Origin: Planctomycetaceae bacterium
Lineage (GTDB): Bacteria; Planctomycetota; Phycisphaerae; UBA1845; UTPLA1
Assembly: GCA_006969385.1 (NCBI GenBank)
Contig: CP030884.1
Span: 310,001 to 374,000 of the forward strand
Direction of reading: 5' to 3'
DNA length: 64,000 nt
The position numbers and the translations under genes were made by a program. Below are positions 1 through 64,000 of this stretch, in pieces (position 1 is the stretch's first letter; each line of letters begins with the position of its first letter). Under the pieces are notes generated by a model. It was given only the letters and a program-made list of their open reading frames with translations, did no database searches and had not been told where the DNA came from.

Positions 1-193
1 ATCCCACCGGGTTCTCATAATACCTATTGCCCGCGAGCATTCAAATCCCGCCCTAGATACGCCGTTCGATGGCGACTGTTCGCCCGCAAGCGGTCGGCGC
101 GTCCGCAAATATCCAACAGATTTGCGGTTAAGCGGCTGTTACGATTCACAACCCCCTCCTAGGATACTTCGGAAACAGCGAGGATTGCACCCG

Positions 194-634
194 ATGAGCG
201 ACGAAAACATCCCCAGCCACCCCCGAACCGGCGAGCCCATCATTCGCGTGATGATGATGCCGCGCGATACCAATGCCCACGGCACGATTTTCGGGGGTGT
301 CATTCTCAGTTACATCGACCAAGCCGGCGCGATCGAGGCCCGCAAACTCGGCTGTGCCCGGGTCGTGACCGTCGCGATGGACAGCGTTGACTTCAAACAC
401 CCCGTCTTTGTGGGAGACGTACTCACGCTTTACGGCGAGACCATTCACATCGGTCGCACATCCGCACGGGTGCGTGTCAATGTGTTCGCCGAACGCTTTG
501 AACCGCCCTGTGAAAGTGAATTCGTGACCACGGCTGAATTGGTATTCGTTGCGATCGGCGAAGATCGGCGGCCCATCACGTTTCAGGAATGCCGAGTGCG
601 GCAGTCGGAAAAGTTATCCGAGAAAAAGGCGTAA
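194..634 (+). CDS. Acyl-CoA thioesterase, hotdog fold (YciA-like)
   Basis: Predicted to hydrolyse acyl-CoA thioesters in the cytoplasm. The 146-residue protein is one hotdog domain of normal family length. The segment PRDTNAHGTIFGGVILSYID matches the conserved helix of YciA/BFIT-type thioesterases, where N/H-G-x-I/V-FGG and the following Asp lie at the active site. I chose the ATG at 194 because AGGA lies 9 nt upstream and the conserved region starts soon after. An upstream in-frame start at 122 would add 24 residues without family resemblance. The gene stands alone and converges with the leftward gene ending at 677. Fold and general activity are confident; the physiological substrate is unknown. 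Confidence 0.85.
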   Translation: MSDENIPSHPRTGEPIIRVMMMPRDTNAHGTIFGGVILSYIDQAGAIEARKLGCARVVTVAMDSVDFKHPVFVGDVLTLYGETIHIGRTSARVRVNVFAERFEPPCESEFVTTAELVFVAIGEDRRPITFQECRVRQSEKLSEKKA

Positions 635-676
635 GGCGAGCCCGCAGTCTAAGTCCGTCCCCTCATCTCAATCCAC

Positions 677-1648
677 CTACTTCTTGCGCAGACTGGGATC
701 AATATTTAAACCGATTGGCGCGGCGGGGGTGCCGTCGCGGGCTTGCAACTGCGCTGAATCGGGGCGAGCGAAATCGGCCAAGTCCGACGCCGTCGGCAGC
801 GTGATCTCCAGCCAATCGCAATCGACGTCGGTCCGCAGTTGACCGTCGGCAAGGTTGGCCGGTAACAACACCGCGTCACCGACGGTAAAGGGCACCGACT
901 TCTTCTCGTCGTAGAGAATCGCGCCACTGCCCTTTAACACGAACCATAACACCGGCTCGGCGTAGGGAATTTCCTGCTCGAGTTCGCCCATAAAGCGCAC
1001 GCGTTCGATTTGTACATTGGGCGACGTGATCAGCCGCGTGACTGTCGTAAACAAGCTGGTGATATGGGAGCGCTTCTCGAACGGTTGATAGTCAAAGGCT
1101 TCGCCGCTTTGATCGAATGCATCGGCACCCGCCCCGCGAGCGGCGCGACGCTGAGCCCTAACTTCGATGGCCAGCACGCCCGCGTCGATTTCGTAGGTGC
1201 CGCCGGGGCGAATGAAATAAGCGTTGTTCTCGCGGATCGGCAATCGTCGATCGTCGCGAAGCAGCGTCGCGCCGTTCGGTGCACTCAGGATATACAGCGC
1301 CCGCTCGGCTTCTTCGGCTGCGATTTCAATCGATGACGAGCCGGTGTTGATGAGTTTGACCGACACGGGGAAGCGGTTGTTTACCAACTCGACCCGCCCG
1401 AGCAGATCGGTGCCGCCGGCTTCTATCGCACGATCAAATGGAACGCCCTGCTGTGGTCCGCCTGCCACTGTTGAGACGTTTCCTTCTACATCGCTGACCA
1501 CCGTCGCGATGGAGCATTCCGCCGCGAGCAATGGATGCTCGGCATTCACTGCGGCGCAGGCGCACCGAAAATCGCATTCGGGCAGCGGCGCACCGCCACG
1601 GCTCTCGGCGGCGGGTTGGAAGATGAGGGGGCTAATCTGCGACATCAT
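677..1648 (-). CDS. Phosphomannose isomerase-like cupin, metal ligands apparently lost
   Basis: The 323-residue product has the layout of a type I mannose-6-phosphate isomerase (ManA). It starts with the typical SPLIFQP, has a middle stretch AERALYILSAPNGA where ManA has the KTEMWYV strand, then FIRPGGTYEIDAGVLAIEVR where ManA has F-VPAGT-HAIG-G-LLAEIQ, and ends with a C-terminal cupin (VLWFVLKGSGAILYDEK). The ManA residues that bind zinc (the VHPD and GT-H histidines and the Glu) are absent here: the positions read SSIEIAAEE and GGTYEID. The family assignment is an inference from motif order; loss of metal binding is read directly. It is the last gene of a leftward set, 45 bp after the antiporter. 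It could be a sugar-phosphate-binding or regulatory cupin instead of an enzyme. Confidence 0.6.
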   Translation of the reverse strand: MMSQISPLIFQPAAESRGGAPLPECDFRCACAAVNAEHPLLAAECSIATVVSDVEGNVSTVAGGPQQGVPFDRAIEAGGTDLLGRVELVNNRFPVSVKLINTGSSSIEIAAEEAERALYILSAPNGATLLRDDRRLPIRENNAYFIRPGGTYEIDAGVLAIEVRAQRRAARGAGADAFDQSGEAFDYQPFEKRSHITSLFTTVTRLITSPNVQIERVRFMGELEQEIPYAEPVLWFVLKGSGAILYDEKKSVPFTVGDAVLLPANLADGQLRTDVDCDWLEITLPTASDLADFARPDSAQLQARDGTPAAPIGLNIDPSLRKK

Positions 1649-1693
1649 GTAACAATCGGTAAGCGATCCAAAATCAGACGACGACGGCGCGAC

Positions 1694-3136
1694 CTAAATC
1701 CAGCCGACCGCCTTGGCTGCGAGAATATAGGCCATCGCCAGCACGATTTGCACCGCCGCGAAGGGAATCGCCGTTTTAACGAAGCCACCGAAGGACATTT
1801 CGAGCTTTTGTTTGTGAATGATCGTGATGGCCACGACCGTCGAAGCCGAGCCGATGGGCGTGATGTTGCCGCCGAGGTTGGCACCGAAGATCACGCTCCA
1901 CCAGAAAGGAGAATCGCCGGGGATTTCCTGCGCACTGAGAATCTTGGCGAGCATCGCGGCGAGCGGGATGTTGTCGGTCACGCTACTTGCGACTGCCGAT
2001 GCGACCGTAAGCGCGGCGGGGCCGGCCTGATCGCCCAACTGAATTAACTGGGCGATGCCTTTGCCGAGCAACGCCAGCACCTGCGCGTGTTCCATCACGT
2101 GAATCACAATAAAGAGAGAAGCGAAAAAGCCGAGCAAGTCCCAATCGACGGTGGAATAAAACCGGTTGACCTCATGCTTGAACACCAACAACACGATGGC
2201 GGCGAACGCGATCGCAACGAACCCCATGCCGAGTTGATCCACCAATGGCAGAATCGACTGTAGCGATAAGGCCAGGATAAAAAACACGCCGATGACGGCG
2301 CAAAAATTGAAAAACCGTTGGGATTCGATACCGTCATTCTCATCAAACGTGGCCACGAGTTGCGCGGCTTCGGCCTTTTCAGCGTCTGTCGTGAGACCGC
2401 AAATCTTAAACAGCTTCATGCCCATCCATAGCGTCACGCCCGTCGCCACGACGACATACGGCGCCGCTACGAGAAAAAACTTCACGAACGAAATGCCCGC
2501 CGTCTTACCGACGATGATGTTGGGCACCGAACTGATCAGCGTCAGCAAGCCGCCGACGTTGGTTAGCAACGCCTCCGTCAATAAGAAGCCGAGCAATAAA
2601 TTGTTGCGCTTGAGTTTGCCGAGCGACACACCGGTCAAGGAGCCGACGATGATCATGGCCGTCACGTTGTTCAGCATCGCCGAAAACAAGACCGTCATCA
2701 GGCCGTAGTAGATTAAGAGCTTAACCGGGTCGCCGCCGGAGGCCTTGGTAAGCTTGATCGCAATCCAGGAGAAGATGCCGCTTTGGCTGGTCACGTCCAC
2801 AAAGAGACCGGCACCGAAGATGATGGCGATGACACTCCAGTCGATGGCCGGTATGTACACCGGCATCTTCACCTCTTCGCCGAAAGCGTTAATCACCGGC
2901 CCGAACGGTAACAAGCCACAACCCGCCGCGATAAGCAGCGAAACAATCGCAAACACGCCGGTGATGATCGACTTCTTGGCGTGGATTTTTTCTTCAAATG
3001 CCAACGCCAAAATCATCAACAACAGGATGAACGCGAACATGCCGGTTTGCCAACCGGGCACGTTATGGGCGGCGTGGGAAGCGCCGTCACCGGCGGCTAT
3101 CAGGTTTAGGCTCAACGTGTTTATCTCGTGATGCAT
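1694..3136 (-). CDS. nhaD: NhaD-type Na+/H+ antiporter (ArsB/NhaD, IT superfamily)
   Basis: An integral inner-membrane protein of 480 residues with about 12 hydrophobic segments, matching NhaD family size. Recognisable family segments are the N-terminal EEKIHAKKSIITG, then AIIFGAGLFVDVTSQSGIF, MLNNVTAMII, and NIIVGKTAGI, and near the C-terminus SSVTDNIPLAAM and FGANLGGNITPIGSAST. These NNVT and N-GGN-TPIG motifs are the helix-break signatures of the ArsB/NhaD group. NhaD proteins exchange Na+ (or Li+) for protons, which suits a marine or saline habitat. It sits between a universal stress protein and a cupin, all leftward with short gaps, so co-transcription is likely. An arsenite or dicarboxylate carrier of the same superfamily is a less likely alternative. 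Confidence 0.85.
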   Translation of the reverse strand: MHHEINTLSLNLIAAGDGASHAAHNVPGWQTGMFAFILLLMILALAFEEKIHAKKSIITGVFAIVSLLIAAGCGLLPFGPVINAFGEEVKMPVYIPAIDWSVIAIIFGAGLFVDVTSQSGIFSWIAIKLTKASGGDPVKLLIYYGLMTVLFSAMLNNVTAMIIVGSLTGVSLGKLKRNNLLLGFLLTEALLTNVGGLLTLISSVPNIIVGKTAGISFVKFFLVAAPYVVVATGVTLWMGMKLFKICGLTTDAEKAEAAQLVATFDENDGIESQRFFNFCAVIGVFFILALSLQSILPLVDQLGMGFVAIAFAAIVLLVFKHEVNRFYSTVDWDLLGFFASLFIVIHVMEHAQVLALLGKGIAQLIQLGDQAGPAALTVASAVASSVTDNIPLAAMLAKILSAQEIPGDSPFWWSVIFGANLGGNITPIGSASTVVAITIIHKQKLEMSFGGFVKTAIPFAAVQIVLAMAYILAAKAVGWI

Positions 3137-3181
3137 AATGACCCGTCGGGTGAGGTTGCGAATGTCGCGATTGCGACGAGC

Positions 3182-4039
3182 TTAGATTAAGAACAGCGGT
3201 AGGTTGCGGAATTGGGTGGCGATCATGTGCGCCATACCACGCCGTGCCGGCACGTCGTCATCACCGGCATGTAGGCAGAGTAATTCCGCGCCGTTTTCGC
3301 CGATCAGCGTGTGGTAATCGCGCACGCGATGACCGAAGCGAATCACGCTGCCGATGTCGCAACGCTTACCCGCCGCCCGCAATACTTCTTCACAGGATTT
3401 GATATACGCCTGCGGTCGATGCAGCAATTTTTCTTTCATTTCGCGCCGCACGACATCGGTTTCGATTTGCGGAATGCGTTCGATCTCGTTCATAAAACGC
3501 TCGAACGTGGCATCGTCTTCGATATGGGCTAGTACCAAGCGACCCTCTAGCGGCGTAAAGCGCACACCGTAGTCCACCAAGACGTTGTCGCCCGTGAGGT
3601 GATCGGTCGCCGCCACGACGGTGCCGCTGGTCGATTCGCGCTGAATCACGCGCCCTTGCTCATCGCAGGGTAAGATCAACACCGGTGCCGATGTTTGCCA
3701 CACGAGCGCGCCCAAGAGACTACCCAGACCGCGCAATTGGCCGCGCTCGGCCTCGGCAAGGTAACGATGTGTCACGATCAAGTCGGCTTTTTCGTTTTCG
3801 ACGCGATTGACGAAGTTGCCCGCATCTTGCAGCGCATTCACCGGCAAGCTGCGCCACTCGGCGTTGTCGCGGTCTAGAATCGGCCAGCTCCGGCGTAGCT
3901 GCTGCCAAAAATCACCGGCGACATCGGGCTGTTGATCGGACACGACGAGGATTTGCCGGAAATGCTTCTCATCGTGGGTGAGCACGGGCATATCGGCGCT
4001 TTTGAAGACCGATTCGAATTGGTCGAGTTTGTCTGGCAT
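3182..4039 (-). CDS. Tandem-domain universal stress protein (UspA-like)
   Basis: A cytoplasmic protein of about 285 residues with two weakly conserved UspA domains. In the first half, HFRQILVVSD is the opening strand, ADLIVTHRYLA the fourth strand, and LLGALVWQTSAPVLILPCDE the nucleotide-loop/end-strand region. The second half repeats this pattern with TVVAATDH, RLVLAHIEDD and AELLCLHAG. The usual ATP-loop G-x2-G-x9-G-S/T is only partly kept in domain one. I chose the ATG at 4039; an upstream start at 4075 is possible but adds residues without homology. It is the first gene of the leftward set with the Na+/H+ antiporter, which suggests a role tied to ion or energy stress. It diverges from the small membrane protein at 4125. 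Confidence 0.7.
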   Translation of the reverse strand: MPDKLDQFESVFKSADMPVLTHDEKHFRQILVVSDQQPDVAGDFWQQLRRSWPILDRDNAEWRSLPVNALQDAGNFVNRVENEKADLIVTHRYLAEAERGQLRGLGSLLGALVWQTSAPVLILPCDEQGRVIQRESTSGTVVAATDHLTGDNVLVDYGVRFTPLEGRLVLAHIEDDATFERFMNEIERIPQIETDVVRREMKEKLLHRPQAYIKSCEEVLRAAGKRCDIGSVIRFGHRVRDYHTLIGENGAELLCLHAGDDDVPARRGMAHMIATQFRNLPLFLI

Positions 4040-4124
4040 GTCGGGAATGCTACGAAGTGAGCGGCGGCCGTGCAATTAGAGCGTCGCCGCGATTTTGGAA
4101 CGCGCGACCAGCAGCGCGTGCGAT

Positions 4125-4544
4125 ATGCTTTTGCTGATGTCGGTGGTATCGAAAATATTGCGGGGCCTGGCTTACCTGTGGGCCGCGCCGACGACAGCCC
4201 TCGGGCTGCTATTGCTTTTACCGGCATTGCTGACCGGCGGCGGCGTGCAGGTCGTGTGCGGTGTGGTCGAAATCCACGGCGGCATCGTGGCGTGGTTGCT
4301 GCGAAAAGCGACGCCGTTGGAAGGCGGTGCGCTCGCATTGACGTTGGGCCACGTGGTGCTCGGCCTCAATCGAGACGCGCTCGATATCAGCCGCGCGCAC
4401 GAGCGCATCCATGTGCGCCAGTGCGAGCGCTGGGGACCGTTCTTTATTCCGGCGTATTTCGGCGGCTGCCTGCTCGCCCATATGCGCGGCGGCCGCGCGT
4501 ATCGCGACAATCCGTTCGAGCGCGAGGCGTATGAGAATAGTTGA
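4125..4544 (+). CDS. Small membrane protein with HExxH-like motif
   Basis: About 139 residues. The N-terminal half has two hydrophobic stretches (LWAAPTTALGLLLLLPALL and VQVVCGVVEIHGGIVAWLL). The C-terminal half carries the motif AHERIHVRQCERWGPFFIPAYF, whose HERIH is an HExxH and is followed by a charged E-R-W-G segment and a helix. I recognise the H-E-R-x-H-V-R-Q-x-E-R-W-G pattern from uncharacterised bacterial membrane proteins but know no assigned function. A zinc-protease role is only a hypothesis. The ATG at 4125 or the one at 4137 is likely; neither has a strong ribosome binding site, and a TTG at 4095 is the longest option. Divergent from the stress protein. Confidence 0.65.
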   Translation: MLLLMSVVSKILRGLAYLWAAPTTALGLLLLLPALLTGGGVQVVCGVVEIHGGIVAWLLRKATPLEGGALALTLGHVVLGLNRDALDISRAHERIHVRQCERWGPFFIPAYFGGCLLAHMRGGRAYRDNPFEREAYENS

Positions 4545-4691
4545 GATTGCGATTCGACCGTCACGTCAGTCCAATTAACGAATGACTGCGGTTCAGACTA
4601 TTCGGCATGATAGGCACTGATTTATTCGACGGGTTTAATCGAAACGAAGAGCCACTACGTTCAGACCAGTTCACGATTGAGAGTGACGGCT

Positions 4692-4720
4692 GCGCTGTGG
4701 CACCGGCTAATAGCCAGTGG
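4692..4720. repeat. CACCGG-type palindromic repeat, single copy
   Basis: The sequence CGCTGTGGCACCGGCTAATA continues to a partner arm AGCCAGTGG. It is the reverse-oriented relative of the cluster at 31921-32224, whose unit reads CACCGGTT-AACCGGTG-CCACAGCGCG. It lies in the 638-bp gene-free stretch 4545-5182, which otherwise holds only the long inverted repeat at 4802-5034. Confidence 0.6.
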
Positions 4721-4801
4721 ATGCTGATCATTCAGCAGAGAGCGTACTCATTCGTAAATTAGCCTAGAGCCATAAGTTCTCAAGTGGGGCCGTCAAGAAA
4801 A

Positions 4802-5034
4802 TACGCCGAAGGCGTTACGCCAAGTAGTCCCGGGTTGTCGCTATAGCGGCTACCCGGGGTAGAGGTATTTATCGCGACGTTCAACCCCAATGGGGTTGCG
4901 GCATTGTCTGACGGCGACCGAGCGACCGAGCCATGCCGCAACTCTTTCAGAGTTGTTTGCGTTATTGAATCACCTAACCCAGGGTAGCCGCTTCGCGTCA
5001 ACCCTGGGCCAATTGGAGCAACGCCTTCGGCGTA
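4802..5034. repeat. 233-bp nested long inverted repeat
   Basis: The outer arms 4802-4861 and about 4975-5034 are reverse complements of each other with roughly three quarters of positions matching; both start TACGCCGAAGGCGTT. Inside them, a second pair of arms (about 4879-4908 and 4929-4957) reads AACCCCAATGGGGTTGCGGC and its imperfect complement. Each arm also contains its own small palindrome (CGCCGAAGGCG, AACCCCAATGGGGTT). The whole unit can fold into one long stem with side hairpins. There is no credible coding sequence. I recall similar elements in planctomycete intergenic regions, but that is from memory and not checked. Confidence 0.75.
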
Positions 5035-5182
5035 AAGATTCAACTCAATTCGTTAACGAATCGCGATGGCTTAACTTGATTAAGTGAGCTTCAACTTGTT
5101 CGTCGCATACAGACAAGTTCTCTAATTGGACACGCATAAAGAGTCATCGGCGGTGCGATAACGATTCCTTATGCCGATGGAC

Positions 5183-6028
5183 TTAATTATTTCGATAACC
5201 GCGCAGCTTCTGGTATTTCTGTTTTAACTTGGCGAAATCGCTTTGGGTATAGTCTTTGTCGATCGTTGCTGCTTCCCACGAACCATAGGTCGGGTTCGGC
5301 AAGACGATCCACTTGCGTCCCCACATATCGGCATGTTGCGCCGCGATCTGCTGACGCACTTGCGGATCGCCGACCTTGGTGCCGTCCAGAAAGTCATTCA
5401 TATCGTCGCCAACCAACAACAGGATGCGATAATTCTGGGCGACGGATTTGCGACGATCCGTTTTATTCGATTGCCACTCCGTTCCGTTGTCGCTGCCCTT
5501 GGTTAAGACGGCGTCGGGGTCGTCGCCCACGGGAAAGCCGACGGCTTTTAGGTTCCGGCGAGTGGCGGGCTCTTCATCGGCTTTGCGATTGGTGACGTAG
5601 ATCGTTTCGACACCGCGCGATTTGGCATATCGAATGAACGCTAACGCGCCGGGCAAGGGTTCTGCGGCTTCTTCATCAACCCACTCGCGCCAGGAAGCAC
5701 TCGTGTAAAACGCATCGTCGCGCACCAACTGGGCTTGATATGGCGAATTATCGAGAAGCGATTCATCCACATCGCAGATGATTGCCGGTCGCTTGCTTTG
5801 ATAACCACCGGCGGCTTTTTGCTCCAACGAGGCGGTCCACTCGGTATTGCTCAGCGCCGCATCTAGTTGAAGCTTGGCTTGTTGGAAGGCTTGATGGCAG
5901 GCGGCGTGGTATTCCCCCGCTGTTTGCATCCACAGCGTGGCGTGTAGATTTTCATGCGTGTGCCGGGCGCAGCCGGTAAGACCGACGAAGAACAAAGCAC
6001 ACGCAGTCGAATATACAAAATATCGCAT
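5183..6028 (-). CDS. Lipoprotein e(P4)/class B-like acid phosphatase, HAD superfamily
   Basis: A secreted, lipid-anchored phosphomonoesterase of about 281 residues. The N-terminus has a short basic start, a hydrophobic run and the lipobox GLTGC, so Cys is probably lipidated. The catalytic HAD motif I is DVDESLLDN (nucleophile and acid/base Asp), motif II is YVTNR, motif III a Lys-Arg region (KTDRRK), and motif IV GDDMNDF. This order matches bacterial acid phosphatases of the P4 type, which release phosphate from nucleotides outside the cytoplasm. I chose the ATG at 6028 because GGAG sits 7 nt upstream and this start gives a clean signal peptide. It probably feeds phosphate or nucleoside uptake; the nucleoside deaminase gene lies 188 bp upstream on the same strand. 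Confidence 0.88.
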   Translation of the reverse strand: MRYFVYSTACALFFVGLTGCARHTHENLHATLWMQTAGEYHAACHQAFQQAKLQLDAALSNTEWTASLEQKAAGGYQSKRPAIICDVDESLLDNSPYQAQLVRDDAFYTSASWREWVDEEAAEPLPGALAFIRYAKSRGVETIYVTNRKADEEPATRRNLKAVGFPVGDDPDAVLTKGSDNGTEWQSNKTDRRKSVAQNYRILLLVGDDMNDFLDGTKVGDPQVRQQIAAQHADMWGRKWIVLPNPTYGSWEAATIDKDYTQSDFAKLKQKYQKLRGYRNN

Positions 6029-6216
6029 TTCTACACTCCAAAATCTGAACGTCATGCGTGGTGCAGACGAATCCAATTGCAAGCTGCGCGAGTTGTAACG
6101 ACGAACGCCGAATTGTTCAAATTCAAAATGTTATGAGATGGGAGTGCAAATCTGATTCGTAATTTAAAATGCGATTTCCATTCATAAATACTTAACAATC
6201 GCCACGTCACGGACTT

Positions 6217-6798
6217 TCATCTCTTTGCTTGCTGCGCGTTATAAATCTCGCCGCCGTCGGCGCGATAGGCCTGCAACACGGCGGCGGCCTCCGCTCGGCG
6301 CACGCCTTCGATCACTTCGATACCGGCCCGCCCAAACGCCGCGCGCCAATCATTCGGCTTGTGGCCTTCGTCGAAACCGATCGCCCTCACGTCGTCATCG
6401 TGAGCGCCAATCAGAATCGACCGAATGCCCGCCCAGTGAATCGCCCCCAAGCACATCGTGCACGGTTCCGCCGAGGTAGCCAGTTGTAAGCGCGGATCGG
6501 ATAAATCGCGTTGACCCAATGCCGCATGCGCCATGGCCAACGCCACCACCTCACCGTGCAAACAAGATTGGCCGGTGCTGGGCACCAGATTCACACCGAC
6601 GGCGATCGGTTGCCCACTTTTTTGGTCGAATACCGCCGCGCCAAACGGCCCGCCCGTCGCGTGTTTGATGTTTTCCAACGCGAGTTCAATCGCAAGCGCC
6701 ATCCGCGCATCGTTCGACGCATACGTCGACGACAAGATTTCATCGTGTCGCGCCAACAACCAATCGGGCAGTCGAATCGTAATTTCCGGTGCACTCAT
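6217..6798 (-). CDS. Nucleoside/guanine deaminase-like zinc enzyme (CDA fold)
   Basis: A 193-residue cytoplasmic member of the cytidine/deoxycytidylate deaminase fold. The zinc site is complete: HGE near residue 81-83 (His ligand and catalytic Glu) and PCTMC near 112-116 (two Cys ligands). The sequence around it (GPFGAAVFDQ before, CLGAIHWAGI after) is closest in feel to GuaD/TadA-like nucleoside or base deaminases rather than to dCMP deaminase. The preceding gene downstream is an acid phosphatase, which makes nucleotide salvage a natural shared theme, though that is inference. I chose the ATG at 6798; a GTG directly before it is an alternative. The exact substrate (guanine, adenosine-type or another base) cannot be read from the sequence. 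Confidence 0.8.
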   Translation of the reverse strand: MSAPEITIRLPDWLLARHDEILSSTYASNDARMALAIELALENIKHATGGPFGAAVFDQKSGQPIAVGVNLVPSTGQSCLHGEVVALAMAHAALGQRDLSDPRLQLATSAEPCTMCLGAIHWAGIRSILIGAHDDDVRAIGFDEGHKPNDWRAAFGRAGIEVIEGVRRAEAAAVLQAYRADGGEIYNAQQAKR

Positions 6799-6881
6799 CA
6801 CCGGGGGATTATATCGAGGCTGCGATTCCGCGTATCACAAACGATTTAGCCGAACCCGAGCATGCCTCACTCGGCGAATCT

Positions 6882-6922
6882 TAAAAAAAGAGGCACGACG
6901 GCAACTGTCGTCACCGTCGTGC
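6882..6922 (-). terminator. Rho-independent terminator after sppA
   Basis: On the minus strand a 9-bp stem GCACGACGG / CCGTCGTGC (6893-6901 with 6914-6922) with a 12-nt loop is followed by CTC and seven T. It lies 35 bp beyond the sppA stop codon and fits an intrinsic terminator. Confidence 0.85.
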
Positions 6923-6956
6923 ATGGATGATTCGTCCTCTTCGCTGTCAGCGCCGT

Positions 6957-8837
6957 TTATGGCACCAACAGGTTCTGCTTGGCGTCCAGCGCCGGTAGGC
7001 CGAGCAGTTCGCGCGCCGCATCTTCCGGGCGTTCGATCTGACCGAACGGCGCATGCAAATCGGGCAACGGCGACCAACACAACGGCGCGACCGAACGCGT
7101 GAAGAACTTCAACTGGCGATCGAGCGTGATTTGCGGCGCGGGCGAATCGGCCAGCGCTGCCGCCTGCATCATGCCCGTCACACCGAAGAGGCTTTCGGCC
7201 AATTCACCGAGCGAACTCGGTCGCGGGTAGTGCACGAGTTTCACTTCGGCGCTTTCCGGAATGTTGGCCATCTGCCGTACGGCATCAACGGCATCGCTCA
7301 GGCTACCGAGGCGATCGACAAGGCCCTTTTCCAGCGCGTCGCGTCCGCTGTAGATGCGACCGCCGGCGAGCTTCTTGACCTCTTCCTTTGGCATCTTGCG
7401 GCCTTCGGCCACGCGCGAGAGGAATTGGTCGTAGGTTTCCATGATCCACGATTGCAGGAAGTCTTTGTCGTCGTTCGATAGGCCCTTGTGGCCTGAACCG
7501 AGCAACGACCGCTCGCCGCGCTTCATCTCGTACACATTGATGTCCATGCGATTGATCGCCGACGCCTGATTGGCCAGCATCGCAATCACGCCAATTGAAC
7601 CGGTCACCGTCGTCGGCTGTGCGTAAATAAGTCGGCAAGGTGCGGCGATGTAGTAACCACCCGAAGCGGCGACGGTCGACATGCACGCGATAACGGGTTT
7701 TTCGGCGTCCAGCTCTTTGAGTGCACGCCAGATGATGTCGGACGCGTACGCCGAACCACCGGGGCTATCGATGTGTAACACGACGGCGCGGATGGTCTTG
7801 TTCTTGCGGATTTCTTCGATGGTCTTCACCATCTGATCGCGCATGATCAGCGAGGACGCAAAACCGGCACCGAGATTCATATCGACGATCGGGCCGCGCG
7901 CGTGCAAGACGGCAATCTTCGGGCCGACTTGCTTGTAGCGATTCTGGGCGTCCTGCATTTCCTTGGTGATTTCGGTAAGCAGGTCCTGCAACGACGTTAC
8001 GCGGGCCAATGACGATTCGAAGTCGCGGGCGCGCTTGAACTTTTCACGGCGCAGGATGCGTTCGCGGTAATCGTCGTAATAGCTAATGACGTCGACCAAT
8101 TCGCGGTTCTTGGCGCTTTCGGGTTCGTACATGCCGATGTCGATCAGTTCCTTGACCTTTTCTTCCGAAAGGTTGCGGCCCTCCGCAATCATCTTCACGT
8201 AATCGCCATACCAGCTATCGAGCAGTGCGCCGTATTCGCTGGTGAACGCATCGCCGGGTTCGCGCTGATTGACGAAGCCGGGATATTTAAACTTACCCGC
8301 GGTAATAACGTCGTATTCGATCCCCTGCATTTGGTAGTAACCGCGCATGTAGGTGAAGACGCGACCGATGCCGGGAATCATTAACGACCCGCTCGGAGCG
8401 ATGGCGATTTCATCCGACGCACACGCCAACAGGTAGCTGTTCGGATCGCCGCTGTTGAGGAACGAGCGCACCTGCTTGCCCGACTTTCGAAACTCGACCA
8501 AGCCCTGACGCAGCTCTTCCACGTGCGGCAGCGCCAACGACAAACCATCGAGGTTGAGCAATACGCCGCCGACTTCGTCGTCCGCGGCGAGCTTTTCGAG
8601 GCGTTCGAGCAACTCCTGCGAGGTGCGCACGCGACCGGGCAGCGGCACATTCAATGCTCGCGCCGGTACCAGAAACGGATCGATATTGATCTCGACCAGC
8701 TTCTTGATCGGATTCGGCTTTTCCTCGTCGGCGTTCGTTTCGGCGTCATCATCAACGGCAAACACCGTCGTCGGCATCAGGCCGATTAAAAACGCCAGTA
8801 ACGCCAGCAGCGGCTTGTTTCTATCGTTCGTCCACAT
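6957..8837 (-). CDS. sppA: Signal peptide peptidase SppA, 67K type
   Basis: A membrane-associated serine protease that degrades cleaved signal peptides. The 626-residue length fits the two-domain (67K) SppA form. A signal sequence or anchor is at residues 8-27. The N-terminal domain contains the catalytic lysine region (TAGKFKYPG, about residues 179-187). The C-terminal domain contains the serine region STVAASGGYY with Ser near 392, preceded by the strand VVLHIDSPGGSA. This Ser-Lys split over two homologous domains is the family signature. An AAGGAG-type ribosome binding site stands about 9 nt before the ATG. It lies 93 bp after the large secreted protein and may share its transcript; a strong terminator follows. 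Confidence 0.92.
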   Translation of the reverse strand: MWTNDRNKPLLALLAFLIGLMPTTVFAVDDDAETNADEEKPNPIKKLVEINIDPFLVPARALNVPLPGRVRTSQELLERLEKLAADDEVGGVLLNLDGLSLALPHVEELRQGLVEFRKSGKQVRSFLNSGDPNSYLLACASDEIAIAPSGSLMIPGIGRVFTYMRGYYQMQGIEYDVITAGKFKYPGFVNQREPGDAFTSEYGALLDSWYGDYVKMIAEGRNLSEEKVKELIDIGMYEPESAKNRELVDVISYYDDYRERILRREKFKRARDFESSLARVTSLQDLLTEITKEMQDAQNRYKQVGPKIAVLHARGPIVDMNLGAGFASSLIMRDQMVKTIEEIRKNKTIRAVVLHIDSPGGSAYASDIIWRALKELDAEKPVIACMSTVAASGGYYIAAPCRLIYAQPTTVTGSIGVIAMLANQASAINRMDINVYEMKRGERSLLGSGHKGLSNDDKDFLQSWIMETYDQFLSRVAEGRKMPKEEVKKLAGGRIYSGRDALEKGLVDRLGSLSDAVDAVRQMANIPESAEVKLVHYPRPSSLGELAESLFGVTGMMQAAALADSPAPQITLDRQLKFFTRSVAPLCWSPLPDLHAPFGQIERPEDAARELLGLPALDAKQNLLVP

Positions 8838-8930
8838 CGGCTTCGTCTCCTTCGTTCAACGAATCATCTCGTTGCGATTGTGCTTGCGGTTATTTCCGTT
8901 GTGCGGTTCGCGCGACCGTTACCGTCGCGA

Positions 8931-11276
8931 TTACTTCAGTTCACCGTCGGCGGCCGCCAGTTCGGCCTCACCGTCGTCATTCGTTTCGAGCGGCACGCGT
9001 TCGATCTCGCCTTCCGTATCGATGGCGATGGTTTTGTAGTTCTTAAATTCACCATCGCGGAATCGTAGTCGCCAATCATTCGGATCGGCCGACCAATCGA
9101 TCACGTAGAGCGAATCATCGATGGCCTCTTCCTCTTCCCAAATATCATCCTCTTCAGGCTTGGCCTCATCCTCCGCTTTTTGCGAAAAGACCGATACGAA
9201 GCCTTTGAGGAAGCCCGTCTTCTTCGGGCGAATGCGCAACAGTTCCGGATGCGATGCGAAGTCGACATAGCCATCGAGTTCCGCAACCGTCGCCGGCCAA
9301 CGGTCGTAATCCTTTGCAAAAAGTTTGCAGTGATATTGCAACGTGCGCAAGCGCTCGCAGGCGATTTGCTCGCGCGCCAGTTCGGAAGACGCCGCCGCCG
9401 TTGAGCCGAGCGTGACCGCGGCGACTGCCGGGTTGTAAGCCATACCGACCGGCACGGGCCCCACGTGGCGTGCATAGAACCCGCTCACGCCGATTTTGAT
9501 ATCCACGCGCGAATCGGCCAGCGCCTTGTCGAGCGCTTCCGGGCTGGGCGGGCCGGGTTGATCGCCCGACGCCCCGACGGCGAGAACCATATAAGGATGG
9601 GCTAACTGATACAGGCGCTTCCAACTGATCAGGCCTTGCCAATCCACGCTTTTCGACGACGGCAGCGTGACGAACTGCTTCGACTGGGCGCGCCAATTGG
9701 CCACGGCCATGTCGTGCCAGGTGGAAGAGTTGGACACGATCATCAACGCGGGCGTGGACTTCTGAGCCTCAGTTTCCTCATCGCTGTCATCCGACCCGAT
9801 GTCTTCGTTGGCGGCTTCGTCATTCTTGTCCGCATCGGGCAGGTCTTCAAAGAAGATCACGTTGCGATACGTCACCGGCAAAATGCCCGAGCGCTGATAG
9901 TCGGCCGTCGGATCGCGCCAAAAGACCACGTCACCATCGATCTCATCTTCGTACCAGGCGCGACGGCGTTCCTGCTTGGTGCGCGTCTTGGTGTCTTCCT
10001 CGATGTATTTTCGAATGGCCTTGATGGTGCCTTCTTTGTTGCGCAGGCGGAACTGAAAGAACGTATCGGGAAACGGCAGGAACCCCTTGCCCGGCAGCAC
10101 CGTGATGCCCATATCGCTGCCGGCGCGGCTGCCGATCGTACCGATTTGCAAACCGGCCAAACCATCGGCGGCCGTCTGCGAAACGTTGCCCAGATTCACG
10201 ACGGCGTTGACATACGCTTCGGCCGGGCAATTGAATTTGTGCTTGGTCTCGCCGAAGAGGGCTTTGACCGCAACACCCACCAGTGCGTTCCACTGCACCA
10301 TATAGGTTTCGCGCCACCGCCCGTCCTTGTACATGCGCAGTTCGTAGTCGATCGTGTCAAAACCAACCAATCCCGTCAGCAGGGTATTCGATTGCGTGTC
10401 ATCATCGACATCGAGATTCAAACGCGAAAAAACCAGCGTCTCTTTCGAGTTGCCCTTGGTCGATTTCTCCACGCCGAACACATTCGGATCGAACTTCAGC
10501 GCTTGCGTGGCTTTGATCACCGAGCCGTGGTCCGTCGCCGCAAGGTATGCCAGCGTTAAGTCCGGCAACTCCAGGCGATACACGCCGTCGTCATCTTCCG
10601 CGGCGACGATGTCGAGATTCTCAAACAGCTTGCCCGTGTTCTCATCTTGAATGATCGAGCGTACGCGTTCGACCAGATCACGCACCGGCCAGTCCGTCGC
10701 CAGCGCCCATTGCGGACGACCGTCGCGGTCTTGTGCGTACGTGGTAAATCGGATCGACGTATCGGGCCATTCGAGCAGCTTTTCGGCCACGTTCAACAGC
10801 GCGGCCGGATCGATCGATTCGTCTTCGTCGTCTTCATCAACACTCAGTTCCGGATCGGGCTTGGGGAACAGGCTCGCGACCGCATCGACTAGCTTGGCGG
10901 TGCGCGACTGCTGTGCCGATTCGCTCAGTTTCTTCGCCGACGGGATATACAACTCAAAATGCGGCGCATCGAACGTCGGCTTGGTCGTCTGGGCGCTGTC
11001 GCTCTTCTCCGCGTCGACCGAAGATTCGGTTTCTTTCGCCGCCGTTGGCTTTTCCGCCTTCCCGTCATCTTTAACGGCGTTCGAATCTTCGTTCGCGTCG
11101 GCAGCGGGTTTGTCATCCGCTTTCTTGGCCTGCTCCTGCTCGGGCTTTTGCACCGGTGCCGTCGTCGTCGGCACGGCATTCGGCGTCGTCGCCGCGCCGA
11201 GCGTGGCCGCCAAGCCGATCGCGCCGCCCAACAGCCACAGCGGCAGTTTCTTCCAAGTCGTGGGCATTCGCTTCAA
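8931..11276 (-). CDS. Large secreted/anchored protein of unknown function
   Basis: I do not recognise this protein. It has about 781 residues. The N-terminus is basic with a hydrophobic segment (LPLWLLGGAIGLAATLGAAT). Next comes a low-complexity region of about 80 residues rich in Lys, Ala, Glu and Asp, which looks like a flexible periplasmic linker, followed by a long acidic mixed alpha/beta region with several DDD/DEDDE clusters. The start is best placed at TTG 11276: GGGAGGGAG ends 7 nt upstream of it, whereas the ATG at 11267 is 16 nt from that site. It lies between the sigma factor gene and sppA, all leftward. The 295 bp upstream hold only a small GC-rich hairpin near 11371-11385. Confidence 0.65.
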   Translation of the reverse strand: MKRMPTTWKKLPLWLLGGAIGLAATLGAATTPNAVPTTTAPVQKPEQEQAKKADDKPAADANEDSNAVKDDGKAEKPTAAKETESSVDAEKSDSAQTTKPTFDAPHFELYIPSAKKLSESAQQSRTAKLVDAVASLFPKPDPELSVDEDDEDESIDPAALLNVAEKLLEWPDTSIRFTTYAQDRDGRPQWALATDWPVRDLVERVRSIIQDENTGKLFENLDIVAAEDDDGVYRLELPDLTLAYLAATDHGSVIKATQALKFDPNVFGVEKSTKGNSKETLVFSRLNLDVDDDTQSNTLLTGLVGFDTIDYELRMYKDGRWRETYMVQWNALVGVAVKALFGETKHKFNCPAEAYVNAVVNLGNVSQTAADGLAGLQIGTIGSRAGSDMGITVLPGKGFLPFPDTFFQFRLRNKEGTIKAIRKYIEEDTKTRTKQERRRAWYEDEIDGDVVFWRDPTADYQRSGILPVTYRNVIFFEDLPDADKNDEAANEDIGSDDSDEETEAQKSTPALMIVSNSSTWHDMAVANWRAQSKQFVTLPSSKSVDWQGLISWKRLYQLAHPYMVLAVGASGDQPGPPSPEALDKALADSRVDIKIGVSGFYARHVGPVPVGMAYNPAVAAVTLGSTAAASSELAREQIACERLRTLQYHCKLFAKDYDRWPATVAELDGYVDFASHPELLRIRPKKTGFLKGFVSVFSQKAEDEAKPEEDDIWEEEEAIDDSLYVIDWSADPNDWRLRFRDGEFKNYKTIAIDTEGEIERVPLETNDDGEAELAAADGELK

Positions 11277-11571
11277 GGTAATGCTCCCTCCCGTTGATGG
11301 GCATTTGCTCGTGGCCCGGTCGCCGCCCATCCGAGAAAATAAAAACGTTTATCGATAGCGTAGAGCCACCGGGGCAACCCCGGCAACGCGGCGTCTTTGG
11401 CCGTTACAGTGCGGCGTTAGGGTGAAAATCGTATCTCCACCGACCGAACCTGTGTTGAGGGATGTTCCCCACCCCGCCATGCTGGAATGAACGAGATTTT
11501 CGGGCGGGCTTCACGTTTACGGTCGCTGAGCCGCGACGTCCGGAAATCCGACCGGGCCGGGCCGCCGCCGC

Positions 11572-12480
11572 TTAGCCTCCGCCGCGCTGGGATAGGAAGC
11601 CGACGCTCGATTGAAACAGCCGGTCGGAGACGTCGCCTTCGCTGACGCGTTCGCTTTCCTGCGAGAGGTCTTCGAGGTTGGCCCGGCACATCAGGCATTG
11701 CACCTCATCGAGATGAAAACGCGTGTACGCCTCCCACGGATCATCAAGCACGCCCAACACGTACGACCCCAGCGTGCTGCGTTTCAAACAACTGAGTCGA
11801 CCCTGCCGCCAAACGCGCGAGACCGTCGTTTCGCTGGAAAGTTCGCCTTCCCCCAACAAGTTGCGCTGCGCTTCGTCAAGGTCTTCGATGTAATCGCGCA
11901 GCTTGGCCAACGCGCGAAACTTCACACCGGCCACGCCCTTTTCATCGCGGTCCAAGCGGTCGGCGACTTCTTTGTTGCGCAAGCCAACATAGAAGATCAG
12001 TTCGATGACTTGCAGATCGTCGAGCTTATCGCGATCGCGCAGCTCGTCGATCAGACGGCGGAGAATGGCTGCCAGTACATCTTGTTGTTGACGCGTAATC
12101 TCGGCCTGCGCGGCCCGCGCGCTCGGTGTTTCTTCGAAGCCCGGATCGATGGGGCGTTGGGCGTCGTCATCGATGTCGAAGCCGGTCGCGACTTCGCGGC
12201 GGCGATTTTTCTTGGTTAGCACTTCGCCGATTTTGTAACGCAGGATCGCAAAAAGATATGTTTCGAGCGAGCGCGACTCGTCGTAATTCGCCAGCGACGT
12301 GACGAAACCCATCAACGTTTCCTGCAGCGCGTCTTCGGCCTCACCCGGACCGCGCAGCCGCGAGCGCGCAAAGGCCAGCAAGCGCCCCTGATACTTGTCG
12401 ATCAACTGCTTCCAGGCGCGCTGATCGCCTTTGCGAATCTCACGCACCAGGAATAAATCGGCATCGGGTGATTCGGCCAA
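11572..12480 (-). CDS. Sigma-70 family (ECF-like) factor with C-terminal zinc-binding-like tail
   Basis: A 302-residue transcription factor. Region 2 is clear (residues about 20-95: DQRAWKQLIDKYQGRLLAFA, then EAEDALQETLMGF). Region 4 is present (residues about 150-195: LRNKEVADRLDRDEKGVAGV, then KFRALAKLRDYI). About 100 residues follow that ordinary ECF factors lack; these contain a Cys, then FHLDEVQCLMCRANLEDL, a His-x5-Cys-x2-Cys set resembling zinc-binding anti-sigma (ZAS) domains. A fused self-inhibiting or sensing tail is a plausible reading. The start is TTG at 12480 with AGGGA about 8 nt upstream; the nearest ATG upstream is out of frame. The gene lies in a leftward block with a kinase and an FHA protein. 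Confidence 0.85.
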   Translation of the reverse strand: MAESPDADLFLVREIRKGDQRAWKQLIDKYQGRLLAFARSRLRGPGEAEDALQETLMGFVTSLANYDESRSLETYLFAILRYKIGEVLTKKNRRREVATGFDIDDDAQRPIDPGFEETPSARAAQAEITRQQQDVLAAILRRLIDELRDRDKLDDLQVIELIFYVGLRNKEVADRLDRDEKGVAGVKFRALAKLRDYIEDLDEAQRNLLGEGELSSETTVSRVWRQGRLSCLKRSTLGSYVLGVLDDPWEAYTRFHLDEVQCLMCRANLEDLSQESERVSEGDVSDRLFQSSVGFLSQRGGG

Positions 12481-12825
12481 AACACATCCCTATCGTCGTC
12501 GCTATGAACAGAACGAATATCGCTATCTGCGTCACGATAGTGTAATCGAAAAGCGGCAGTCGCAAATTTATTCGCCGAGCGCTCGAGAATTCCCCACCCC
12601 AAATGATCACTTAGCCACCGGCTAATAGCCGGTGGTTGCCCCCCGTGGAAACGGCCAAATAATCATGACGAGGCAGCCCCAATACGAACACAATTCAAGC
12701 CATTTCCATGCGCCGACACACTTGCGCGCGGTCACGCCGGCGTACGCATACACGCGTCCCATTCTCACAAACGAAAATGCCGCACGAACGTTTCGATGAT
12801 TTTGCAGATTACCTGCTGGGCATAT
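12481..12825. other. Intergenic stretch with one palindrome
   Basis: 345 bp between the sigma factor start and the end of the upstream membrane protein gene. It contains a perfect 21-bp hairpin CCACCGGC-TAATA-GCCGGTGG at 12615-12635, related to the CACCGG family elsewhere, and presumably the sigma factor promoter. No coding sequence is convincing here. Confidence 0.6.
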
Positions 12826-13443
12826 CTAGAAATGAATCGGCCCCAACTCCCATACCACCAACGCCAAGACGCATACCAACATTCCGGCCCCCACTCGCGC
12901 GATGGTGCTGAAGCGCCGCCCCAATCGACCGTTGGCAACGACCTTCATCAGACAGGCCATGACCATCAAAATGGCAACGCTTAAGAGTTGCTGCGGCCAG
13001 CGCGCCGCGACGGCGCGCTTGGTTTTGCCATATAGCGTAACGGTCTTCTTTACCTTCGGTGACTTACCCTCGGACGCGGGATCGACCGTTGATTGGTTTT
13101 TCTTTTTCGGCTTCGCCAGCGCCTCGGTGCGTTGTGAATCGCGCGCGGCTTCGGCCTCGGCGGTTTCGTCGAGCGGCAGCGGGGCGGCAGGCACGATGCG
13201 TTCGGTAGTCGATGTCGACGCCGATGACACGATCACGGCTTGCGGGGCGGATGGTGCGACGCGATATGTCAACAGCGCCAGCAATATGCTGCCGAGAAAC
13301 AGCAAGCCGAAGGTCGTCGCGAAGAAAGCGCCTGCGCCGCGGCCGCGGCCCTTGCGCCGCCCCGCCACTGCTGCCACCAGCGCAACCACGCCGACGATAA
13401 CGCCCAACAATATCAGGATGGGTCCGAGTGCAACCGCATTCAT
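12826..13443 (-). CDS. Membrane protein of unknown function, coupled to kinase gene
   Basis: A 205-residue protein that I cannot assign to a family. Two hydrophobic helices stand at the N-terminus (LGPILILLGVIVGVVALVAA and AFFATTFGLLFLGSILLALL), a charged polar linker of about 80 residues is in the middle, and two more helices lie at the C-terminus (LLSVAILMVMACLMKVV and VGAGMLVCVLALVVWEL). Its ATG overlaps the stop codon of the upstream Ser/Thr kinase gene in an ATGA arrangement, so the two are translationally coupled and the protein probably works with the kinase at the membrane. Confidence 0.7.
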   Translation of the reverse strand: MNAVALGPILILLGVIVGVVALVAAVAGRRKGRGRGAGAFFATTFGLLFLGSILLALLTYRVAPSAPQAVIVSSASTSTTERIVPAAPLPLDETAEAEAARDSQRTEALAKPKKKNQSTVDPASEGKSPKVKKTVTLYGKTKRAVAARWPQQLLSVAILMVMACLMKVVANGRLGRRFSTIARVGAGMLVCVLALVVWELGPIHF

Positions 13444-16244
13444 GAATACACTCCTTGCATGGGTGCTGCGCCGACGCCCACGCCGGACGGATTGCCCGTC
13501 AGAATGCGTTCGAGATCGTCCAACTCATCGGCAAGTTGCCGCCGTTGTTTCGAGTTCGGTTTGCTTATCGACATCTCCAGATCGAGCACGCAGCGCACCA
13601 GCACGCCGCCGTTGGAATCGGGGAAGGCCGCGACGTTGAGCCGCGTTTGCCAACGCCGCACGTCGCTGTTGAACAACTGACCCATCCACGCGCCGCGCAC
13701 GTAGCGCCAGTACATATCGCCTGCTTCTTTCGGATAATAGTCGTACATGGCGGCGAAGCGTTTGACCAGGCCGGTGAGATCCACGCTGTCGTCGAGCCGC
13801 AATTCGCGCGTCATGGGGATCGTCAGGTCGCGCGGGTCGGTCTTGCGATTGCGATATATCAGCGCCGCGATAAACAAACCGACCGTGGTAAGCCCCATCG
13901 GAATAATGACCGGCGGAAACACTTCATCCCAATCGCGGTCATCAACCGACACCAACAAGATCGGCACCATAACCACGGTCGCGCCGAATAACCACATCGC
14001 AGCGGTCATCAGGTCTTTGGCCAGTTTTTGCCGGCGCTGTTCGGCGTTGCCGACCGCCTTATCGGTTTCGATTGCTTTCGGTTGATAGTCCGGCACTGGA
14101 ATCAGCCATACGGCAATCATCGTCAATCCGCCCACGATGATGCCGATCAGTACCGGAATGAGTTCGTCGCTGTAGAGGTCCAGTTCCCGCGAAAGGCCGT
14201 ACGCCGTGCCGCCGGCGCTGCATGCTGTGGTCGCGCTGAAAAATACGACATTGCGAATGATGCCGCGCCACCAGCCGTGCTCGTAACGCGGGATGGCACA
14301 AACGAGACAAAGCAGAAATAGATTGGCCAGAGCCACGCCCGCCACCATGGCACGGGCCCAGTCATCCGCCCGCACATCGGTCGCATTCGGCACGATAAAG
14401 CACACCAACATCAAGACCAACGAGGCAAATGCGCCGATCGACCACGCCATCCGCGCCAGCGTCGAACGCTCGTAAAGCGGCGTGCCCTGCGGTCGTTGTG
14501 CCGTTCCGAATCCAGTTTGCCCGGCAACCGCGCGACCGCCATTCGCGCCAATGGGCTGAGCGTTGCCGTGGGTACCGCGTTCGATGCCGACGCCCGACTC
14601 ATCTTCGTCGTCATCCTCATCATCGCCGAGAAACAGACCGCGCGGATCGAACCCCTCGCCGTCATCCTCCTCAGCCGGTAAGCCAGCGGGCCATAACTGA
14701 CCCAGCACTTGAATGTTGATCGAAGCGGCGGCAATTACGACGGCGGCCATCAACGGCTCTATAACGTGGAATACTTTTCCGAGAATGAATGCCAAGAGTG
14801 CGGCGGTAAACGCCAGTTGAACCGATACCTCACCTTGTTTTCCCTCGCGCAGACGTCTTACCCAGTCGCAGAAAAGTGCGCAACCGCCCAGAACCAAAAT
14901 GTAGTTACGAAATTCACTCCCACCACGCTGAAAACCCATCGTGAGTAGGGGAATTGCGACGCCCGCTGCTGAAAGCAATTTGGGCCACCAGTTGCCGTTT
15001 TCTACGTCACTACGATACACCAACCAGTGCGAGATATAGACCGACGCGGTCATAAGCAAGGTCAGTAAAAGATTGGTGCCAAACAACTCGGGATGTCCCG
15101 GTTCAACCAAGGCTGCGGCTGTGGCGGTAAACCCCGCCGAGACAAACACACACAACGCCATCTTGCGCAAGATATCCCAATTCGAGCCGAGGAATAATCC
15201 CTTGGCGGGCGCTTGCGGCGAACTGGCTGCGGGCGGCATCTGCGGCGGCACGCGCCCGACGCCACGATCGTTTGCACGAATCACCGGCGGTGGCGGCGGC
15301 GGCACCGGGCCCGGTGCTTGGCCGATGTTGCTGCTGCCCGTGCCGAAGGCCGCGATCGTTTCGGCGGCGGGACCGACGGGTTGTAACCGTTGCGCGGCGC
15401 GCTCGGCGCGGACCGACAAACTCTGCGGTTGAAAGGCGGCGACCGACTTACTGATGTCGTCTTCGCTGAACAAATCCGCGACCAAGTCGTTGACGGTGGC
15501 GTAGCGATCTTTCGGGTCTTTGGCGAGGGCTTTGCGAATCACGTGGGGGAACGGCGCGGGCAGTTCGTCCACTTCGGGTTGCGCCGTTAGATGCTTCATC
15601 AGCACTTCGCCCATCGACGAACCGCTGAACGGCACCTTGCCCATGAGCATTTCGTAGAGAATCACGCCCAACGCATACACATCAATGGTGCGATCGTAGT
15701 TACCACTACCGACCTCGGGGGCCATGTAATGCACCGTGCCGACCGAGACGGTTTGCCCCGAATGCTGGCTCGCCGCCATGATTTTGGCGAGACCGTAGTC
15801 ACCGATCTTCACGTAACCATCTTCATAGAAAATGTTGCCCGGCTTGACGTCGCGATGGACGATGCCGCGGTCGTGTAAGTAGGCGAGGCCCTTGGCGATT
15901 TCGCGGGTGAAGTACGCCGCCTTCTGCGGCCCCAATCCATCGGGTGAATCGGTCATCAACTCGCGCAGCGACGGCCCGTTAACGAACTCCATGATCACGA
16001 AGAACTCACCCTCGCGCGTTTCCTTCACGTCGTGAATCGCAACGAGGTGCGGGCTCTTTAGATTGAGCACCGGCGTGGTGCCGCGCAATTCGACCTGCGG
16101 GTTCTCGCGCAGGTGCTTCAGCGCGACTTCCTTACCGCCGTCGCTGGTGGCGTAATAGACCTCACCGAATCCGCCGCGGCCGACGCCGCGTTGAATCGTG
16201 TACCCGGGTAAGGGTCGATCGCCTTGTTGATATCGAAAAGACAT
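13440..16244 (-). CDS. Hanks-type Ser/Thr protein kinase with polytopic C-terminus
   Basis: A 934-residue kinase. The N-terminal kinase domain (about residues 12-270) has the glycine loop GRGGFGEVY (22-30), the ATP-anchoring Lys 43 in VALKHL, the catalytic HRDVKPGN (130-137), a DYG in place of the usual DFG (149-151), and APE (175-177), so it should be active. A Pro-rich linker follows, then about 12 hydrophobic segments that make up the C-terminal two thirds, interrupted by acidic loops. There are no PASTA or other sensor repeats; the membrane part itself may sense signals. The start is ATG 16244 with GAGG 6 nt upstream. The gene lies 81 bp after an FHA protein and overlaps a membrane protein gene by 4 bp. 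Confidence 0.92.
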   Translation of the reverse strand: MSFRYQQGDRPLPGYTIQRGVGRGGFGEVYYATSDGGKEVALKHLRENPQVELRGTTPVLNLKSPHLVAIHDVKETREGEFFVIMEFVNGPSLRELMTDSPDGLGPQKAAYFTREIAKGLAYLHDRGIVHRDVKPGNIFYEDGYVKIGDYGLAKIMAASQHSGQTVSVGTVHYMAPEVGSGNYDRTIDVYALGVILYEMLMGKVPFSGSSMGEVLMKHLTAQPEVDELPAPFPHVIRKALAKDPKDRYATVNDLVADLFSEDDISKSVAAFQPQSLSVRAERAAQRLQPVGPAAETIAAFGTGSSNIGQAPGPVPPPPPPVIRANDRGVGRVPPQMPPAASSPQAPAKGLFLGSNWDILRKMALCVFVSAGFTATAAALVEPGHPELFGTNLLLTLLMTASVYISHWLVYRSDVENGNWWPKLLSAAGVAIPLLTMGFQRGGSEFRNYILVLGGCALFCDWVRRLREGKQGEVSVQLAFTAALLAFILGKVFHVIEPLMAAVVIAAASINIQVLGQLWPAGLPAEEDDGEGFDPRGLFLGDDEDDDEDESGVGIERGTHGNAQPIGANGGRAVAGQTGFGTAQRPQGTPLYERSTLARMAWSIGAFASLVLMLVCFIVPNATDVRADDWARAMVAGVALANLFLLCLVCAIPRYEHGWWRGIIRNVVFFSATTACSAGGTAYGLSRELDLYSDELIPVLIGIIVGGLTMIAVWLIPVPDYQPKAIETDKAVGNAEQRRQKLAKDLMTAAMWLFGATVVMVPILLVSVDDRDWDEVFPPVIIPMGLTTVGLFIAALIYRNRKTDPRDLTIPMTRELRLDDSVDLTGLVKRFAAMYDYYPKEAGDMYWRYVRGAWMGQLFNSDVRRWQTRLNVAAFPDSNGGVLVRCVLDLEMSISKPNSKQRRQLADELDDLERILTGNPSGVGVGAAPMQGVYS

Positions 16245-16325
16245 CGTTTGCCTCAGTTCAAGCTAACTTCGCTCGTTCTCACCCATATCGACGATTGTCG
16301 ATTTACTCAAACGACGATCGTCGTT

Positions 16326-17927
16326 CTATGCTTCGCTGACGCGCAAGCTCAACTCGCCGATCTGCACCGGCGCGCCGATTTGTATCTTGCGCCCGGCACC
16401 CTGCTTCGGCTTGATAAACAAGCCATCTTCGCGCTGTACCAACACGCAGTCGCCCATCGTCGCGGGCAGTCGCACATGACACTCGCGCGTATTGCCCAAC
16501 AATAGCGGCCCGGCCCAGAGCAAGATCGACCGACATTCCGTCGGCATGCGCACGCCTTCGCCCAATTCGAGTTGGGCCGTCTGGCTTTTTAAACTCGGTT
16601 TGCGAAACGTGAGCCGAATGCGCTTACTCAACCGCAGGCGGTCGCCGTCTTGCAATAGCGCATGTTCGGATTTGTCGTTGCCGAGTTCCACGCCGCGTTG
16701 CGAGACCATGAAGTAATCTTCGCCGGCGCGAATGATTTCGGCATGCCGTTCGGATAAGTCGCTTACGAGTTGCACCTCGGCCGTGGCACCGGGGCCGGAG
16801 CGACCGATGCCGATGCGATCCTTGGTTAACAACAAGAAGCTGCCGACGCCGTCCACGCGCATGATCAGGCGCGAGGGCACACCCTTATTCCCCGGCTTCG
16901 GTTCGACCGGCGTACGCGGCAAAACCGGCGGCGGTCCATCGCTGATACGCTGCTTGCGTTGCCCGGCATCGAGCGTGTCATCGAACGGTCGTCGCGCCTC
17001 CGCTGTGCCTTCGCGACGAAAGTTGCCGATCAGCATGCCCAGCGGGCCTTGCAACAGCGCGCGGCGCTGTGATTCGATCGTCCGCACCTGATCGCGGACC
17101 ATCTTGGCCCACGGCGTTTTGATACCCAACGCATCGAGGCGACCTAGCAGGATGTCCGCATTATCGAAATCTTCATTGCGTAGCGCATCGGCGATCTCGC
17201 GCGCCACGCGCAGGGCATCGCTCAGCGCTTCGCGCCGATCGTCGTGCTTGCGCAACTCGCCCAGTTCGACCAAGGCGCTTTCCGCATCGTCCACACGCCC
17301 GGCGGCGAAGTCCTTCTCCGCGATCTTCACGACTTCGCAGACCGTCTTGTCGATCAGGTCGGTCAAACCGTCGAGCCGCGCATCGAGCTGCTTGGCTTCC
17401 TGTAGATCGCGCACGGCTTCGGCGGGCCGCCCCTTCTTTAAAGCTGCCCGCGCGGCATCCATCAGGCGTATGGCCCGCGAACCGCGCCGATCGATTTCCT
17501 CTTCGATGTGTTCGCGTTCGGGCGCGTGCGCATCCAACGCTTCGACAGCGGCCGCCGCGCCGTGCAAACTGCCGGCTTCCAATTTTCGTCTTGCTTCGGC
17601 CGCGGCTTCTTGGCTACGGGCCGCCTTAACGCGATCGTGCGTCATGGCATCCTCGGCGCGTTCGATCCACTGTTGCGGGCGATCGGCTGTCGGATTGAGC
17701 ATACCCGCCCGGGCAAAGTCTCCTCGCGCCGCCTCAAACGCGCGATCCAACATGCGTTCCTGGCCGCGATCGAGATACGCCTCGGACAGTTGCACGCGCA
17801 GGTCGAGCACCTGGCGGTTTTCCGACAAATCGGGTGCCCGCAACGCCTCGAATGCGTCATCGAGCCGACCCTCGGCCAGTGCCTCTTGGGCGGCACGAAT
17901 GCGAACCTGGTTCAAGCGACCAAACAT
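16326..17927 (-). CDS. FHA domain protein with helical repeat N-terminus
   Basis: A 533-residue cytoplasmic protein. Residues 1 to about 300 are alpha-helical and repetitive, with TPR-like patterns (EALAEGRLDDAFEALRAPDL, AALKKGRPAEAVRDLQEAKQ, EKDFAAGRVDDAESALVELG). Near residues 350-450 is an FHA domain with the recognisable IGIGRSG and SERHAEI elements; FHA domains bind phosphothreonine. The last 80 residues (LLLGNTRECHVRLP to ELSLRV) look like a second, degenerate FHA fold. The ATG at 17927 has GGAGG 11 nt upstream, and longer starts would read through a basic non-conserved region. Placed directly upstream of the kinase, it is the likely phospho-dependent partner or scaffold. Confidence 0.85.
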   Translation of the reverse strand: MFGRLNQVRIRAAQEALAEGRLDDAFEALRAPDLSENRQVLDLRVQLSEAYLDRGQERMLDRAFEAARGDFARAGMLNPTADRPQQWIERAEDAMTHDRVKAARSQEAAAEARRKLEAGSLHGAAAAVEALDAHAPEREHIEEEIDRRGSRAIRLMDAARAALKKGRPAEAVRDLQEAKQLDARLDGLTDLIDKTVCEVVKIAEKDFAAGRVDDAESALVELGELRKHDDRREALSDALRVAREIADALRNEDFDNADILLGRLDALGIKTPWAKMVRDQVRTIESQRRALLQGPLGMLIGNFRREGTAEARRPFDDTLDAGQRKQRISDGPPPVLPRTPVEPKPGNKGVPSRLIMRVDGVGSFLLLTKDRIGIGRSGPGATAEVQLVSDLSERHAEIIRAGEDYFMVSQRGVELGNDKSEHALLQDGDRLRLSKRIRLTFRKPSLKSQTAQLELGEGVRMPTECRSILLWAGPLLLGNTRECHVRLPATMGDCVLVQREDGLFIKPKQGAGRKIQIGAPVQIGELSLRVSEA

Positions 17928-18267
17928 GGGAAGAGCAACCTCCGAATTCGGCGGACCGAGCCACTGCCGGACCGCCCGTCGAGCTAAGCTCTTTAATTTT
18001 AATGACTTCCGACGTTTCAGGCACGGCCAGCGCCGCCCTCGAACACCGGTTTTCAACCTGATATTGGGAGATGACGCATCAATATTTGCCGCGGCGCAGG
18101 AGATTTCCGGGCGATGATGCGACGCCAATGAAAAATACACCGCCGACGGCTAACCGTGCCGCCCGAGGTGGGTCTGACAGTGGCGTGGGGATCGTCTGCG
18201 CGTTCGGCGATGGTTAAGATGCCAATTTGCAAATCCCATTTTGCTTAGATTTGAGGGAGATCAAGGT
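17928..18267. other. Divergent intergenic region, nothing further recognised
   Basis: 340 bp separate the leftward FHA-kinase operon from the rightward mini-lipoprotein. It must hold promoters for both directions. Apart from the GGAGG at 17939-17943 and the GAGGGAGA at 18253-18260 that serve the two genes, I see no defined motif. Confidence 0.5.
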
Positions 18268-18504
18268 ATGAAGCGAAGGTTCACCGTAGCGTTGTTACTC
18301 GTCGGCCTGCTCACCGGCACCGGATTGTCCACCGGCTGTGGCGGCACGGTGTTGGTCGGTGGTCCGGGCGAGGAGTATTTTCTCGACTTTAACGTCGCGC
18401 CCGACCCGTTTGTGCGGCCGTTCATTTTCGACTTTTTGTTCTTCCGCGACGATGACGATTTGGAAGATTTCTTCGACGATCTAGAAGACATCTTCGACGA
18501 TTAG
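18268..18504 (+). CDS. Acidic mini-lipoprotein, unknown function
   Basis: A 78-residue predicted lipoprotein. The signal peptide is MKRRFTVALLLVGLLTGTGL, followed by the lipobox LSTGC, so the mature protein has about 54 residues. The mature end is unusual: aromatic and hydrophobic residues (FVRPFIFDFLFF) are followed by an almost purely acidic tail (RDDDDLEDFFDDLEDIFDD). The ATG at 18268 has GAGGGAGA about 8 nt upstream; a longer start at 18241 would spoil the signal peptide. An intrinsic terminator follows within 30 bp, so it is a single-gene transcript. The tail could bind cations or basic partners, but no function is known to me. Confidence 0.75.
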   Translation: MKRRFTVALLLVGLLTGTGLSTGCGGTVLVGGPGEEYFLDFNVAPDPFVRPFIFDFLFFRDDDDLEDFFDDLEDIFDD

Positions 18505-18529
18505 GCGGCAAGCGCGTTCGCTATAAAAC

Positions 18530-18581
18530 AAACGCCTTACCCAAGTTCGGTCGAACATGGGTAAGGCGTTTCTCAGTTTTT
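18530..18581. terminator. Bidirectional terminator between convergent genes
   Basis: A perfect 14-bp stem AAACGCCTTACCCA / TGGGTAAGGCGTTT (18530-18543 with 18558-18571) with a 14-nt loop is followed by CTCAGTTTTT on the plus strand. It lies between the mini-lipoprotein stop and the convergent protease stop and can serve the rightward gene; on the minus strand the T-run is weaker. Confidence 0.85.
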
Positions 18582-18597
18582 CATTTACACGCGCAGC

Positions 18598-21500
18598 TTA
18601 TGGCGCGAGCTGCGCATCGATGAAGCCCTGAATATCGCGCCCATCGACAACGCTGTCATCGTTGTAATCAAACAAGCACGCTGCGCCGCTGGGGTTGAGC
18701 AACTCCGCGACCAAAGCGGCGATCCCCGTGCCGCCCGCCTGACAACCATCGAGCAGGCCGTCATCGTTGCAATCCGCAACGGCCAGATCGTACTGCAACG
18801 AAAACGCCACGTAACTCGCACCACGACAGGCGCCGGAGTTCAGCGCCGGGTTTACCTCAGACGATGCAAAGAATTCGATCAGCGCGTCACCACCGGCGAC
18901 TGCCGCGTTGAACTCGGCGGCCGGAATCATCAGCACTTCTGTTTCGGGCGTGCCGGCACAATCACCGGCGTCGACCTCAAACACGCGTCCGACGGGCACC
19001 GCATTCACGAACACATCGAGATATTCGAGGATGGACGAGAAATCCCCCCGCGCCTGCACGCGCAACGTGACATCGCCGTTTGCAACCGGAGGCGATGCGA
19101 CAAAAAGCGATTGCGGCGAACCGCTGCCTATGTTGCCCGAGTAAATGCTGCTGTCGACGTGACGGAACTGATCGATATCCGCCGCGCCATCGATATCGCA
19201 ATCCTCGCAGTTGTAAACCTCGACATCGTCGACGTACCAACCATCGATGCCGGAGCAGCCGTCTTTACCGAAGTCAAAACGCAACTGCAACGTATCGCCC
19301 GGGGCTACCAGCGATGACAGGTCCGCAACCGACCGCCCCCATCCACCGCCGGCGCCGGTCCAACCGGGTTCGCCCGCCAACGGGTTAGTATTACCCTGAG
19401 CGAATGTGTTGATCGGCGCGTTGGCATGGTTATACGTAAACGCGGTGCGCGGCAGAACCTGCCAACCATTGCCGTTGACATCGATCTTCAAATTTCCGCC
19501 GTCCCAGCCACCTTCCGAACTCATCAGATGCATAAACGACACGCGCACGTGCGCCGCATCGACCGGCACCGTCATCAAGGGGCTCATCAAACTATGCACC
19601 GCCGATTCATCCTGTGAACCGCAATTACCGATGTCGGCATCGGCGCAGAAATACGCCACACCCGCAACCGAATACGGCAACGGGTTGACCGTTAATTCCC
19701 AATCGTACGGCGTCGGCGGCAACGTATTACTCACCGTCCAACCCGCCGCACCCGATTCAAAGTCGTCCGCAAAGATCGTCGTTCGGTTCACGCAGCGCTC
19801 GGGCTCAATCGAATCGAAAACGTTGTCCCCCGCACCGCATGCCACGACCGTCGGCATTTCAACTGCGGTCAACGCATCCAATACGGATTGCACATCGGCC
19901 GTTGTGATCGGAGCGCCCGACGGCAATCCATCGCGCGGATCGTTGGGATCGAAGCCGATCAGATCGTTCGCCGCTTGCATGAACGATTGCACCGAATCGT
20001 CAAAATCCGACGCCGGCGTGAGGTACACCGACAACGCGCGATACCAAATCGCACCGGCCTTGATCGGCCCGATGCCGTTGACCGTGATCCCATTGAAGGT
20101 CTTGCCGTCGGTCAGAATGGCAAACGCGTGGTTTGGAATGCCGCTGCCGCTGTGCACGCCACCGCTATCGAGCACGTTGCACGTTTGCAGGGCGCTGCTG
20201 GCCAAATCGGGGTGGCCTTCGCAGGGCGGGTTCCACATGTCGCGAATCGCCCCTCCGAAGATCGCGGCGTCTTCGCCAAGCATCCAACGCACACCATCAA
20301 CGTAGCCCAACGACCGCATGGTGACCGACACCGGACCCGAAATGAGTTCGTTGCGAATAGCCGCGCCGGCACTTGCGGGAATAACGATCGATGGAATCAC
20401 GATGGACGACCCACCGCCACCAACGCCTTGCAGCGGAAACGCGTCTTCCGAATCAACAAAGATGACGCCGATCGCGCCGGCTTCTTGAAGATTGGTGATG
20501 CGCTCGGCATCACTACAGCCACCGAAATCCACCAACGCGATGTTGCCGTTGATGGCCGCCTCATTGAAAAAGGGTTGCTCAAAATCGCATGCCGTCGCCG
20601 GATCGACGGCCACAACGTTGCCGCTCAGTCCGCCCGCTGTTAGCGCCGGCCCACTCGATGTCGGTCCGCCGGCGAGCGACTGCGCCAATGCCGCCGGTGC
20701 CGTGATATCCAACGTCGCCGACGAACTGCAAGCCGTACTACGCGGCAGATTCGGTAAATCTTGTCCCGGTCCGGTGGGGTGATTGCCGAACGGCGTGGCC
20801 GTTGGCGCGCCGCTGAGTTCGACGCCACCGTTATACAAGTCGACGAGTTCGCCAAAGACATCGGAAAACGATTCGTTTAATTGACCCGACTGGTTTTGAT
20901 AAACGAGATTGGCCGTGTACTGCGTAACGCCGTGGGCCAACTCGTGCGCCACGATATCGTCCGTCACCGTGCCGTCGCAAAACACCATCTGTTGCCCGTT
21001 CCAAAACGCGTTCGGGCAATTCGGCGCATTCGAGTTCACCGTTGCGACCAAGGTTAAGCCGCTGTCGTCGATGCTGTCGCGACCGAAAGCGTTTAGGAAG
21101 TAGTCATAAACATCCTGATAGTAGTCGTATGCTCGGTTCACATCCTCGGGTGATACCACGGGCGGATCGCCTTCCGAGCGAGCCAACGCGCCGGGCAAAC
21201 TGCCGAGCGTCTGCCCGTCGTAGATCTGGCGCTGACGCGCCGTGTGGATCATGCTCCATCGATCGAGCACTTCACCGCTTTGCGCGTCGACAAAAAATGA
21301 CTCGCGCATCGGCACCGTCATATCGTTCAGAATAATTCGGTGTGCCAACCGTGGGCCGATGGATGGGTCGCCGTACCAACCCGGATCGACAATCACGAGT
21401 TGATTGCGTTCAACGGGCGCCGCATCAAATCCGGCTGCCTTAAGCGCCGCCGTCAGCGCCGCCTCCGGCGTCACAGTCGGTGCCGTCTCAAACTTGGCGG

Positions 21501-22014
21501 GGATCGCGTAGAAGTCGCCATTGATGCCGAGGAATCCGCCGTTGGCATCTTCGTGGACTTTCAAAATACCCGTGAACACTTCGATGCCGTCGTGCACTTG
21601 TTGGTATGTCGTGTGCACGTGCCCCAGCAGGTCGGTATCCACCTTGATTAGCTGCAATTGATTCGCGGCATCGGTTACGCCGAACGGCGCGCCGTACTGA
21701 TCGAGCGCTTGCATCGCGGCGTTGGCCGGCGCGGCGACCACACCGGCGGGTGCATTCACGACCAAAGGTTGCCCGTCGTCGCTCGTTAGAAACGTCGCGG
21801 CACCCGTGACGGTCGAATAGCGATACACCGGCTCATTGGCGACGGCGCTGGGCGACACTGCCAATGACAGACCGAGCACCGCCAATACGCCGCCGCATTT
21901 GAAAACTAACCGAAACTGATTCAAGACGGTTACGGATCGACCCAAGACTTTGAATGCCAAGGTTACATACCCCACTTCATGTTGGTTTACGCTGCTAATC
22001 CGCTGCCATCGCAA
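18598..22014 (-). CDS. Secreted M4 (thermolysin-like) metalloprotease with PA insert and dockerin-like end
   Basis: A secreted zinc endopeptidase of up to 1138 residues. The N-terminal signal peptide (VLAVLGLSLAVSPSAVA) is followed by an FTP/PepSY-like propeptide to about residue 250. The catalytic domain has HELAH at 357-361, the third zinc ligand in NESFSD near 381, and the catalytic His in GGVHSGSGIPNHAF, so the site is complete. A PA-like domain is inserted between the NESFSD and GGVH parts (about 440-575: GNIALVDFGGCSDAERITNL onward). Beta-sandwich domains follow and the protein ends in dockerin-like repeats (DCNDDGLLDGC and DYNDDSVVDGRDIQGFI). The true start is unclear: several codons between 22014 and 21920 would still give the signal peptide. 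Confidence 0.88.
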   Translation of the reverse strand: MRWQRISSVNQHEVGYVTLAFKVLGRSVTVLNQFRLVFKCGGVLAVLGLSLAVSPSAVANEPVYRYSTVTGAATFLTSDDGQPLVVNAPAGVVAAPANAAMQALDQYGAPFGVTDAANQLQLIKVDTDLLGHVHTTYQQVHDGIEVFTGILKVHEDANGGFLGINGDFYAIPAKFETAPTVTPEAALTAALKAAGFDAAPVERNQLVIVDPGWYGDPSIGPRLAHRIILNDMTVPMRESFFVDAQSGEVLDRWSMIHTARQRQIYDGQTLGSLPGALARSEGDPPVVSPEDVNRAYDYYQDVYDYFLNAFGRDSIDDSGLTLVATVNSNAPNCPNAFWNGQQMVFCDGTVTDDIVAHELAHGVTQYTANLVYQNQSGQLNESFSDVFGELVDLYNGGVELSGAPTATPFGNHPTGPGQDLPNLPRSTACSSSATLDITAPAALAQSLAGGPTSSGPALTAGGLSGNVVAVDPATACDFEQPFFNEAAINGNIALVDFGGCSDAERITNLQEAGAIGVIFVDSEDAFPLQGVGGGGSSIVIPSIVIPASAGAAIRNELISGPVSVTMRSLGYVDGVRWMLGEDAAIFGGAIRDMWNPPCEGHPDLASSALQTCNVLDSGGVHSGSGIPNHAFAILTDGKTFNGITVNGIGPIKAGAIWYRALSVYLTPASDFDDSVQSFMQAANDLIGFDPNDPRDGLPSGAPITTADVQSVLDALTAVEMPTVVACGAGDNVFDSIEPERCVNRTTIFADDFESGAAGWTVSNTLPPTPYDWELTVNPLPYSVAGVAYFCADADIGNCGSQDESAVHSLMSPLMTVPVDAAHVRVSFMHLMSSEGGWDGGNLKIDVNGNGWQVLPRTAFTYNHANAPINTFAQGNTNPLAGEPGWTGAGGGWGRSVADLSSLVAPGDTLQLRFDFGKDGCSGIDGWYVDDVEVYNCEDCDIDGAADIDQFRHVDSSIYSGNIGSGSPQSLFVASPPVANGDVTLRVQARGDFSSILEYLDVFVNAVPVGRVFEVDAGDCAGTPETEVLMIPAAEFNAAVAGGDALIEFFASSEVNPALNSGACRGASYVAFSLQYDLAVADCNDDGLLDGCQAGGTGIAALVAELLNPSGAACLFDYNDDSVVDGRDIQGFIDAQLAP

Positions 22015-22308
22015 GGCCCGGCCTCTTTAAACAAGCGAGCAGTTTGATAGCCGAAGCAGAATTACCCACGATTCGATCGCAACGAAAAAAAAGTTTCACA
22101 CCCACGAAATGATCATTGTACGCAATTGAAATCCCATAATACAACCAGATAATCGCCATGATATGGGTCGGTTCCAGACGAACGATGTCGCCGATTTGCG
22201 CACGCCGCATACTTATCCCGACGCTGTGTCCGACTTGAAAACTCCGAATTTCGCACGTATCCTCTTGCTTTTGGTGGAGCGTTAACCGCAAGTGCCCGGA
22301 GCCCGCCC

Positions 22309-23742
22309 TTGATTGGCCTGCCCCTTCTCGATTCCCGCATTAAAGAAGCCTGCGGTCTGTTCGGCGTGTTCGGTCGCCCCGACGCCGTCGAACTCACCTA
22401 CCTCGGCATCTACGCGCAGCAACATCGCGGTCAGGAATCCGCCGGCATTTGCACCTCCGACGGTTCCGAATTGCAACGCCACGCCGATCTCGGTTTGGTT
22501 ACAACCGTCTTCGACCAAGAGTCGCTCGCCAAACTCAGCGGCCATGCCGCCATCGGCCACGTGCGCTATTCAACGACCGGCTCGTGCTCGCAGTCGAACA
22601 GTCAACCGCTGCTCGTGAATTATTCCGGCGGTCAAGTTGCCGTCGCCCACAACGGCAATCTCATAAACGCCGCCGACCTTCGCAAACAACTCGAAGCCCG
22701 CGGCGCGATCTTTCAAACCAGTAGCGACACCGAAGTGATCGTGCACTTGTTGGCCGCGCCCGAGCACGCCAATGCCGACGACCCGCTCGCCTCCGTCTTG
22801 CGCGAACTCAAAGGCGCGTTTTCGCTGCTCTTTATCTTTCCCGATCGCATCGAAGCGGTGCGCGATCCGCACGGCTTGCGACCGTTGTGCATCGGCAAGC
22901 TCGAAGACGGCACCCATATCGTCGCCAGCGAAACCTGCGCCCTCGACATCGCCGATGCCGACTACCTGCGCGACGTCGCACCCGGCGAAATCGTTACGCT
23001 CTCGGCCAACGGTCTATCCAGCCGCTTCTACGTTGACAGCGCCTCCATCCAACCGGCCCACTGCATCTTTGAGCATGTGTACTTCGCCGACCCGGCCAGC
23101 AACGTGTACGGTCATAACGTACACGCCTTTCGTGTCGCCTCGGGTCGGCAGCTCGCCCGCGAAGCGCCCGCCGATGCCGACTTTGTCATTCCCGTGCCCA
23201 ACTGCGCCCGCTGCGCCGCCATCGGCTACAGCGAAGAAAGCGGCCTGCCCCGCGGTCGCGGCTTTACGACGAGCCACTTCTCGGGTCGCAGCTTCATCAT
23301 GCCCACGCAAAAGCAGCGCGACCTGACGGTGCGTATGAAACTCAACGTCATTCGCGATGCGGTGCGCGGCAAGCGGCTCGTCGTCGTCGAAGACTCCGTC
23401 GTGCGCGGCACCACCACGCGCGGCAAGATGGGCGCCCTTCGCAAAGCGGGCGCCACGGAAATCCACCTGCGCGTGGCCAGCCCGCCGATCAAACACCCCT
23501 GCTATTTTGGGATCGACTTCCCGTCGCAAAACGAACTCGTCGCCAACCAGCGCGACATTGAAGCGATTCGCCAATACCTCGAAGTCGACTCGCTCGCTTA
23601 CCTCTCGCTAGACGGCATGCTCGCCTGCGCCGAACAAGCCGGCGCGAACTATTGCACCGCCTGTTTCTCGGGCAAGTACCCCATGACCGTCGAAAAACCG
23701 CCGGTTAAGTTGGGGATGGAGCGAACGGGCGCGAAGCCGTAA
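22309..23742 (+). CDS. purF: Amidophosphoribosyltransferase
   Basis: First committed enzyme of purine synthesis: PRPP plus glutamine gives phosphoribosylamine. The 477-residue protein is the Bacillus-type form with a propeptide and an iron-sulfur cluster. The N-terminal nucleophile is Cys 15 in CGLFGVF, exposed after removal of 14 residues. The PRPP loop is VVEDSVVRGTT. The four cluster cysteines are present (HCIFEHVYF, HPCYFG, and NYCTAC). The TTG start at 22309 is preceded by GGAG with 7 nt spacing and gives a normal propeptide length. One oddity is VPNCARCAAIGY, where most relatives have VPDS-x2-AA-GY. Transcribed alone, divergent from the protease gene; the 294-bp upstream gap shows no attenuator or riboswitch that I can recognise. 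Confidence 0.95.
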   Translation: MIGLPLLDSRIKEACGLFGVFGRPDAVELTYLGIYAQQHRGQESAGICTSDGSELQRHADLGLVTTVFDQESLAKLSGHAAIGHVRYSTTGSCSQSNSQPLLVNYSGGQVAVAHNGNLINAADLRKQLEARGAIFQTSSDTEVIVHLLAAPEHANADDPLASVLRELKGAFSLLFIFPDRIEAVRDPHGLRPLCIGKLEDGTHIVASETCALDIADADYLRDVAPGEIVTLSANGLSSRFYVDSASIQPAHCIFEHVYFADPASNVYGHNVHAFRVASGRQLAREAPADADFVIPVPNCARCAAIGYSEESGLPRGRGFTTSHFSGRSFIMPTQKQRDLTVRMKLNVIRDAVRGKRLVVVEDSVVRGTTTRGKMGALRKAGATEIHLRVASPPIKHPCYFGIDFPSQNELVANQRDIEAIRQYLEVDSLAYLSLDGMLACAEQAGANYCTACFSGKYPMTVEKPPVKLGMERTGAKP

Positions 23743-23770
23743 GGCCGAGGGCTTGCAATCACGCTTCTTC

Positions 23771-23793
23771 GTAGGGTCCGCTGTGCGGGCCAT
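23771..23793. repeat. GTAGGGTCCGC half-element
   Basis: GTAGGGTCCGCTGTGCGGGC is an imperfect palindrome (TCCGC/GCGGG) that matches both ends of the 141-bp element at 53111-53251. Here only one end is present, 9 bp before the TCAGGT-class element. Confidence 0.6.
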
Positions 23794-23802
23794 CTGAACG
23801 TC

Positions 23803-23941
23803 GTAGGTCAGGTAATAACCTGACAACGAGCGCAGCGTTGACTTTGAATTATAAAGAAGCATCGACCGCAAAACACGAGAGCAGCGAAACTCGATTAATC
23901 CTTCATCGCTGGTAGCAGAATCAGGTTTTCACCTGACCTAC
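23803..23941. repeat. TCAGGT-class inverted-repeat element, copy 1 (139 bp)
   Basis: The ends are the 11-bp inverted repeats GTAGGTCAGGT and ACCTGACCTAC. Each end also contains an inner palindrome (GTCAGGT-AATA-ACCTGAC on the left, TCAGGT-TTTC-ACCTGA on the right). Near the left end is AACGAGCGCAGCGTTGAC and near the right CGCTGGTAGCAGAATCAGG; both are shared with the copies at 26012 and 54290. There is no coding potential. It occupies the gap between purF and the ABC permease. Confidence 0.85.
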
Positions 23942-23962
23942 CATAGCCCAAGCATCGCGCTC

Positions 23963-25123
23963 TCAAATTCGCTCGACCATCGTATCTTGCCCGCTCATCT
24001 CGCGCAATCGACATGCCCCTGTCAACGTCCAATCGTGCAACGACGGCCCCACCGACAGCGAGACAAACAATAATACGGCGATCCCGACGCTCGCGCCGAC
24101 TGCTGCCGATGCGGTGAGATGCGTTGCAAAGAAGGCCGTCATCATCCCGGAAAAAGCGGCAAGCAGCGGTCCGACGAAGATCACATCATGGCCGGGAATA
24201 ATGAAACGCCCTGTACGAATCCGACCCCACAGCGACACGGGTGATTCACCACGAATGAAAAAGGCAAGCAAGCGGGGAAAGGCCAGTATGCCGATCAGTA
24301 CCATCGCAGGCTTGATATCAAGCACATGCGGATTATCTGCTACTCGCAAGATCATGGCATACACGATTAGCCCCACCCACACCGACAATCCCAACTTATG
24401 CCAACCCACCGGCGCGAAACGCTGTGGCAGTTTGTTTAGCGCGGAATACGGAAAGCCCACTCCATACTTAATCAATGCAAACTCTCTGCGATAATCGACC
24501 AGTCGCGCGTGCAAGCTAGGTTGGTATCCGTCATCCAACGGTTCGGCCCAGACGTGCTCAACCGCACAGTGTCGTAACTCCGGAATCACAACTAAATAAG
24601 CCACCGCCAAGACCGCACACACCAACGGCGGCCACGGTAACAGTAGCAAGGCTCCGACCACGCTCAGGCCGAAGGTGTACATACCGACGGATTTTCGATG
24701 CACGACACACGGTATCATGCTTACCGCCAAATAAGACAGCAACATGACAATCGGCATATCCCACATCAACTCGGGGTTCATGCTCCATTGCAGCCCCATC
24801 GCGATCAACAGCAACGCACCGTCCATCCATCCGAAGACGATCCGCCGCAACGGCAATGAATTACCCGTTGCCCACGGCATCGCATCGAGCCAGCGTGCGT
24901 ATTTTCGGTCAAAAAACGGATGCATAGCCGCTCGATAACCGCCCGCAAGTATCAATGAAAACATCAACAGTCCGTAACGCAGACGCTGATGCACTTCAGC
25001 CAAGTCTTGACGAGTCACATCATCAGTGACGAATAGCTCTACACCCAAACTCAAGCTGAAGATCATGGCCGCGCCGATCCAAAAGGTGCGGACCATCACT
25101 ATCAATACGCGATCGTTGTTCAT
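23963..25123 (-). CDS. ABC transporter membrane subunit
   Basis: A polytopic inner-membrane protein of 386 residues with about ten hydrophobic segments and no recognisable solute-binding or enzymatic domain. Its ATG overlaps the stop codon of the upstream ATPase gene (ATGA), so the two are translated together, which is the main reason to call it the permease of that transporter. The charged middle region (RLVDYRREFALIKYGVGFPY) may be the coupling segment. The transported substrate is unknown. ABC-2 type exporters of lipids, drugs or proteins have this two-gene form. Confidence 0.7.
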   Translation of the reverse strand: MNNDRVLIVMVRTFWIGAAMIFSLSLGVELFVTDDVTRQDLAEVHQRLRYGLLMFSLILAGGYRAAMHPFFDRKYARWLDAMPWATGNSLPLRRIVFGWMDGALLLIAMGLQWSMNPELMWDMPIVMLLSYLAVSMIPCVVHRKSVGMYTFGLSVVGALLLLPWPPLVCAVLAVAYLVVIPELRHCAVEHVWAEPLDDGYQPSLHARLVDYRREFALIKYGVGFPYSALNKLPQRFAPVGWHKLGLSVWVGLIVYAMILRVADNPHVLDIKPAMVLIGILAFPRLLAFFIRGESPVSLWGRIRTGRFIIPGHDVIFVGPLLAAFSGMMTAFFATHLTASAAVGASVGIAVLLFVSLSVGPSLHDWTLTGACRLREMSGQDTMVERI

Positions 25124-25896
25124 CGCATCCGCTCCAGATATGCCCGAATGTGCGCCTCGGACTTGGGTGACATCATCGTGGCCAGCGCCGCTTGCAAAGA
25201 CTCACCGCCACCCATACCGCGACGCAGTTCCGCCGGTGTGTTAAACGCGACCAACTCACCGTTGCGGACCACGGCTACGCGATCGGCGACCACTTCAGCA
25301 ATCTCCGGCAATTGCGTAGCCATCAGAATTGTTACCTCCGACCGTTCGGCCATGCGTTGCAGGATTTTCTTCAATACATAAATGCCCGAAGGATCCAAGC
25401 CGCCGGTGAACGGTTCATCCAAGATCATCACGCTCGCATCGGTCACCAATGCGCCACAGATAGCGATTTTCTTTTTCTGACCATTGGAGTAGCTGCCGAT
25501 GTTGGCGTCGGCCTGCTCTTTCAAATCGAAGATTTCCAACAGTCGGTCGATGTGCTCGAACAACCTGTTGACGTCAATGTTGTAAAGCTTGCCGATCTCC
25601 AACAGATACTCGCGCCCGCTGCGCATCTTGGGTATCCACGGATGATCGGGCAGATAGGCCGTCTGCCGCCGAATCGCGAGTTCGGCATCGACACTCGCAC
25701 GACGCCGCAGACCGTTGACTTCGGCGAATCCTTTAATCGGCCACAGCACACCCGCCGCCACCCCCAACAGCGTGCTCTTACCCATCCCGTTAGGCCCCAT
25801 CACAGCGACCAACTCGCCCGATGACACCTCCAGCGAGATATTTTTCAACACCGGTCGCACACCATAGTGATGGCTGACGTTATGAAAGCGAATCAT
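25120..25896 (-). CDS. ABC transporter ATP-binding protein
   Basis: The 258-residue ATPase of the transporter. Walker A is GPNGMGKST (34-42), Walker B is VMILDEPF, followed by the D-loop region GGLDPSG. The signature is YSNGQKKK, a variant of LSGGQ. The switch position reads ATQLPEIAEVVADR, where most ABC ATPases have His (T-H-x3-E). A Gln switch is rare and might slow hydrolysis, but sequence alone cannot decide. A strong ribosome binding site (AAGGAGG, 6 nt spacing) precedes the ATG. It is the first gene of the pair. The ABC-2 exporter type is the likely class. Confidence 0.9.
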   Translation of the reverse strand: MIRFHNVSHHYGVRPVLKNISLEVSSGELVAVMGPNGMGKSTLLGVAAGVLWPIKGFAEVNGLRRRASVDAELAIRRQTAYLPDHPWIPKMRSGREYLLEIGKLYNIDVNRLFEHIDRLLEIFDLKEQADANIGSYSNGQKKKIAICGALVTDASVMILDEPFTGGLDPSGIYVLKKILQRMAERSEVTILMATQLPEIAEVVADRVAVVRNGELVAFNTPAELRRGMGGGESLQAALATMMSPKSEAHIRAYLERMR

Positions 25897-26011
25897 CGTG
25901 AGCCTCCTTCGCAGTTCGCCGCAATGATTGGCGATGGGCGTATTTTAACGAACGGAGGGCAAGCAGTCGTGTTACAAGAAATTACGATTTTTTGATAAGC
26001 GCGCAGGATTT

Positions 26012-26152
26012 GTAGGTCAGGTGATAACCTGACAACGGGCGCTGCGTTGACATTGAATGTCGAGGAAAGGGCTGACCGTACTTTGCGATGGCAAGAGGCG
26101 TCCTAGTAATTCATCGTCGCTGGTGGCAGAGTCAGGTTATCACCTGACCTAC
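26012..26152. repeat. TCAGGT-class inverted-repeat element, copy 2 (141 bp)
   Basis: The same structure as copy 1: GTAGGTCAGGTGATAACCTG at the left, GTCAGGTTATCACCTGACC at the right, with the shared inner words GCGTTGAC and GCTGGTGGCAGA. It lies between the ABC transporter and the SDR gene. The central 60 bp differ from the other copies. Confidence 0.85.
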
Positions 26153-26210
26153 TATCCAGTAATCTAAATTGGAAGACACCAAGGTTGATCCGTGCGGCGG
26201 CAACAACAGA

Positions 26211-26990
26211 TCACCCCTTCTCCATCGTCTTACGCGACACCTTCAACAACAACCGCATCGGCGTGCGGGGTATGACGAACTTGCGCAGGAAGGACAACTT
26301 CCAATCGTTCGTTACCACCAGCTTGCCTTTGAGCATTGCTTCATAACCTTTGCGCGCCACATCCATCGAATCGGCCACGTTGGCTTGAAAGCCCTTCACA
26401 TCCGACACGTTTGTACGCTCGCCAAAGCCCGTCTTGACAGGTCCGGGGCAAAGCGTCGTTACGGTAATGTTCGTCTTGCGCAGCTCTTCGGCGATGGCCT
26501 GCGAAAACGACGCGACGAACGCCTTGGTCGCGTAATAAACGGCCATACCCGGCCCCGGTAGAAAGGCGGCCATCGAGGCGACATTGAGAATGCGACCGCG
26601 ATTGCGCGCGACCATGCCCTTTAGAAACAGATGCGTAATCTCGCACAACGCCATCACGTTTAACCGAATCATCGCTTCGTCATCGGCCCAGTCGCGCTCG
26701 TGAAAGTTGCCATGCCCACCGAAACCGGCGTTGTTGATCAGCACATCGATCTCTAGCCCCAACGCGCTTACGCGCTCGAACAATTGCCGCGGCGCATCGT
26801 TCTCGATCAAATCCAATGCTATGCAATGAACCGTCACGTGGTGTTTGGCTTCGAGTTCGTGCTTGACATCCTGCAACGCATCGCCGCGCCGCGCCACGAG
26901 CACCAAATCCCCGCCCCGCTGCGCGTGCAACGCCGCCAAGTCGCGCCCGATTCCGCCCGATGCCCCGGTGATGAGTGCGGTGTTGGCCAT
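26211..26990 (-). CDS. Short-chain dehydrogenase/reductase (DltE-like classical SDR)
   Basis: A 259-residue NAD(P)-dependent oxidoreductase with a complete classical SDR signature: the dinucleotide loop TGASGGIG near residues 8-15, NNAGFGGHG (about 88), the catalytic Ser in NVASMAAF, and YYATK with the active Tyr and Lys. The basic residues ARRGD after strand two suggest NADPH preference. The C-terminal tail (FVIPRTPMRLLLKVSRKTME) resembles membrane-associated acyl or lipid reductases of this class. The start is ATG 26990 with GGAG about 10 nt upstream. No neighbour reveals the substrate. Confidence 0.88.
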   Translation of the reverse strand: MANTALITGASGGIGRDLAALHAQRGGDLVLVARRGDALQDVKHELEAKHHVTVHCIALDLIENDAPRQLFERVSALGLEIDVLINNAGFGGHGNFHERDWADDEAMIRLNVMALCEITHLFLKGMVARNRGRILNVASMAAFLPGPGMAVYYATKAFVASFSQAIAEELRKTNITVTTLCPGPVKTGFGERTNVSDVKGFQANVADSMDVARKGYEAMLKGKLVVTNDWKLSFLRKFVIPRTPMRLLLKVSRKTMEKG

Positions 26991-28405
<1,415 letters not shown>

Positions 28406-28538
28406 CGGCAGAGACATCCTTGTTATCGTAATTGCAGTCGATCGAATGCTACGAACGGGGACGTACCCAACGGAGATCGTTGCGCAGATTACCCCCTGCT
28501 GTTGGATGAGAACCTCACGTGCGGTTGGGAGATGACTC

Positions 28539-30278
28539 GTGTCCGGTGACCCTCCCAAGTCTGGTGACACCGAAGACCCAGCGGGCGGTGATTCGCAATT
28601 CGACGCGATGATCGAGGCCGTTAAGGCTGCGTTTACCCCGGGCGATGTTCCCGGATCGGACGCACCCATCTCACTCGTCACTGGCACGACCATCTGCGAT
28701 CGCTATCGCATCGTCGCGTCATTGGGCAAGGGTGGTATGGGGGCCGTCTATCGTGCCGATGATCTCACCCTTTCCGAATCGGTCGCGTTAAAGTTCTTAC
28801 CCAACGAGTACGCGTTCGATCCCATACGCCTCGAGCGACTACGGCAAGAGGTTCGACTGGCACGACAGGTTGCACACCCGAATGTCTGCCGCGTTTATGA
28901 CATCGTCTCTGGGCCGGATGGTCGCCAATTCTTATCGATGGAATACGTCGATGGCGAAGATCTCGAATCGCTGCTAAGGCGAATCGGTCGACTCCCGATT
29001 GACAAGGCAATTGAGCTCACGCGGCAACTCTGCGCCGGTTTAGCGGCGGCGCATTCGCAGGGAATCATCCATCGCGATTTGAAACCTGCCAACATCATGA
29101 TCGATGGGCGCGGCAATGCACGGATTACCGATTTTGGCATTGCCGGACTCGTAGTCGATTCAAACGCGACGATCGGTCGACGCGAGGGTACGCCGGCATA
29201 CATGTCACCGGAGCAGTTTCTCGGGCGCGAAGTCACCCTACAGTCCGACCTGTATTCCCTCGGCCTGGTTCTTTACGAACTCTTTACCGGAAGACACGCA
29301 TTCACTGCCACGACCATCGAAGAGATTCAAGCAATTCACGAATCATCGACGCGACCGCCCTCCCCTTCGTCGGTCGTGCCGGGGCTTGATTCCGCCATCG
29401 AGCGTGTGATCGTATGGTGTCTTGAGGCGGACCCTAACGAGCGCCCGTCTTCTGCGCTGGCCCTGCTGACTGCACTGCCCGGCGTTGATCCACTGGTGGC
29501 CGTGCTAAAGGCTGGCGAGACGCCCTCTCCCGAACTAGTGGCTGCCTCCGGAAAACGGCAATCGATATCGAAACGGAAAGCCCTAGCGCTAATGGGCGTT
29601 AGCCTCGCCGGATTCACGGTCACTTTTGCGATTCTTTGTAGCTTCCCCTTTACCCGGCTGGTGCCCGGCGTCTTGTCCCCAGCCGTGCTGGAAAATAAGG
29701 CACGCGAGGCGCTTGAGACGCTCGGATATCCTCAAGCGCCCGCGGACACAGCGCACGGATTCGCCATCAACGCCCAAGCATTTGCAGGCATCGATCCCAC
29801 GGATGGCGATGCGTTGCGTACCGTCTTCGCCGATGATTCCAGCGGGGCAGTGCAGTTTTGGTATCGACAACATTGCCGGTTCTTGGTTCCCATACGCAGT
29901 TCGATAGTGGGCGACGTCATCGGAGCGCGGGTAACGCCCGCAGACCCGCCTTTGATCGAGCCGGGCATGGTCTCGATGACGCTCACGCCGAACGGTCGGG
30001 TCGTCGCGTTCATCGCGCTGGTGAATCAGCGTCCGCCCAACGCCATGGAGAAGCAGGCTGATAGTGAGACGGATTGGTCGCCGGTTTTTGAATTGACGGG
30101 AATAAATGAGTCGTATTTGACGCCCAAAGTAGCAGATATTTTTCCGCCGACGGGCTGGACGGAGCGACGGGCATGGCGGATCGAAAGCAAGGATGAGAAT
30201 CATCCGGCTTTCCGACTCAGTGCGGCCGCCATCGATGGGCAATTAACATTTTTTTTCCATCGATGCAGAATCGAGTGA
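28539..30278 (+). CDS. Ser/Thr protein kinase, N-terminal part (frameshifted)
   Basis: A Hanks-type kinase of which this frame encodes 579 residues. The kinase domain has GKGGMG (63-68), Lys 85 in VALKFLP, HRDLKPAN (178-185), DFG (198-200) and SPE (223-225). One membrane helix follows near 345-370, then an extracytoplasmic region with WYRQ and a GMVSMTLTPNGRVVAF strand. The start is GTG 28539 with GGGAG about 8 nt upstream; the ATG at 28532 is blocked by a stop. After a run of eight T (30249-30256) the frame ends with eight unrelated residues. The next frame continues the protein as a polytopic membrane region to 31239. With seven T the product would be 899 residues, which I recall as the usual size for this kinase class. 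Confidence 0.88.
   Translation: MSGDPPKSGDTEDPAGGDSQFDAMIEAVKAAFTPGDVPGSDAPISLVTGTTICDRYRIVASLGKGGMGAVYRADDLTLSESVALKFLPNEYAFDPIRLERLRQEVRLARQVAHPNVCRVYDIVSGPDGRQFLSMEYVDGEDLESLLRRIGRLPIDKAIELTRQLCAGLAAAHSQGIIHRDLKPANIMIDGRGNARITDFGIAGLVVDSNATIGRREGTPAYMSPEQFLGREVTLQSDLYSLGLVLYELFTGRHAFTATTIEEIQAIHESSTRPPSPSSVVPGLDSAIERVIVWCLEADPNERPSSALALLTALPGVDPLVAVLKAGETPSPELVAASGKRQSISKRKALALMGVSLAGFTVTFAILCSFPFTRLVPGVLSPAVLENKAREALETLGYPQAPADTAHGFAINAQAFAGIDPTDGDALRTVFADDSSGAVQFWYRQHCRFLVPIRSSIVGDVIGARVTPADPPLIEPGMVSMTLTPNGRVVAFIALVNQRPPNAMEKQADSETDWSPVFELTGINESYLTPKVADIFPPTGWTERRAWRIESKDENHPAFRLSAAAIDGQLTFFFHRCRIE
30249..30256 (+). other. T8 homopolymer at kinase frameshift
   Basis: A run of eight T within ACA-TTTTTTTT-CC. 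Removal of one T joins the two kinase frames without any stop codon. Possible explanations are a sequencing error in a homopolymer, a real mutation, or RNA polymerase slippage on the run. Confidence 0.8.
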
Positions 30279-31239
30279 CCGAAATACAACCATCGCCGCC
30301 ACCTCGCTCGTCGACCTCGGATGGAAAGTCAACGGCACCCTAAATCTCATTGGCTTCTTTGGCGCTGCCCTGCTTACCTACCATAACCTGCGCACGGGTC
30401 GCGGTGACCGTCGTGGCGCGCTGCGGCTGGCCTCTGTCGCATTTGCGTTCGCGATGCTTTCGTGGCTCGCGTGGACCAGTCATATTGCTTCCCTGAAATT
30501 CGAACCGACGCTGTTCTTCTCCGGCGTGGGCCACGCGCTGACGCGAACCCTCTTTACCTTCATGCTCTATGTGGCACTGGAGCCTTATATCCGCAAGTTC
30601 CTTCCGCATTCACTGGTATCGTGGTCGCGGCTGCTAACCGGGCGCTGGCGCGATGTGAGCGTAGGAAATGATGTGCTTGTTGGCCTGACAGTTGCCGGAG
30701 CGATGTCCGCTCTCATTTATCTGGGAGGCCTCGGTGTCAATTGGCACGGGCTGATGACACCACCGTCGGCCGAGCCCGTGGTTGCAACGCTGCTCGGGCA
30801 AATGTTCCTTACGCCGGTGATGTCACTCGGCATGGTGCTGATGTGGATGTTCTTGTACGTGCTTATTCGACTGATCGCCGGCAAGCCCCGTTACCTGGCG
30901 GAAATTGTTTTGTTTGGATTCGTCCTGCTGCTGTTATTGTTGATCGCCGTTGTCAACGGGGCCGCGCCGCAATACGCCCTCATCGTCGCATCGGTGAGTG
31001 CCATTGGTTACACGTTCTTGATATTACGTTGCGGCTTTCTGGCTTTGTATGTTGCGGCGATCGTCAACTCGCTCATCACATATAACGCGAATACGCTCGA
31101 CTTCTCTTCTTGGTACGTCGCCCCTACCGTCGTCATCATTTGCGTTATCGCCACGGCGATAGCCTTCGGCTACCGAACAGCGACAAATACCGCGCGATCC
31201 TTCAAAATACCGAAATCAAACTTAGGGCTATCTCAATAG
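30256..31239 (+). CDS. C-terminal membrane part of the frameshifted kinase
   Basis: This frame continues the kinase of 28539 after the T8 run. It encodes about 327 residues. There is no good start codon near the beginning; the first ATG is at 30454, in the middle of a hydrophobic helix, and no ribosome binding site is near it, so it is unlikely to be an independent gene. The sequence has about eight hydrophobic segments, including LFTFMLYVALEPYIRKFLP and SWSRLLTGRWRDVSVGNDVL. This ALEPYxRRxxPxxLxSWSRLLxGRxRDxxVG pattern is what I recall from the C-terminal ends of complete kinases of this type. It is thus the lost second half, possibly expressed only by slippage. Confidence 0.78.
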   Translation, partial: SIDAESSDRNTTIAATSLVDLGWKVNGTLNLIGFFGAALLTYHNLRTGRGDRRGALRLASVAFAFAMLSWLAWTSHIASLKFEPTLFFSGVGHALTRTLFTFMLYVALEPYIRKFLPHSLVSWSRLLTGRWRDVSVGNDVLVGLTVAGAMSALIYLGGLGVNWHGLMTPPSAEPVVATLLGQMFLTPVMSLGMVLMWMFLYVLIRLIAGKPRYLAEIVLFGFVLLLLLLIAVVNGAAPQYALIVASVSAIGYTFLILRCGFLALYVAAIVNSLITYNANTLDFSSWYVAPTVVIICVIATAIAFGYRTATNTARSFKIPKSNLGLSQ

Positions 31240-31412
31240 CCGGTATTCATTGGGGTCGTTGCGGCCAAGATGCTGAAGGAATCCGCCAGCCCTTTTCTCC
31301 CACTTCGCCATGTGATTTTGACAGCGATTTCTTAACCAAATCTTACTCCCACCCCGGTTGTGCATCCGCAAAAACTGTTTACCTTGCGAAGCAATCCCAC
31401 TTCCCTCCTTTG

Positions 31413-31458
31413 TGCCGGCGGTGCCTTGACCCTCGAGGCTCCGCCGGCATCTTTTTTC
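31413..31458 (+). terminator. Intrinsic terminator downstream of the kinase
   Basis: A 9-bp stem TGCCGGCGG / CCGCCGGCA (31413-31421 with 31441-31449) with a 19-nt loop is followed by TCTTTTTT. It is the only clear motif in the 501-bp stretch 31240-31740 apart from a small hairpin AACCGAA-TTCGGTT near 31557. I see no convincing gene in that stretch. Confidence 0.75.
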
Positions 31459-31740
31459 GGCACTTCAGTTTTTGGCAAACGTTTGAAAAAGGCAGCGAAG
31501 GGCATTGCCACGACTTGCCAAACACGTCTGCTGCAAGGAAACAAAGCCTCCACTTAAACCGAACTTCGGTTCGTTAAAACCCCACGGCATATGAAGCGGC
31601 GACCGCGAATGGCCGCGCCCGCGTGACCACCTACGGGTAGCGAAAAATTTCCCCGTCAATATCGGCCACTTCCGGCTGGGGTGCGTGCCTAGAATCGGTC
31701 AAATCAGCGACGGCCCCCCAGTCGCAGGAGGGACCAAACC

Positions 31741-31902
31741 ATGGAAACCACCACACCGGAAAACAAAGCCAAGGCGGCGCGCATTCATAGCATTGTGAAC
31801 ATGCTGTTGGAACTCGACGACATCACGCTCGACCGCATGGAGCAGGCGCTGCGCATGCATTTGGAAACCGACGCGGAAACGGTGATTATTCGGGATCGTT
31901 AG
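31741..31902 (+). CDS. Small 53-residue helical protein, unknown function
   Basis: A short gene with a near-perfect ribosome binding site (AGGAGGG at 31726-31732, 8 nt before the ATG). The product starts METTTPENKAKAARIHSIVN, continues with a Leu-rich amphipathic helix (MLLELDDITLDRMEQALRMH) and ends ETVIIRDR. It is acidic, soluble and lacks Cys. Spacing of Leu, Ile and Met suggests a helical hairpin that forms dimers. I do not recognise a family. The strong initiation site, in-frame codon bias similar to its neighbours and clean stop argue that it is real. No obvious partner gene is adjacent. Confidence 0.65.
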   Translation: METTTPENKAKAARIHSIVNMLLELDDITLDRMEQALRMHLETDAETVIIRDR

Positions 31903-31920
31903 TTCGAGGATTGTGAAGAA

Positions 31921-32224
31921 ACACCGGTTTCAAACCAATGCCACAGCGCGCTCTGTCAGAGCCGCGCCCGTCAGGAAGCGGTCAGCGCAACCCTAATCGG
32001 GATCGCGGGCATAGCGAGCCAACCGATCGTAACCAACGGCCTTCACATTCATTGAATCGCGCGCTCATCCACGTAGCAATAAAATGACGATTACATTTCC
32101 GCGCTACCGCGCTGGTTCCTGCACCGGTTTCAAATCGATGCTCTAGCGCGATTAGAAACACCGGTTACAAACCGGTGCCACAGCGCGAAGAAAATCACCG
32201 GTTAAAAACCGGTGCCACAGCGCG
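31921..32224. repeat. Cluster of four CACCGGTT palindromic repeats
   Basis: The unit of about 30 bp reads ACACCGGTTNCAAACCGGTG followed by CCACAGCGCG. Copies stand at 31921-31950, 32122-32150, 32158-32187 and 32196-32224; the last two have perfect CACCGGTT/AACCGGTG arms and the first two have decayed right arms. Spacing is irregular (171, 7 and 8 bp), so this is not a CRISPR. The last copy ends directly at the stop codon of the leftward ligase gene and could act as its transcription end or mRNA-stabilising hairpin. The region 31903-32224 has no gene. Confidence 0.8.
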
Positions 32225-33919
32225 TCAGCGCCAAAGATTCTTCCCCGCCCAGACGGCCAACTTCTCCCGAAAAATCTTCGCGTTATGGCGAATGTCCACC
32301 GGAAAGCCGGGATGGATTAAGAAGTGCGCGATCGGCTTGGTATGAGCGTGCCCCTGCCCCAGCGCCTGCAACTCGCGCACGATTTGTTCGCGATTGCGCT
32401 TGCCCGCGCAGTCGCACCCTTCGCTGTCTAACTCAACGCATAAGACCGGCGTTTGTTTTCCTTTTTCGCCAACGCCCACCAACGCCGTGCGAAACACCTT
32501 CGGGTGCTGATTGAAAATCGCCTCGCACGGAATCGTAAACAACGTTTCCTTAGTCGTTACCACTCGATGCGCCTTGCGTCCGCAAAACCAAACGCGACCG
32601 GACGCATCCAAGTAGCCCACATCCCCCATCCGATGCCACACCGCCCCGTCGCGCGGGTCGATCATCTTCGCATTCCGCGTCGCGGCTTCACTCGTCAGAT
32701 ACAACTTCGTCACGGTCGGCCCGCGCACCACGATCTCACCGATTGCGCCCGCAGGTAACGACAAACTCTCATCCCACTCGGCAATGGGTGCTTCGGTGAT
32801 TTCGATCACACGCACCGTCGCCTCGGGAACGGGCTTACCGACGCACGTGCCGCGGCCTTTCGCGCTTTCTTCCGCTGTTTCGCCCAACACCTCATCGCTA
32901 CCGATCGACGCCACCGGCAGCGCCTCGGTCGCACCATATGGCGTGAAAATCTGCACACCCGGCGCCAGCATCTTGGTATAGCGCCGCATCGTCGCCGGCG
33001 GCACCGGCGCGCCGGCCGATATCACGCGCCGCAAACTCGGTAAGCGCACGTTGTTGGCCTCGCCATATCGCCCCACGCGATTCAGTAGCGCCGGCGAACC
33101 GAACATGTGCGTAACGTGGTTATCGTGAATCGCTTCGATGATCTTGGTCGGATCGACATGGGCCGGCCGCGTCGGGTCCATCTCGGGTATGACCGCCGTC
33201 ATGCCGAGCGCCGGGTCGAACAGCGCGAACAACGGGAACGTGGGTAAGTCAATTTCACCCGGTTCGATCTTGAAGTGATCCCGCAAGATACGCACCTGCG
33301 CATCGAACATGCCGTGCTCGTACAACACGCCCTTGGGCGGGCCGGTGCTGCCCGTGGTAAAGATAATCGCCGCCGCTTCATCGGCACGCGTGGGCGCCAT
33401 CTCATAAGGATCACTGCAAACGTCTTTCAACGCTGCCAGTGTGTGGCCGCCCCACCCCAAGCGCCGCCCGACCGTCACGTTAATCCGCACCGTCTTAAAC
33501 GCCGACCGAAAGGCGACCCGCATGGCGTGGGCCAAGGGAATGCCGATGAACGCTTGAGCCTCGATTGCGCGCAAACAATCGACCATGCGCAGCTTGCCCA
33601 TACCGGGGTCGATCAATACGGGCGTCGCGCCGATTTTGTATAACGCAAAGGTCAGCGCGAAAAACTCGGGACTCGGCCGCACCATCAAGATTGTGCGCAT
33701 GCCGCGCGCGATGCCGATTGATTCAAATCCGTGGGCATAGCGATCGGAAAGCTGATGCAGCTCTGCGAAAGACAGGTTGGCATACGTCGCCTTCCCCGCG
33801 CCATCGCGCCCACTGCGCCAAATCAGCGCCGGCGTATCGGGTTGCAGCGCCGCCATGCGCGGCAAATGCGTGGCCACGTTGACCATATCATTGGCGGGTT
33901 CGGCAAGACCAGTACTCAT
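32225..33919 (-). CDS. OleC-like AMP-dependent synthetase/ligase
   Basis: A 564-residue ANL-superfamily enzyme that adenylates a carboxylate. The phosphate-binding loop is IIFTTGSTGPPKGV, the A5-type motif is YGATEALPVA, and HRMGDVGYLDASGRVWFCGR holds the Asp that binds ribose. Features such as GATPVLIDPGMG, AFIGIPLAHA and the C-terminal Cys-rich DSEGCDCAG are typical, from memory, of OleC-type ligases (beta-lactone synthetase of long-chain olefin synthesis). No oleA, oleB or oleD lies in this window, so assignment to olefin formation is tentative; a fatty-acid CoA or AMP ligase is the safe statement. I chose the ATG at 33919; 33931 and 34021 are alternatives without better ribosome binding sites. 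Confidence 0.83.
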   Translation of the reverse strand: MSTGLAEPANDMVNVATHLPRMAALQPDTPALIWRSGRDGAGKATYANLSFAELHQLSDRYAHGFESIGIARGMRTILMVRPSPEFFALTFALYKIGATPVLIDPGMGKLRMVDCLRAIEAQAFIGIPLAHAMRVAFRSAFKTVRINVTVGRRLGWGGHTLAALKDVCSDPYEMAPTRADEAAAIIFTTGSTGPPKGVLYEHGMFDAQVRILRDHFKIEPGEIDLPTFPLFALFDPALGMTAVIPEMDPTRPAHVDPTKIIEAIHDNHVTHMFGSPALLNRVGRYGEANNVRLPSLRRVISAGAPVPPATMRRYTKMLAPGVQIFTPYGATEALPVASIGSDEVLGETAEESAKGRGTCVGKPVPEATVRVIEITEAPIAEWDESLSLPAGAIGEIVVRGPTVTKLYLTSEAATRNAKMIDPRDGAVWHRMGDVGYLDASGRVWFCGRKAHRVVTTKETLFTIPCEAIFNQHPKVFRTALVGVGEKGKQTPVLCVELDSEGCDCAGKRNREQIVRELQALGQGHAHTKPIAHFLIHPGFPVDIRHNAKIFREKLAVWAGKNLWR

Positions 33920-34114
33920 TGCCACCAACATCGGCGCAATCGCCGCTTTATGCAAGCAGAGTCGGCCCACGGCGATAAGGCGTTTCGAAGAAAATGAAAA
34001 AACGAGGAGGCCGTTAAGCAAATTCGAATGGTCGGCGAGAAACTCCGGCGCGCAGAAAAAGCCGACTGCTACGTCGGCGAAGTGAATCGTTTTGAGATGC
34101 GAGACCGAATCAAA

Positions 34115-34354
34115 TTACTTCTTTAAGTCCGCCAGCGCCGCACCGAAATTGATATGAAATGGCTGACCATCGATCACGACCGCCGGCACCGACTGCACGC
34201 CCGCGGCTTCCGCCTCGCTCAAACGCTTGCCGTCCTCTCCCAGATGCACGCGTTCGACATCGAAGCGCGTTCCATCGAGGCCGTCCACAAACTGTTGTTC
34301 TGCCGTCACGCAAACCGGGCAACCGGCATGGAAAAACGTGGCTTTCTTTTTCAT
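34115..34354 (-). CDS. Thioredoxin-fold protein with CPVC motif
   Basis: A 79-residue single-domain protein of glutaredoxin/thioredoxin type. It opens with KKKATFFHAGCPVCVTAEQQF, the beta strand plus CxxC redox motif and first helix, and later has the cis-Pro loop GVQSVPAVVI and the strand QPFHINFG. All parts of a minimal thioredoxin fold are there. It starts 33 bp after the MarR-type regulator gene on the same strand, so the two form a likely operon in which the regulator senses a redox-active or electrophilic compound. An out-of-frame overlapping frame at this place is not credible. Confidence 0.82.
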   Translation of the reverse strand: MKKKATFFHAGCPVCVTAEQQFVDGLDGTRFDVERVHLGEDGKRLSEAEAAGVQSVPAVVIDGQPFHINFGAALADLKK

Positions 34355-34387
34355 GGTTCATTTCTTTGTGTTAACAACTGCCCGCGC

Positions 34388-35029
34388 TTATGAGGTGGCG
34401 GGCTGACCATTGACGAATACCTGCAATAGCTCGCGTCGGCGTGCTTCCGGCGCGGCATCGTGATCGGGACAATCCGTTTGCAATCCGCCGTCACCAAACG
34501 GAGCATCAACAAAATCGCAATGGTGTGGTTGGTTCACGTCGCGATAGACGTGCGGGCGAAAGAACTTACACGAACTGCACATGCGTGTTACCGGAATCTC
34601 ACCGCGCTCCTGCAAGGTCGCGATCATCTTCACCAAACCGCGTAGAAACGCCGCCCGATCTTCCATCGACAGCACATCAATGGCCTGCACCAGAAAGTCG
34701 GGCCATTGAGCTACACGTTTGGCTTCGCGCCGCCCCGCCGCCGTTAGCCCTAATTCCACCGCCCGCCGGTCCGTGGCCGCGGCCTTCTTGCTGACGAGTT
34801 TCTTTTCAACCAGCACGCGCACGGAATCGGAAGCCGTGGCGGGCGTGATCGCGAGTTGGGCCGCCAATTCCTTAAGACGTAACGGACCCGCCGAAGCCAG
34901 TTGGCTCAACATCTGCGCCTGTGTCGGCGTCAGGTTGCGTTCGCTACCGGCAGCCCACGCTTGCTGTCGCTGCGCGATACCGATGCGAGCCAGGCCCTGC
35001 GCGATGCGTTGTCCGATGTCGTGATTCAT
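34388..35029 (-). CDS. MarR-type regulator with C-terminal Cys/His cluster
   Basis: A 213-residue winged-helix repressor. The helix-turn-helix and wing region is LRLKELAAQLAITPATASDS plus VRVLVEKKLVSKKAAATDRR, the MarR hallmark. The last 70 residues are extra: CSSCKFF, then HHCDF, then DCPDH form a Cys/His cluster suited to bind zinc or an iron-sulfur centre, so it may sense metal or redox state. I chose the ATG at 35029; GGTGG stands about 9 nt upstream. The upstream region has a consensus-like promoter overlapped by a perfect 13-bp palindrome, which is what autoregulation by a MarR dimer needs. It precedes the CPVC thioredoxin-fold gene. Confidence 0.85.
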   Translation of the reverse strand: MNHDIGQRIAQGLARIGIAQRQQAWAAGSERNLTPTQAQMLSQLASAGPLRLKELAAQLAITPATASDSVRVLVEKKLVSKKAAATDRRAVELGLTAAGRREAKRVAQWPDFLVQAIDVLSMEDRAAFLRGLVKMIATLQERGEIPVTRMCSSCKFFRPHVYRDVNQPHHCDFVDAPFGDGGLQTDCPDHDAAPEARRRELLQVFVNGQPATS

Positions 35030-35048
35030 TTTGTCAACCACCAATTAT

Positions 35049-35089
35049 TTAGGACTCCTAACTATATATCACGAATGCAGATTTGGCAA
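35049..35089 (-). promoter_or_regulatory. marR-type promoter with operator palindrome
   Basis: On the minus strand, TTGCCA (35084-35089) and TATAGT (35061-35066) are separated by exactly 17 bp, a good sigma-70 promoter. Directly downstream, and overlapping the -10 by one base, is the perfect palindrome TTAGGA-G-TCCTAA (35049-35061). A MarR dimer bound there would block transcription start. The regulator gene begins 20 bp further on. Confidence 0.7.
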
Positions 35090-35271
35090 GTTCGTTTTCG
35101 AGATATATTCCAGACCTTCCTCCTCCGGTGAGTTGAATCCATTGCCGACTGCGGCCAGAATCCCGGGCTTCGCGTTGTTTCCAGAAATACAAACTCAATC
35201 GTTATAAGGATTTGCCGTAGCACAACCTGCATCCTTATTCGAAATTCGACTCGACCAAGGAATTCCACACC

Positions 35272-36840
35272 ATGATCCCCTCCCGCCCGCAGTTGCTTCG
35301 ATACGTCAGCTTCGCAAGTCTCTTTGCTGCAATCGCCTTGCCGTTGATAGCCGTCCAGCCGCTTTTCGCGGAAGACGGCCCGAAAGCAAAATCCGTTCCC
35401 AGCGGCAGTGGTCCCTACGGCTACGACATCGAAGCGGCGATGAAGATTCCGATCGAGGAACTCGAGTTCTTAATAAACCCACTCACCAAAGATGAACTGG
35501 TAATCGAAGCCGACGCCTGGCGCGACCTGCTCAAGCAGAAGGTCGCCGACATCAGCGAAGAAGAAATCAACCTGCGCCGCAAAAATCAGGAGATTGCTGA
35601 AGCCGAAGCCAAGGCCGATGAAGCGGCCGCACAAAAAGAAAAAGCCGAAGAGGTCGCTGAAGAAGCCAAAAAAGAAGTCGAGGAAACGGCCGACAAACCC
35701 ATCGCCGATCCGGACGTCACCAACGCGGAGATCAAAAAAGAAGCGGCCGAACAAGATAAAGAAGTCGCCGAGAAGCAGGAAGTACAAGCCAAACAAGAAG
35801 CCGAAGCCAAGGCCGAGGAGAAAACCGAAAAGCTCGACAAGATCGTGCAACTCCGCAACGAGCGAAAAAAGATCGTCGATCGCCTGAATGTGGTTCTGAC
35901 CGAACTCGATGCCAAAGGCGGCGAACGCAAACCCTACGATCGGTACGTCGACGCCGTCAGCGGTTTGAAGCTCGACGTTACCGACACGAGCGCGGCGTGG
36001 GCTACCGTCAAAGGTTGGATCACCTCGGAGGAAGGCGGCCTGCGCTGGTTGAAGAACATCGCCTTCTTCCTGCTAACGCTGTTCGCCTTTTGGATTCTCG
36101 CACGCATCATCGCCCGCGCCGTTCGCAACGCGGTGAAGCGCGCCCGAGGCATGAGCAGCTTGCTACGCGACTTCCTCGTCATGCTCGCCCGCCGCGTCGT
36201 GATTGTGATCGGCCTGATCGTTGCACTGGGGCAACTCGAAATCGACATCAGCCCGTTGATCGCCGCGATCGGTGCCGCCGGTTTCGTGATTGCCTTCGCG
36301 TTGCAGGGCACGCTCAGCAACTTCGCGAGCGGATTGTTGATCCTGATCTATCGACCGTACGACGTTGGCGATGTGGTCGATGTATCCGGCGTGTCGGGTG
36401 TGGTCGAAAGCATGAACCTTATGACGACGACAATCAAATCGTTCGACAATCAGCGCATCGTCGTACCCAACAACAACATCTGGGGCAACGTGATCACGAC
36501 GGTCACAGGATACCCCACGCGCCGCGTCGATCTGGTATTCGGCATCGGCTACGCAGACGACTACGACAAGGCACGCGATATTCTGATGAACATCATCACA
36601 TCGCACCCGAAGGTATTGAAAGACCCCGAGCCGAACGTGAAAGTGCACGAACTCGCGGATTCGTCGGTCAATCTGATCTGCCGACCGTGGACCAAAACCG
36701 AAGATTACTGGGCGGTGTATTGGGATGTGATGCGCGAAGTGAAGAAGCGCTTCGACGAAGAAGGCGTGTCGATCCCGTTCCCGCAGCGCGATGTTCACGT
36801 GTATCACGAGAAACTCGACGCCCAACCGGCCGAGGGTTAA
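35272..36840 (+). CDS. MscS-family mechanosensitive channel with coiled-coil ectodomain
   Basis: A 522-residue membrane channel. A signal peptide (residues 1-33, ending PLFA) is followed by a periplasmic region of about 220 residues that is almost all Lys, Glu and Ala and should be a long coiled coil. Then come three membrane helices; the pore helix is AAIGAAGFVIAFALQGTLSN, which matches the MscS pore pattern, followed by the beta domain (RPYDVGDVVDVSGVSGVVES, then PNNNIWGNVI) and the C-terminal alpha/beta domain to PFPQRDVHVY. It opens on membrane tension to release solutes under osmotic shock. The ATG has AAGGA about 10 nt upstream. A terminator follows at 36897. Confidence 0.93.
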   Translation: MIPSRPQLLRYVSFASLFAAIALPLIAVQPLFAEDGPKAKSVPSGSGPYGYDIEAAMKIPIEELEFLINPLTKDELVIEADAWRDLLKQKVADISEEEINLRRKNQEIAEAEAKADEAAAQKEKAEEVAEEAKKEVEETADKPIADPDVTNAEIKKEAAEQDKEVAEKQEVQAKQEAEAKAEEKTEKLDKIVQLRNERKKIVDRLNVVLTELDAKGGERKPYDRYVDAVSGLKLDVTDTSAAWATVKGWITSEEGGLRWLKNIAFFLLTLFAFWILARIIARAVRNAVKRARGMSSLLRDFLVMLARRVVIVIGLIVALGQLEIDISPLIAAIGAAGFVIAFALQGTLSNFASGLLILIYRPYDVGDVVDVSGVSGVVESMNLMTTTIKSFDNQRIVVPNNNIWGNVITTVTGYPTRRVDLVFGIGYADDYDKARDILMNIITSHPKVLKDPEPNVKVHELADSSVNLICRPWTKTEDYWAVYWDVMREVKKRFDEEGVSIPFPQRDVHVYHEKLDAQPAEG

Positions 36841-36896
36841 CCAAGTTTGCGCTTTTGGCGTTTGCTACCGCAAGCGCCGCCCCCAATTTATCAAAA

Positions 36897-36931
36897 AGCC
36901 CCAGGCCATTGGCTTGGGGCTAACTTTGTTT
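36897..36931 (+). terminator. Intrinsic terminator after the MscS gene
   Basis: The stem AGCCCCA / TGGGGCT (36897-36903 with 36915-36921), extended by GGCCATTGGCT in the loop, is followed by AACTTTGTTTT. The remainder of the 404-bp gap 36841-37244 has no further motif except the ribosome binding site GGGAG before the globin gene. Confidence 0.75.
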
Positions 36932-37244
36932 TGCCAACAGCATCTCAAATCTCCGTTCATATCGCCTCTCAATTTGAACAATTTTCAGGCATTATTGAAT
37001 TGCTCGCGGACAAACGTCGTGTATAGCTATATTCAGAACACGCCGCGAACCCTCACGTCCGATTCGCCCACGCCTGATAACGATAAGCCCGTTAATGCCG
37101 CGCGATTCTTGGATCAATCTTCAATCGCCGCGCGAAACGTCCCAATCCAATTTGCGAATCCAGCCTAATCCTGCGGCCTGTCATCTAAACGCTCGATCTA
37201 TCGATATCTAGCGAGTATCGAATTGCATTCGGAAAGGGAGCAAC

Positions 37245-37691
37245 ATGAACGAGCAGATCATCGAACGTCTGGAAAACAGTTTTAACCTGCTTGCGCCGCG
37301 CGGGCCTGAATTGGTGGATCGTTTCTACGCGCATCTATTCAGCAAGCACCCCGACCTGCGATCGATGTTCCCGCAGGATATGGCCGGCCAGAAGAAAAAG
37401 CTGCTCGGTTCGATCGTGCTGGTGATTGAGAATATCCGCAAGTCGGAACAGCTACACCATCCGTTAACCGATATGGGCCGTCGTCACCACCAATACGGTT
37501 GTACGCCCGCTCAATACCCGATCGTACGTGACACACTAATTGGCGTGATGAAAGACATGGCCGGTGAAGCGTGGAACAACGATTTTGAAGATGCATGGAG
37601 CACCGCGCTCAACCTTATCGCCGGCATCATGATCGAAGGTCAAAAGGCCGAAGCCAAAGCACCCAAGTTTGCCGAACTGGCCAAAGCATAA
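37245..37691 (+). CDS. Single-domain bacterial globin (Vgb/flavohaemoglobin-like)
   Basis: A haem-binding protein of 148 residues, like the globin part of flavohaemoglobin but without a reductase domain. The B10 Tyr is in LVDRFYAHLF (Tyr 28), the CD1 Phe in SMFPQD (Phe 42), and the proximal His in MGRRHHQYG (His 81). These are the residues that single-domain globins use to bind oxygen or detoxify nitric oxide. GGGAG stands about 6 nt before the ATG. The next gene starts 24 bp downstream and is probably co-transcribed. Oxygen delivery or NO dioxygenase activity with a separate reductase are both possible. Confidence 0.9.
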   Translation: MNEQIIERLENSFNLLAPRGPELVDRFYAHLFSKHPDLRSMFPQDMAGQKKKLLGSIVLVIENIRKSEQLHHPLTDMGRRHHQYGCTPAQYPIVRDTLIGVMKDMAGEAWNNDFEDAWSTALNLIAGIMIEGQKAEAKAPKFAELAKA

Positions 37692-37715
37692 CCGTGCGGC
37701 CTATGATGCCGCCCT

Positions 37716-38249
37716 ATGATCGTTAACGACCCACAGCTTCACATCGGTAAGAACGTGTACATCGCGCCGACCGCCTACGTCGGCGGCGCGGTGACACTTG
37801 GCGACGATTCGACCGTCATGCATCATGTGACGATTCGAGGCGATGTTTCCCACATTCGTATCGGTCGTCGGGTTAACGTTCAAGACGGTACGGTCATACA
37901 CACCACGTCGGGAATTGACCTCGATATCGAAGATGACGTCAGCATCGGCCATCGCGCGATTGTTCATTGCGTGCGCGTTGGTGCTGGCAGCCTGATCGGC
38001 ATGGGTGCGATTGTTCTCGATGGGTGCGAGATCGGCAGCAGTTGCATCATCGCGGCCGGTGCCGTCGTGCCGCCAAACTCGAAGATACCCGACGGCAAAA
38101 TGGTGATGGGCGTGCCGGGCAGAATCACGCGCGATGTGACCGACAAAGATCGGGATTATCTTGCATATGTGGTTGGCAACTATCGCAAGCTGGGGCCGGC
38201 GCATGCGGAGGGCCGATTTCCGGTCGCCTCGAGTGGCATGAGTTCGTGA
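37716..38249 (+). CDS. Gamma-class carbonic anhydrase-like hexapeptide protein
   Basis: A left-handed beta-helix trimer protein of 177 residues (YrdA/PaaY/Cam group). The hexapeptide pattern runs from residue 10 to 140. The family core is intact: HHVTIRGD, VNVQDGTVIH (His 62), SIGHRAIVHC (His 79 and 84), LIGMGAIVLDG and SSCIIAAGAVV. The three histidines are the zinc/iron ligands of gamma-carbonic anhydrases, so metal binding is likely; many relatives have weak or no anhydrase activity and their role is unknown. It probably shares a transcript with the globin gene 24 bp upstream. Confidence 0.88.
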   Translation: MIVNDPQLHIGKNVYIAPTAYVGGAVTLGDDSTVMHHVTIRGDVSHIRIGRRVNVQDGTVIHTTSGIDLDIEDDVSIGHRAIVHCVRVGAGSLIGMGAIVLDGCEIGSSCIIAAGAVVPPNSKIPDGKMVMGVPGRITRDVTDKDRDYLAYVVGNYRKLGPAHAEGRFPVASSGMSS

Positions 38250-39050
38250 CGCTTAATCACAAGATAGAGACAACACACCGCCCTCGACGCGCCCGCAATT
38301 GCTAGCCCATTGCAACCAATTTCTTCAAAGCAGCGTCGGCGCAGCCCCAAGGTTCCAATAAAACCTTAGACTTGGATAACCATTAGCCAACCCTCGTCCA
38401 AACTGCGTCAAACCCGCATTCGGCCAACTGTCGATCTCGTTTTCTTCATCTCTGTTCGCTTAGGCGCAATAACGCGATCACCGTCTTAGAGGTCCCTCCT
38501 GCGCGTCCATCGAGACTTTTCGCCACCGTGGGTTTGACAATAGTCCGTAAACCAGCTCGCAATCGCCAATCGCTCTGAGCACAGTGCACACGAGAACGTT
38601 TTGAACGATTCCGACTCGTTATCAACAGCCCCGCTCGGTTTTCGGGCTGGCTCAATGGTTGAATTGGGGACGGCGAACGAGTAAAACTAATGGAAACGCA
38701 GCCCGAGTGTGGGGGGTGTTACCGCACATGCGCGGCGTTATCGCAGGGGCTAGTTTCACCAATTTGTAACACCAAATGGTGAGTAATGCCCCGAACCGGT
38801 CTTAAATGAACGACGAACATCGAAATCACTTTTGACTGAGCGGGTCTCGTGTGCTGAACGCACGGCGAATCCGCTGATTTTCATTGCATTGTAGTTATAC
38901 CCGCCACGTTGACGGGGAAGTAGCAGACGCAAATTGGGTGGGCTCGAAGAATACAGGCGTTATTTATCAGTCGTACGACACGCGCTCTGCGGCAACGCTT
39001 AATTCAACGAGGCCTTTAGGGATTCATCTCAAATCTTTCGGAGGAGTAAC
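38250..39050. other. 801-bp leader region of the giant secreted protein gene
   Basis: No convincing gene on either strand. Features seen: a GGAGGAG ribosome binding site directly before the ATG at 39051, a possible hairpin CAGCCC/GGGCTG near 38625-38652, and an imperfect palindrome TTTCACCAATTTGTAACACC around 38754. The unusual length upstream of such a long gene suggests regulatory content, but I cannot name it. Confidence 0.5.
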
Positions 39051-42000
39051 ATGTCGGCAAATCTGAACGCACCGCGCGATTCGTTCGCGCAGGTGGTTGC
39101 ATTGTGTACGAAGCGAGCCTGGGTGCTCGCACTTTTGTTGGCGGCGGGCTTAGCGCTTCCGTCCACAGCGTTAGCGCAGCCATTGAACGACGACTGTGGT
39201 TTAGCCACATTTGTCAGTGGCCCAAATGTGGTCATTACCGGTACGACCAACGGGGCGAGCGGTATTGACGAATCGAGTTGCGGTACCAGCGACGTAAACG
39301 ACGTTTGGTATTCGTGGACCGCACCCTGTTCGGGTCCTGTGACTGTTTCGCTTTGTACCGGGACAGCGCTCGCAGATACGACCGTATCGGTATTCGACGG
39401 CTTCTGCCCCGAATTTGGCGGCCCACAGATTGCATGTAACGACAACTTCTGCGGTCAACAATCCGAACTCGTATTTCAAGCGACTAACTTTAATGGTTAC
39501 CTAATCCGCGTCGCAGGCGTAAATGCCACGACCGGCGACTTCACGCTTAGCATCAGCTGCCCGCCTACGGGTGCCTGTTGTTTGTCGCCCGGCGAATTCG
39601 GTTGTCAGGAACTTTCTGAAGCCGATTGTGCCCTCAGTTTTGGTAACTACCTCGGCGACAACACGACTTGTGACGCCAATACTTGCAGTAGCAGTGCATG
39701 TTGTAACACGGATGGCACTTGCGTCACGATCATGTACGACCAGTTCGGCTCACCGATCGGTCCGGGCTGTAATCCCCCCAATCTCGATCTCGGTGCTGGT
39801 ACGGATTGCGAAACAACGACTTGTCCGTCGTTTGGTGCGTGCTGTATCGGTAACACCCTTTGTGTGATTGAAACGCAGGAAGACTGTGAAGCGGTTCAGG
39901 GCAACAACTACCTCGGCGATGGCACGGACTGTTCGACGAGCCCCTGTTCGACGGGTGCTTGTTGTGACCCGAACACGATGCCGCTTTGTGAAAACCTGAG
40001 CCCGTTTGTTTGCCAGTCACCCGCCACCTACTTGGGTGACGGTACGGACTGTGCCACCACCGGCTGTCCCGGTTTTGGCGCCTGTTGTATCGGCGGCGGC
40101 GTTTGCCAAATCCTGTCCGATCTCGATTGTGCCAACCTGTCGGGTAACTACCTCGGCGACCAATCGAGCTGTGCGCTTGAGCCGTGTGCCACCGGCGCAT
40201 GCTGCGACCTGCTCAACGGCGGCTGCATGGATCTATCCGCGGATGATTGTGCGTTGAACCCCGATGGCTTCTACCAAGGCGATGGAAGCGACTGCGTTGG
40301 CGCTCCATGTCCGGGTGCCGGCGACGACTGTGCGGCAGCCGTCATCGTCCAGTCGGGCGTCGTCTTCCTGGGCGACTCGACCGACGCGACCGGTACCAAC
40401 GAATCGAGTTGTGCCGGCACTGGCGATACCAACGATATTTGGCATCGCTGGACGGCGGACTGCACAGGAACCGTAACGGTCGATACGAACGGCAGCAGCT
40501 TTGATACGTCGCTTGCCGTCTTCGACGCATGTGGCGGTGTAGAAATCGAATGTGACGACGACGGCGGCGATGGCCTCCAGTCGTTATTGACCTTTGACGC
40601 CGTTGAAGGTACCGAGTATCGCATTCGCGTAGCCGGTTTCGGCGGCGCGACGGGCACGTACAACCTGCTCATCACCTGCCCGCCGGAAGGCGCTTGCTGC
40701 GTCGGTGCCGGCGTTTGTCAGATCGAATCGCCCGAAGGCTGTGCCTTAATTGGTGGCTTCTTTGCAGGTATCGACGTCGCTTGTACGCCGACGCTTTGTT
40801 CGACCGGCGGCTGCTGTTTTAGTGACGGCACCTGCATGGACGGTATGGACCAAAGCGAATGTGAAACGGGTGGCGGCCTCTACAACGGCGACGGCACGTC
40901 CTGCCCGAGCGGCGGCGTCGGCCCCGGCACCTTCCGTGCTGTACTAGATGACACGTTCGGCGACGGTTGGAACGGTTCGACGCTCGACATTTTTGTTAAC
41001 GGCGTCTCCGCCACCGGTGGACCAATTACGTTTACCGCAGCAGACGGTAGCCCGGCCGGTACGCAGTTGATTGTCGAATTCGACGTTCCTGCAGCGGGTT
41101 CGGTCATCACCACGAGCTACACAACGGGCGCATTCGAAGCCGAAAATACGTGGGAGATCCAAGACCCGTTCGGCACGCCCATCTGTTCGGATGGCCCCAA
41201 TCCCGACCCGACGCCGCAGCGCAGCTGTGCGGGCATGGGCGTGGGTTGTCCGCCCACCGGTGCATGTTGTACCGGTCCAATGGGTGGTCCGTTCGTTTGC
41301 ACGATCGACTTTGAAGACGCGTGCGTCGCAGGTGGCGGAACCTTCCTCGGTGCCGGCACCAATTGCGATCCGGCCCCCAATGGTGGCGATCGCTGTGACT
41401 GCAACGGCAACGGTGAGGTCGATATCAATGATTTGGCCTTCGGCAATCCGGGCGCACCGGTCATGGCCTCGTCACTCGATACGCCGATTGCAATTCCAGA
41501 CTCACCTGCTCCGGCTATCACCAGCACTATCACGATCCCGCCCACGGTGGGCGTCGTGGGCGACGTAAACGTTGACCTGAATATCACGCACACGTGGCTC
41601 AGTGATCTTGATGTCACGCTGACGCACAACGGTGTCAGCGTTCTGATTGCCAGTTTCTGCACCATGTCGGATGGATACAACTGTACCTTCGACGACGGTG
41701 CTCCGGACATCGTTTGTGGCGGTGACGGCTTTATCGTGACGGGCACCGTTGACCCTCTCAATCCGCTGGCCGCGTTTAACGGAATGCCCGTTGATGGGGA
41801 TTGGATTCTCTCGGTAGAGGACCAGGTAGGTGCAGACACCGGTACGTTGAATAGCTGGGGCATCAATATCGTTCCGGCCACCCCTCCGGCCAGTACCGAC
41901 TGTAACGCCAACACCATCCTCGATGAATGTGAAGTTCCCGACCCGACGACCGTTGGCGCATGCTGTCAGCTAAGTGGCTTGTGCACCGTCGAAACGCCGG

Positions 42001-44999
42001 TCGATTGCGATGCCGCAAACGGCCTCTACAACGGTGATTGCACGACCTGCGAGCAGGTCGAATGCCCCGCATTCGGTGCCTGCTGCTTGCAGCCGTCGCC
42101 GGGCGTCGTCACGTGCGAACTTCGCTTCGCGGATTCGTGTTTGGCCCAAGGCGGTGTGTATCTCGGCAACTTTAGCGATTGTACCCCGCTTCCGGGCACC
42201 GATGATCGTTGCGACTGTAACGACAACGGTGAGATCGACGGCACTGAAATCGGTGGTGGAACCTTCACCTCGACCGACACGCCCATCGCCATTCCGGATG
42301 GACCGGGCGGTATGATCATGAGCGTGATCAACGTCGGTGCGGGCGACACGATTACCGACGTCGACGTCGGTCTCGTGTTCACGCACACGTTTATCGCAGA
42401 CTTGGATATCACGTTGGAACACAATGGTGTTTCGGTCGATATCTGGTCGGATAATTGTGGCGGTGATGACAACATGGATGCCATTCTGGACGACGATGCC
42501 TCGCCGCCGGATTGTGCGGGTACGGGCCCGGTTGCGGGTACGTTCTCGCCGGATAACCCGCTGGCTGCCTTCAACGGCATGTCGGCTGCCGGCACTTGGA
42601 CGTTAACGGTTATCGATGACGCCGGAGCCGATATCGGCACGCTCGATGCGTGGTCATTGATCCTTACCACCGACAGTCCGGGCGGCGGTTCCGACTGTGA
42701 TGGCAACGGTATTCTCGACGAATGTCAGAATCCCGATCCGTCGCAAACGGGTGCATGTTGTCTGACCGATGGTTCGTGTTTCGACACGTCGCCGAGCAAC
42801 TGTGACATGCAGGGCGGCCTCTTCCAAGGCGGCTGCACCACCTGTATCGAAGTAACGTGCGACCCGGTGGGTGCCTGTTGTACCGGCCCGGCGCCGTTCG
42901 TCTGTTCGATAACTTTCCAGGCCAATTGTGAGGCTGGCGGCGGTACCTACCTCGGTAACAACACCGATTGTACGCCGCTTCCGCCGACCACCGATCGTTG
43001 CGACTGTAACGGTAACGACATCGTCGACCTCGACGAAGTTGCTGGCGGCACGTTCGATTCGACCGATACGCCCGTCGCGATTCCCGATCCGGGTACTGCC
43101 ATGAGCGTGCTGAACGTTGGCTCGGGCGGTGTGATCACCGACCTCAACGTCAGCCTTCAGTTCACCCACACATTCATTGCCGACTTGGATATCACGCTCG
43201 AGCATGATGGCGTGGCGGTGGACATCTGGTCCGACAATTGTGGCGGCGACAACAACATGGACGTCTTACTTGACGATTCAGCAGCCCCGCCGCCGGCCGA
43301 TTGTCCGGAACCGGTCGTCGGCACGTTTGCGCCGGATAACCCGCTGTCTGCCTTCAACGGCCTCTCAGCAGGTGGTGTCTGGACGCTGACCGTCGTCGAT
43401 GACTTCGGTGCGGATGTAGGTACGCTCGACTCGTGGTCGCTGATTATCACGACCACCGGCAGTGGCATGGGCAGCGACTGTGATGCCAACGGTGTCCTCG
43501 ACGAATGTCAGGACCCCGATCCGAGCCTCACGGGTGGTTGCTGCATCGGCGTGGCTTGTACCGTTGAACTCGAAGCTGACTGTACCACCATGGGCGGTAA
43601 CTTCCTCGGTGGCTGCTCCGATTGTTCGCAGACCTGCCCCGGCGTGGAAGCCTGTTGTTTCCCCGACGGTAGCTGTCAGGACATCCTCTTCTTCGACTGC
43701 GGTGGCATGGGCGGTATCTCGCAAGGTGCGGGTACGACCTGTGGCACCATCATCTGTCCGCCGCCTCCGGCGACGAACGATGAGTGCGACCTCGGCGTCG
43801 TCGAAGTCTTCGACGGTTCGACGGCTGTCGATCTGTCAACAGCCACCAGCAGCGGCCAACTCGCCTGCGGTGACTTCCCGTTCGGTAACCAAGAGATCAA
43901 CAACGATCTCTGGTACGAATACACGGCCACCTGCACGGGTCAATTGTTTGTCGATACCTGCGGTACGACGGCCGACACCCGCTTGGCGGTGTACGACGTC
44001 GATTGTGCCGCCATCAATGGTGGTGCATTACCGGTTGAATGTAACGACGACCACGGCAATGCGACGGAAGCCGACACGGGCAACACGTGTGCTGCCGCGT
44101 TGTCAGCCGCGTTGTCGTTCCCGGTGGTGCAAGGTCAAACCTACATCATCCGTGTGGGTTCGTTCTCAGCGACCACGCCCGCACCGCTCGGTATCTTCAA
44201 CCTGAACATCAGCTGTGCCGTTGCCGGCGGTCCGGAAGCATGCTGCTTCCCGGATGGCACCTGTCAGGATCTGATTCCTGGCGATTGCGCAACTGCTGGC
44301 GGTATCTCGCAGGGCTTCGGCAGCAACTGTGCGACCACGCTTTGTCCGCAGCCGCCGAGCGAAAACGATGAGTGCGATGCCAACATCGTGGTGATCACCA
44401 ACGGCACCATTCAGGTGGATCTGGCTGATGCGACCAGCAGTGGCCAGCTCGCTTGTGGTGACTTCCCGTTCGGTAACGATCAGATCAACAACGATCTGTG
44501 GTACGAGTACACGGCCACCTGCTCCGGCACGTTGTTCGTTGATACCTGTGGTACGCCTGACGACACCCGCTTGGCGGTGTATGACGTCGATTGTGCTACC
44601 ATCAACGCTGGTGCCTTGCCGGTCGAATGTAACGATGACTGGGGTAATGCCACGGAAGCCGACACGGGTAACGCCTGTCCGACTCCGGGTACGCTGCAGG
44701 CATCGCTCTCGATACCGGTCACGCAGGGTCAGACCTACATCATCCGCGTCGGTACCTTCTCGACGGTGAACCCGCCCACCACTGGCATCTTCAACTTGAA
44801 CGTTGACTGTGTTGGTGCCGGCGGTTGCACACTCTTGGGTGACCTCAACAACGACACGGCCGTCGATGGCTTGGATATCCAAGGCTTCGTCGATTGTGTG
44901 ACCGGCGTGGGTACGAACTGTGATTGTGCTGACTACGATAGCATGAACGGTGCGGATGTTGCCGACATCGCATTGTTCGCCGCCGATCTGGTCAACTAA
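39051..44999 (+). CDS. Giant secreted Cys-rich mosaic protein with P-domains and dockerin-like end
   Basis: A 1982-residue exported protein with signal peptide (VLALLLAAGLALPSTALA). It is built from repeated parts: about 16 copies of a 35-45-residue Cys module (pattern GACC-x-G-x-C-x-DC-x-GG-YLGD-T-C-x-C); four beta-sandwich domains that start NDxC and contain NDxWYxWTAxC (about 39180-39560, 40320-40680, 43770-44215, 44350-44810); one domain with DTFGDGWNGSTL (about 40925-41200); three proprotein-convertase P-like domains (FTHTFIADLDITLEH; about 41500-41875, 42310-42670, 43095-43465); calcium-type DCNGNGEVDINDL and DCDGNGILDECQ linkers; and a final dockerin-like segment (GDLNNDTAVDGLDIQGFVDC). 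No catalytic site was seen. A GGAGGAG site precedes the ATG. A surface adhesin or structural protein is likely. Confidence 0.9.
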   Translation: MSANLNAPRDSFAQVVALCTKRAWVLALLLAAGLALPSTALAQPLNDDCGLATFVSGPNVVITGTTNGASGIDESSCGTSDVNDVWYSWTAPCSGPVTVSLCTGTALADTTVSVFDGFCPEFGGPQIACNDNFCGQQSELVFQATNFNGYLIRVAGVNATTGDFTLSISCPPTGACCLSPGEFGCQELSEADCALSFGNYLGDNTTCDANTCSSSACCNTDGTCVTIMYDQFGSPIGPGCNPPNLDLGAGTDCETTTCPSFGACCIGNTLCVIETQEDCEAVQGNNYLGDGTDCSTSPCSTGACCDPNTMPLCENLSPFVCQSPATYLGDGTDCATTGCPGFGACCIGGGVCQILSDLDCANLSGNYLGDQSSCALEPCATGACCDLLNGGCMDLSADDCALNPDGFYQGDGSDCVGAPCPGAGDDCAAAVIVQSGVVFLGDSTDATGTNESSCAGTGDTNDIWHRWTADCTGTVTVDTNGSSFDTSLAVFDACGGVEIECDDDGGDGLQSLLTFDAVEGTEYRIRVAGFGGATGTYNLLITCPPEGACCVGAGVCQIESPEGCALIGGFFAGIDVACTPTLCSTGGCCFSDGTCMDGMDQSECETGGGLYNGDGTSCPSGGVGPGTFRAVLDDTFGDGWNGSTLDIFVNGVSATGGPITFTAADGSPAGTQLIVEFDVPAAGSVITTSYTTGAFEAENTWEIQDPFGTPICSDGPNPDPTPQRSCAGMGVGCPPTGACCTGPMGGPFVCTIDFEDACVAGGGTFLGAGTNCDPAPNGGDRCDCNGNGEVDINDLAFGNPGAPVMASSLDTPIAIPDSPAPAITSTITIPPTVGVVGDVNVDLNITHTWLSDLDVTLTHNGVSVLIASFCTMSDGYNCTFDDGAPDIVCGGDGFIVTGTVDPLNPLAAFNGMPVDGDWILSVEDQVGADTGTLNSWGINIVPATPPASTDCNANTILDECEVPDPTTVGACCQLSGLCTVETPVDCDAANGLYNGDCTTCEQVECPAFGACCLQPSPGVVTCELRFADSCLAQGGVYLGNFSDCTPLPGTDDRCDCNDNGEIDGTEIGGGTFTSTDTPIAIPDGPGGMIMSVINVGAGDTITDVDVGLVFTHTFIADLDITLEHNGVSVDIWSDNCGGDDNMDAILDDDASPPDCAGTGPVAGTFSPDNPLAAFNGMSAAGTWTLTVIDDAGADIGTLDAWSLILTTDSPGGGSDCDGNGILDECQNPDPSQTGACCLTDGSCFDTSPSNCDMQGGLFQGGCTTCIEVTCDPVGACCTGPAPFVCSITFQANCEAGGGTYLGNNTDCTPLPPTTDRCDCNGNDIVDLDEVAGGTFDSTDTPVAIPDPGTAMSVLNVGSGGVITDLNVSLQFTHTFIADLDITLEHDGVAVDIWSDNCGGDNNMDVLLDDSAAPPPADCPEPVVGTFAPDNPLSAFNGLSAGGVWTLTVVDDFGADVGTLDSWSLIITTTGSGMGSDCDANGVLDECQDPDPSLTGGCCIGVACTVELEADCTTMGGNFLGGCSDCSQTCPGVEACCFPDGSCQDILFFDCGGMGGISQGAGTTCGTIICPPPPATNDECDLGVVEVFDGSTAVDLSTATSSGQLACGDFPFGNQEINNDLWYEYTATCTGQLFVDTCGTTADTRLAVYDVDCAAINGGALPVECNDDHGNATEADTGNTCAAALSAALSFPVVQGQTYIIRVGSFSATTPAPLGIFNLNISCAVAGGPEACCFPDGTCQDLIPGDCATAGGISQGFGSNCATTLCPQPPSENDECDANIVVITNGTIQVDLADATSSGQLACGDFPFGNDQINNDLWYEYTATCSGTLFVDTCGTPDDTRLAVYDVDCATINAGALPVECNDDWGNATEADTGNACPTPGTLQASLSIPVTQGQTYIIRVGTFSTVNPPTTGIFNLNVDCVGAGGCTLLGDLNNDTAVDGLDIQGFVDCVTGVGTNCDCADYDSMNGADVADIALFAADLVN

Positions 45000-45050
45000 T
45001 CGCTCATCCTGTCCTGCCGCTTCACGCGGCGTAAGACGATGACCTAATCC

Positions 45051-45091
45051 GTGGGTCGCCATCGGAAATCGATGGCGACCCACTTTCTTTT
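45051..45091 (+). terminator. Strong intrinsic terminator after the giant gene
   Basis: A perfect 14-bp stem GTGGGTCGCCATCG / CGATGGCGACCCAC (45051-45064 with 45070-45083) with a 5-nt loop is followed by TTTCTTTTTTT. The rest of the gap 45000-45356 shows no further gene or motif. Confidence 0.93.
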
Positions 45092-45356
45092 TTTACGTCT
45101 CACCTATGTTGCCCAGATTGAACGGCGATCCGTTTGTATCTGTATCCCGACTGACTTTTTCGTGGATTTCAAGCGGCGATCTCGTTGAATAATCCGAAGT
45201 AACAATGCAGCTCAAGACGACGCAGACAGAATGTTTCAAAAGGGGCTGGGTCACCAAAATCTGGCTGCCACCCACCTGCCGCATTATGCCGCTAAGCCTG
45301 CCTTTGCGTTCGATTGCCGCTATGATCCCCATTCCCGAAGCAGACCAGAAACCAAA

Positions 45357-46496
45357 ATGCCGAATCTCATGATGACCGCCCTGCCCGATATCCTCGCACA
45401 CTCAGAAGTTCGCGTTCGCTTCGGCGTCGATAGCCTCGGCGGACTCGGTCGCGAAGCCTGCGATCTAGGCGCTACGCGCATTCTGCTGGTATCCGACCCC
45501 GGCATTTTGGAGACGGGCCACGTGCATCGCGCGACCGAGTTTCTCCGCGCAGCAGGTCTCGAGGTCACGATCTTCACCGGCGTCGAGGAGAACCCCACCA
45601 CCGATCACGTGGCCGCCGGTGTTTCCGTTGCCCGCGATATGGGCGTGGATTTCATCATCGGCCTCGGTGGCGGCAGCAGTATGGATTGCGCCAAGGGCAT
45701 CAACTTTCTGCTCACCAACAGCGGTCGTATGCAGGACTACTGGGGCGTCGGTAAAGCGACCAAGCCGCTGCTCCCCATGATCGCGATTCCAACCACGGCC
45801 GGCACCGGCAGCGAAGCGCAGTCGTTCGCACTGATTACCGATCCCGCCACGCACCAAAAGATGGCATGCGGCGACAAAAAGGCGCTATGCAAACTGGCAA
45901 TACTCGATCCGACGTTGACGCAAACGATGCCGCGTGCGGTCGCCGCGGCGACGGGCGTCGACGCGATTTCGCATGCCGTCGAAACCAGCGCCTGCAACAA
46001 GCGCACAGACCTATCGCGTCGATTTTCAAAAGATGCCTGGCAACGACTGTCGAATCACTTTGAAAGCTCGCTACGCAATCCCGACGATGATGCGGCGCGC
46101 GGCGAGATGCTGCTCGGTGCCAACCTCGCTGGTTGCGCCATCGAGCAATCGATGTTGGGCGCGGCGCACGCTTGCGCCAATCCGCTCACAGCGCGCTTCG
46201 GTATCGTCCACGGCCATGCCGTCGGCGTGATGTTGCCGCACGTCGTTCGCTATAACGTCGAACATGCCGAAGCCAATCCGTATTCCGACTTGCACGACGA
46301 CGGCGCGGCGCTGGCCGATCGGCTTGCGTCGCTATTCGCTGCCGCCAATGTGCCTAGCCGCTTGCGCGACATGAATGTCACCGTCGAATCGATGCACGGC
46401 ATGGCCGAGATGGCCGCGACGCAGTGGACCGCGCAATTCAATCCGGCCCCCGTCGACGCCGATGCCCTGGTCGATATCTATCAAGCGGCGTATTAA
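45357..46496 (+). CDS. Iron-containing alcohol dehydrogenase
   Basis: A 379-residue group III dehydrogenase. The nucleotide-binding part has LLVSDPGI and GLGGGSSMDCAKG; then IPTTAGTGSEA, the conserved strand that precedes the metal domain. The metal site histidines lie in DAISHAVET, LGAAHACANPL and GIVHGHAVGVMLP, with the first ligand an Asp in the preceding segment (GVDAISH). It oxidises alcohols or reduces aldehydes with NAD(H); the substrate cannot be told from sequence. I chose the ATG at 45357 because the first beta strand (VRVRFGVDSLGGLG) starts 16 residues later; upstream starts add residues unlike the family. Confidence 0.9.
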   Translation: MPNLMMTALPDILAHSEVRVRFGVDSLGGLGREACDLGATRILLVSDPGILETGHVHRATEFLRAAGLEVTIFTGVEENPTTDHVAAGVSVARDMGVDFIIGLGGGSSMDCAKGINFLLTNSGRMQDYWGVGKATKPLLPMIAIPTTAGTGSEAQSFALITDPATHQKMACGDKKALCKLAILDPTLTQTMPRAVAAATGVDAISHAVETSACNKRTDLSRRFSKDAWQRLSNHFESSLRNPDDDAARGEMLLGANLAGCAIEQSMLGAAHACANPLTARFGIVHGHAVGVMLPHVVRYNVEHAEANPYSDLHDDGAALADRLASLFAAANVPSRLRDMNVTVESMHGMAEMAATQWTAQFNPAPVDADALVDIYQAAY

Positions 46497-46570
46497 GATC
46501 AACGGTCGGTAGGTTGGTCATTAGATCAACTTTACGCGTCCCTTAGCTCGACAAGCCTCAATGGGAATTC

Positions 46571-47329
46571 ATGACTAACGCAACGACTTTCAAACAGCCG
46601 CTCGCGATCACACTTTTACTACTCGCCCTCATTAGCTGCGCCGAGCCGCGGCAGTCCGTCAAACCCGGGATCAACGAGCGCTTCAAGGGCGACTTCGCCG
46701 TTGGCCCCTGGGTCGAGCGCTTCGAGTCCGAAAGCCGTGAAGTCTTCGATTATCGCCAAGCCATCCTCGGCGCGCTCGATCTTCAACCCGGCAACGACAT
46801 CGCCGACATCGGCGCGGGCACCGGCTGCTACACGTTCATGTTTGCCGATGCCGTTGGCCCCAACGGCACCGCTTACGCCGCCGACATTGCGCGGCCCTTC
46901 ATCGACCGCATCAAGCAGCGTGCCGCCGAACGCGAACAACCAAACATCAAAGCGATCCTTTGCGCCGAAGACGACGCCAACCTGCCGCGTACTTCGATCG
47001 ACAAAGCCTTTATCTGCGATACCTATCACCACTTCGAGTATCCCGACGCCACAATGGCCAGCATCGCGCAAGCCATGCGCCCCGGTGGCGATTTATATGT
47101 GATTGAATTTCGTCGTTACGCCGAGGGCGAAGGCACTGATGACGCCAAATGGATGGCCCTACCGCTCGAACGGCGCGAGTGGATTCGCGGCCACGTGCGC
47201 TGCGACCGCGCCACCATCATTCGCGAAATCGAAGCCGCCGGTTTTCAACACGACGCTGACTTTGTGCCCACCTGCAATGGTTTAATGGTCGAGAACTACC
47301 TGATGCGCTTCACGCGCAACGTTGAATAG
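46571..47329 (+). CDS. Predicted lipoprotein with SAM-methyltransferase domain
   Basis: A 252-residue protein with a lipoprotein signal (ITLLLLALISC, Cys 23) followed by a class I SAM-dependent methyltransferase domain. Motif I is IADIGAGTGCYTF, motif II AYAADIARPF, and motif post-II CDTYHHFEYPDATM, with MRPGGDLYVIEF as the last core strand. The oddity is the exported, lipid-anchored form: SAM is a cytoplasmic cofactor, so an outside location would leave the enzyme without substrate. Either the N-terminus is a membrane anchor facing inward, the start lies downstream, or the fold has another job. GGGAATTC stands before the ATG. Independent gene between two single genes. Confidence 0.78.
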   Translation: MTNATTFKQPLAITLLLLALISCAEPRQSVKPGINERFKGDFAVGPWVERFESESREVFDYRQAILGALDLQPGNDIADIGAGTGCYTFMFADAVGPNGTAYAADIARPFIDRIKQRAAEREQPNIKAILCAEDDANLPRTSIDKAFICDTYHHFEYPDATMASIAQAMRPGGDLYVIEFRRYAEGEGTDDAKWMALPLERREWIRGHVRCDRATIIREIEAAGFQHDADFVPTCNGLMVENYLMRFTRNVE

Positions 47330-47707
47330 CGACCGCTTCCCCATTGCCTACGCATACGCCTGCGGCGCCGGATACCACCGCCGCACCGACCTGAAAACCG
47401 CCTCGCGGTGCCACCGTGACCTGCAAATTTTCGTCAGAACTCCCGGCCGCAACGCCAAAAATACCTGTTTTATCGGGTCCTAACCGTCGATTCCGAACAA
47501 TGCGAAAATCTGTAACTGCCGCCGCCCAATCCCTGTATTAGAGTTGTTAAACAGGCTTCGGCCCGGCGTGCGGAACCGTTGGCGGTCCGTTATCGTAAGT
47601 ACCGATATCACCGTCAGATTGAACGCATGGCGTCGCATCCCGATATAGAGGGGGGTGGCGTCGCGCTCGCAAACCAACCGCCCGCCCATTGTTTAAGGCA
47701 GTCAACC
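47330..47707. other. 378-bp gap without a recognised feature
   Basis: Gene-free stretch between the lipoprotein methyltransferase and the anchored coiled-coil protein. Neither strand has a plausible coding region with a ribosome binding site, and no hairpin with a T-run was found. It should contain the promoter of the next gene. Confidence 0.5.
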
Positions 47708-48433
47708 ATGCTTCGATTCAAACCATTTAAGCTCGCGTTCGGTATGCTGATGCTGGCCGGGTTGGCATTTGTGGCCTCCGATCAGCTCTCCGCCATCAAG
47801 ATCGCGCGCCTCGAAACGCGCATCGGCGATCTCGAACGCGAGATGACCGAACTCAAGCTCTACGCCGAACGCATCACGGCCGCGCGCCGCGTCGCGCAAG
47901 TGAACGTGATGGAACAACGACCCGGCGATGACGCCAACGGGCCCGTCACCGTCATGCGCTGGCAGCAGATCGGAAGCGATGGCGAATTGGGTTTGCCCGA
48001 GATCATCGAGATTCGCGGCACGCAGGCATACTTCGAAGCGCTCGTCATCAAGTTTGATTACGATCTGATCGGCGAAGCCGACAGCGGTGAAACCAACCTC
48101 GCCCTCTTTAAGCGCACGTTCGGCGATTACCAAGCACCCATTACGGGTTACCGTCTCGATCAGACGGCTCCGACGTTTTCAACGGCCACCGCGCAGGAAT
48201 ATGCCCGACACAAGAACATCTGGGAACGCTTTTGGGCGCTAACCACCGACGGCGAACTTGCCAAGACGTTGGGTGTGCGCGTCGCGCAGATCGAAGCCCC
48301 GTCCGTCAAGGTCGAGCCCGGCCAAGTCTGGGAAATCGCCCTCGATGCCGCCGGCGGCCTCAACCTCAAACTCCTCGCCACCGACGGCCCCGCCGTGCAA
48401 CCGGATGTGGTGAGTTTGAATGACGCGACGTAA
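47708..48433 (+). CDS. Membrane-anchored coiled-coil protein, unknown function
   Basis: A 241-residue protein that I do not recognise. An N-terminal hydrophobic anchor (FGMLMLAGLAFVASDQL) is followed by a short coiled coil (IARLETRIGDLEREMTELKL) and a globular domain with beta-rich character (EIIEIRGTQAYFEALVIKFD). It should sit in the inner membrane with the bulk outside. The ATG at 47708 gives a proper signal-anchor; a longer start at 47579 is unlikely. It converges with the leftward zinc-ribbon protein, with only 7 bp between the stops, and no terminator is seen between them. Confidence 0.65.
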   Translation: MLRFKPFKLAFGMLMLAGLAFVASDQLSAIKIARLETRIGDLEREMTELKLYAERITAARRVAQVNVMEQRPGDDANGPVTVMRWQQIGSDGELGLPEIIEIRGTQAYFEALVIKFDYDLIGEADSGETNLALFKRTFGDYQAPITGYRLDQTAPTFSTATAQEYARHKNIWERFWALTTDGELAKTLGVRVAQIEAPSVKVEPGQVWEIALDAAGGLNLKLLATDGPAVQPDVVSLNDAT

Positions 48434-48440
48434 ACCGTCG

Positions 48441-50234
48441 TCATGGCGCAACCATTTCCCCCAGTGGTTCTTCCAAAATCTCGCTAGCCTGTTGGTAAAG
48501 CCGACGATCTTCCTCGTCGGTGCTATTCAAGGTATCTCGCATGACGCTTCTTAACCACTCATCTGGATAGTCGTCACCTGCCCGCCGCAAGGCGTAGGCA
48601 AGTCCCAGCTTGGCATATATCCAGCCTTCCTTATCGAACGCCGTCCGTAATACGTCACGATCAATAAGCTCCGGCATCGTTGCGATTGAATACGCGGCGT
48701 TGCGGCGCTCGCCGGCATCGTCACTGTTAAGTAGTCGATAGTGAATGATCGAGGCGGTATCCGGCCCCGGGAAGTGGTTGATTTCATCCATCAACCAATC
48801 CCACTCACCCGGTCGCTTCGATTCAAACGCCGATGCGGTGTCACAGAGCTTCAAAAATACGTCACTCAATTCCGACGAATCGGCATCATAGAGATCGCGA
48901 AATATACAACCCGCCACGAACGGAATGGTCAATCGATTCTCTAGTAGTTTTTTCAGTTTCGACCTACCGTAGCCCGATGTGGTAATGTCTTTTGGGATAC
49001 TCCTATGGACGCCAATCTTGTTTGCAACCAGCGTTGCACACAACGCGTCAACTTTCTTTTGAAACTGCCATTCCCGATATCCCGCGCGCCCGCCGAACGC
49101 TAAACCAATGACGATTGCTAAAAAAATCGCCACGCGCAGAATCAAACGACCGTCGAGCGAAGTTGACGGTAACGCATTTACTTGAGCGGATTCCACTGAT
49201 TCGCCGCTTGCGATAGCAGTCGATTCATCAATCACATCATCGCTTTCAAGCGATACTGAATCCTCGGCGAGAGATGGCGCCACCGTTTCCTTTTTTCGAA
49301 GAATAGGGACTACGCCACAAAGCCAGAGAACGAATAAGGCCCCCATAACCGCATACGAAACGCGCTTGTCTGGCTGCCATTCAGCACGCCCACTGCCACC
49401 TGCACGCAATGTCCACCTACCGGCTGTTCCTCCCGCTGCTTGATATCCCAATGGCTTTACCGTTTTCAATAAGAGTATTACATCATCGAATACATCGGTG
49501 CCGAGATATTGTGTCCAGTTCTTTTCAACGAACTTTCTTAAAACAGGCTGCCATTCGCTTTCACAGCCGCCGTATCCAGCCGGACTGAACATGTCATTTT
49601 GTCTTGTCGGGTCAACGCAAGCGTGGCAGCCGGTCCGCTCATCGAATACGAAAAATCCATAATCCAGATGGCTGCGACGGTTGTGATTCAGGAATAGATC
49701 AGGATCCAAGTCGTCCGGCCAAAGTCCGCTCGTACCAATTTCAACACGCACCGCCCAACGCTCCGGCATCGTTCCCGGCGGCGCGGGTTTGACGTTGAGA
49801 TACCCGAATGAACTTATCTCCCACCCTCTTGATATACACAATCGAGGCGCGCGATGACGCAGCGTCGTGCCCGTTATCTCGCAATCCGCATCATCAAAAA
49901 GGAGTCGTTTGCCGGGTTGCAGGTATCCCTGATAAGGCGTCCATGCCAAGTAAGTTAGCGCCAGTAGCCATCCGCTCCAAACGATCGCAGTGATTCGCCG
50001 CCGCTTGGTTACACTGATGCGATTCCACACACTCGCTTCGCGAATGCCAACAACGCGACGATCCGCACCGCACTCCGGACAAATTGGCGTCGAAAGTCCG
50101 CGCACCGGGTACGCACATTTGCCGCACACCCCAGCATCATCCGCAACTTGGCGACGCTGACGGATGGCGAACCATACAACACCAACCGAGCACACCGCGA
50201 ATACGGTCACCCACATGTACCAACTATCTGTCAT
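48441..50234 (-). CDS. Membrane protein with zinc ribbon and HEAT-like C-terminus
   Basis: A 597-residue protein without a known function. Residues 1-25 form a membrane helix. A zinc ribbon follows (CGKCAYPVRG, then CPECGADRR), a feature I associate with many planctomycete membrane proteins. A second helix (RITAIVWSGWLLALTYLAW), a large extracytoplasmic domain with a CHAC motif, a third helix near the middle (VMGALFVLWLCGVVPIL), a fourth (RVAIFLAIVIGLAFGGRAGY), and a helical C-terminal region with HEAT-like repeats (AGERRNAAYSIATMPEL and YAKLGLAYALRRAGDDY) complete it. The zinc ribbon probably faces the cytoplasm. Unlinked to neighbours of known function. Confidence 0.68.
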   Translation of the reverse strand: MTDSWYMWVTVFAVCSVGVVWFAIRQRRQVADDAGVCGKCAYPVRGLSTPICPECGADRRVVGIREASVWNRISVTKRRRITAIVWSGWLLALTYLAWTPYQGYLQPGKRLLFDDADCEITGTTLRHRAPRLCISRGWEISSFGYLNVKPAPPGTMPERWAVRVEIGTSGLWPDDLDPDLFLNHNRRSHLDYGFFVFDERTGCHACVDPTRQNDMFSPAGYGGCESEWQPVLRKFVEKNWTQYLGTDVFDDVILLLKTVKPLGYQAAGGTAGRWTLRAGGSGRAEWQPDKRVSYAVMGALFVLWLCGVVPILRKKETVAPSLAEDSVSLESDDVIDESTAIASGESVESAQVNALPSTSLDGRLILRVAIFLAIVIGLAFGGRAGYREWQFQKKVDALCATLVANKIGVHRSIPKDITTSGYGRSKLKKLLENRLTIPFVAGCIFRDLYDADSSELSDVFLKLCDTASAFESKRPGEWDWLMDEINHFPGPDTASIIHYRLLNSDDAGERRNAAYSIATMPELIDRDVLRTAFDKEGWIYAKLGLAYALRRAGDDYPDEWLRSVMRDTLNSTDEEDRRLYQQASEILEEPLGEMVAP

Positions 50235-50360
50235 TGCAATGAAGTATGAGTGTTAACAAAACCATCCAATCCCAAATTTCTATTCTATCGCGACACCCTC
50301 GTAGATACCACAAACGTCATCAACAACCACTAACGGCTGTCAATTCAACTTATTCAGCGC

Positions 50361-52544
50361 CTACACCACCGCCAACTCCCGCTCCACCTTCACCAACACC
50401 GCCTTAAACGCGGGCGTGCGCGACTGCGGATCGACCGTGCGCGGCACCAGCACGTTCGCCTCAGGGTAATACATCACCGCGTTGCCGGGGCGGATATCGA
50501 AGGGTCGCACCAACAAGCCTTTTAGCTCGCCCGTTTCCGATCGCACCGTCACGCGATCGTCTGCGCGCAGGCCGCGCTCTTTAATATCTTCCGCGCTCAT
50601 CAAGATCACATCGCGCCGCGTTTGATGACGGTAGATATCTTCCTCTTCGTACACGACCGTATTGAACTGTCCTTCCGAGCGAATCGTCATCAAACGCAAC
50701 ATGCCCGTCGGCCGCGCCGTATCGGGAATCTCCAGCGTTGCAAACTGCGCCTTGCCGTTGGGCGTGTTGAACGTGGGCGTATGAAACGTGCGGCCATCGA
50801 TCTGAAACTCTTGCTTCGTCTCATCGATCGCGCCCAACTTCTCCCAACCCGGCACCACCTTGGCAATTGCCTGTCGTATCGTGCGATGCTGTTCCATCAT
50901 GGTGAAATCGACCGGGCTTTCATCGCCGACCACGCGTCGCGCCAGGCCCGCGATCACGCTCACTTCCGGGCGCGGCCCCGCATGCCGCGGTTTGCCGCCG
51001 TCGCTCAGCCGCACGTAGTTAAACATCGATTCCTGCGTCGTCTTCTGCGGATCTTCATCGCGCGCCAACACCGGCAGCACCAATGTTTCGCGCCCCCGCC
51101 CCCACGCGTGGCCGGTGTTCAACGTGGTACTCACATACACCATCATGCCGGTATTGTTTAACGCTTCTTCGGCAAAGGCCGCATCCGGATTGGCACCGTA
51201 CAGATTGCCGCCAAGGCAAATGCCGAAATCCATCTCACCGCGCGCCGCCGCTTCCATGCAACGCATCGTGTCATAGCCCTCGTGCTCGGGCAGTTTTAGG
51301 GCATATTCGCGTTCGAGCGCTTCGAATATCTTGCCCTTGAGCTTCGGCGTGACACCCACACTGCCGATGCCTTGCACGTTACTATGCCCGCGAATCGGCA
51401 TCATGCCCGCGTGCGGCTTGCCGACCATCCCGCGCATCAACGCGAGATTGACAATCGCGCGCACGTTCTCGACGCCGTGCACATGATGCGTAATGCCCAT
51501 CGTCCATGAAAAGACGACTTTCTCCGCCTTGATGTAGCGCGCGGCAATCTGTTCGATTTCACCGCGCGGCACGCCGCCTTTATTCTCAATATCTTCCCAG
51601 ATGGCATTCTCGACAGATGTCTTAAAAGCCTCCCAATCGTCCGTCGCCCGTGCAATAAAGCCGCTGTCGATCGCGCCGCGCTCCAACACGACCTTGGCGA
51701 TGCCCGTCAACACGGCAATATCACCACCGATATGCGGCTGTATGTAATCGCTGGCGATCTCGCTACCGAAAAACAAACTGCGCACGTCCGACGGTACGCT
51801 GAAATTCACGAGCCCCGTTTCGCGCAGCGGGTTAATCACCACCACATGACCGCCGCGGCGGCGGATGTTCATCATGGTGCGCATCAATCTTGGATGGTTG
51901 GATGCCGGATTGCCGCCGATCAGGAACAGCAAGTCCGATTGTTCGACATCGTCGAGCGTGATCGTCGCCGTGCCCGTGCCCAACGCCTGCGACAGCCCCA
52001 CGCCACTGGCCTGATGACAGTAGTACGAACAGTTGTTCACATGATTGGTGCCGTACATCCGCGCGAAGAGTTGCAACAAGAAGCCCGCTTCGTTCGACGA
52101 GCGACCGCTCACATAAAAGTAACCACGCGTCGGGTCGGTCGCGCGCACCTTAGCCGCCACCCGGTCGAGCGCGTCTTCCCAATCGATCACGCGATAACGA
52201 TCGTCGTCCGGCCCCGCATACAACGGTTGCACGATCCGCCCCGCGTGTTCGAGTTCGCGCGGTGTTAGCGTCTTTAACTCGGCAAAGCCATACCGCCGGA
52301 AAAACTCGGCCCGCAAGCCATCCTGCATATCGGCGGCCATCGCCTGCAGCGACTTCTTACAAACCTCCGGCCAATGCCCCGCCTCGTTCCGCATGCCGCC
52401 CCGCTGCCCGCCCATGCCCAGCGCGCACGTCTTGCAAGCATTCTTCGAGCGCATGGCCCGCCACAACCGCCGCCAGCCCACACGGTCAGCAATCTCCAAC
52501 GTATATTTAACGGCCGGCCAGCCGCCACCGGTTTCTAGGGGCAT
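50361..52544 (-). CDS. Molybdopterin oxidoreductase, YdeP/FdhF-like alpha subunit
   Basis: A 727-residue cytoplasmic molybdenum enzyme of the YdeP group, related to formate dehydrogenase alpha subunits. The N-terminal segment ACKTCALGMGGQRGGMRNE is the group's characteristic cysteine region in place of the normal iron-sulfur domain. The molybdopterin domains contain SGRSSNEAGFLLQLFARMYG, NNCSYYCHQASGVG, LIGGNPASNHPRL and RGHSNVQGIGSVG, and the C-terminal cofactor domain ends FDIRPGNAVMYYPEANVLVP. The ATG at 52544 has AAGGAG 7 nt upstream, which rules out a longer start. In Escherichia coli the YdeP relative is tied to acid resistance, but its reaction is unknown. No accessory genes (fdhD, mob) lie nearby. 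Confidence 0.87.
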   Translation of the reverse strand: MPLETGGGWPAVKYTLEIADRVGWRRLWRAMRSKNACKTCALGMGGQRGGMRNEAGHWPEVCKKSLQAMAADMQDGLRAEFFRRYGFAELKTLTPRELEHAGRIVQPLYAGPDDDRYRVIDWEDALDRVAAKVRATDPTRGYFYVSGRSSNEAGFLLQLFARMYGTNHVNNCSYYCHQASGVGLSQALGTGTATITLDDVEQSDLLFLIGGNPASNHPRLMRTMMNIRRRGGHVVVINPLRETGLVNFSVPSDVRSLFFGSEIASDYIQPHIGGDIAVLTGIAKVVLERGAIDSGFIARATDDWEAFKTSVENAIWEDIENKGGVPRGEIEQIAARYIKAEKVVFSWTMGITHHVHGVENVRAIVNLALMRGMVGKPHAGMMPIRGHSNVQGIGSVGVTPKLKGKIFEALEREYALKLPEHEGYDTMRCMEAAARGEMDFGICLGGNLYGANPDAAFAEEALNNTGMMVYVSTTLNTGHAWGRGRETLVLPVLARDEDPQKTTQESMFNYVRLSDGGKPRHAGPRPEVSVIAGLARRVVGDESPVDFTMMEQHRTIRQAIAKVVPGWEKLGAIDETKQEFQIDGRTFHTPTFNTPNGKAQFATLEIPDTARPTGMLRLMTIRSEGQFNTVVYEEEDIYRHQTRRDVILMSAEDIKERGLRADDRVTVRSETGELKGLLVRPFDIRPGNAVMYYPEANVLVPRTVDPQSRTPAFKAVLVKVERELAVV

Positions 52545-52634
52545 GAGGGGGCTCCTTAATTGATTTAACGACAATAATAAGGGTAACCAGATGTTATCGA
52601 ATTATGTTCGCATGAAAAATAATGATGGCCAGAT

Positions 52635-53084
52635 TTATTCAAATTGATACTCGCCGACGATTCGCTCAATGCGAAAATCGCCCTGATCAGCACGCTCATC
52701 AGCCACTTCGATTATTGACATTGGCGGATCGCCGTAATTGGCAAGGATCCATGTGTATGGATTCTGATCATCGTCACCAATAACACATGAGCACTTTAAA
52801 ACCTGTGACAGTTTATTGGCGTACCCATGATACGCTTGAATCTCACTGAAGTTTGGGGGATCGACCAAGGCAGATTTATCAAAATTGATCGTTGCCAGTC
52901 CCGGAAACTGGCTGCTCGGGGTCGAGTAGATAAATGCGATCAATTTGTATTCACGTTCCAACCCAAGCAAGGCCGAGTGATCGAATAAAACGAGTATATC
53001 TTCGGTGGCCAAGTCGAATGCATAAGCAATTGCATGTCTTAGCGTATCCCGATCGACCCAAATACTAAACAAAACATCAAACAT
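52635..53084 (-). CDS. Hypothetical protein, immunity-protein-like size
   Basis: A protein of about 149 residues without a recognised family. It lacks signal peptide and membrane helices, and has beta-rich alternation (ILVLFDHSALLGLEREYKLI, CSCVIGDDDQNPYTWILANY, FRIERIVGEY). Composition is acidic and lower in GC than its neighbours. The ATG at 53084 is chosen because the region before it belongs to the repeat element at 53111-53251; a longer start at 53141 would read into that repeat. Contact-dependent immunity proteins have this size and character, but no toxin gene is nearby, so this is only a remark. Confidence 0.5.
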   Translation of the reverse strand: MFDVLFSIWVDRDTLRHAIAYAFDLATEDILVLFDHSALLGLEREYKLIAFIYSTPSSQFPGLATINFDKSALVDPPNFSEIQAYHGYANKLSQVLKCSCVIGDDDQNPYTWILANYGDPPMSIIEVADERADQGDFRIERIVGEYQFE

Positions 53085-53110
53085 AGATTGAAGTGCCCGT
53101 GATTTATAAA

Positions 53111-53251
53111 GTAGGGTCCCGCTGAGCGGACCATTTCGCAACCCAATCGAGCCGAATTACGAGCATTGTGACGGACGGTACTGACCACACCGCTGGTCAA
53201 TCACGATACGTGCGTCTTTCCAACCATGTGGTCCGCACAGCGAGACCCTAC
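53111..53251. repeat. GTAGGGT-class inverted-repeat element (141 bp)
   Basis: The left end GTAGGGTCCCGCTGAGCGGA plus CCAT (53111-53134) and the right end, read in reverse complement, GTAGGGTCTCGCTGTGCGGA plus CCACAT (53226-53251) are inverted copies with four mismatches. Each end is itself a small palindrome (TCCGC...GCGGA). No coding potential. The half-site at 23771-23793 shares the same end. Its length equals that of the unrelated TCAGGT class. Confidence 0.8.
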
Positions 53252-53365
53252 GGATGGTCTCTCCGCCAATGCCCGCCCACCAAACGTCGCGGGCGAGGCG
53301 ACGTTGAATCGCGAATCCCGTTGTACCCGTTGGGTTGTCGCAGGTTCGCGCGCCAACATCCATCC

Positions 53366-53390
53366 CATGCGGCCACAGGCCGCGGCTCTG
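53366..53390. repeat. CATGCGRCCACAGGYCGCGG repeat, copy 2
   Basis: CATGCGGCCACAGGCCGCGG continues with CTCTG, identical except two paired changes to 27241-27265. The paired changes keep the hairpin (GCGRCC-ACA-GGYCGC), which points to selection or gene conversion on the stem. It lies in the 699-bp gene-free stretch 53085-53783, together with the 141-bp element and a low-complexity tract. Confidence 0.65.
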
Positions 53391-53559
53391 TGTGTCGCGT
53401 GGCGATCACGTCCCGCAGACTTCGGCCCCACGTTCCGTGCGCCACGGGCCTTAGCATTCTTATTGCGATACGACAAAACGATTCTGCGCTCATCACGCTC
53501 ATCGCCTCACGCCTTCAAGGCTCACTCCGTATGCCACACAACCAATGGCACACGCCTTT

Positions 53560-53783
53560 ATGCCTCAAACCGTGTACCTCACACTCCAATCCACGAGCCT
53601 CGTGTCTCAAACCGCAGCCTCACAACCCAAACGACACGCGTCGCACCCTAAGCATTGCGCATTAAGCCATCACATTCACATCGCAGAAAGCGATGACAAG
53701 CAACTAAAACGCAAGCCTCATGCCACACGCCTCAACACTCAAGCCCCAAGCCTCAAGACTCAAGACCCACGACCCAAGCCCTC
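53560..53783. repeat. Degenerate short tandem repeat tract
   Basis: A skewed, C- and A-rich plus strand built from loosely repeated words such as CCTCAA, GCCTCA, CTCAAGCC and CTCAAGACCC, densest at 53730-53790. It lies directly after the stop codon of the selenoprotein gene. Apparent reading frames here are rich in His, Thr and Pro and look spurious. Confidence 0.6.
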
Positions 53784-54131
53784 TCAAACCATCCCCCCAT
53801 ACGCCTCCTCATTAAACCCCACGTACAGCGTCTTGCCCTTGCGAATCGTCGGGGCGCGCAGGTTGCCCGTGGGGCCGAGCAGGTGTTTGAGTAGCTCCTC
53901 TTCGTCGGGCTTGTCTTTTTTCATATAGATCGTCGTCACAGTCTTACCGCGCGCGGCGACGATCTTGCTAACTAGCCCCGCCAGCTCCAACGCCTCGGCT
54001 TTGCCCAGCTTGGTCTTATTGGCAGTGACCGTCTCTTTGGCTTCCACATCATGATTCGCAAGGAACCCTTGCGATTTCTTACAAGACGTTCAGCCGTTGC
54101 GGTGGTAATACCAATCGATCTTCTTGGCCAT
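53784..54131 (-). CDS. Probable selenoprotein: ArsC/Spx-like thioredoxin-fold protein with UTSC motif
   Basis: Reading the in-frame TGA at 54090-54092 as selenocysteine gives a continuous 115-residue protein. It starts MAKKIDWYYHRNG-U-TSCK and continues KKSQGFLANHDVEAKETV through the ArsC-like helical part (EELLKHLLGPTGNLRAPTIR) to GKTLYVGFNEEAYGGMV. U-x-x-C stands where ArsC/Spx-type and other thioredoxin-fold proteins have C-x-x-C, right after the first beta strand. RAPTIRKGKTLYVGF corresponds to the RP-x-G-x-VGF end of ArsC relatives. AAGGA stands 7 nt before the ATG at 54131. A SECIS-like hairpin follows the TGA. A start at 54047 would give an 87-residue fragment without active site or ribosome binding site. 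The reaction is unknown; thiol/selenol reductase is likely. Selenocysteine is inferred; the machinery genes are not in this window. Confidence 0.8.
54056..54074 (-). promoter_or_regulatory. Candidate bacterial SECIS element
   Basis: In the transcript the stem UCGCAAGG / CCUUGCGA is perfect (8 bp) and closes a loop GUU. The stem starts 15 nt after the UGA and the loop starts 23 nt after it. Known bacterial SECIS elements need a loop about 16-37 nt from the UGA with a G among its first two bases; both conditions are met. The hairpin bases are also codons of the protein. Confidence 0.75.
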
Positions 54132-54289
54132 CGTGTTGTCCTTTCGTGATGAAGGGATTGTTTCATTTGCATGCATCCGTCGCATTGTGTTGATGGGACG
54201 TGACGCAATATCGTTCTCGAGATTCTCACGGGAAACATCAAAGTTCGCAAAGTTGATCCCAGAATGCTCCATCCGTTGCGATTTTACCC

Positions 54290-54430
54290 GTAGGTCAGGT
54301 GATAACCTGACACCGAACGCAGCGCTGACGTGAAATGTCCAAATAAGCGGTAGACCGTATCGCTAGGCTTCGAGCACAAACGAGTGATTGACAGTCGCCG
54401 GTAGCAGAGCCAGGTTTTCACCTGGCCTAC
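54290..54430. repeat. TCAGGT-class inverted-repeat element, copy 3 (141 bp)
   Basis: Ends GTAGGTCAGGTGATAACCTG and CAGGTTTTCACCTGGCCTAC, with the shared inner words AACGCAGCGCTGAC and CGCCGGTAGCAGAGCC. It lies between the selenoprotein gene and the rplL terminator. With copies 1 and 2 it defines a family of conserved length with diverged centre. It accounts for most of the gap 54132-54680. Confidence 0.85.
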
Positions 54431-54549
54431 ATGACACGCTGATCGATGTTTACTTTTCTTTGAAGACGCTTGCGAATTTGTGTTCCCCTGACAACTGACA
54501 GGCACCGCTTCCTCACGGGCGCGGCTCTGATGGATGCAAGCCGCGCATG

Positions 54550-54590
54550 AAAAAAGCCGATCGCGAGCGTTGCTCGCGATCGGCTTTTGG
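54550..54590 (-). terminator. Terminator of the ribosomal protein operon
   Basis: A perfect 17-bp stem with a 3-nt loop: AAAAGCCGATCGCGAGC / GCTCGCGATCGGCTTTT. On the minus strand it is followed by further T residues (TTTTTT in all). It lies about 90 bp after the rplL stop codon. Confidence 0.93.
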
Positions 54591-54680
54591 TTTTCGTCGA
54601 ATCGAAAGATTCGGCTTGCCTTAAAACGCAACGACATGCACGCGACCATCTCAAGTCGCCGCCGCATCTTACTCGTCGGC

Positions 54681-55100
54681 TTACTTGCCCTTGAGTTCGA
54701 CCTTGCCGCCCGCTTCTTCGATTTCCTTTTGCAGCTTTTCGGCGTCTTCCTTGTTGAGGTCTTCCTTGACGGCCTTCGGTGCCGAATCGACGATTTCTTT
54801 GGCTTCCTTCAGGCCCAGACCCGTCGCAGCGCGAACAACCTTGATGACGTTGATCTTGCTGGCACCGGCGTCGGTCAAGACGACGTCGAACGCGCTCGGC
54901 GCATCGTCGCCGCCGCCTTCGTCACCACCGCCGGCAGCCGGACCGGCCATCATGACAGCGCCGCCGCCGGCCGGTTCGATGCCGTACTCATCCTTGAGGT
55001 AATCGGCGAGGCCTTGGGCGTCTTTGACGCTGAGGTTCACAATCTTGTCGCCGAGATCCTTGACCTCAGCGCTGAATTCCTTAGCAGGAGCTTCAGCCAT
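54681..55100 (-). CDS. rplL: 50S ribosomal protein L7/L12
   Basis: The acidic stalk protein that recruits translation factors. The 139-residue length is slightly above normal because of a Gly/Ala/Asp-rich hinge ([20 protein letters not shown]). The C-terminal domain is typical: [40 protein letters not shown] and EAGGKVELK. The N-terminal dimer domain is recognisable ([20 protein letters not shown]). The ATG at 55100 has AAAGG 9 nt upstream. It ends the operon, followed by a strong terminator. Confidence 0.97.
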
Positions 55101-55409
55101 AATACACAACCTTTCGTACAGATGCGGGCCGCTTCGTTCACACTGCGGTCACCGCCGTTATTCACCATCCCGCGGGTCGGAACCCCGTTGGTTCCGTTTA
55201 ACCCGAGCGTCGCTGATTCGCGACACCGAAGACCGAGGCCTGCGGGTTCGTGATTGCAAATTCGTTCTGTTATTCGTGGGCCATCAACGCCAAGGCAAGC
55301 CTTTAACGTCGTTCCACCTTAGCTCCCGGCCATTGGCCGGGGGTTAAATCTCGCGTACGTCGAATCGCACAAGCGTCGTTTATCGCCACCTGCGATTCAA
55401 CCGGCGGCC
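55101..55409. other. Long rplJ-rplL spacer with GC palindrome
   Basis: 309 bp between rplJ and rplL, longer than is usual for this pair. It contains CCCGGCCATTGGCCGGG (55325-55341) and an AACCCCGTTGGTTCCG segment near 55170. A stem here could set the higher L7/L12 level or be a processing site. No gene was found. Confidence 0.55.
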
Positions 55410-55946
55410 TTAGGCCACCTTGGTGATCGTTTCACCCTTTTCGAGCTTGTCGACGATCGCCTTGACGCAGCCGGCAATCTTGCCACCCACGTTGAGCTGA
55501 CCGGCAATGCGCCGCGCCGGGCTGATGATCAACGTCAGCACTTCGCCCTGCAGTTCGGCCTTGCTCTTACGCTTGGAGATATCGTCGATTGTAAGAACAT
55601 CCGGCTCGCCATCGACGAGACCATTCTTCAACTCGAGATTCGGATACTCCTTGACCAGCTTCATCAACTGCTTGGCCACATCGACCGGTCCGCTGCCGCC
55701 GGTAACGAAGGCGCAGGGGCCGGCCAACTGTTCGGCGAGCGGCTCGAGCTTGGTGCCCTTGAGCGCGCGGCGCGCGGCCGAGTTCTTCACGACGTGCACT
55801 TCAACGTTGTTATCGTTGAGCGCGTTGCGGAAGTTGTTCACCTGGTTGGCAGTCAGGCCGTGCACGTTGACGACCAAGACGTCTTCCAGCTCCGAGTATT
55901 TCTCCGCCAAATCGCGACGGAGGATTTCTTTGACTGCTTTGCTCAT
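55410..55946 (-). CDS. rplJ: 50S ribosomal protein L10
   Basis: The stalk base that binds 23S rRNA and the L7/L12 dimers. 178 residues, normal length. The N-terminal KAVKEILRRDLAEKYSE, the core VLVVNVHGLTANQVNNFRNA, and VVKNSAARRAL followed by GPCAFVTGG are family-typical. The ATG at 55946 has AAGGAG 9 nt upstream. It starts 14 bp after the rplA stop, so they are co-transcribed. In bacteria L10 with L7/L12 often represses its own mRNA; no leader structure could be checked here. Confidence 0.96.
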   Translation of the reverse strand: MSKAVKEILRRDLAEKYSELEDVLVVNVHGLTANQVNNFRNALNDNNVEVHVVKNSAARRALKGTKLEPLAEQLAGPCAFVTGGSGPVDVAKQLMKLVKEYPNLELKNGLVDGEPDVLTIDDISKRKSKAELQGEVLTLIISPARRIAGQLNVGGKIAGCVKAIVDKLEKGETITKVA

Positions 55947-55960
55947 CGCGTCGCGCTCCT

Positions 55961-56734
55961 TTAGTCCTGGCTGGCAACTTGCAGCCGCACGGCGGGCGAC
56001 ATGGTGCCGCTCACGCATACCTTCTTGATGTACGTACCCTTGGACGCCGACGGCTTGATTTTGCGCAAGTGATCGACGAATGCCTTCAGGTTTTCCTTGA
56101 GATCGTCCGGCGAGAAGCTTGCCTTGCCAACGACGGCGTGCACGTTACCGCCCGCATCGTTACGGAAGTCGATCTTACCGGCGGCAAAGTCTTTCACGGC
56201 TTGCGCGACATCGGGCGTGACGGTGCCGTTCTTGGGGCTGGGCATCTTGCCCGACGGTCCGAGCGTACGACCCAAGCGACCGACCTGGCCCATGGCGCGC
56301 GGGTGCGCGATGGCCACATCGAAGTCGAGCCAGCCGTCGTTGATCTTCTTAACGAGATCGTCGATGCCCGCTTCCACGGCGCCGGCGGCCTTGGCCGCTT
56401 CGGCATCGGGGCCGTCGCAAAACGCGATAACCTTCTTGGTTTTGCCGATACCCTTGGGCAACGAAATGCTGCCGCGTACCAACTGATCGGCGTGCCGCGG
56501 ATCGATACCGAGGTGCACGACCACATTGATCGTCTGGTCGAACTTGGTGCCGCCCGTGATATCTTTCAACAGCGTAAGGCCTTCGTCGACCGGGTATTCT
56601 TTGTTGTGTTCCACCTTGTCGGACGCGGCCTTATAGCGCCGGCTCTTGCCGCGCATCGGCTTTCCGCGACGCTTGCGACCGCCACCGGCCGAGGCTTCTA
56701 TGACCGGCGCGCCGCCGGCATCATCTTTTGCCAT
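55961..56734 (-). CDS. rplA: 50S ribosomal protein L1 with N-terminal extension
   Basis: The L1 protein binds 23S rRNA at the E-site stalk. 257 residues; the standard domain starts at about residue 27 (MRGKSRRYKAASDKVEHNKE), preceded by an acidic then basic extension that ends GGGRKRRGKP. Signature parts are FDQTINVVVHLGIDPRHADQ, VIAFCDGPDAEAAKAAGA, GRLGRTLGPSGKMPSPKNGT and KASFSPDDLKENL. The ATG at 56734 has AAAGGA 6 nt upstream. The 258-bp gap to rplK upstream is unusual within this operon. Confidence 0.96.
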   Translation of the reverse strand: MAKDDAGGAPVIEASAGGGRKRRGKPMRGKSRRYKAASDKVEHNKEYPVDEGLTLLKDITGGTKFDQTINVVVHLGIDPRHADQLVRGSISLPKGIGKTKKVIAFCDGPDAEAAKAAGAVEAGIDDLVKKINDGWLDFDVAIAHPRAMGQVGRLGRTLGPSGKMPSPKNGTVTPDVAQAVKDFAAGKIDFRNDAGGNVHAVVGKASFSPDDLKENLKAFVDHLRKIKPSASKGTYIKKVCVSGTMSPAVRLQVASQD

Positions 56735-56992
56735 TTGCAATCCTTTCTTCGACTGATTCGTCTGCTACGTTTGCCGGCACGTAGTCGAGCCGTTTGGTTC
56801 GACGGCGAGGCTGATATCCGTATTGCCTCGCTTATCTTTATCTATCTTAAACGGCGGGTTCCACCCGCCTTGTCGATCTTGCTTTGCTGCGATCACTAGT
56901 TACTCGCAGCAGTTGTTGCCGTCGCGAAGCGGTAAACGCGTTCGTATGCGATCGCTCGTGTCTACCCTGTCGCGCAGCGGCAAGAAGCGCAG

Positions 56993-57424
56993 TTATCCGT
57001 CGACGAGCAGGCCCATATTGCGGGCCGTGCCGGCGATGATGCGGGCACCCGCTTTAATGTCGCCGTGACAGTTCAGATCCTTGATCTTCACCCCGGCAAT
57101 CTCTTCGAGTTGGGCTTGCGTGACCGTGCCGACCTTCTCGCGATTGGGCACGCCCGAACCCTTATCGATACCCGCGGCCTTCTTGAGCAACACGGCCGCC
57201 GGCGGGCTCTTGATGATGAAATCAAACGTGCGGTCGGCGTACACCGAAACGACGGCCGTCACCGGCATGCCGTTCAGGTCTTTGGTCTTGTCGTTGAATT
57301 GCTGCACGAACTGACCGGGATTGACACCGTACTGACCGCAGGCCGGACCGATCGGCGGCGCGGGCGTAGCCTGCCCACCGGGACCCTGCACTTTGAACAC
57401 TGCTTCGACTTTTTTCTTCGCCAC
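56993..57424 (-). CDS. rplK: 50S ribosomal protein L11
   Basis: Part of the GTPase-associated centre. 143 residues, normal length. The N-terminal domain has the proline motif GGQATPAPPIGPACGQYGVN and the C-terminal rRNA-binding domain has DFIIKSPPAAVLLKKAAGID and MGLLV at the end. The start is ATG 57424, 56 bp after the nusG stop; co-transcription is expected. Confidence 0.98.
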   Translation of the reverse strand: MAKKKVEAVFKVQGPGGQATPAPPIGPACGQYGVNPGQFVQQFNDKTKDLNGMPVTAVVSVYADRTFDFIIKSPPAAVLLKKAAGIDKGSGVPNREKVGTVTQAQLEEIAGVKIKDLNCHGDIKAGARIIAGTARNMGLLVDG

Positions 57425-57480
57425 GTTTCGAGCCTCTTAACATGCGACGCGTTCGGATGCGAACGCTGCCGGCTTGCGGA

Positions 57481-58230
57481 CTATTCCTCTTCGGTCGTCA
57501 ACTCGACCTGCCAGTATTCCAGTTCGATCGGCGTCGGTCGCCCGAAGATGGACACGATCACGCGGACCTGGCCCTTGTCGGGATACACCTCGTCGATTTC
57601 GCCTTCGAAGTTCTCGAACGGGCCTTCCTTGACCTTGATCGAATCGCCCTTCTTCATGCCGGACATGCCCGACAGGGTGGGCTGCTCGGCGGATTTTTCG
57701 ACGACCGCCAGCATCTTCTCGACATCGTGCGGTTTCATCGGAACGGGCTTGCCGTCGGACCCGATGAAATCGCCCACGCTCATGGTTTCTTTGATCATGA
57801 ACCAGATATCTTCGGGAATGCTGCCGTCATCTTCGACGGCCATTTCCACGAACACATACCCGGGGTACAGCTTCTTATCGTAAACCTTCGCCACTTTGCC
57901 GCGCATGCGCTTTTCGCGTTGCGTGGGCACCAAGATGCGATTGATGCGATCTTCGAGCCCTTCGACGCGCACCTTGCGCTCGAGCGACTTGCACACCTGA
58001 TCTTCGCGGTTGCTTGCCACCCGCAACACGTACCACTGCATACCGGGGGTAAACAGCGGCTGCGGACCTTTTTCTTCTGCAGGTGCCGACGATTCCACTG
58101 CATCAGAATCAACCGCAGCTTGCGCGCCGTCGTCGCCGCCCTCGACCGGAGCGTCACTTGCCTGCTCGTCCGTAGCAGTTGAGACGGTTTCGTCGCCGCT
58201 GTTCTCGTCTTTGCGCTCTTCGTCGGACAA
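57481..58230 (-). CDS. nusG: Transcription elongation/termination factor NusG with acidic N-terminal extension
   Basis: Binds RNA polymerase and couples it with Rho and the ribosome. The NGN domain starts at MQWYVLRVASNREDQVCKSL and contains RILVPTQREKRMRGKVAK and LYPGYVFVEM; the C-terminal KOW domain is GDSIKVKEGPFENFEGEI. Before the NGN domain are about 60 residues of Asp, Glu, Ser and Ala, absent from most NusG proteins. I chose TTG 58230, with GGAG 11 nt upstream; TTG 58254 is an alternative, and a start at the NGN Met (58041) has no ribosome binding site. Canonical position between secE and rplK. Confidence 0.94.
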   Translation of the reverse strand: MSDEERKDENSGDETVSTATDEQASDAPVEGGDDGAQAAVDSDAVESSAPAEEKGPQPLFTPGMQWYVLRVASNREDQVCKSLERKVRVEGLEDRINRILVPTQREKRMRGKVAKVYDKKLYPGYVFVEMAVEDDGSIPEDIWFMIKETMSVGDFIGSDGKPVPMKPHDVEKMLAVVEKSAEQPTLSGMSGMKKGDSIKVKEGPFENFEGEIDEVYPDKGQVRVIVSIFGRPTPIELEYWQVELTTEEE

Positions 58231-58304
58231 GGTACTTATCGCTCCGTCTTGCAATCAAAGATGCGACGGCTCACATCGCCATCGCGCCGTCGGTCATCGC
58301 CTCG

Positions 58305-58883
58305 TTACGAGCCGCCGCCGAAAATATTATTGATGATGTCCTCACCGCGCAACACGCCCAGCTTGGTAAACAGCACCAGGAAGACGATATCCACCACGAA
58401 TAACAAAATTGACATCGCCAGCAACACGAAGATGACGACCTTGGTCGAACCGATCACCTCTTTGCGCGTGGACCAGTTCACCTTTTTCATTTCGCCTTCG
58501 GTATTGATCAGGAACTCGCACACATTCTTATTGGTGCCGAGAATCTTAAAACCAATGAAGCCGGCGAGCGCCAAAATAACGACGGCGACCGCCACTTGAA
58601 TGATCAGCGTGTTCTGGCCGCTGGTGCTCAGGACCGAAAGCTTGTTCCAGATAAAGCCAACGAACCAAAGCACCAAAGCGCCGGCACCGATCGCCGTCCA
58701 CAAGCGGGTGTAGTAGCCCTGGCCCGGCTTATAGAACGCGCTGTTCGCGCCTGCGTTTTCGGTACCCGCCGATGCGGCGGCGTTGCGGCGATCATCTTTG
58801 GAAGCGTCGCTCACGCGTTTCTCCCGAGTAGCGACCGCCCCACCTGCCGATCCATCCGGGCGATCATGTCGTTTGTTGGCCAT
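58305..58883 (-). CDS. secE: Preprotein translocase subunit SecE
   Basis: Essential subunit of the SecYEG channel. 192 residues with three membrane helices (WTAIGAGALVLWFVGFIW, IIQVAVAVVILALAGFIGF, VVIFVLLAMSILLFVVDIVF). The conserved SecE core is FLINTEGEMKKVNWSTRKEV followed by the last helix. The polar N-terminus (residues 1-50) is long and repetitive in Ala, Asp and Asn. The three-helix form resembles the Escherichia coli type instead of the short one-helix type. Starts after trnW and precedes nusG by 74 bp. Confidence 0.92.
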   Translation of the reverse strand: MANKRHDRPDGSAGGAVATREKRVSDASKDDRRNAAASAGTENAGANSAFYKPGQGYYTRLWTAIGAGALVLWFVGFIWNKLSVLSTSGQNTLIIQVAVAVVILALAGFIGFKILGTNKNVCEFLINTEGEMKKVNWSTRKEVIGSTKVVIFVLLAMSILLFVVDIVFLVLFTKLGVLRGEDIINNIFGGGS

Positions 58884-58970
58884 CTTCAACCTACTTCTTT
58901 GCTAACCACCGCAGCGGTTATTCGCCGTGCCGCCGACAGCGAGCGACGGCGGTCGAACTATCGAGGCTCA

Positions 58971-59043
58971 CAGGAGTGGAGGGACTCGAACCCCCAACCG
59001 CCGGTTTTGGAAACCGGTGCTCTGCCAGTTGAGCTACACTCCT
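58971..59043 (-). tRNA. tRNA-Trp (CCA)
   Basis: A 73-nt cloverleaf on the minus strand. The acceptor stem is AGGAGTG / CACTCCT with discriminator G, the D arm GTAGCTCAACTGGCAGAGC, the anticodon loop TTCCAAA with anticodon CCA, and the T arm with GGTTCGAGTCC. The 3' CCA is not encoded. Its place between rpmG and secE is classical. Confidence 0.97.
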
Positions 59044-59078
59044 AGCTCGCAGAACCCGGCGCACACCGTTAGCGCATA

Positions 59079-59255
59079 TTACTTGCGCTTGATCTTGTGC
59101 GACGTGTGCTTGCGATCGACCTTACAAAACTTGTTCAGCCCTTCCTTGAGCTTTTCCGGAACGCCGGTCTTCACACTGATGTTGGTGCGATAGTTCAGCG
59201 CGCTGCACTCTTTGCACTGCAGCCAAACGTTTTCGCGTTTCGTTGCTTTTGCCAT
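59079..59255 (-). CDS. rpmG: 50S ribosomal protein L33
   Basis: A 58-residue ribosomal protein. It starts MAKATKRENVWLQCKECSAL and ends KVDRKHTSHKIKRK. The first zinc pair CKEC is present. The second pair, normally C-x-x-C in the zinc-binding form, reads CKVD, so one ligand is Asp or zinc binding is weaker. Position between tuf and trnW is classical. A hairpin GGGGGGCAG / CTGCCCCCC at 59312-59341 lies upstream, in the gap to tuf; it lacks a T-run and is probably a processing or attenuation site. Confidence 0.93.
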   Translation of the reverse strand: MAKATKRENVWLQCKECSALNYRTNISVKTGVPEKLKEGLNKFCKVDRKHTSHKIKRK

Positions 59256-59367
59256 AGCTCTTACTCACCTAACCAACACCGAATCGTCGGCGGGCGTTTG
59301 TAAAGTCAAGCGGGGGGCAGCCCGTTTCCGACCTGCCCCCCCGTTGATTCAATTGCACAAGCGGTGC

Positions 59368-60576
<1,209 letters not shown>

Positions 60577-60834
60577 TCCAGCAAATCCTCCGCGATCCTA
60601 ATGTCGCAACCTTTTCTTGTATTGTCCTTTCCGCGTCTTGCCGGCCGCCTCGCCGCGAGACCGAAATCGAACTCGGCCACCGATACATTTCGGTCGCCAA
60701 CAGCCTCCAACCAATTCCCTATTTGGGCCTATCGAGCCAAACGAAAGGGCTTAACTCGTACGCGGAGAACCGCGCTGGGCGTGCACAGATCTAATTCACC
60801 ACACCGCCGCGCGGGCCGATGCGGGCTGTCACAA

Positions 60835-60907
<73 letters not shown>

Positions 60908-61091
60908 ACGTCGGGACATCACCAATCGGCGATCCCTATCGAATAAATCGGGTCGCCCAGTCGGCGTCTAAACCGCGCACGTGCCACAAATAAGACCCAT
61001 GAGTATAAGCAGCATGCCGAAACCGTCAAACGTAGCGCTGCCGCCCGCCGCAGATTCTGCCACCTCGTTCGATACCCACATTAACCGCTCC

Positions 61092-62753
61092 CTACTCGCC
61101 CAAATCGTACAGCAAATACAACCCCAGCGGCCGCACTGGCCACTGCTCCAGCGCCTCCCGCTCGCCCGCGCCCAACGGTCGCCGCAACAGCCCATCGTGC
61201 GGTCGAATGAAGACGCGATGCTCGGTCGCCAGCAATGGCAGGTCTGATATTCGGCCCGTCACCGTGAACGCCCGGTCAACGTAATACGGCAACTGGGGCG
61301 GCACGATGTTGCGAAACTCGTAGTCGCCCCGCCGCTCCACGCGATAAGGGTTCTCAAACAGCACGAGCCGGTCCTCGGACCGCGTCGCGGCGTGAATTGC
61401 CCGGAAATCCGCGATTTCCTCCGTCGGGCGGTCCTGACGGGCGAATAGGTCGCTGGTGCCCTTGAATTCGTACACCAACGTAGCGGCCAGCAGCACGACC
61501 GCAGCCATCCGCGTCGCCTTTAGACCATGCCGCACGCCCGTCTGCCATATTGCGGTGATCGCCAGCGCCGCCGAGAGGGCGAAAATCGGGCCCAGGTAGA
61601 ACATCCAGTATTCGTGCCGTAGGAACTGGCGCCAGAACACCGCCAGCCAGATCGTCCCGCTGACGGCCAAAAGCCAGACACCCCAGCGGGCAAGTGCCGA
61701 GCCGTCACCCGCCTGCGACCCGCCGCGCAACAGCTTGGGCATCCCGAGCAACCCCAAGAGCAACAGGGGGGCCGTGAGGTTATCGATGGTGTAGCGCCAC
61801 CACTGCCCGCCGCCGCGACCGCCGGTCACGTCCTCGCGCTCCCCCGCCCGCGATGTGAAGATCGCCACCAAATCGGACCATCGCCCCTCCAGCCCGGCAT
61901 AGACGATGAAGGCCAACATCGACGCGAGCGCGACCAGCGCGACGCCGCAAATCACCATTGCACGCGTCCGCCGCGACCGCTCGCGCACATCCGTCGCCAG
62001 CAGATAGATACAAAACACGCCGCCGAATAAAACGCCGAACCAGTCGACCCAAATGCCGGCGATCAACCCCGTTAGCAGCAGCGCCCACAGGCCGAATATG
62101 GCAGCGTTTGAAGAGCTGGTCGCCGCCTTCTCCTCCGATTCACGCGAACCGCTCGATTCTGGTAGCCGGATATAAGCAAACAACACGGCCACCGCGCAGG
62201 CCAAGCAAATCGCTTCATGATCGACCATCCGCCCGAAATACACGCCCATCGGCAACAGCGCGTAGATCATGCCGAACACCACCGCGACGAACGTTCCCCA
62301 ACCGCGACGCATCACCCACAGCAACATCGCGAACGCGCCGATTGAAAAGACGATTGGCACCAACCGCGCCACGGCTTCGCTCTCACCGAACACGGCGAAC
62401 GCACCTGCCACCAACCACACCAAGCCGGGCGGATGCGTCGCGTAAATGCTGTACTCACCCACTGTCGGCAACGTATCGCCCACTGCGACCACCGGCATGC
62501 CGTGATGCAGCGACCACGGATAACGCAGATGATTGCGCGCCAATTGCGAAAAGAACGCGCCGTTCCAATCCTGCAATCCCCACCACGGTTCGGTCAGATC
62601 GCGCGTTAACCCAACGCCATACACAACCAATAGCAACACGACCAACCAACGCCAACACTTGGTTAGCATTGACGCGATCTCGTCGCGCGCAACAGCCGTA
62701 GCGACCGAAGTGTCTTTCGTCGATGCGTTGCTGGCTTGTTCCACAGCCGCCAT
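61092..62753 (-). CDS. GT39-type (ArnT/PMT-like) membrane glycosyltransferase
   Basis: A 553-residue polytopic membrane protein with about 11 helices. Near the N-terminus, DWNGAFFSQLARNHLRYPWS is the first large periplasmic loop where GT39/ArnT-like enzymes place the catalytic Asp-Glu; here D-W-N is kept. Further typical parts are THPPGLVWLVAGAFAVFGES and GYFGRMVDHEAICL-like loops. These enzymes transfer a sugar from a polyprenyl-phosphate carrier to lipid or protein outside the membrane. I chose the ATG at 62753; a start at 62831 would put the terminator at 62787-62816 inside the gene. Starts at 62669 are also possible. No sugar or polysaccharide genes adjoin it. Confidence 0.8.
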   Translation of the reverse strand: MAAVEQASNASTKDTSVATAVARDEIASMLTKCWRWLVVLLLVVYGVGLTRDLTEPWWGLQDWNGAFFSQLARNHLRYPWSLHHGMPVVAVGDTLPTVGEYSIYATHPPGLVWLVAGAFAVFGESEAVARLVPIVFSIGAFAMLLWVMRRGWGTFVAVVFGMIYALLPMGVYFGRMVDHEAICLACAVAVLFAYIRLPESSGSRESEEKAATSSSNAAIFGLWALLLTGLIAGIWVDWFGVLFGGVFCIYLLATDVRERSRRTRAMVICGVALVALASMLAFIVYAGLEGRWSDLVAIFTSRAGEREDVTGGRGGGQWWRYTIDNLTAPLLLLGLLGMPKLLRGGSQAGDGSALARWGVWLLAVSGTIWLAVFWRQFLRHEYWMFYLGPIFALSAALAITAIWQTGVRHGLKATRMAAVVLLAATLVYEFKGTSDLFARQDRPTEEIADFRAIHAATRSEDRLVLFENPYRVERRGDYEFRNIVPPQLPYYVDRAFTVTGRISDLPLLATEHRVFIRPHDGLLRRPLGAGEREALEQWPVRPLGLYLLYDLGE

Positions 62754-62786
62754 CCTCGGGCCGTCATCGCACAAATTCAAGCGCAC

Positions 62787-62816
62787 AAAAAAACGCCGCC
62801 CAAGCCGGACGGCGTT
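62787..62816 (-). terminator. Intrinsic terminator between secreted nuclease and glycosyltransferase genes
   Basis: On the minus strand AACGCCG-TCCGGCTTGGG-CGGCGTT is followed by six more T. It ends transcripts from the gene at 63017-64000 before the glycosyltransferase gene begins. Confidence 0.85.
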
Positions 62817-63016
62817 ACGAAAAACAGTCAAGCGAGATTTCGACTTACTGGGTCACGCGAGATGTTACCTCACTCACTCACCCACGATATTCCGGTCTCA
62901 CCCGGGTACCCGAGGTAATCCCGCACAATGTCACCCGAGATTTCTTCTCACTCGGTCACCCAACTTATTCCCCGCCATTGCAGGGAGGGGTTAGGGGAGG
63001 GTTGCGGTATCACGCG
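62817..63016. repeat. Short degenerate direct repeats
   Basis: Words like GGTCAC-CGAGAT-TTAC-TCACTC recur three times (around 62849, 62895 and 62930) with spacing of about 40 bp. A GC palindrome CATTGCAGGGAGGGGTTAGG follows near 62982, a kind of sequence seen in many bacterial intergenic regions. No gene. Confidence 0.5.
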
Positions 63017-64000
63017 CTAGTTCAACAACGCATCGACAAAGCCGGCGATGTCCGCCGCATCGTTAATGTTATCCTGATTCAAATCGCCGATAGCCCGATC
63101 CTGCGTGCTCGCGCCCATCGGATCGAGCAACAACGCCACCATCGCGGGAATGTCCGCCAAATCAACGACGTCATTCTGATCGAAATCGCCGAGCAGCGGC
63201 CCATCGACCGTCACGGTCAAGTCGTAGGTCAAATCGGCAAGGTTTATCGCGCCCGACAACATCGAATCGTCGCGCGTGAGCAAGCGCAGCGTGGCGGTGT
63301 AATCGCCGGCCGCGGCGCCGTTGCTGTCGAATGAAATCAAAGCCGTTCCCACGGAATTGGTGATGCCGCTAACCGGCACAAACGGAGCCGTCGAAAAGCG
63401 TGCGCTCGGATTGCTGTCATACGACGCGTCATAAACCTCCAACGCGACGGATTGCCCTTGTGCGAAGCCGAAATTGAACACATCGACCTCGAGTTGGCTC
63501 AAAGCATCAGGATCAACCAAGAACGACGCGACACCGCCCGTCTGCTCAGCGGCATCGCTCACCGACGGTCGAGCATGCCGCAGCACCGCCCCGTTGACGG
63601 ACGAGAAAATGTTCGGCATCGCGGCGTCATTGGTCGCGAATTGCAAGACTCCCACTGCAAATCCGTCCGTGCTCGAGTCGCGTTGAATCGTGACATTTGT
63701 CGAATTACCCGGCGTGGCAAAAAACGGACCGGTGCCCGCCGGGCTTTGATAACCATTGGGAAGCATGACGATGTTGATCGATAACGGCGTGCCCGGCGGC
63801 GAAGCGATGTTGTTAAACGTATAAGTTACTTCCGATACGCCCCCGACCAATGTTTGCGGAAATGCGACCACGCCCGTCGGCGAAAACGTCACCATCGGCG
63901 CGCTAACCGGTTCGGCCAAATCCAAGTAAACAGGCAGGTGATCCGACGACGCGACCAAGGCGTCGGCAATGGCGCTACCTTCCGGAATCGTCGGCGCATC
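63017..64000 (-). CDS. Secreted endonuclease/exonuclease/phosphatase-family protein, C-terminal part with dockerin
   Basis: The 5' end lies beyond the window; the open frame runs to 64000. The first visible part includes VASSDHLPVYLDL, whose SDH-x-P is the last catalytic motif of the EEP (DNase I-like) fold, so the missing N-terminal portion should be such a domain. About 200 residues of beta-sandwich follow (QTLVGGVSEVTYTFNNIA, NAVLRHARP-like region). The end is a dockerin type I-like pair: GDFDQNDVVDLADIPAMVAL and GDLNQDNINDAADIAGFVDA, each a calcium loop plus helix. It is probably exported; a terminator follows at 62787-62816. Confidence 0.8.
   Translation of the reverse strand, partial: DAPTIPEGSAIADALVASSDHLPVYLDLAEPVSAPMVTFSPTGVVAFPQTLVGGVSEVTYTFNNIASPPGTPLSINIVMLPNGYQSPAGTGPFFATPGNSTNVTIQRDSSTDGFAVGVLQFATNDAAMPNIFSSVNGAVLRHARPSVSDAAEQTGGVASFLVDPDALSQLEVDVFNFGFAQGQSVALEVYDASYDSNPSARFSTAPFVPVSGITNSVGTALISFDSNGAAAGDYTATLRLLTRDDSMLSGAINLADLTYDLTVTVDGPLLGDFDQNDVVDLADIPAMVALLLDPMGASTQDRAIGDLNQDNINDAADIAGFVDALLN

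Follow-up and report, generated by a model that had tools for sequence, protein, structure and literature searches.

The reading frame and its in-frame TGA

The window analysed here, a stretch of 64,000 nucleotides, carries on its minus strand a short frame that opens with an ATG at 54131-54129, seven bases downstream of AAGGA at 54143-54139, and meets a TGA at codon 14. Beyond this codon the frame stays open for 101 further codons and ends in a terminator that is again TGA (53786-53784). With the in-frame TGA read as selenocysteine (Sec), residues 14-17 become U-T-S-C, codon 17 being TGT. The ribosome binding site, the start codon, the TGA and the 101 open codons had all been proposed in the initial annotation and were confirmed by the sequence and its translation. 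The features of the locus are as follows.

53784..54131, minus strand: complete coding sequence of a 115-residue protein that includes Sec14, plus stop codon (translation with TGA read as U; matches to NF041106 and PF03960)
54090..54092, minus strand: in-frame TGA, codon 14, predicted Sec (TGA or Cys codon in the loci of relatives)
54081..54083, minus strand: TGT codon of Cys17, which is predicted to be the resolving residue of UxxC (conserved as Cys in 111 of the 121 aligned protein rows)
54056..54074, minus strand: SECIS-type hairpin with an 8 bp stem and apical loop GUU at 54066-54064 (folding, conservation, consensus model)
54139..54143, minus strand: ribosome binding site AAGGA, 7 nt upstream of the ATG (read by eye)
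53784..54047, minus strand: 87-residue GTG-start ORF, which a gene caller would report and which is probably not the real product (ORF list)

For family assignment the protein was scored with C in place of Sec. It matched NCBIfam NF041106, 'ArsC family (seleno)protein', with 145.9 bits against a cut-off of 85, residues 5-111 covering positions 1-107 of the 107-position model; the [UC]xxC motif that marks members of this family is present, with TGA (codon 14) in its first place and TGT (codon 17) in its last. Pfam ArsC (PF03960) gave 30.9 bits against a cut-off of 24, with residue 9 aligned to model position 1, and no second Pfam ArsC match was found in the genome. A search of ~5.8 billion proteins returned 2320 relatives at E <= 0.001, and the best 120 of these were aligned with the full-length protein of the window to give 121 rows. 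At residue 14, 88 rows have Cys (among them the window's own, entered with C in place of U), 29 have a gap, three have Trp and one has Leu; thus 87 of the 91 relatives' rows that reach this residue, among the best 120 of 2320, have Cys. The four rows with Trp or Leu run against the Sec reading. At residue 17, every row has either Cys (111) or a gap (10). Among the columns counted, Gly62, Gly86, Pro87, Gly89, Arg92, Pro94, Gly99 and Gly105 are invariant in all 121 rows. P0089 and P0121, metagenome proteins in which Trp or Leu occupies the Sec position, perhaps come from a pipeline that reads TGA as Trp.

If the TGA were an ordinary stop, the real product would be the 87-residue GTG-start protein, and the 13 upstream codons would be a leader or a chance frame. 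The initial annotation had anticipated that automatic gene calling would give a truncated product from 54047, and the mechanical ORF list does include this ORF at 53784-54047. An equivalent product is on record for a relative: in the same-genus genome L022, the letters of the NCBI-sourced protein P0006 (86 aa) start at a GTG that lies past the TGA, which shows that this kind of truncation occurs in practice. In L022, GAAAGGA stands ahead of the ATG of the full frame. The short ORF, however, lacks the UxxC motif and the first strand of the structural model, and with them W7, Y9 and R11, of which W7 and R11 are found in 92 of the 92 protein rows that extend to them and Y9 in 91 of 92. The codons ahead of the TGA show coding constraint: when the window sequence was taken as reference against 99 TGA locus rows (codons 5-13, 891 codon comparisons), differences at codon positions 1, 2 and 3 numbered 134, 102 and 372, so that substitutions are mostly at the third position. 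Relatives with a Cys codon read through the same place without a stop. Termination at codon 14 is accordingly extremely improbable, and the 87-residue ORF is probably not the real product.

Elsewhere in the window, 50361-52574 on the minus strand encodes an FdhF/YdeP family molybdopterin oxidoreductase (TIGR01701, 721.6 bits, cut-off 582.15) in ordinary codons.

Codon 14 and the hairpin in relatives

We then compared codon 14 in the DNA of relatives. Among the best 80 of 499 loci confirmed in the genome collection, it is TGA in 71, TGC in seven and TGT in two, so that the homologues with Cys at residue 14 that the initial annotation had suggested looking for account for nine of the 80 named loci. 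By their record titles, these loci belong mostly to Planctomycetota, with a few from Acidobacteriota, Zixiibacteriota, Eisenbacteria, Cyanobacteria and FCB. In a class sample of 298 genomes, all from the class to which the source of the window belongs, 35 have a member over the NF041106 cut-off; 34 of these members contain one internal TGA and one contains none. DNA was fetched for 30 class-sample members, with TGA at codon 14 in 29 and TGC in one, the latter being the member without an internal TGA. The placement of the TGA at the first Cys of a CxxC motif, as had been proposed, is borne out: full-length homologues start ahead of the TGA, and in nearly all of them residue 14 is Cys or is encoded by TGA; the opposite pattern, homologues that begin past the TGA with no conserved Cys or Sec at this place, was not what we found. 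One TGA form, L081 from Zixiibacteriota, has Ser at residue 17 (UxxS), the sole such case in 110 locus rows.

The mRNA downstream of the TGA can form a hairpin with arms at 54074-54067 and 54063-54056 (minus strand), which pair in an unbroken 8-pair stem closed by the loop GUU (54066-54064). The stem begins 15 nt and the loop 23 nt after the TGA, and the computed folding energy is -11.5 kcal/mol. This agrees in every respect with the perfect 8-bp stem of SECIS-fitting geometry described initially. The bacterial SECIS model as given in a 2026 review (PMC13188914) has a loop of 3-9 nt, a stem of 4-16 bp, a G at loop position 1 or 2, a UGA-to-loop distance of 16-37 nt and an MFE of at most -7.5 kcal/mol; the hairpin here has a loop of 3, a stem of 8 bp, G in first position, 23 nt and -11.5 kcal/mol. 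When the 26-nt piece was shuffled 200 times with its dinucleotides kept, no shuffle folded as well (z -4.76), and a wider flank weakens this excess, with 4 of 200 shuffles as good at 41 nt and 7 of 200 at 57 nt. An unbroken 8-pair stem arose in 0.87% of 20,000 synonymous recodings of the same peptide. At this one locus the hairpin is suggestive; comparison across relatives lifts it above chance.

For this comparison we used 82 distinct TGA segments and 10 Cys segments. The pairs able to form average 7.2 of 8 in the TGA segments and 2.4 of 8 in the Cys segments, and the unbroken run counted from the loop averages 6.96 and 0.6, respectively. Over 500 synonymous recodings of the TGA segments the mean run was 2.15 (sd 0.11, highest 2.57). 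The loop is GUU in 78 of the 82 TGA segments. With the 26-nt piece folded alone, at least 5 of the 8 pairs appear in the best fold for 79 of 82 TGA segments and for none of the 10 Cys segments; when 48 nt from the TGA are folded, the count is 61 of 82, the other 21 showing a competing fold or another stem. The run is shorter than 6 in five TGA rows (L027, L073, L074, L075 and L086): the innermost pair is open in L027, the stem is shifted in L074 and L086, and it is slightly changed in L073. The fifth, L075 (record 'bacterium isolate 8_bin.21'), is a TGA form without the family stem, in which a different, longer hairpin folds instead; selA and tRNA-Sec are present in its genome. The stem pairs are thus kept in TGA forms far beyond the needs of the peptide and are not kept in Cys forms.

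Within the TGA forms, two silent positions vary with the choice of residue at other codons. With four of the 82 rows set aside (Tyr at residue 23, or residue 22 neither Gly nor Glu), Phe23 is TTC in 44 and TTT in none of the rows with Gly22, and TTT in 31 and TTC in three (L027, L074 and L086) of the rows with Glu22; Phe codons elsewhere in these genes are TTC 127 times and TTT 33 times. Codon 20 ends in G in 61 of 82 rows, 60 of which have C in the middle of codon 25, and in another base in 21, none of which has that C. Cys forms have residues other than Gly or Glu at position 22, and the Gly/Glu-Phe link is not comparable there. In a kinship control over well-supported branches, three of four and a mean of 3.6 of five independent pairs were as predicted and none was opposite, a result that is not significant by sign test. 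Because independent compensation events are few, the main case for the hairpin rests on the contrast with synonymous recodings and on that between TGA and Cys forms. As the Phe23 codon tracks Gly or Glu at residue 22 in TGA forms, the family offers a good natural test of selection on a SECIS element.

In a tree of 92 sequences, Sec and Cys interchange at least six times, four of these changes being forced by well-supported branches. The nearest Cys relatives, L029 and L038 (Planctomicrobium), join the gene of the window at 100/90 support; selA is present in the genome of L029 and was not found in that of L038.

These data also bear on whether the TGA is a lesion, that is, a TGC or TGT Cys codon mutated to TGA in a pseudogene or through sequencing error. 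Cys relatives do exist, and the TGA and Cys codons are one base apart. Against this, 82 distinct sequences from several phyla, well beyond a single assembly, share a TGA at codon 14, the stem folds in TGA segments and not in Cys segments (79 of 82 and 0 of 10 for the 26-nt piece), and the rest of the frame is intact with a third-position bias, which makes a lesion hardly credible.

Selenocysteine machinery

The initial annotation had proposed a check of the genome for selA, selB, selC (tRNA-Sec) and selD, whose complete absence would have told against Sec; the full set was found. selA lies at C1:1439214-1440569 (450.8 bits, and 516.6 bits with TIGR00474) and adjoins selB at C1:1440660-1442555 (362.1 bits), selD lies at C1:1680527-1681447 (381.2 bits), and tRNA-Sec with anticodon tca lies at 3656669-3656762 (68.8 bits, gathering score 47). 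The genome thus holds all four components expected beside a selenoprotein gene. The selD gene (L010) has an in-frame TGA of its own, within SCAGUAGK, and the selenophosphate synthetase SelD of this genome is probably itself a selenoprotein.

In the class sample, a selA match is present in all 35 carriers of the family (34 over the cut-off; in the 35th, G251, selA is in two contig-end pieces) versus 74 of 263 non-carriers. All class-sample carriers, though, belong to the window's own order, and most listed non-carriers of that order have selA too, so the association with selA is largely one of kinship. For the named loci, 65 of 71 TGA genomes and six of nine Cys genomes have a selA that exceeds the cut-off (Fisher p = 0.06). 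Of the six TGA genomes without selA over the cut-off, L040, L043, L057 and L079 gave no match, L042 gave a 53-bit match only, and L100 has a contig-end piece plus a weak match; the shortfall may reflect missing sequence in these genomes, for which completeness is not given. Three of the nine Cys genomes have neither selA over the cut-off nor tRNA-Sec over the gathering score, and the other six have tRNA-Sec. With at least six Sec/Cys switches, no stem in the Cys forms and these three Cys genomes, the family is suited to studies of the trade of Sec for Cys.

In seven genomes (G077, G089, G095, G101, G227, G233 and G347) the SelA match breaks between model positions ~259 and 267, with ~80 to 150 bases between the pieces where ~20 would do, in the same open frame; this is perhaps a lineage-specific insertion.

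Suppression of the TGA, or its reassignment to Trp or some other residue, would accommodate the Trp in three relatives' protein rows and the Leu in one, yet the gene's own terminator is TGA, the genome has a tRNA-Sec with anticodon UCA together with all Sec genes, and 87 of 91 relatives' rows have Cys, so that this reading has practically no chance of being right. The codon-14 counts in relatives, taken with a stem that is kept in TGA forms and not in Cys forms, indicate that the TGA almost certainly encodes Sec. Judged from sequence, codon 14 is very probably read as Sec by the genome's own SelA, SelB, SelD and tRNA-Sec, to give a predicted UxxC redox enzyme of the NF041106 family. SelB would bind the hairpin and deliver Sec-tRNA at the UGA. 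In the finished enzyme, Sec14 would attack the oxidised substrate as a selenolate, Cys17 would resolve the mixed intermediate to leave a Sec-Cys selenenylsulfide, and a cellular thiol or thioredoxin would then reduce the latter.

Fold, likely chemistry and known systems

The AlphaFold2 model has a thioredoxin-type fold (mean pLDDT 83.7, pTM 0.73), in which Sec14 sits just ahead of the first helix (15-26). Among solved structures, those closest in fold are Spx, YffB and proteins related to the ArsC family. The initial annotation had likened the C-terminus to ArsC and Spx; the likeness holds for fold and for sequence, and neither function gains much support from the residues or the gene context. 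Fold and motif point to a predicted UxxC thiol/selenol oxidoreductase. No neighbour family within 4 kb or less is common to more than 7 of 93 loci, bar frames overlapping the gene itself, and no ars-like gene was seen by eye among the 25 largest neighbour clusters; the neighbourhood thus offers no hint of the substrate. Arsenate is a less likely natural substrate than a disulfide or another oxidised sulfur compound.

A role as a genuine arsenate reductase, in which Sec would be the catalytic nucleophile, would fit the family name, which is taken from ArsC, the fold common to ArsC structures and the status of the gene as the sole Pfam ArsC match in the genome. The place of the catalytic Cys, here Sec, does lie within the ArsC-family domain (PF03960 at 30.9 bits; model and fold matches). 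In E. coli ArsC, Arg94 is presumably directly ahead of the cis-Pro. In our alignment the residue ahead of the conserved Pro94 is Arg in 0 of 121 rows, and the invariant Arg92 is one residue earlier. Arsenate reduction by ArsC requires the triad Arg60, Arg94 and Arg107, according to PMC5155266 and PMC3169414, and this triad is not evident from the sequence here. Together with the lack of ars-like or widely shared neighbours in the surveys above, this makes an arsenate reductase very unlikely.

The protein might instead be an Spx-like redox regulator that binds RNA polymerase, with Sec in place of Cys in the CxxC switch. Spx (B. subtilis etc.; PDB 1z3e, 3l78, 3gfk) has the same ArsC-type fold, the best PDB matches by sequence are Spx chains (3l78, 5.6e-06), the CTSC motif of Spx aligns with UTSC and its R60 with R61, and the gene lies downstream of rplL in the window's genus. 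In contrast, the scores with the NCBIfam Spx models are far under their cut-offs (TIGR01617, 34.5 of 75.05; NF002459, 34.1 of 123; NF009210, 26 of 159; NF009885, 25.2 of 152). Spx R92, the Arg ahead of the conserved Pro, aligns with A93 (alignments to 7f75_G and 6ghb_A), a position that is Ala in 106, Ser in 14 and Thr in one of the 121 rows. Spx G52 is needed for contact with the alpha-CTD, as stated in PMC2801614; no conserved Gly is found at or next to the corresponding column (columns 52 and 53), where the alignment is unsure by one residue or gap. A search of 110 loci showed rplL close to the gene in no other genus. An Spx-like role is thus very unlikely, and its bolder form, in which a Sec-Cys Spx-type sensor beside nusG-rplKAJL in this genus would tie the RNA polymerase of planctomycetes to the status of oxidants or selenium, is more doubtful still.

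A further related protein is YffB, a proposed glutathione-dependent thiol reductase with the catalytic motif GX3CX3K (PMC3169414). YffB (PDB 1rw1, 2kok) has an ArsC-type fold, as does the model of the present protein, and lacks the full Arg triad, which is not evident here either; the match by sequence is weak (1rw1, E 1.4e-4 by profile). YffB is not known to have a UxxC-like pair.

The initial annotation had called the gene a probable unannotated selenoprotein. This is true of the present copy alone, the family being already catalogued: Table 1 of the 2026 review lists an 'Arsenate reductase-like protein', NF041106, with UxxC and one Sec, apparently under 'Predicted with high confidence' (PMC13188914), citing the 2008 Global Ocean Sampling survey. 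That survey lists 'Arsenate reductase 2, cd03032, UxxC' with 42 sequences (PMC2398784); that this set is the NF041106 family rests on the review's citation. A literature search for NF041106 returned PMC13188914 alone, and 'arsenate reductase-like' occurs once in PMC9312934. No experiment on the family was found in the literature searched, which included PMC1794560, PMC4807772 and PMC12013277. In genome annotation, the locus is a clean case in which gene calling that stops at TGA cuts a selenoprotein off ahead of its predicted active site.

Arsenate reductase selenoproteins from the Sargasso Sea survey (PMC1088965; TIGR00014 in PMC13188914) are likewise ArsC-superfamily proteins with Sec; they differ from the present protein in having a UxxS motif and belonging to another family model. 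With NF041106 (ArsC_rel_Se_1) itself the protein shares a full-length match, the UxxC motif and a single Sec, and differs in nothing in kind. The kind is therefore already known, and what is new here is this copy, cut short by gene callers, together with the detailed record of its SECIS element.
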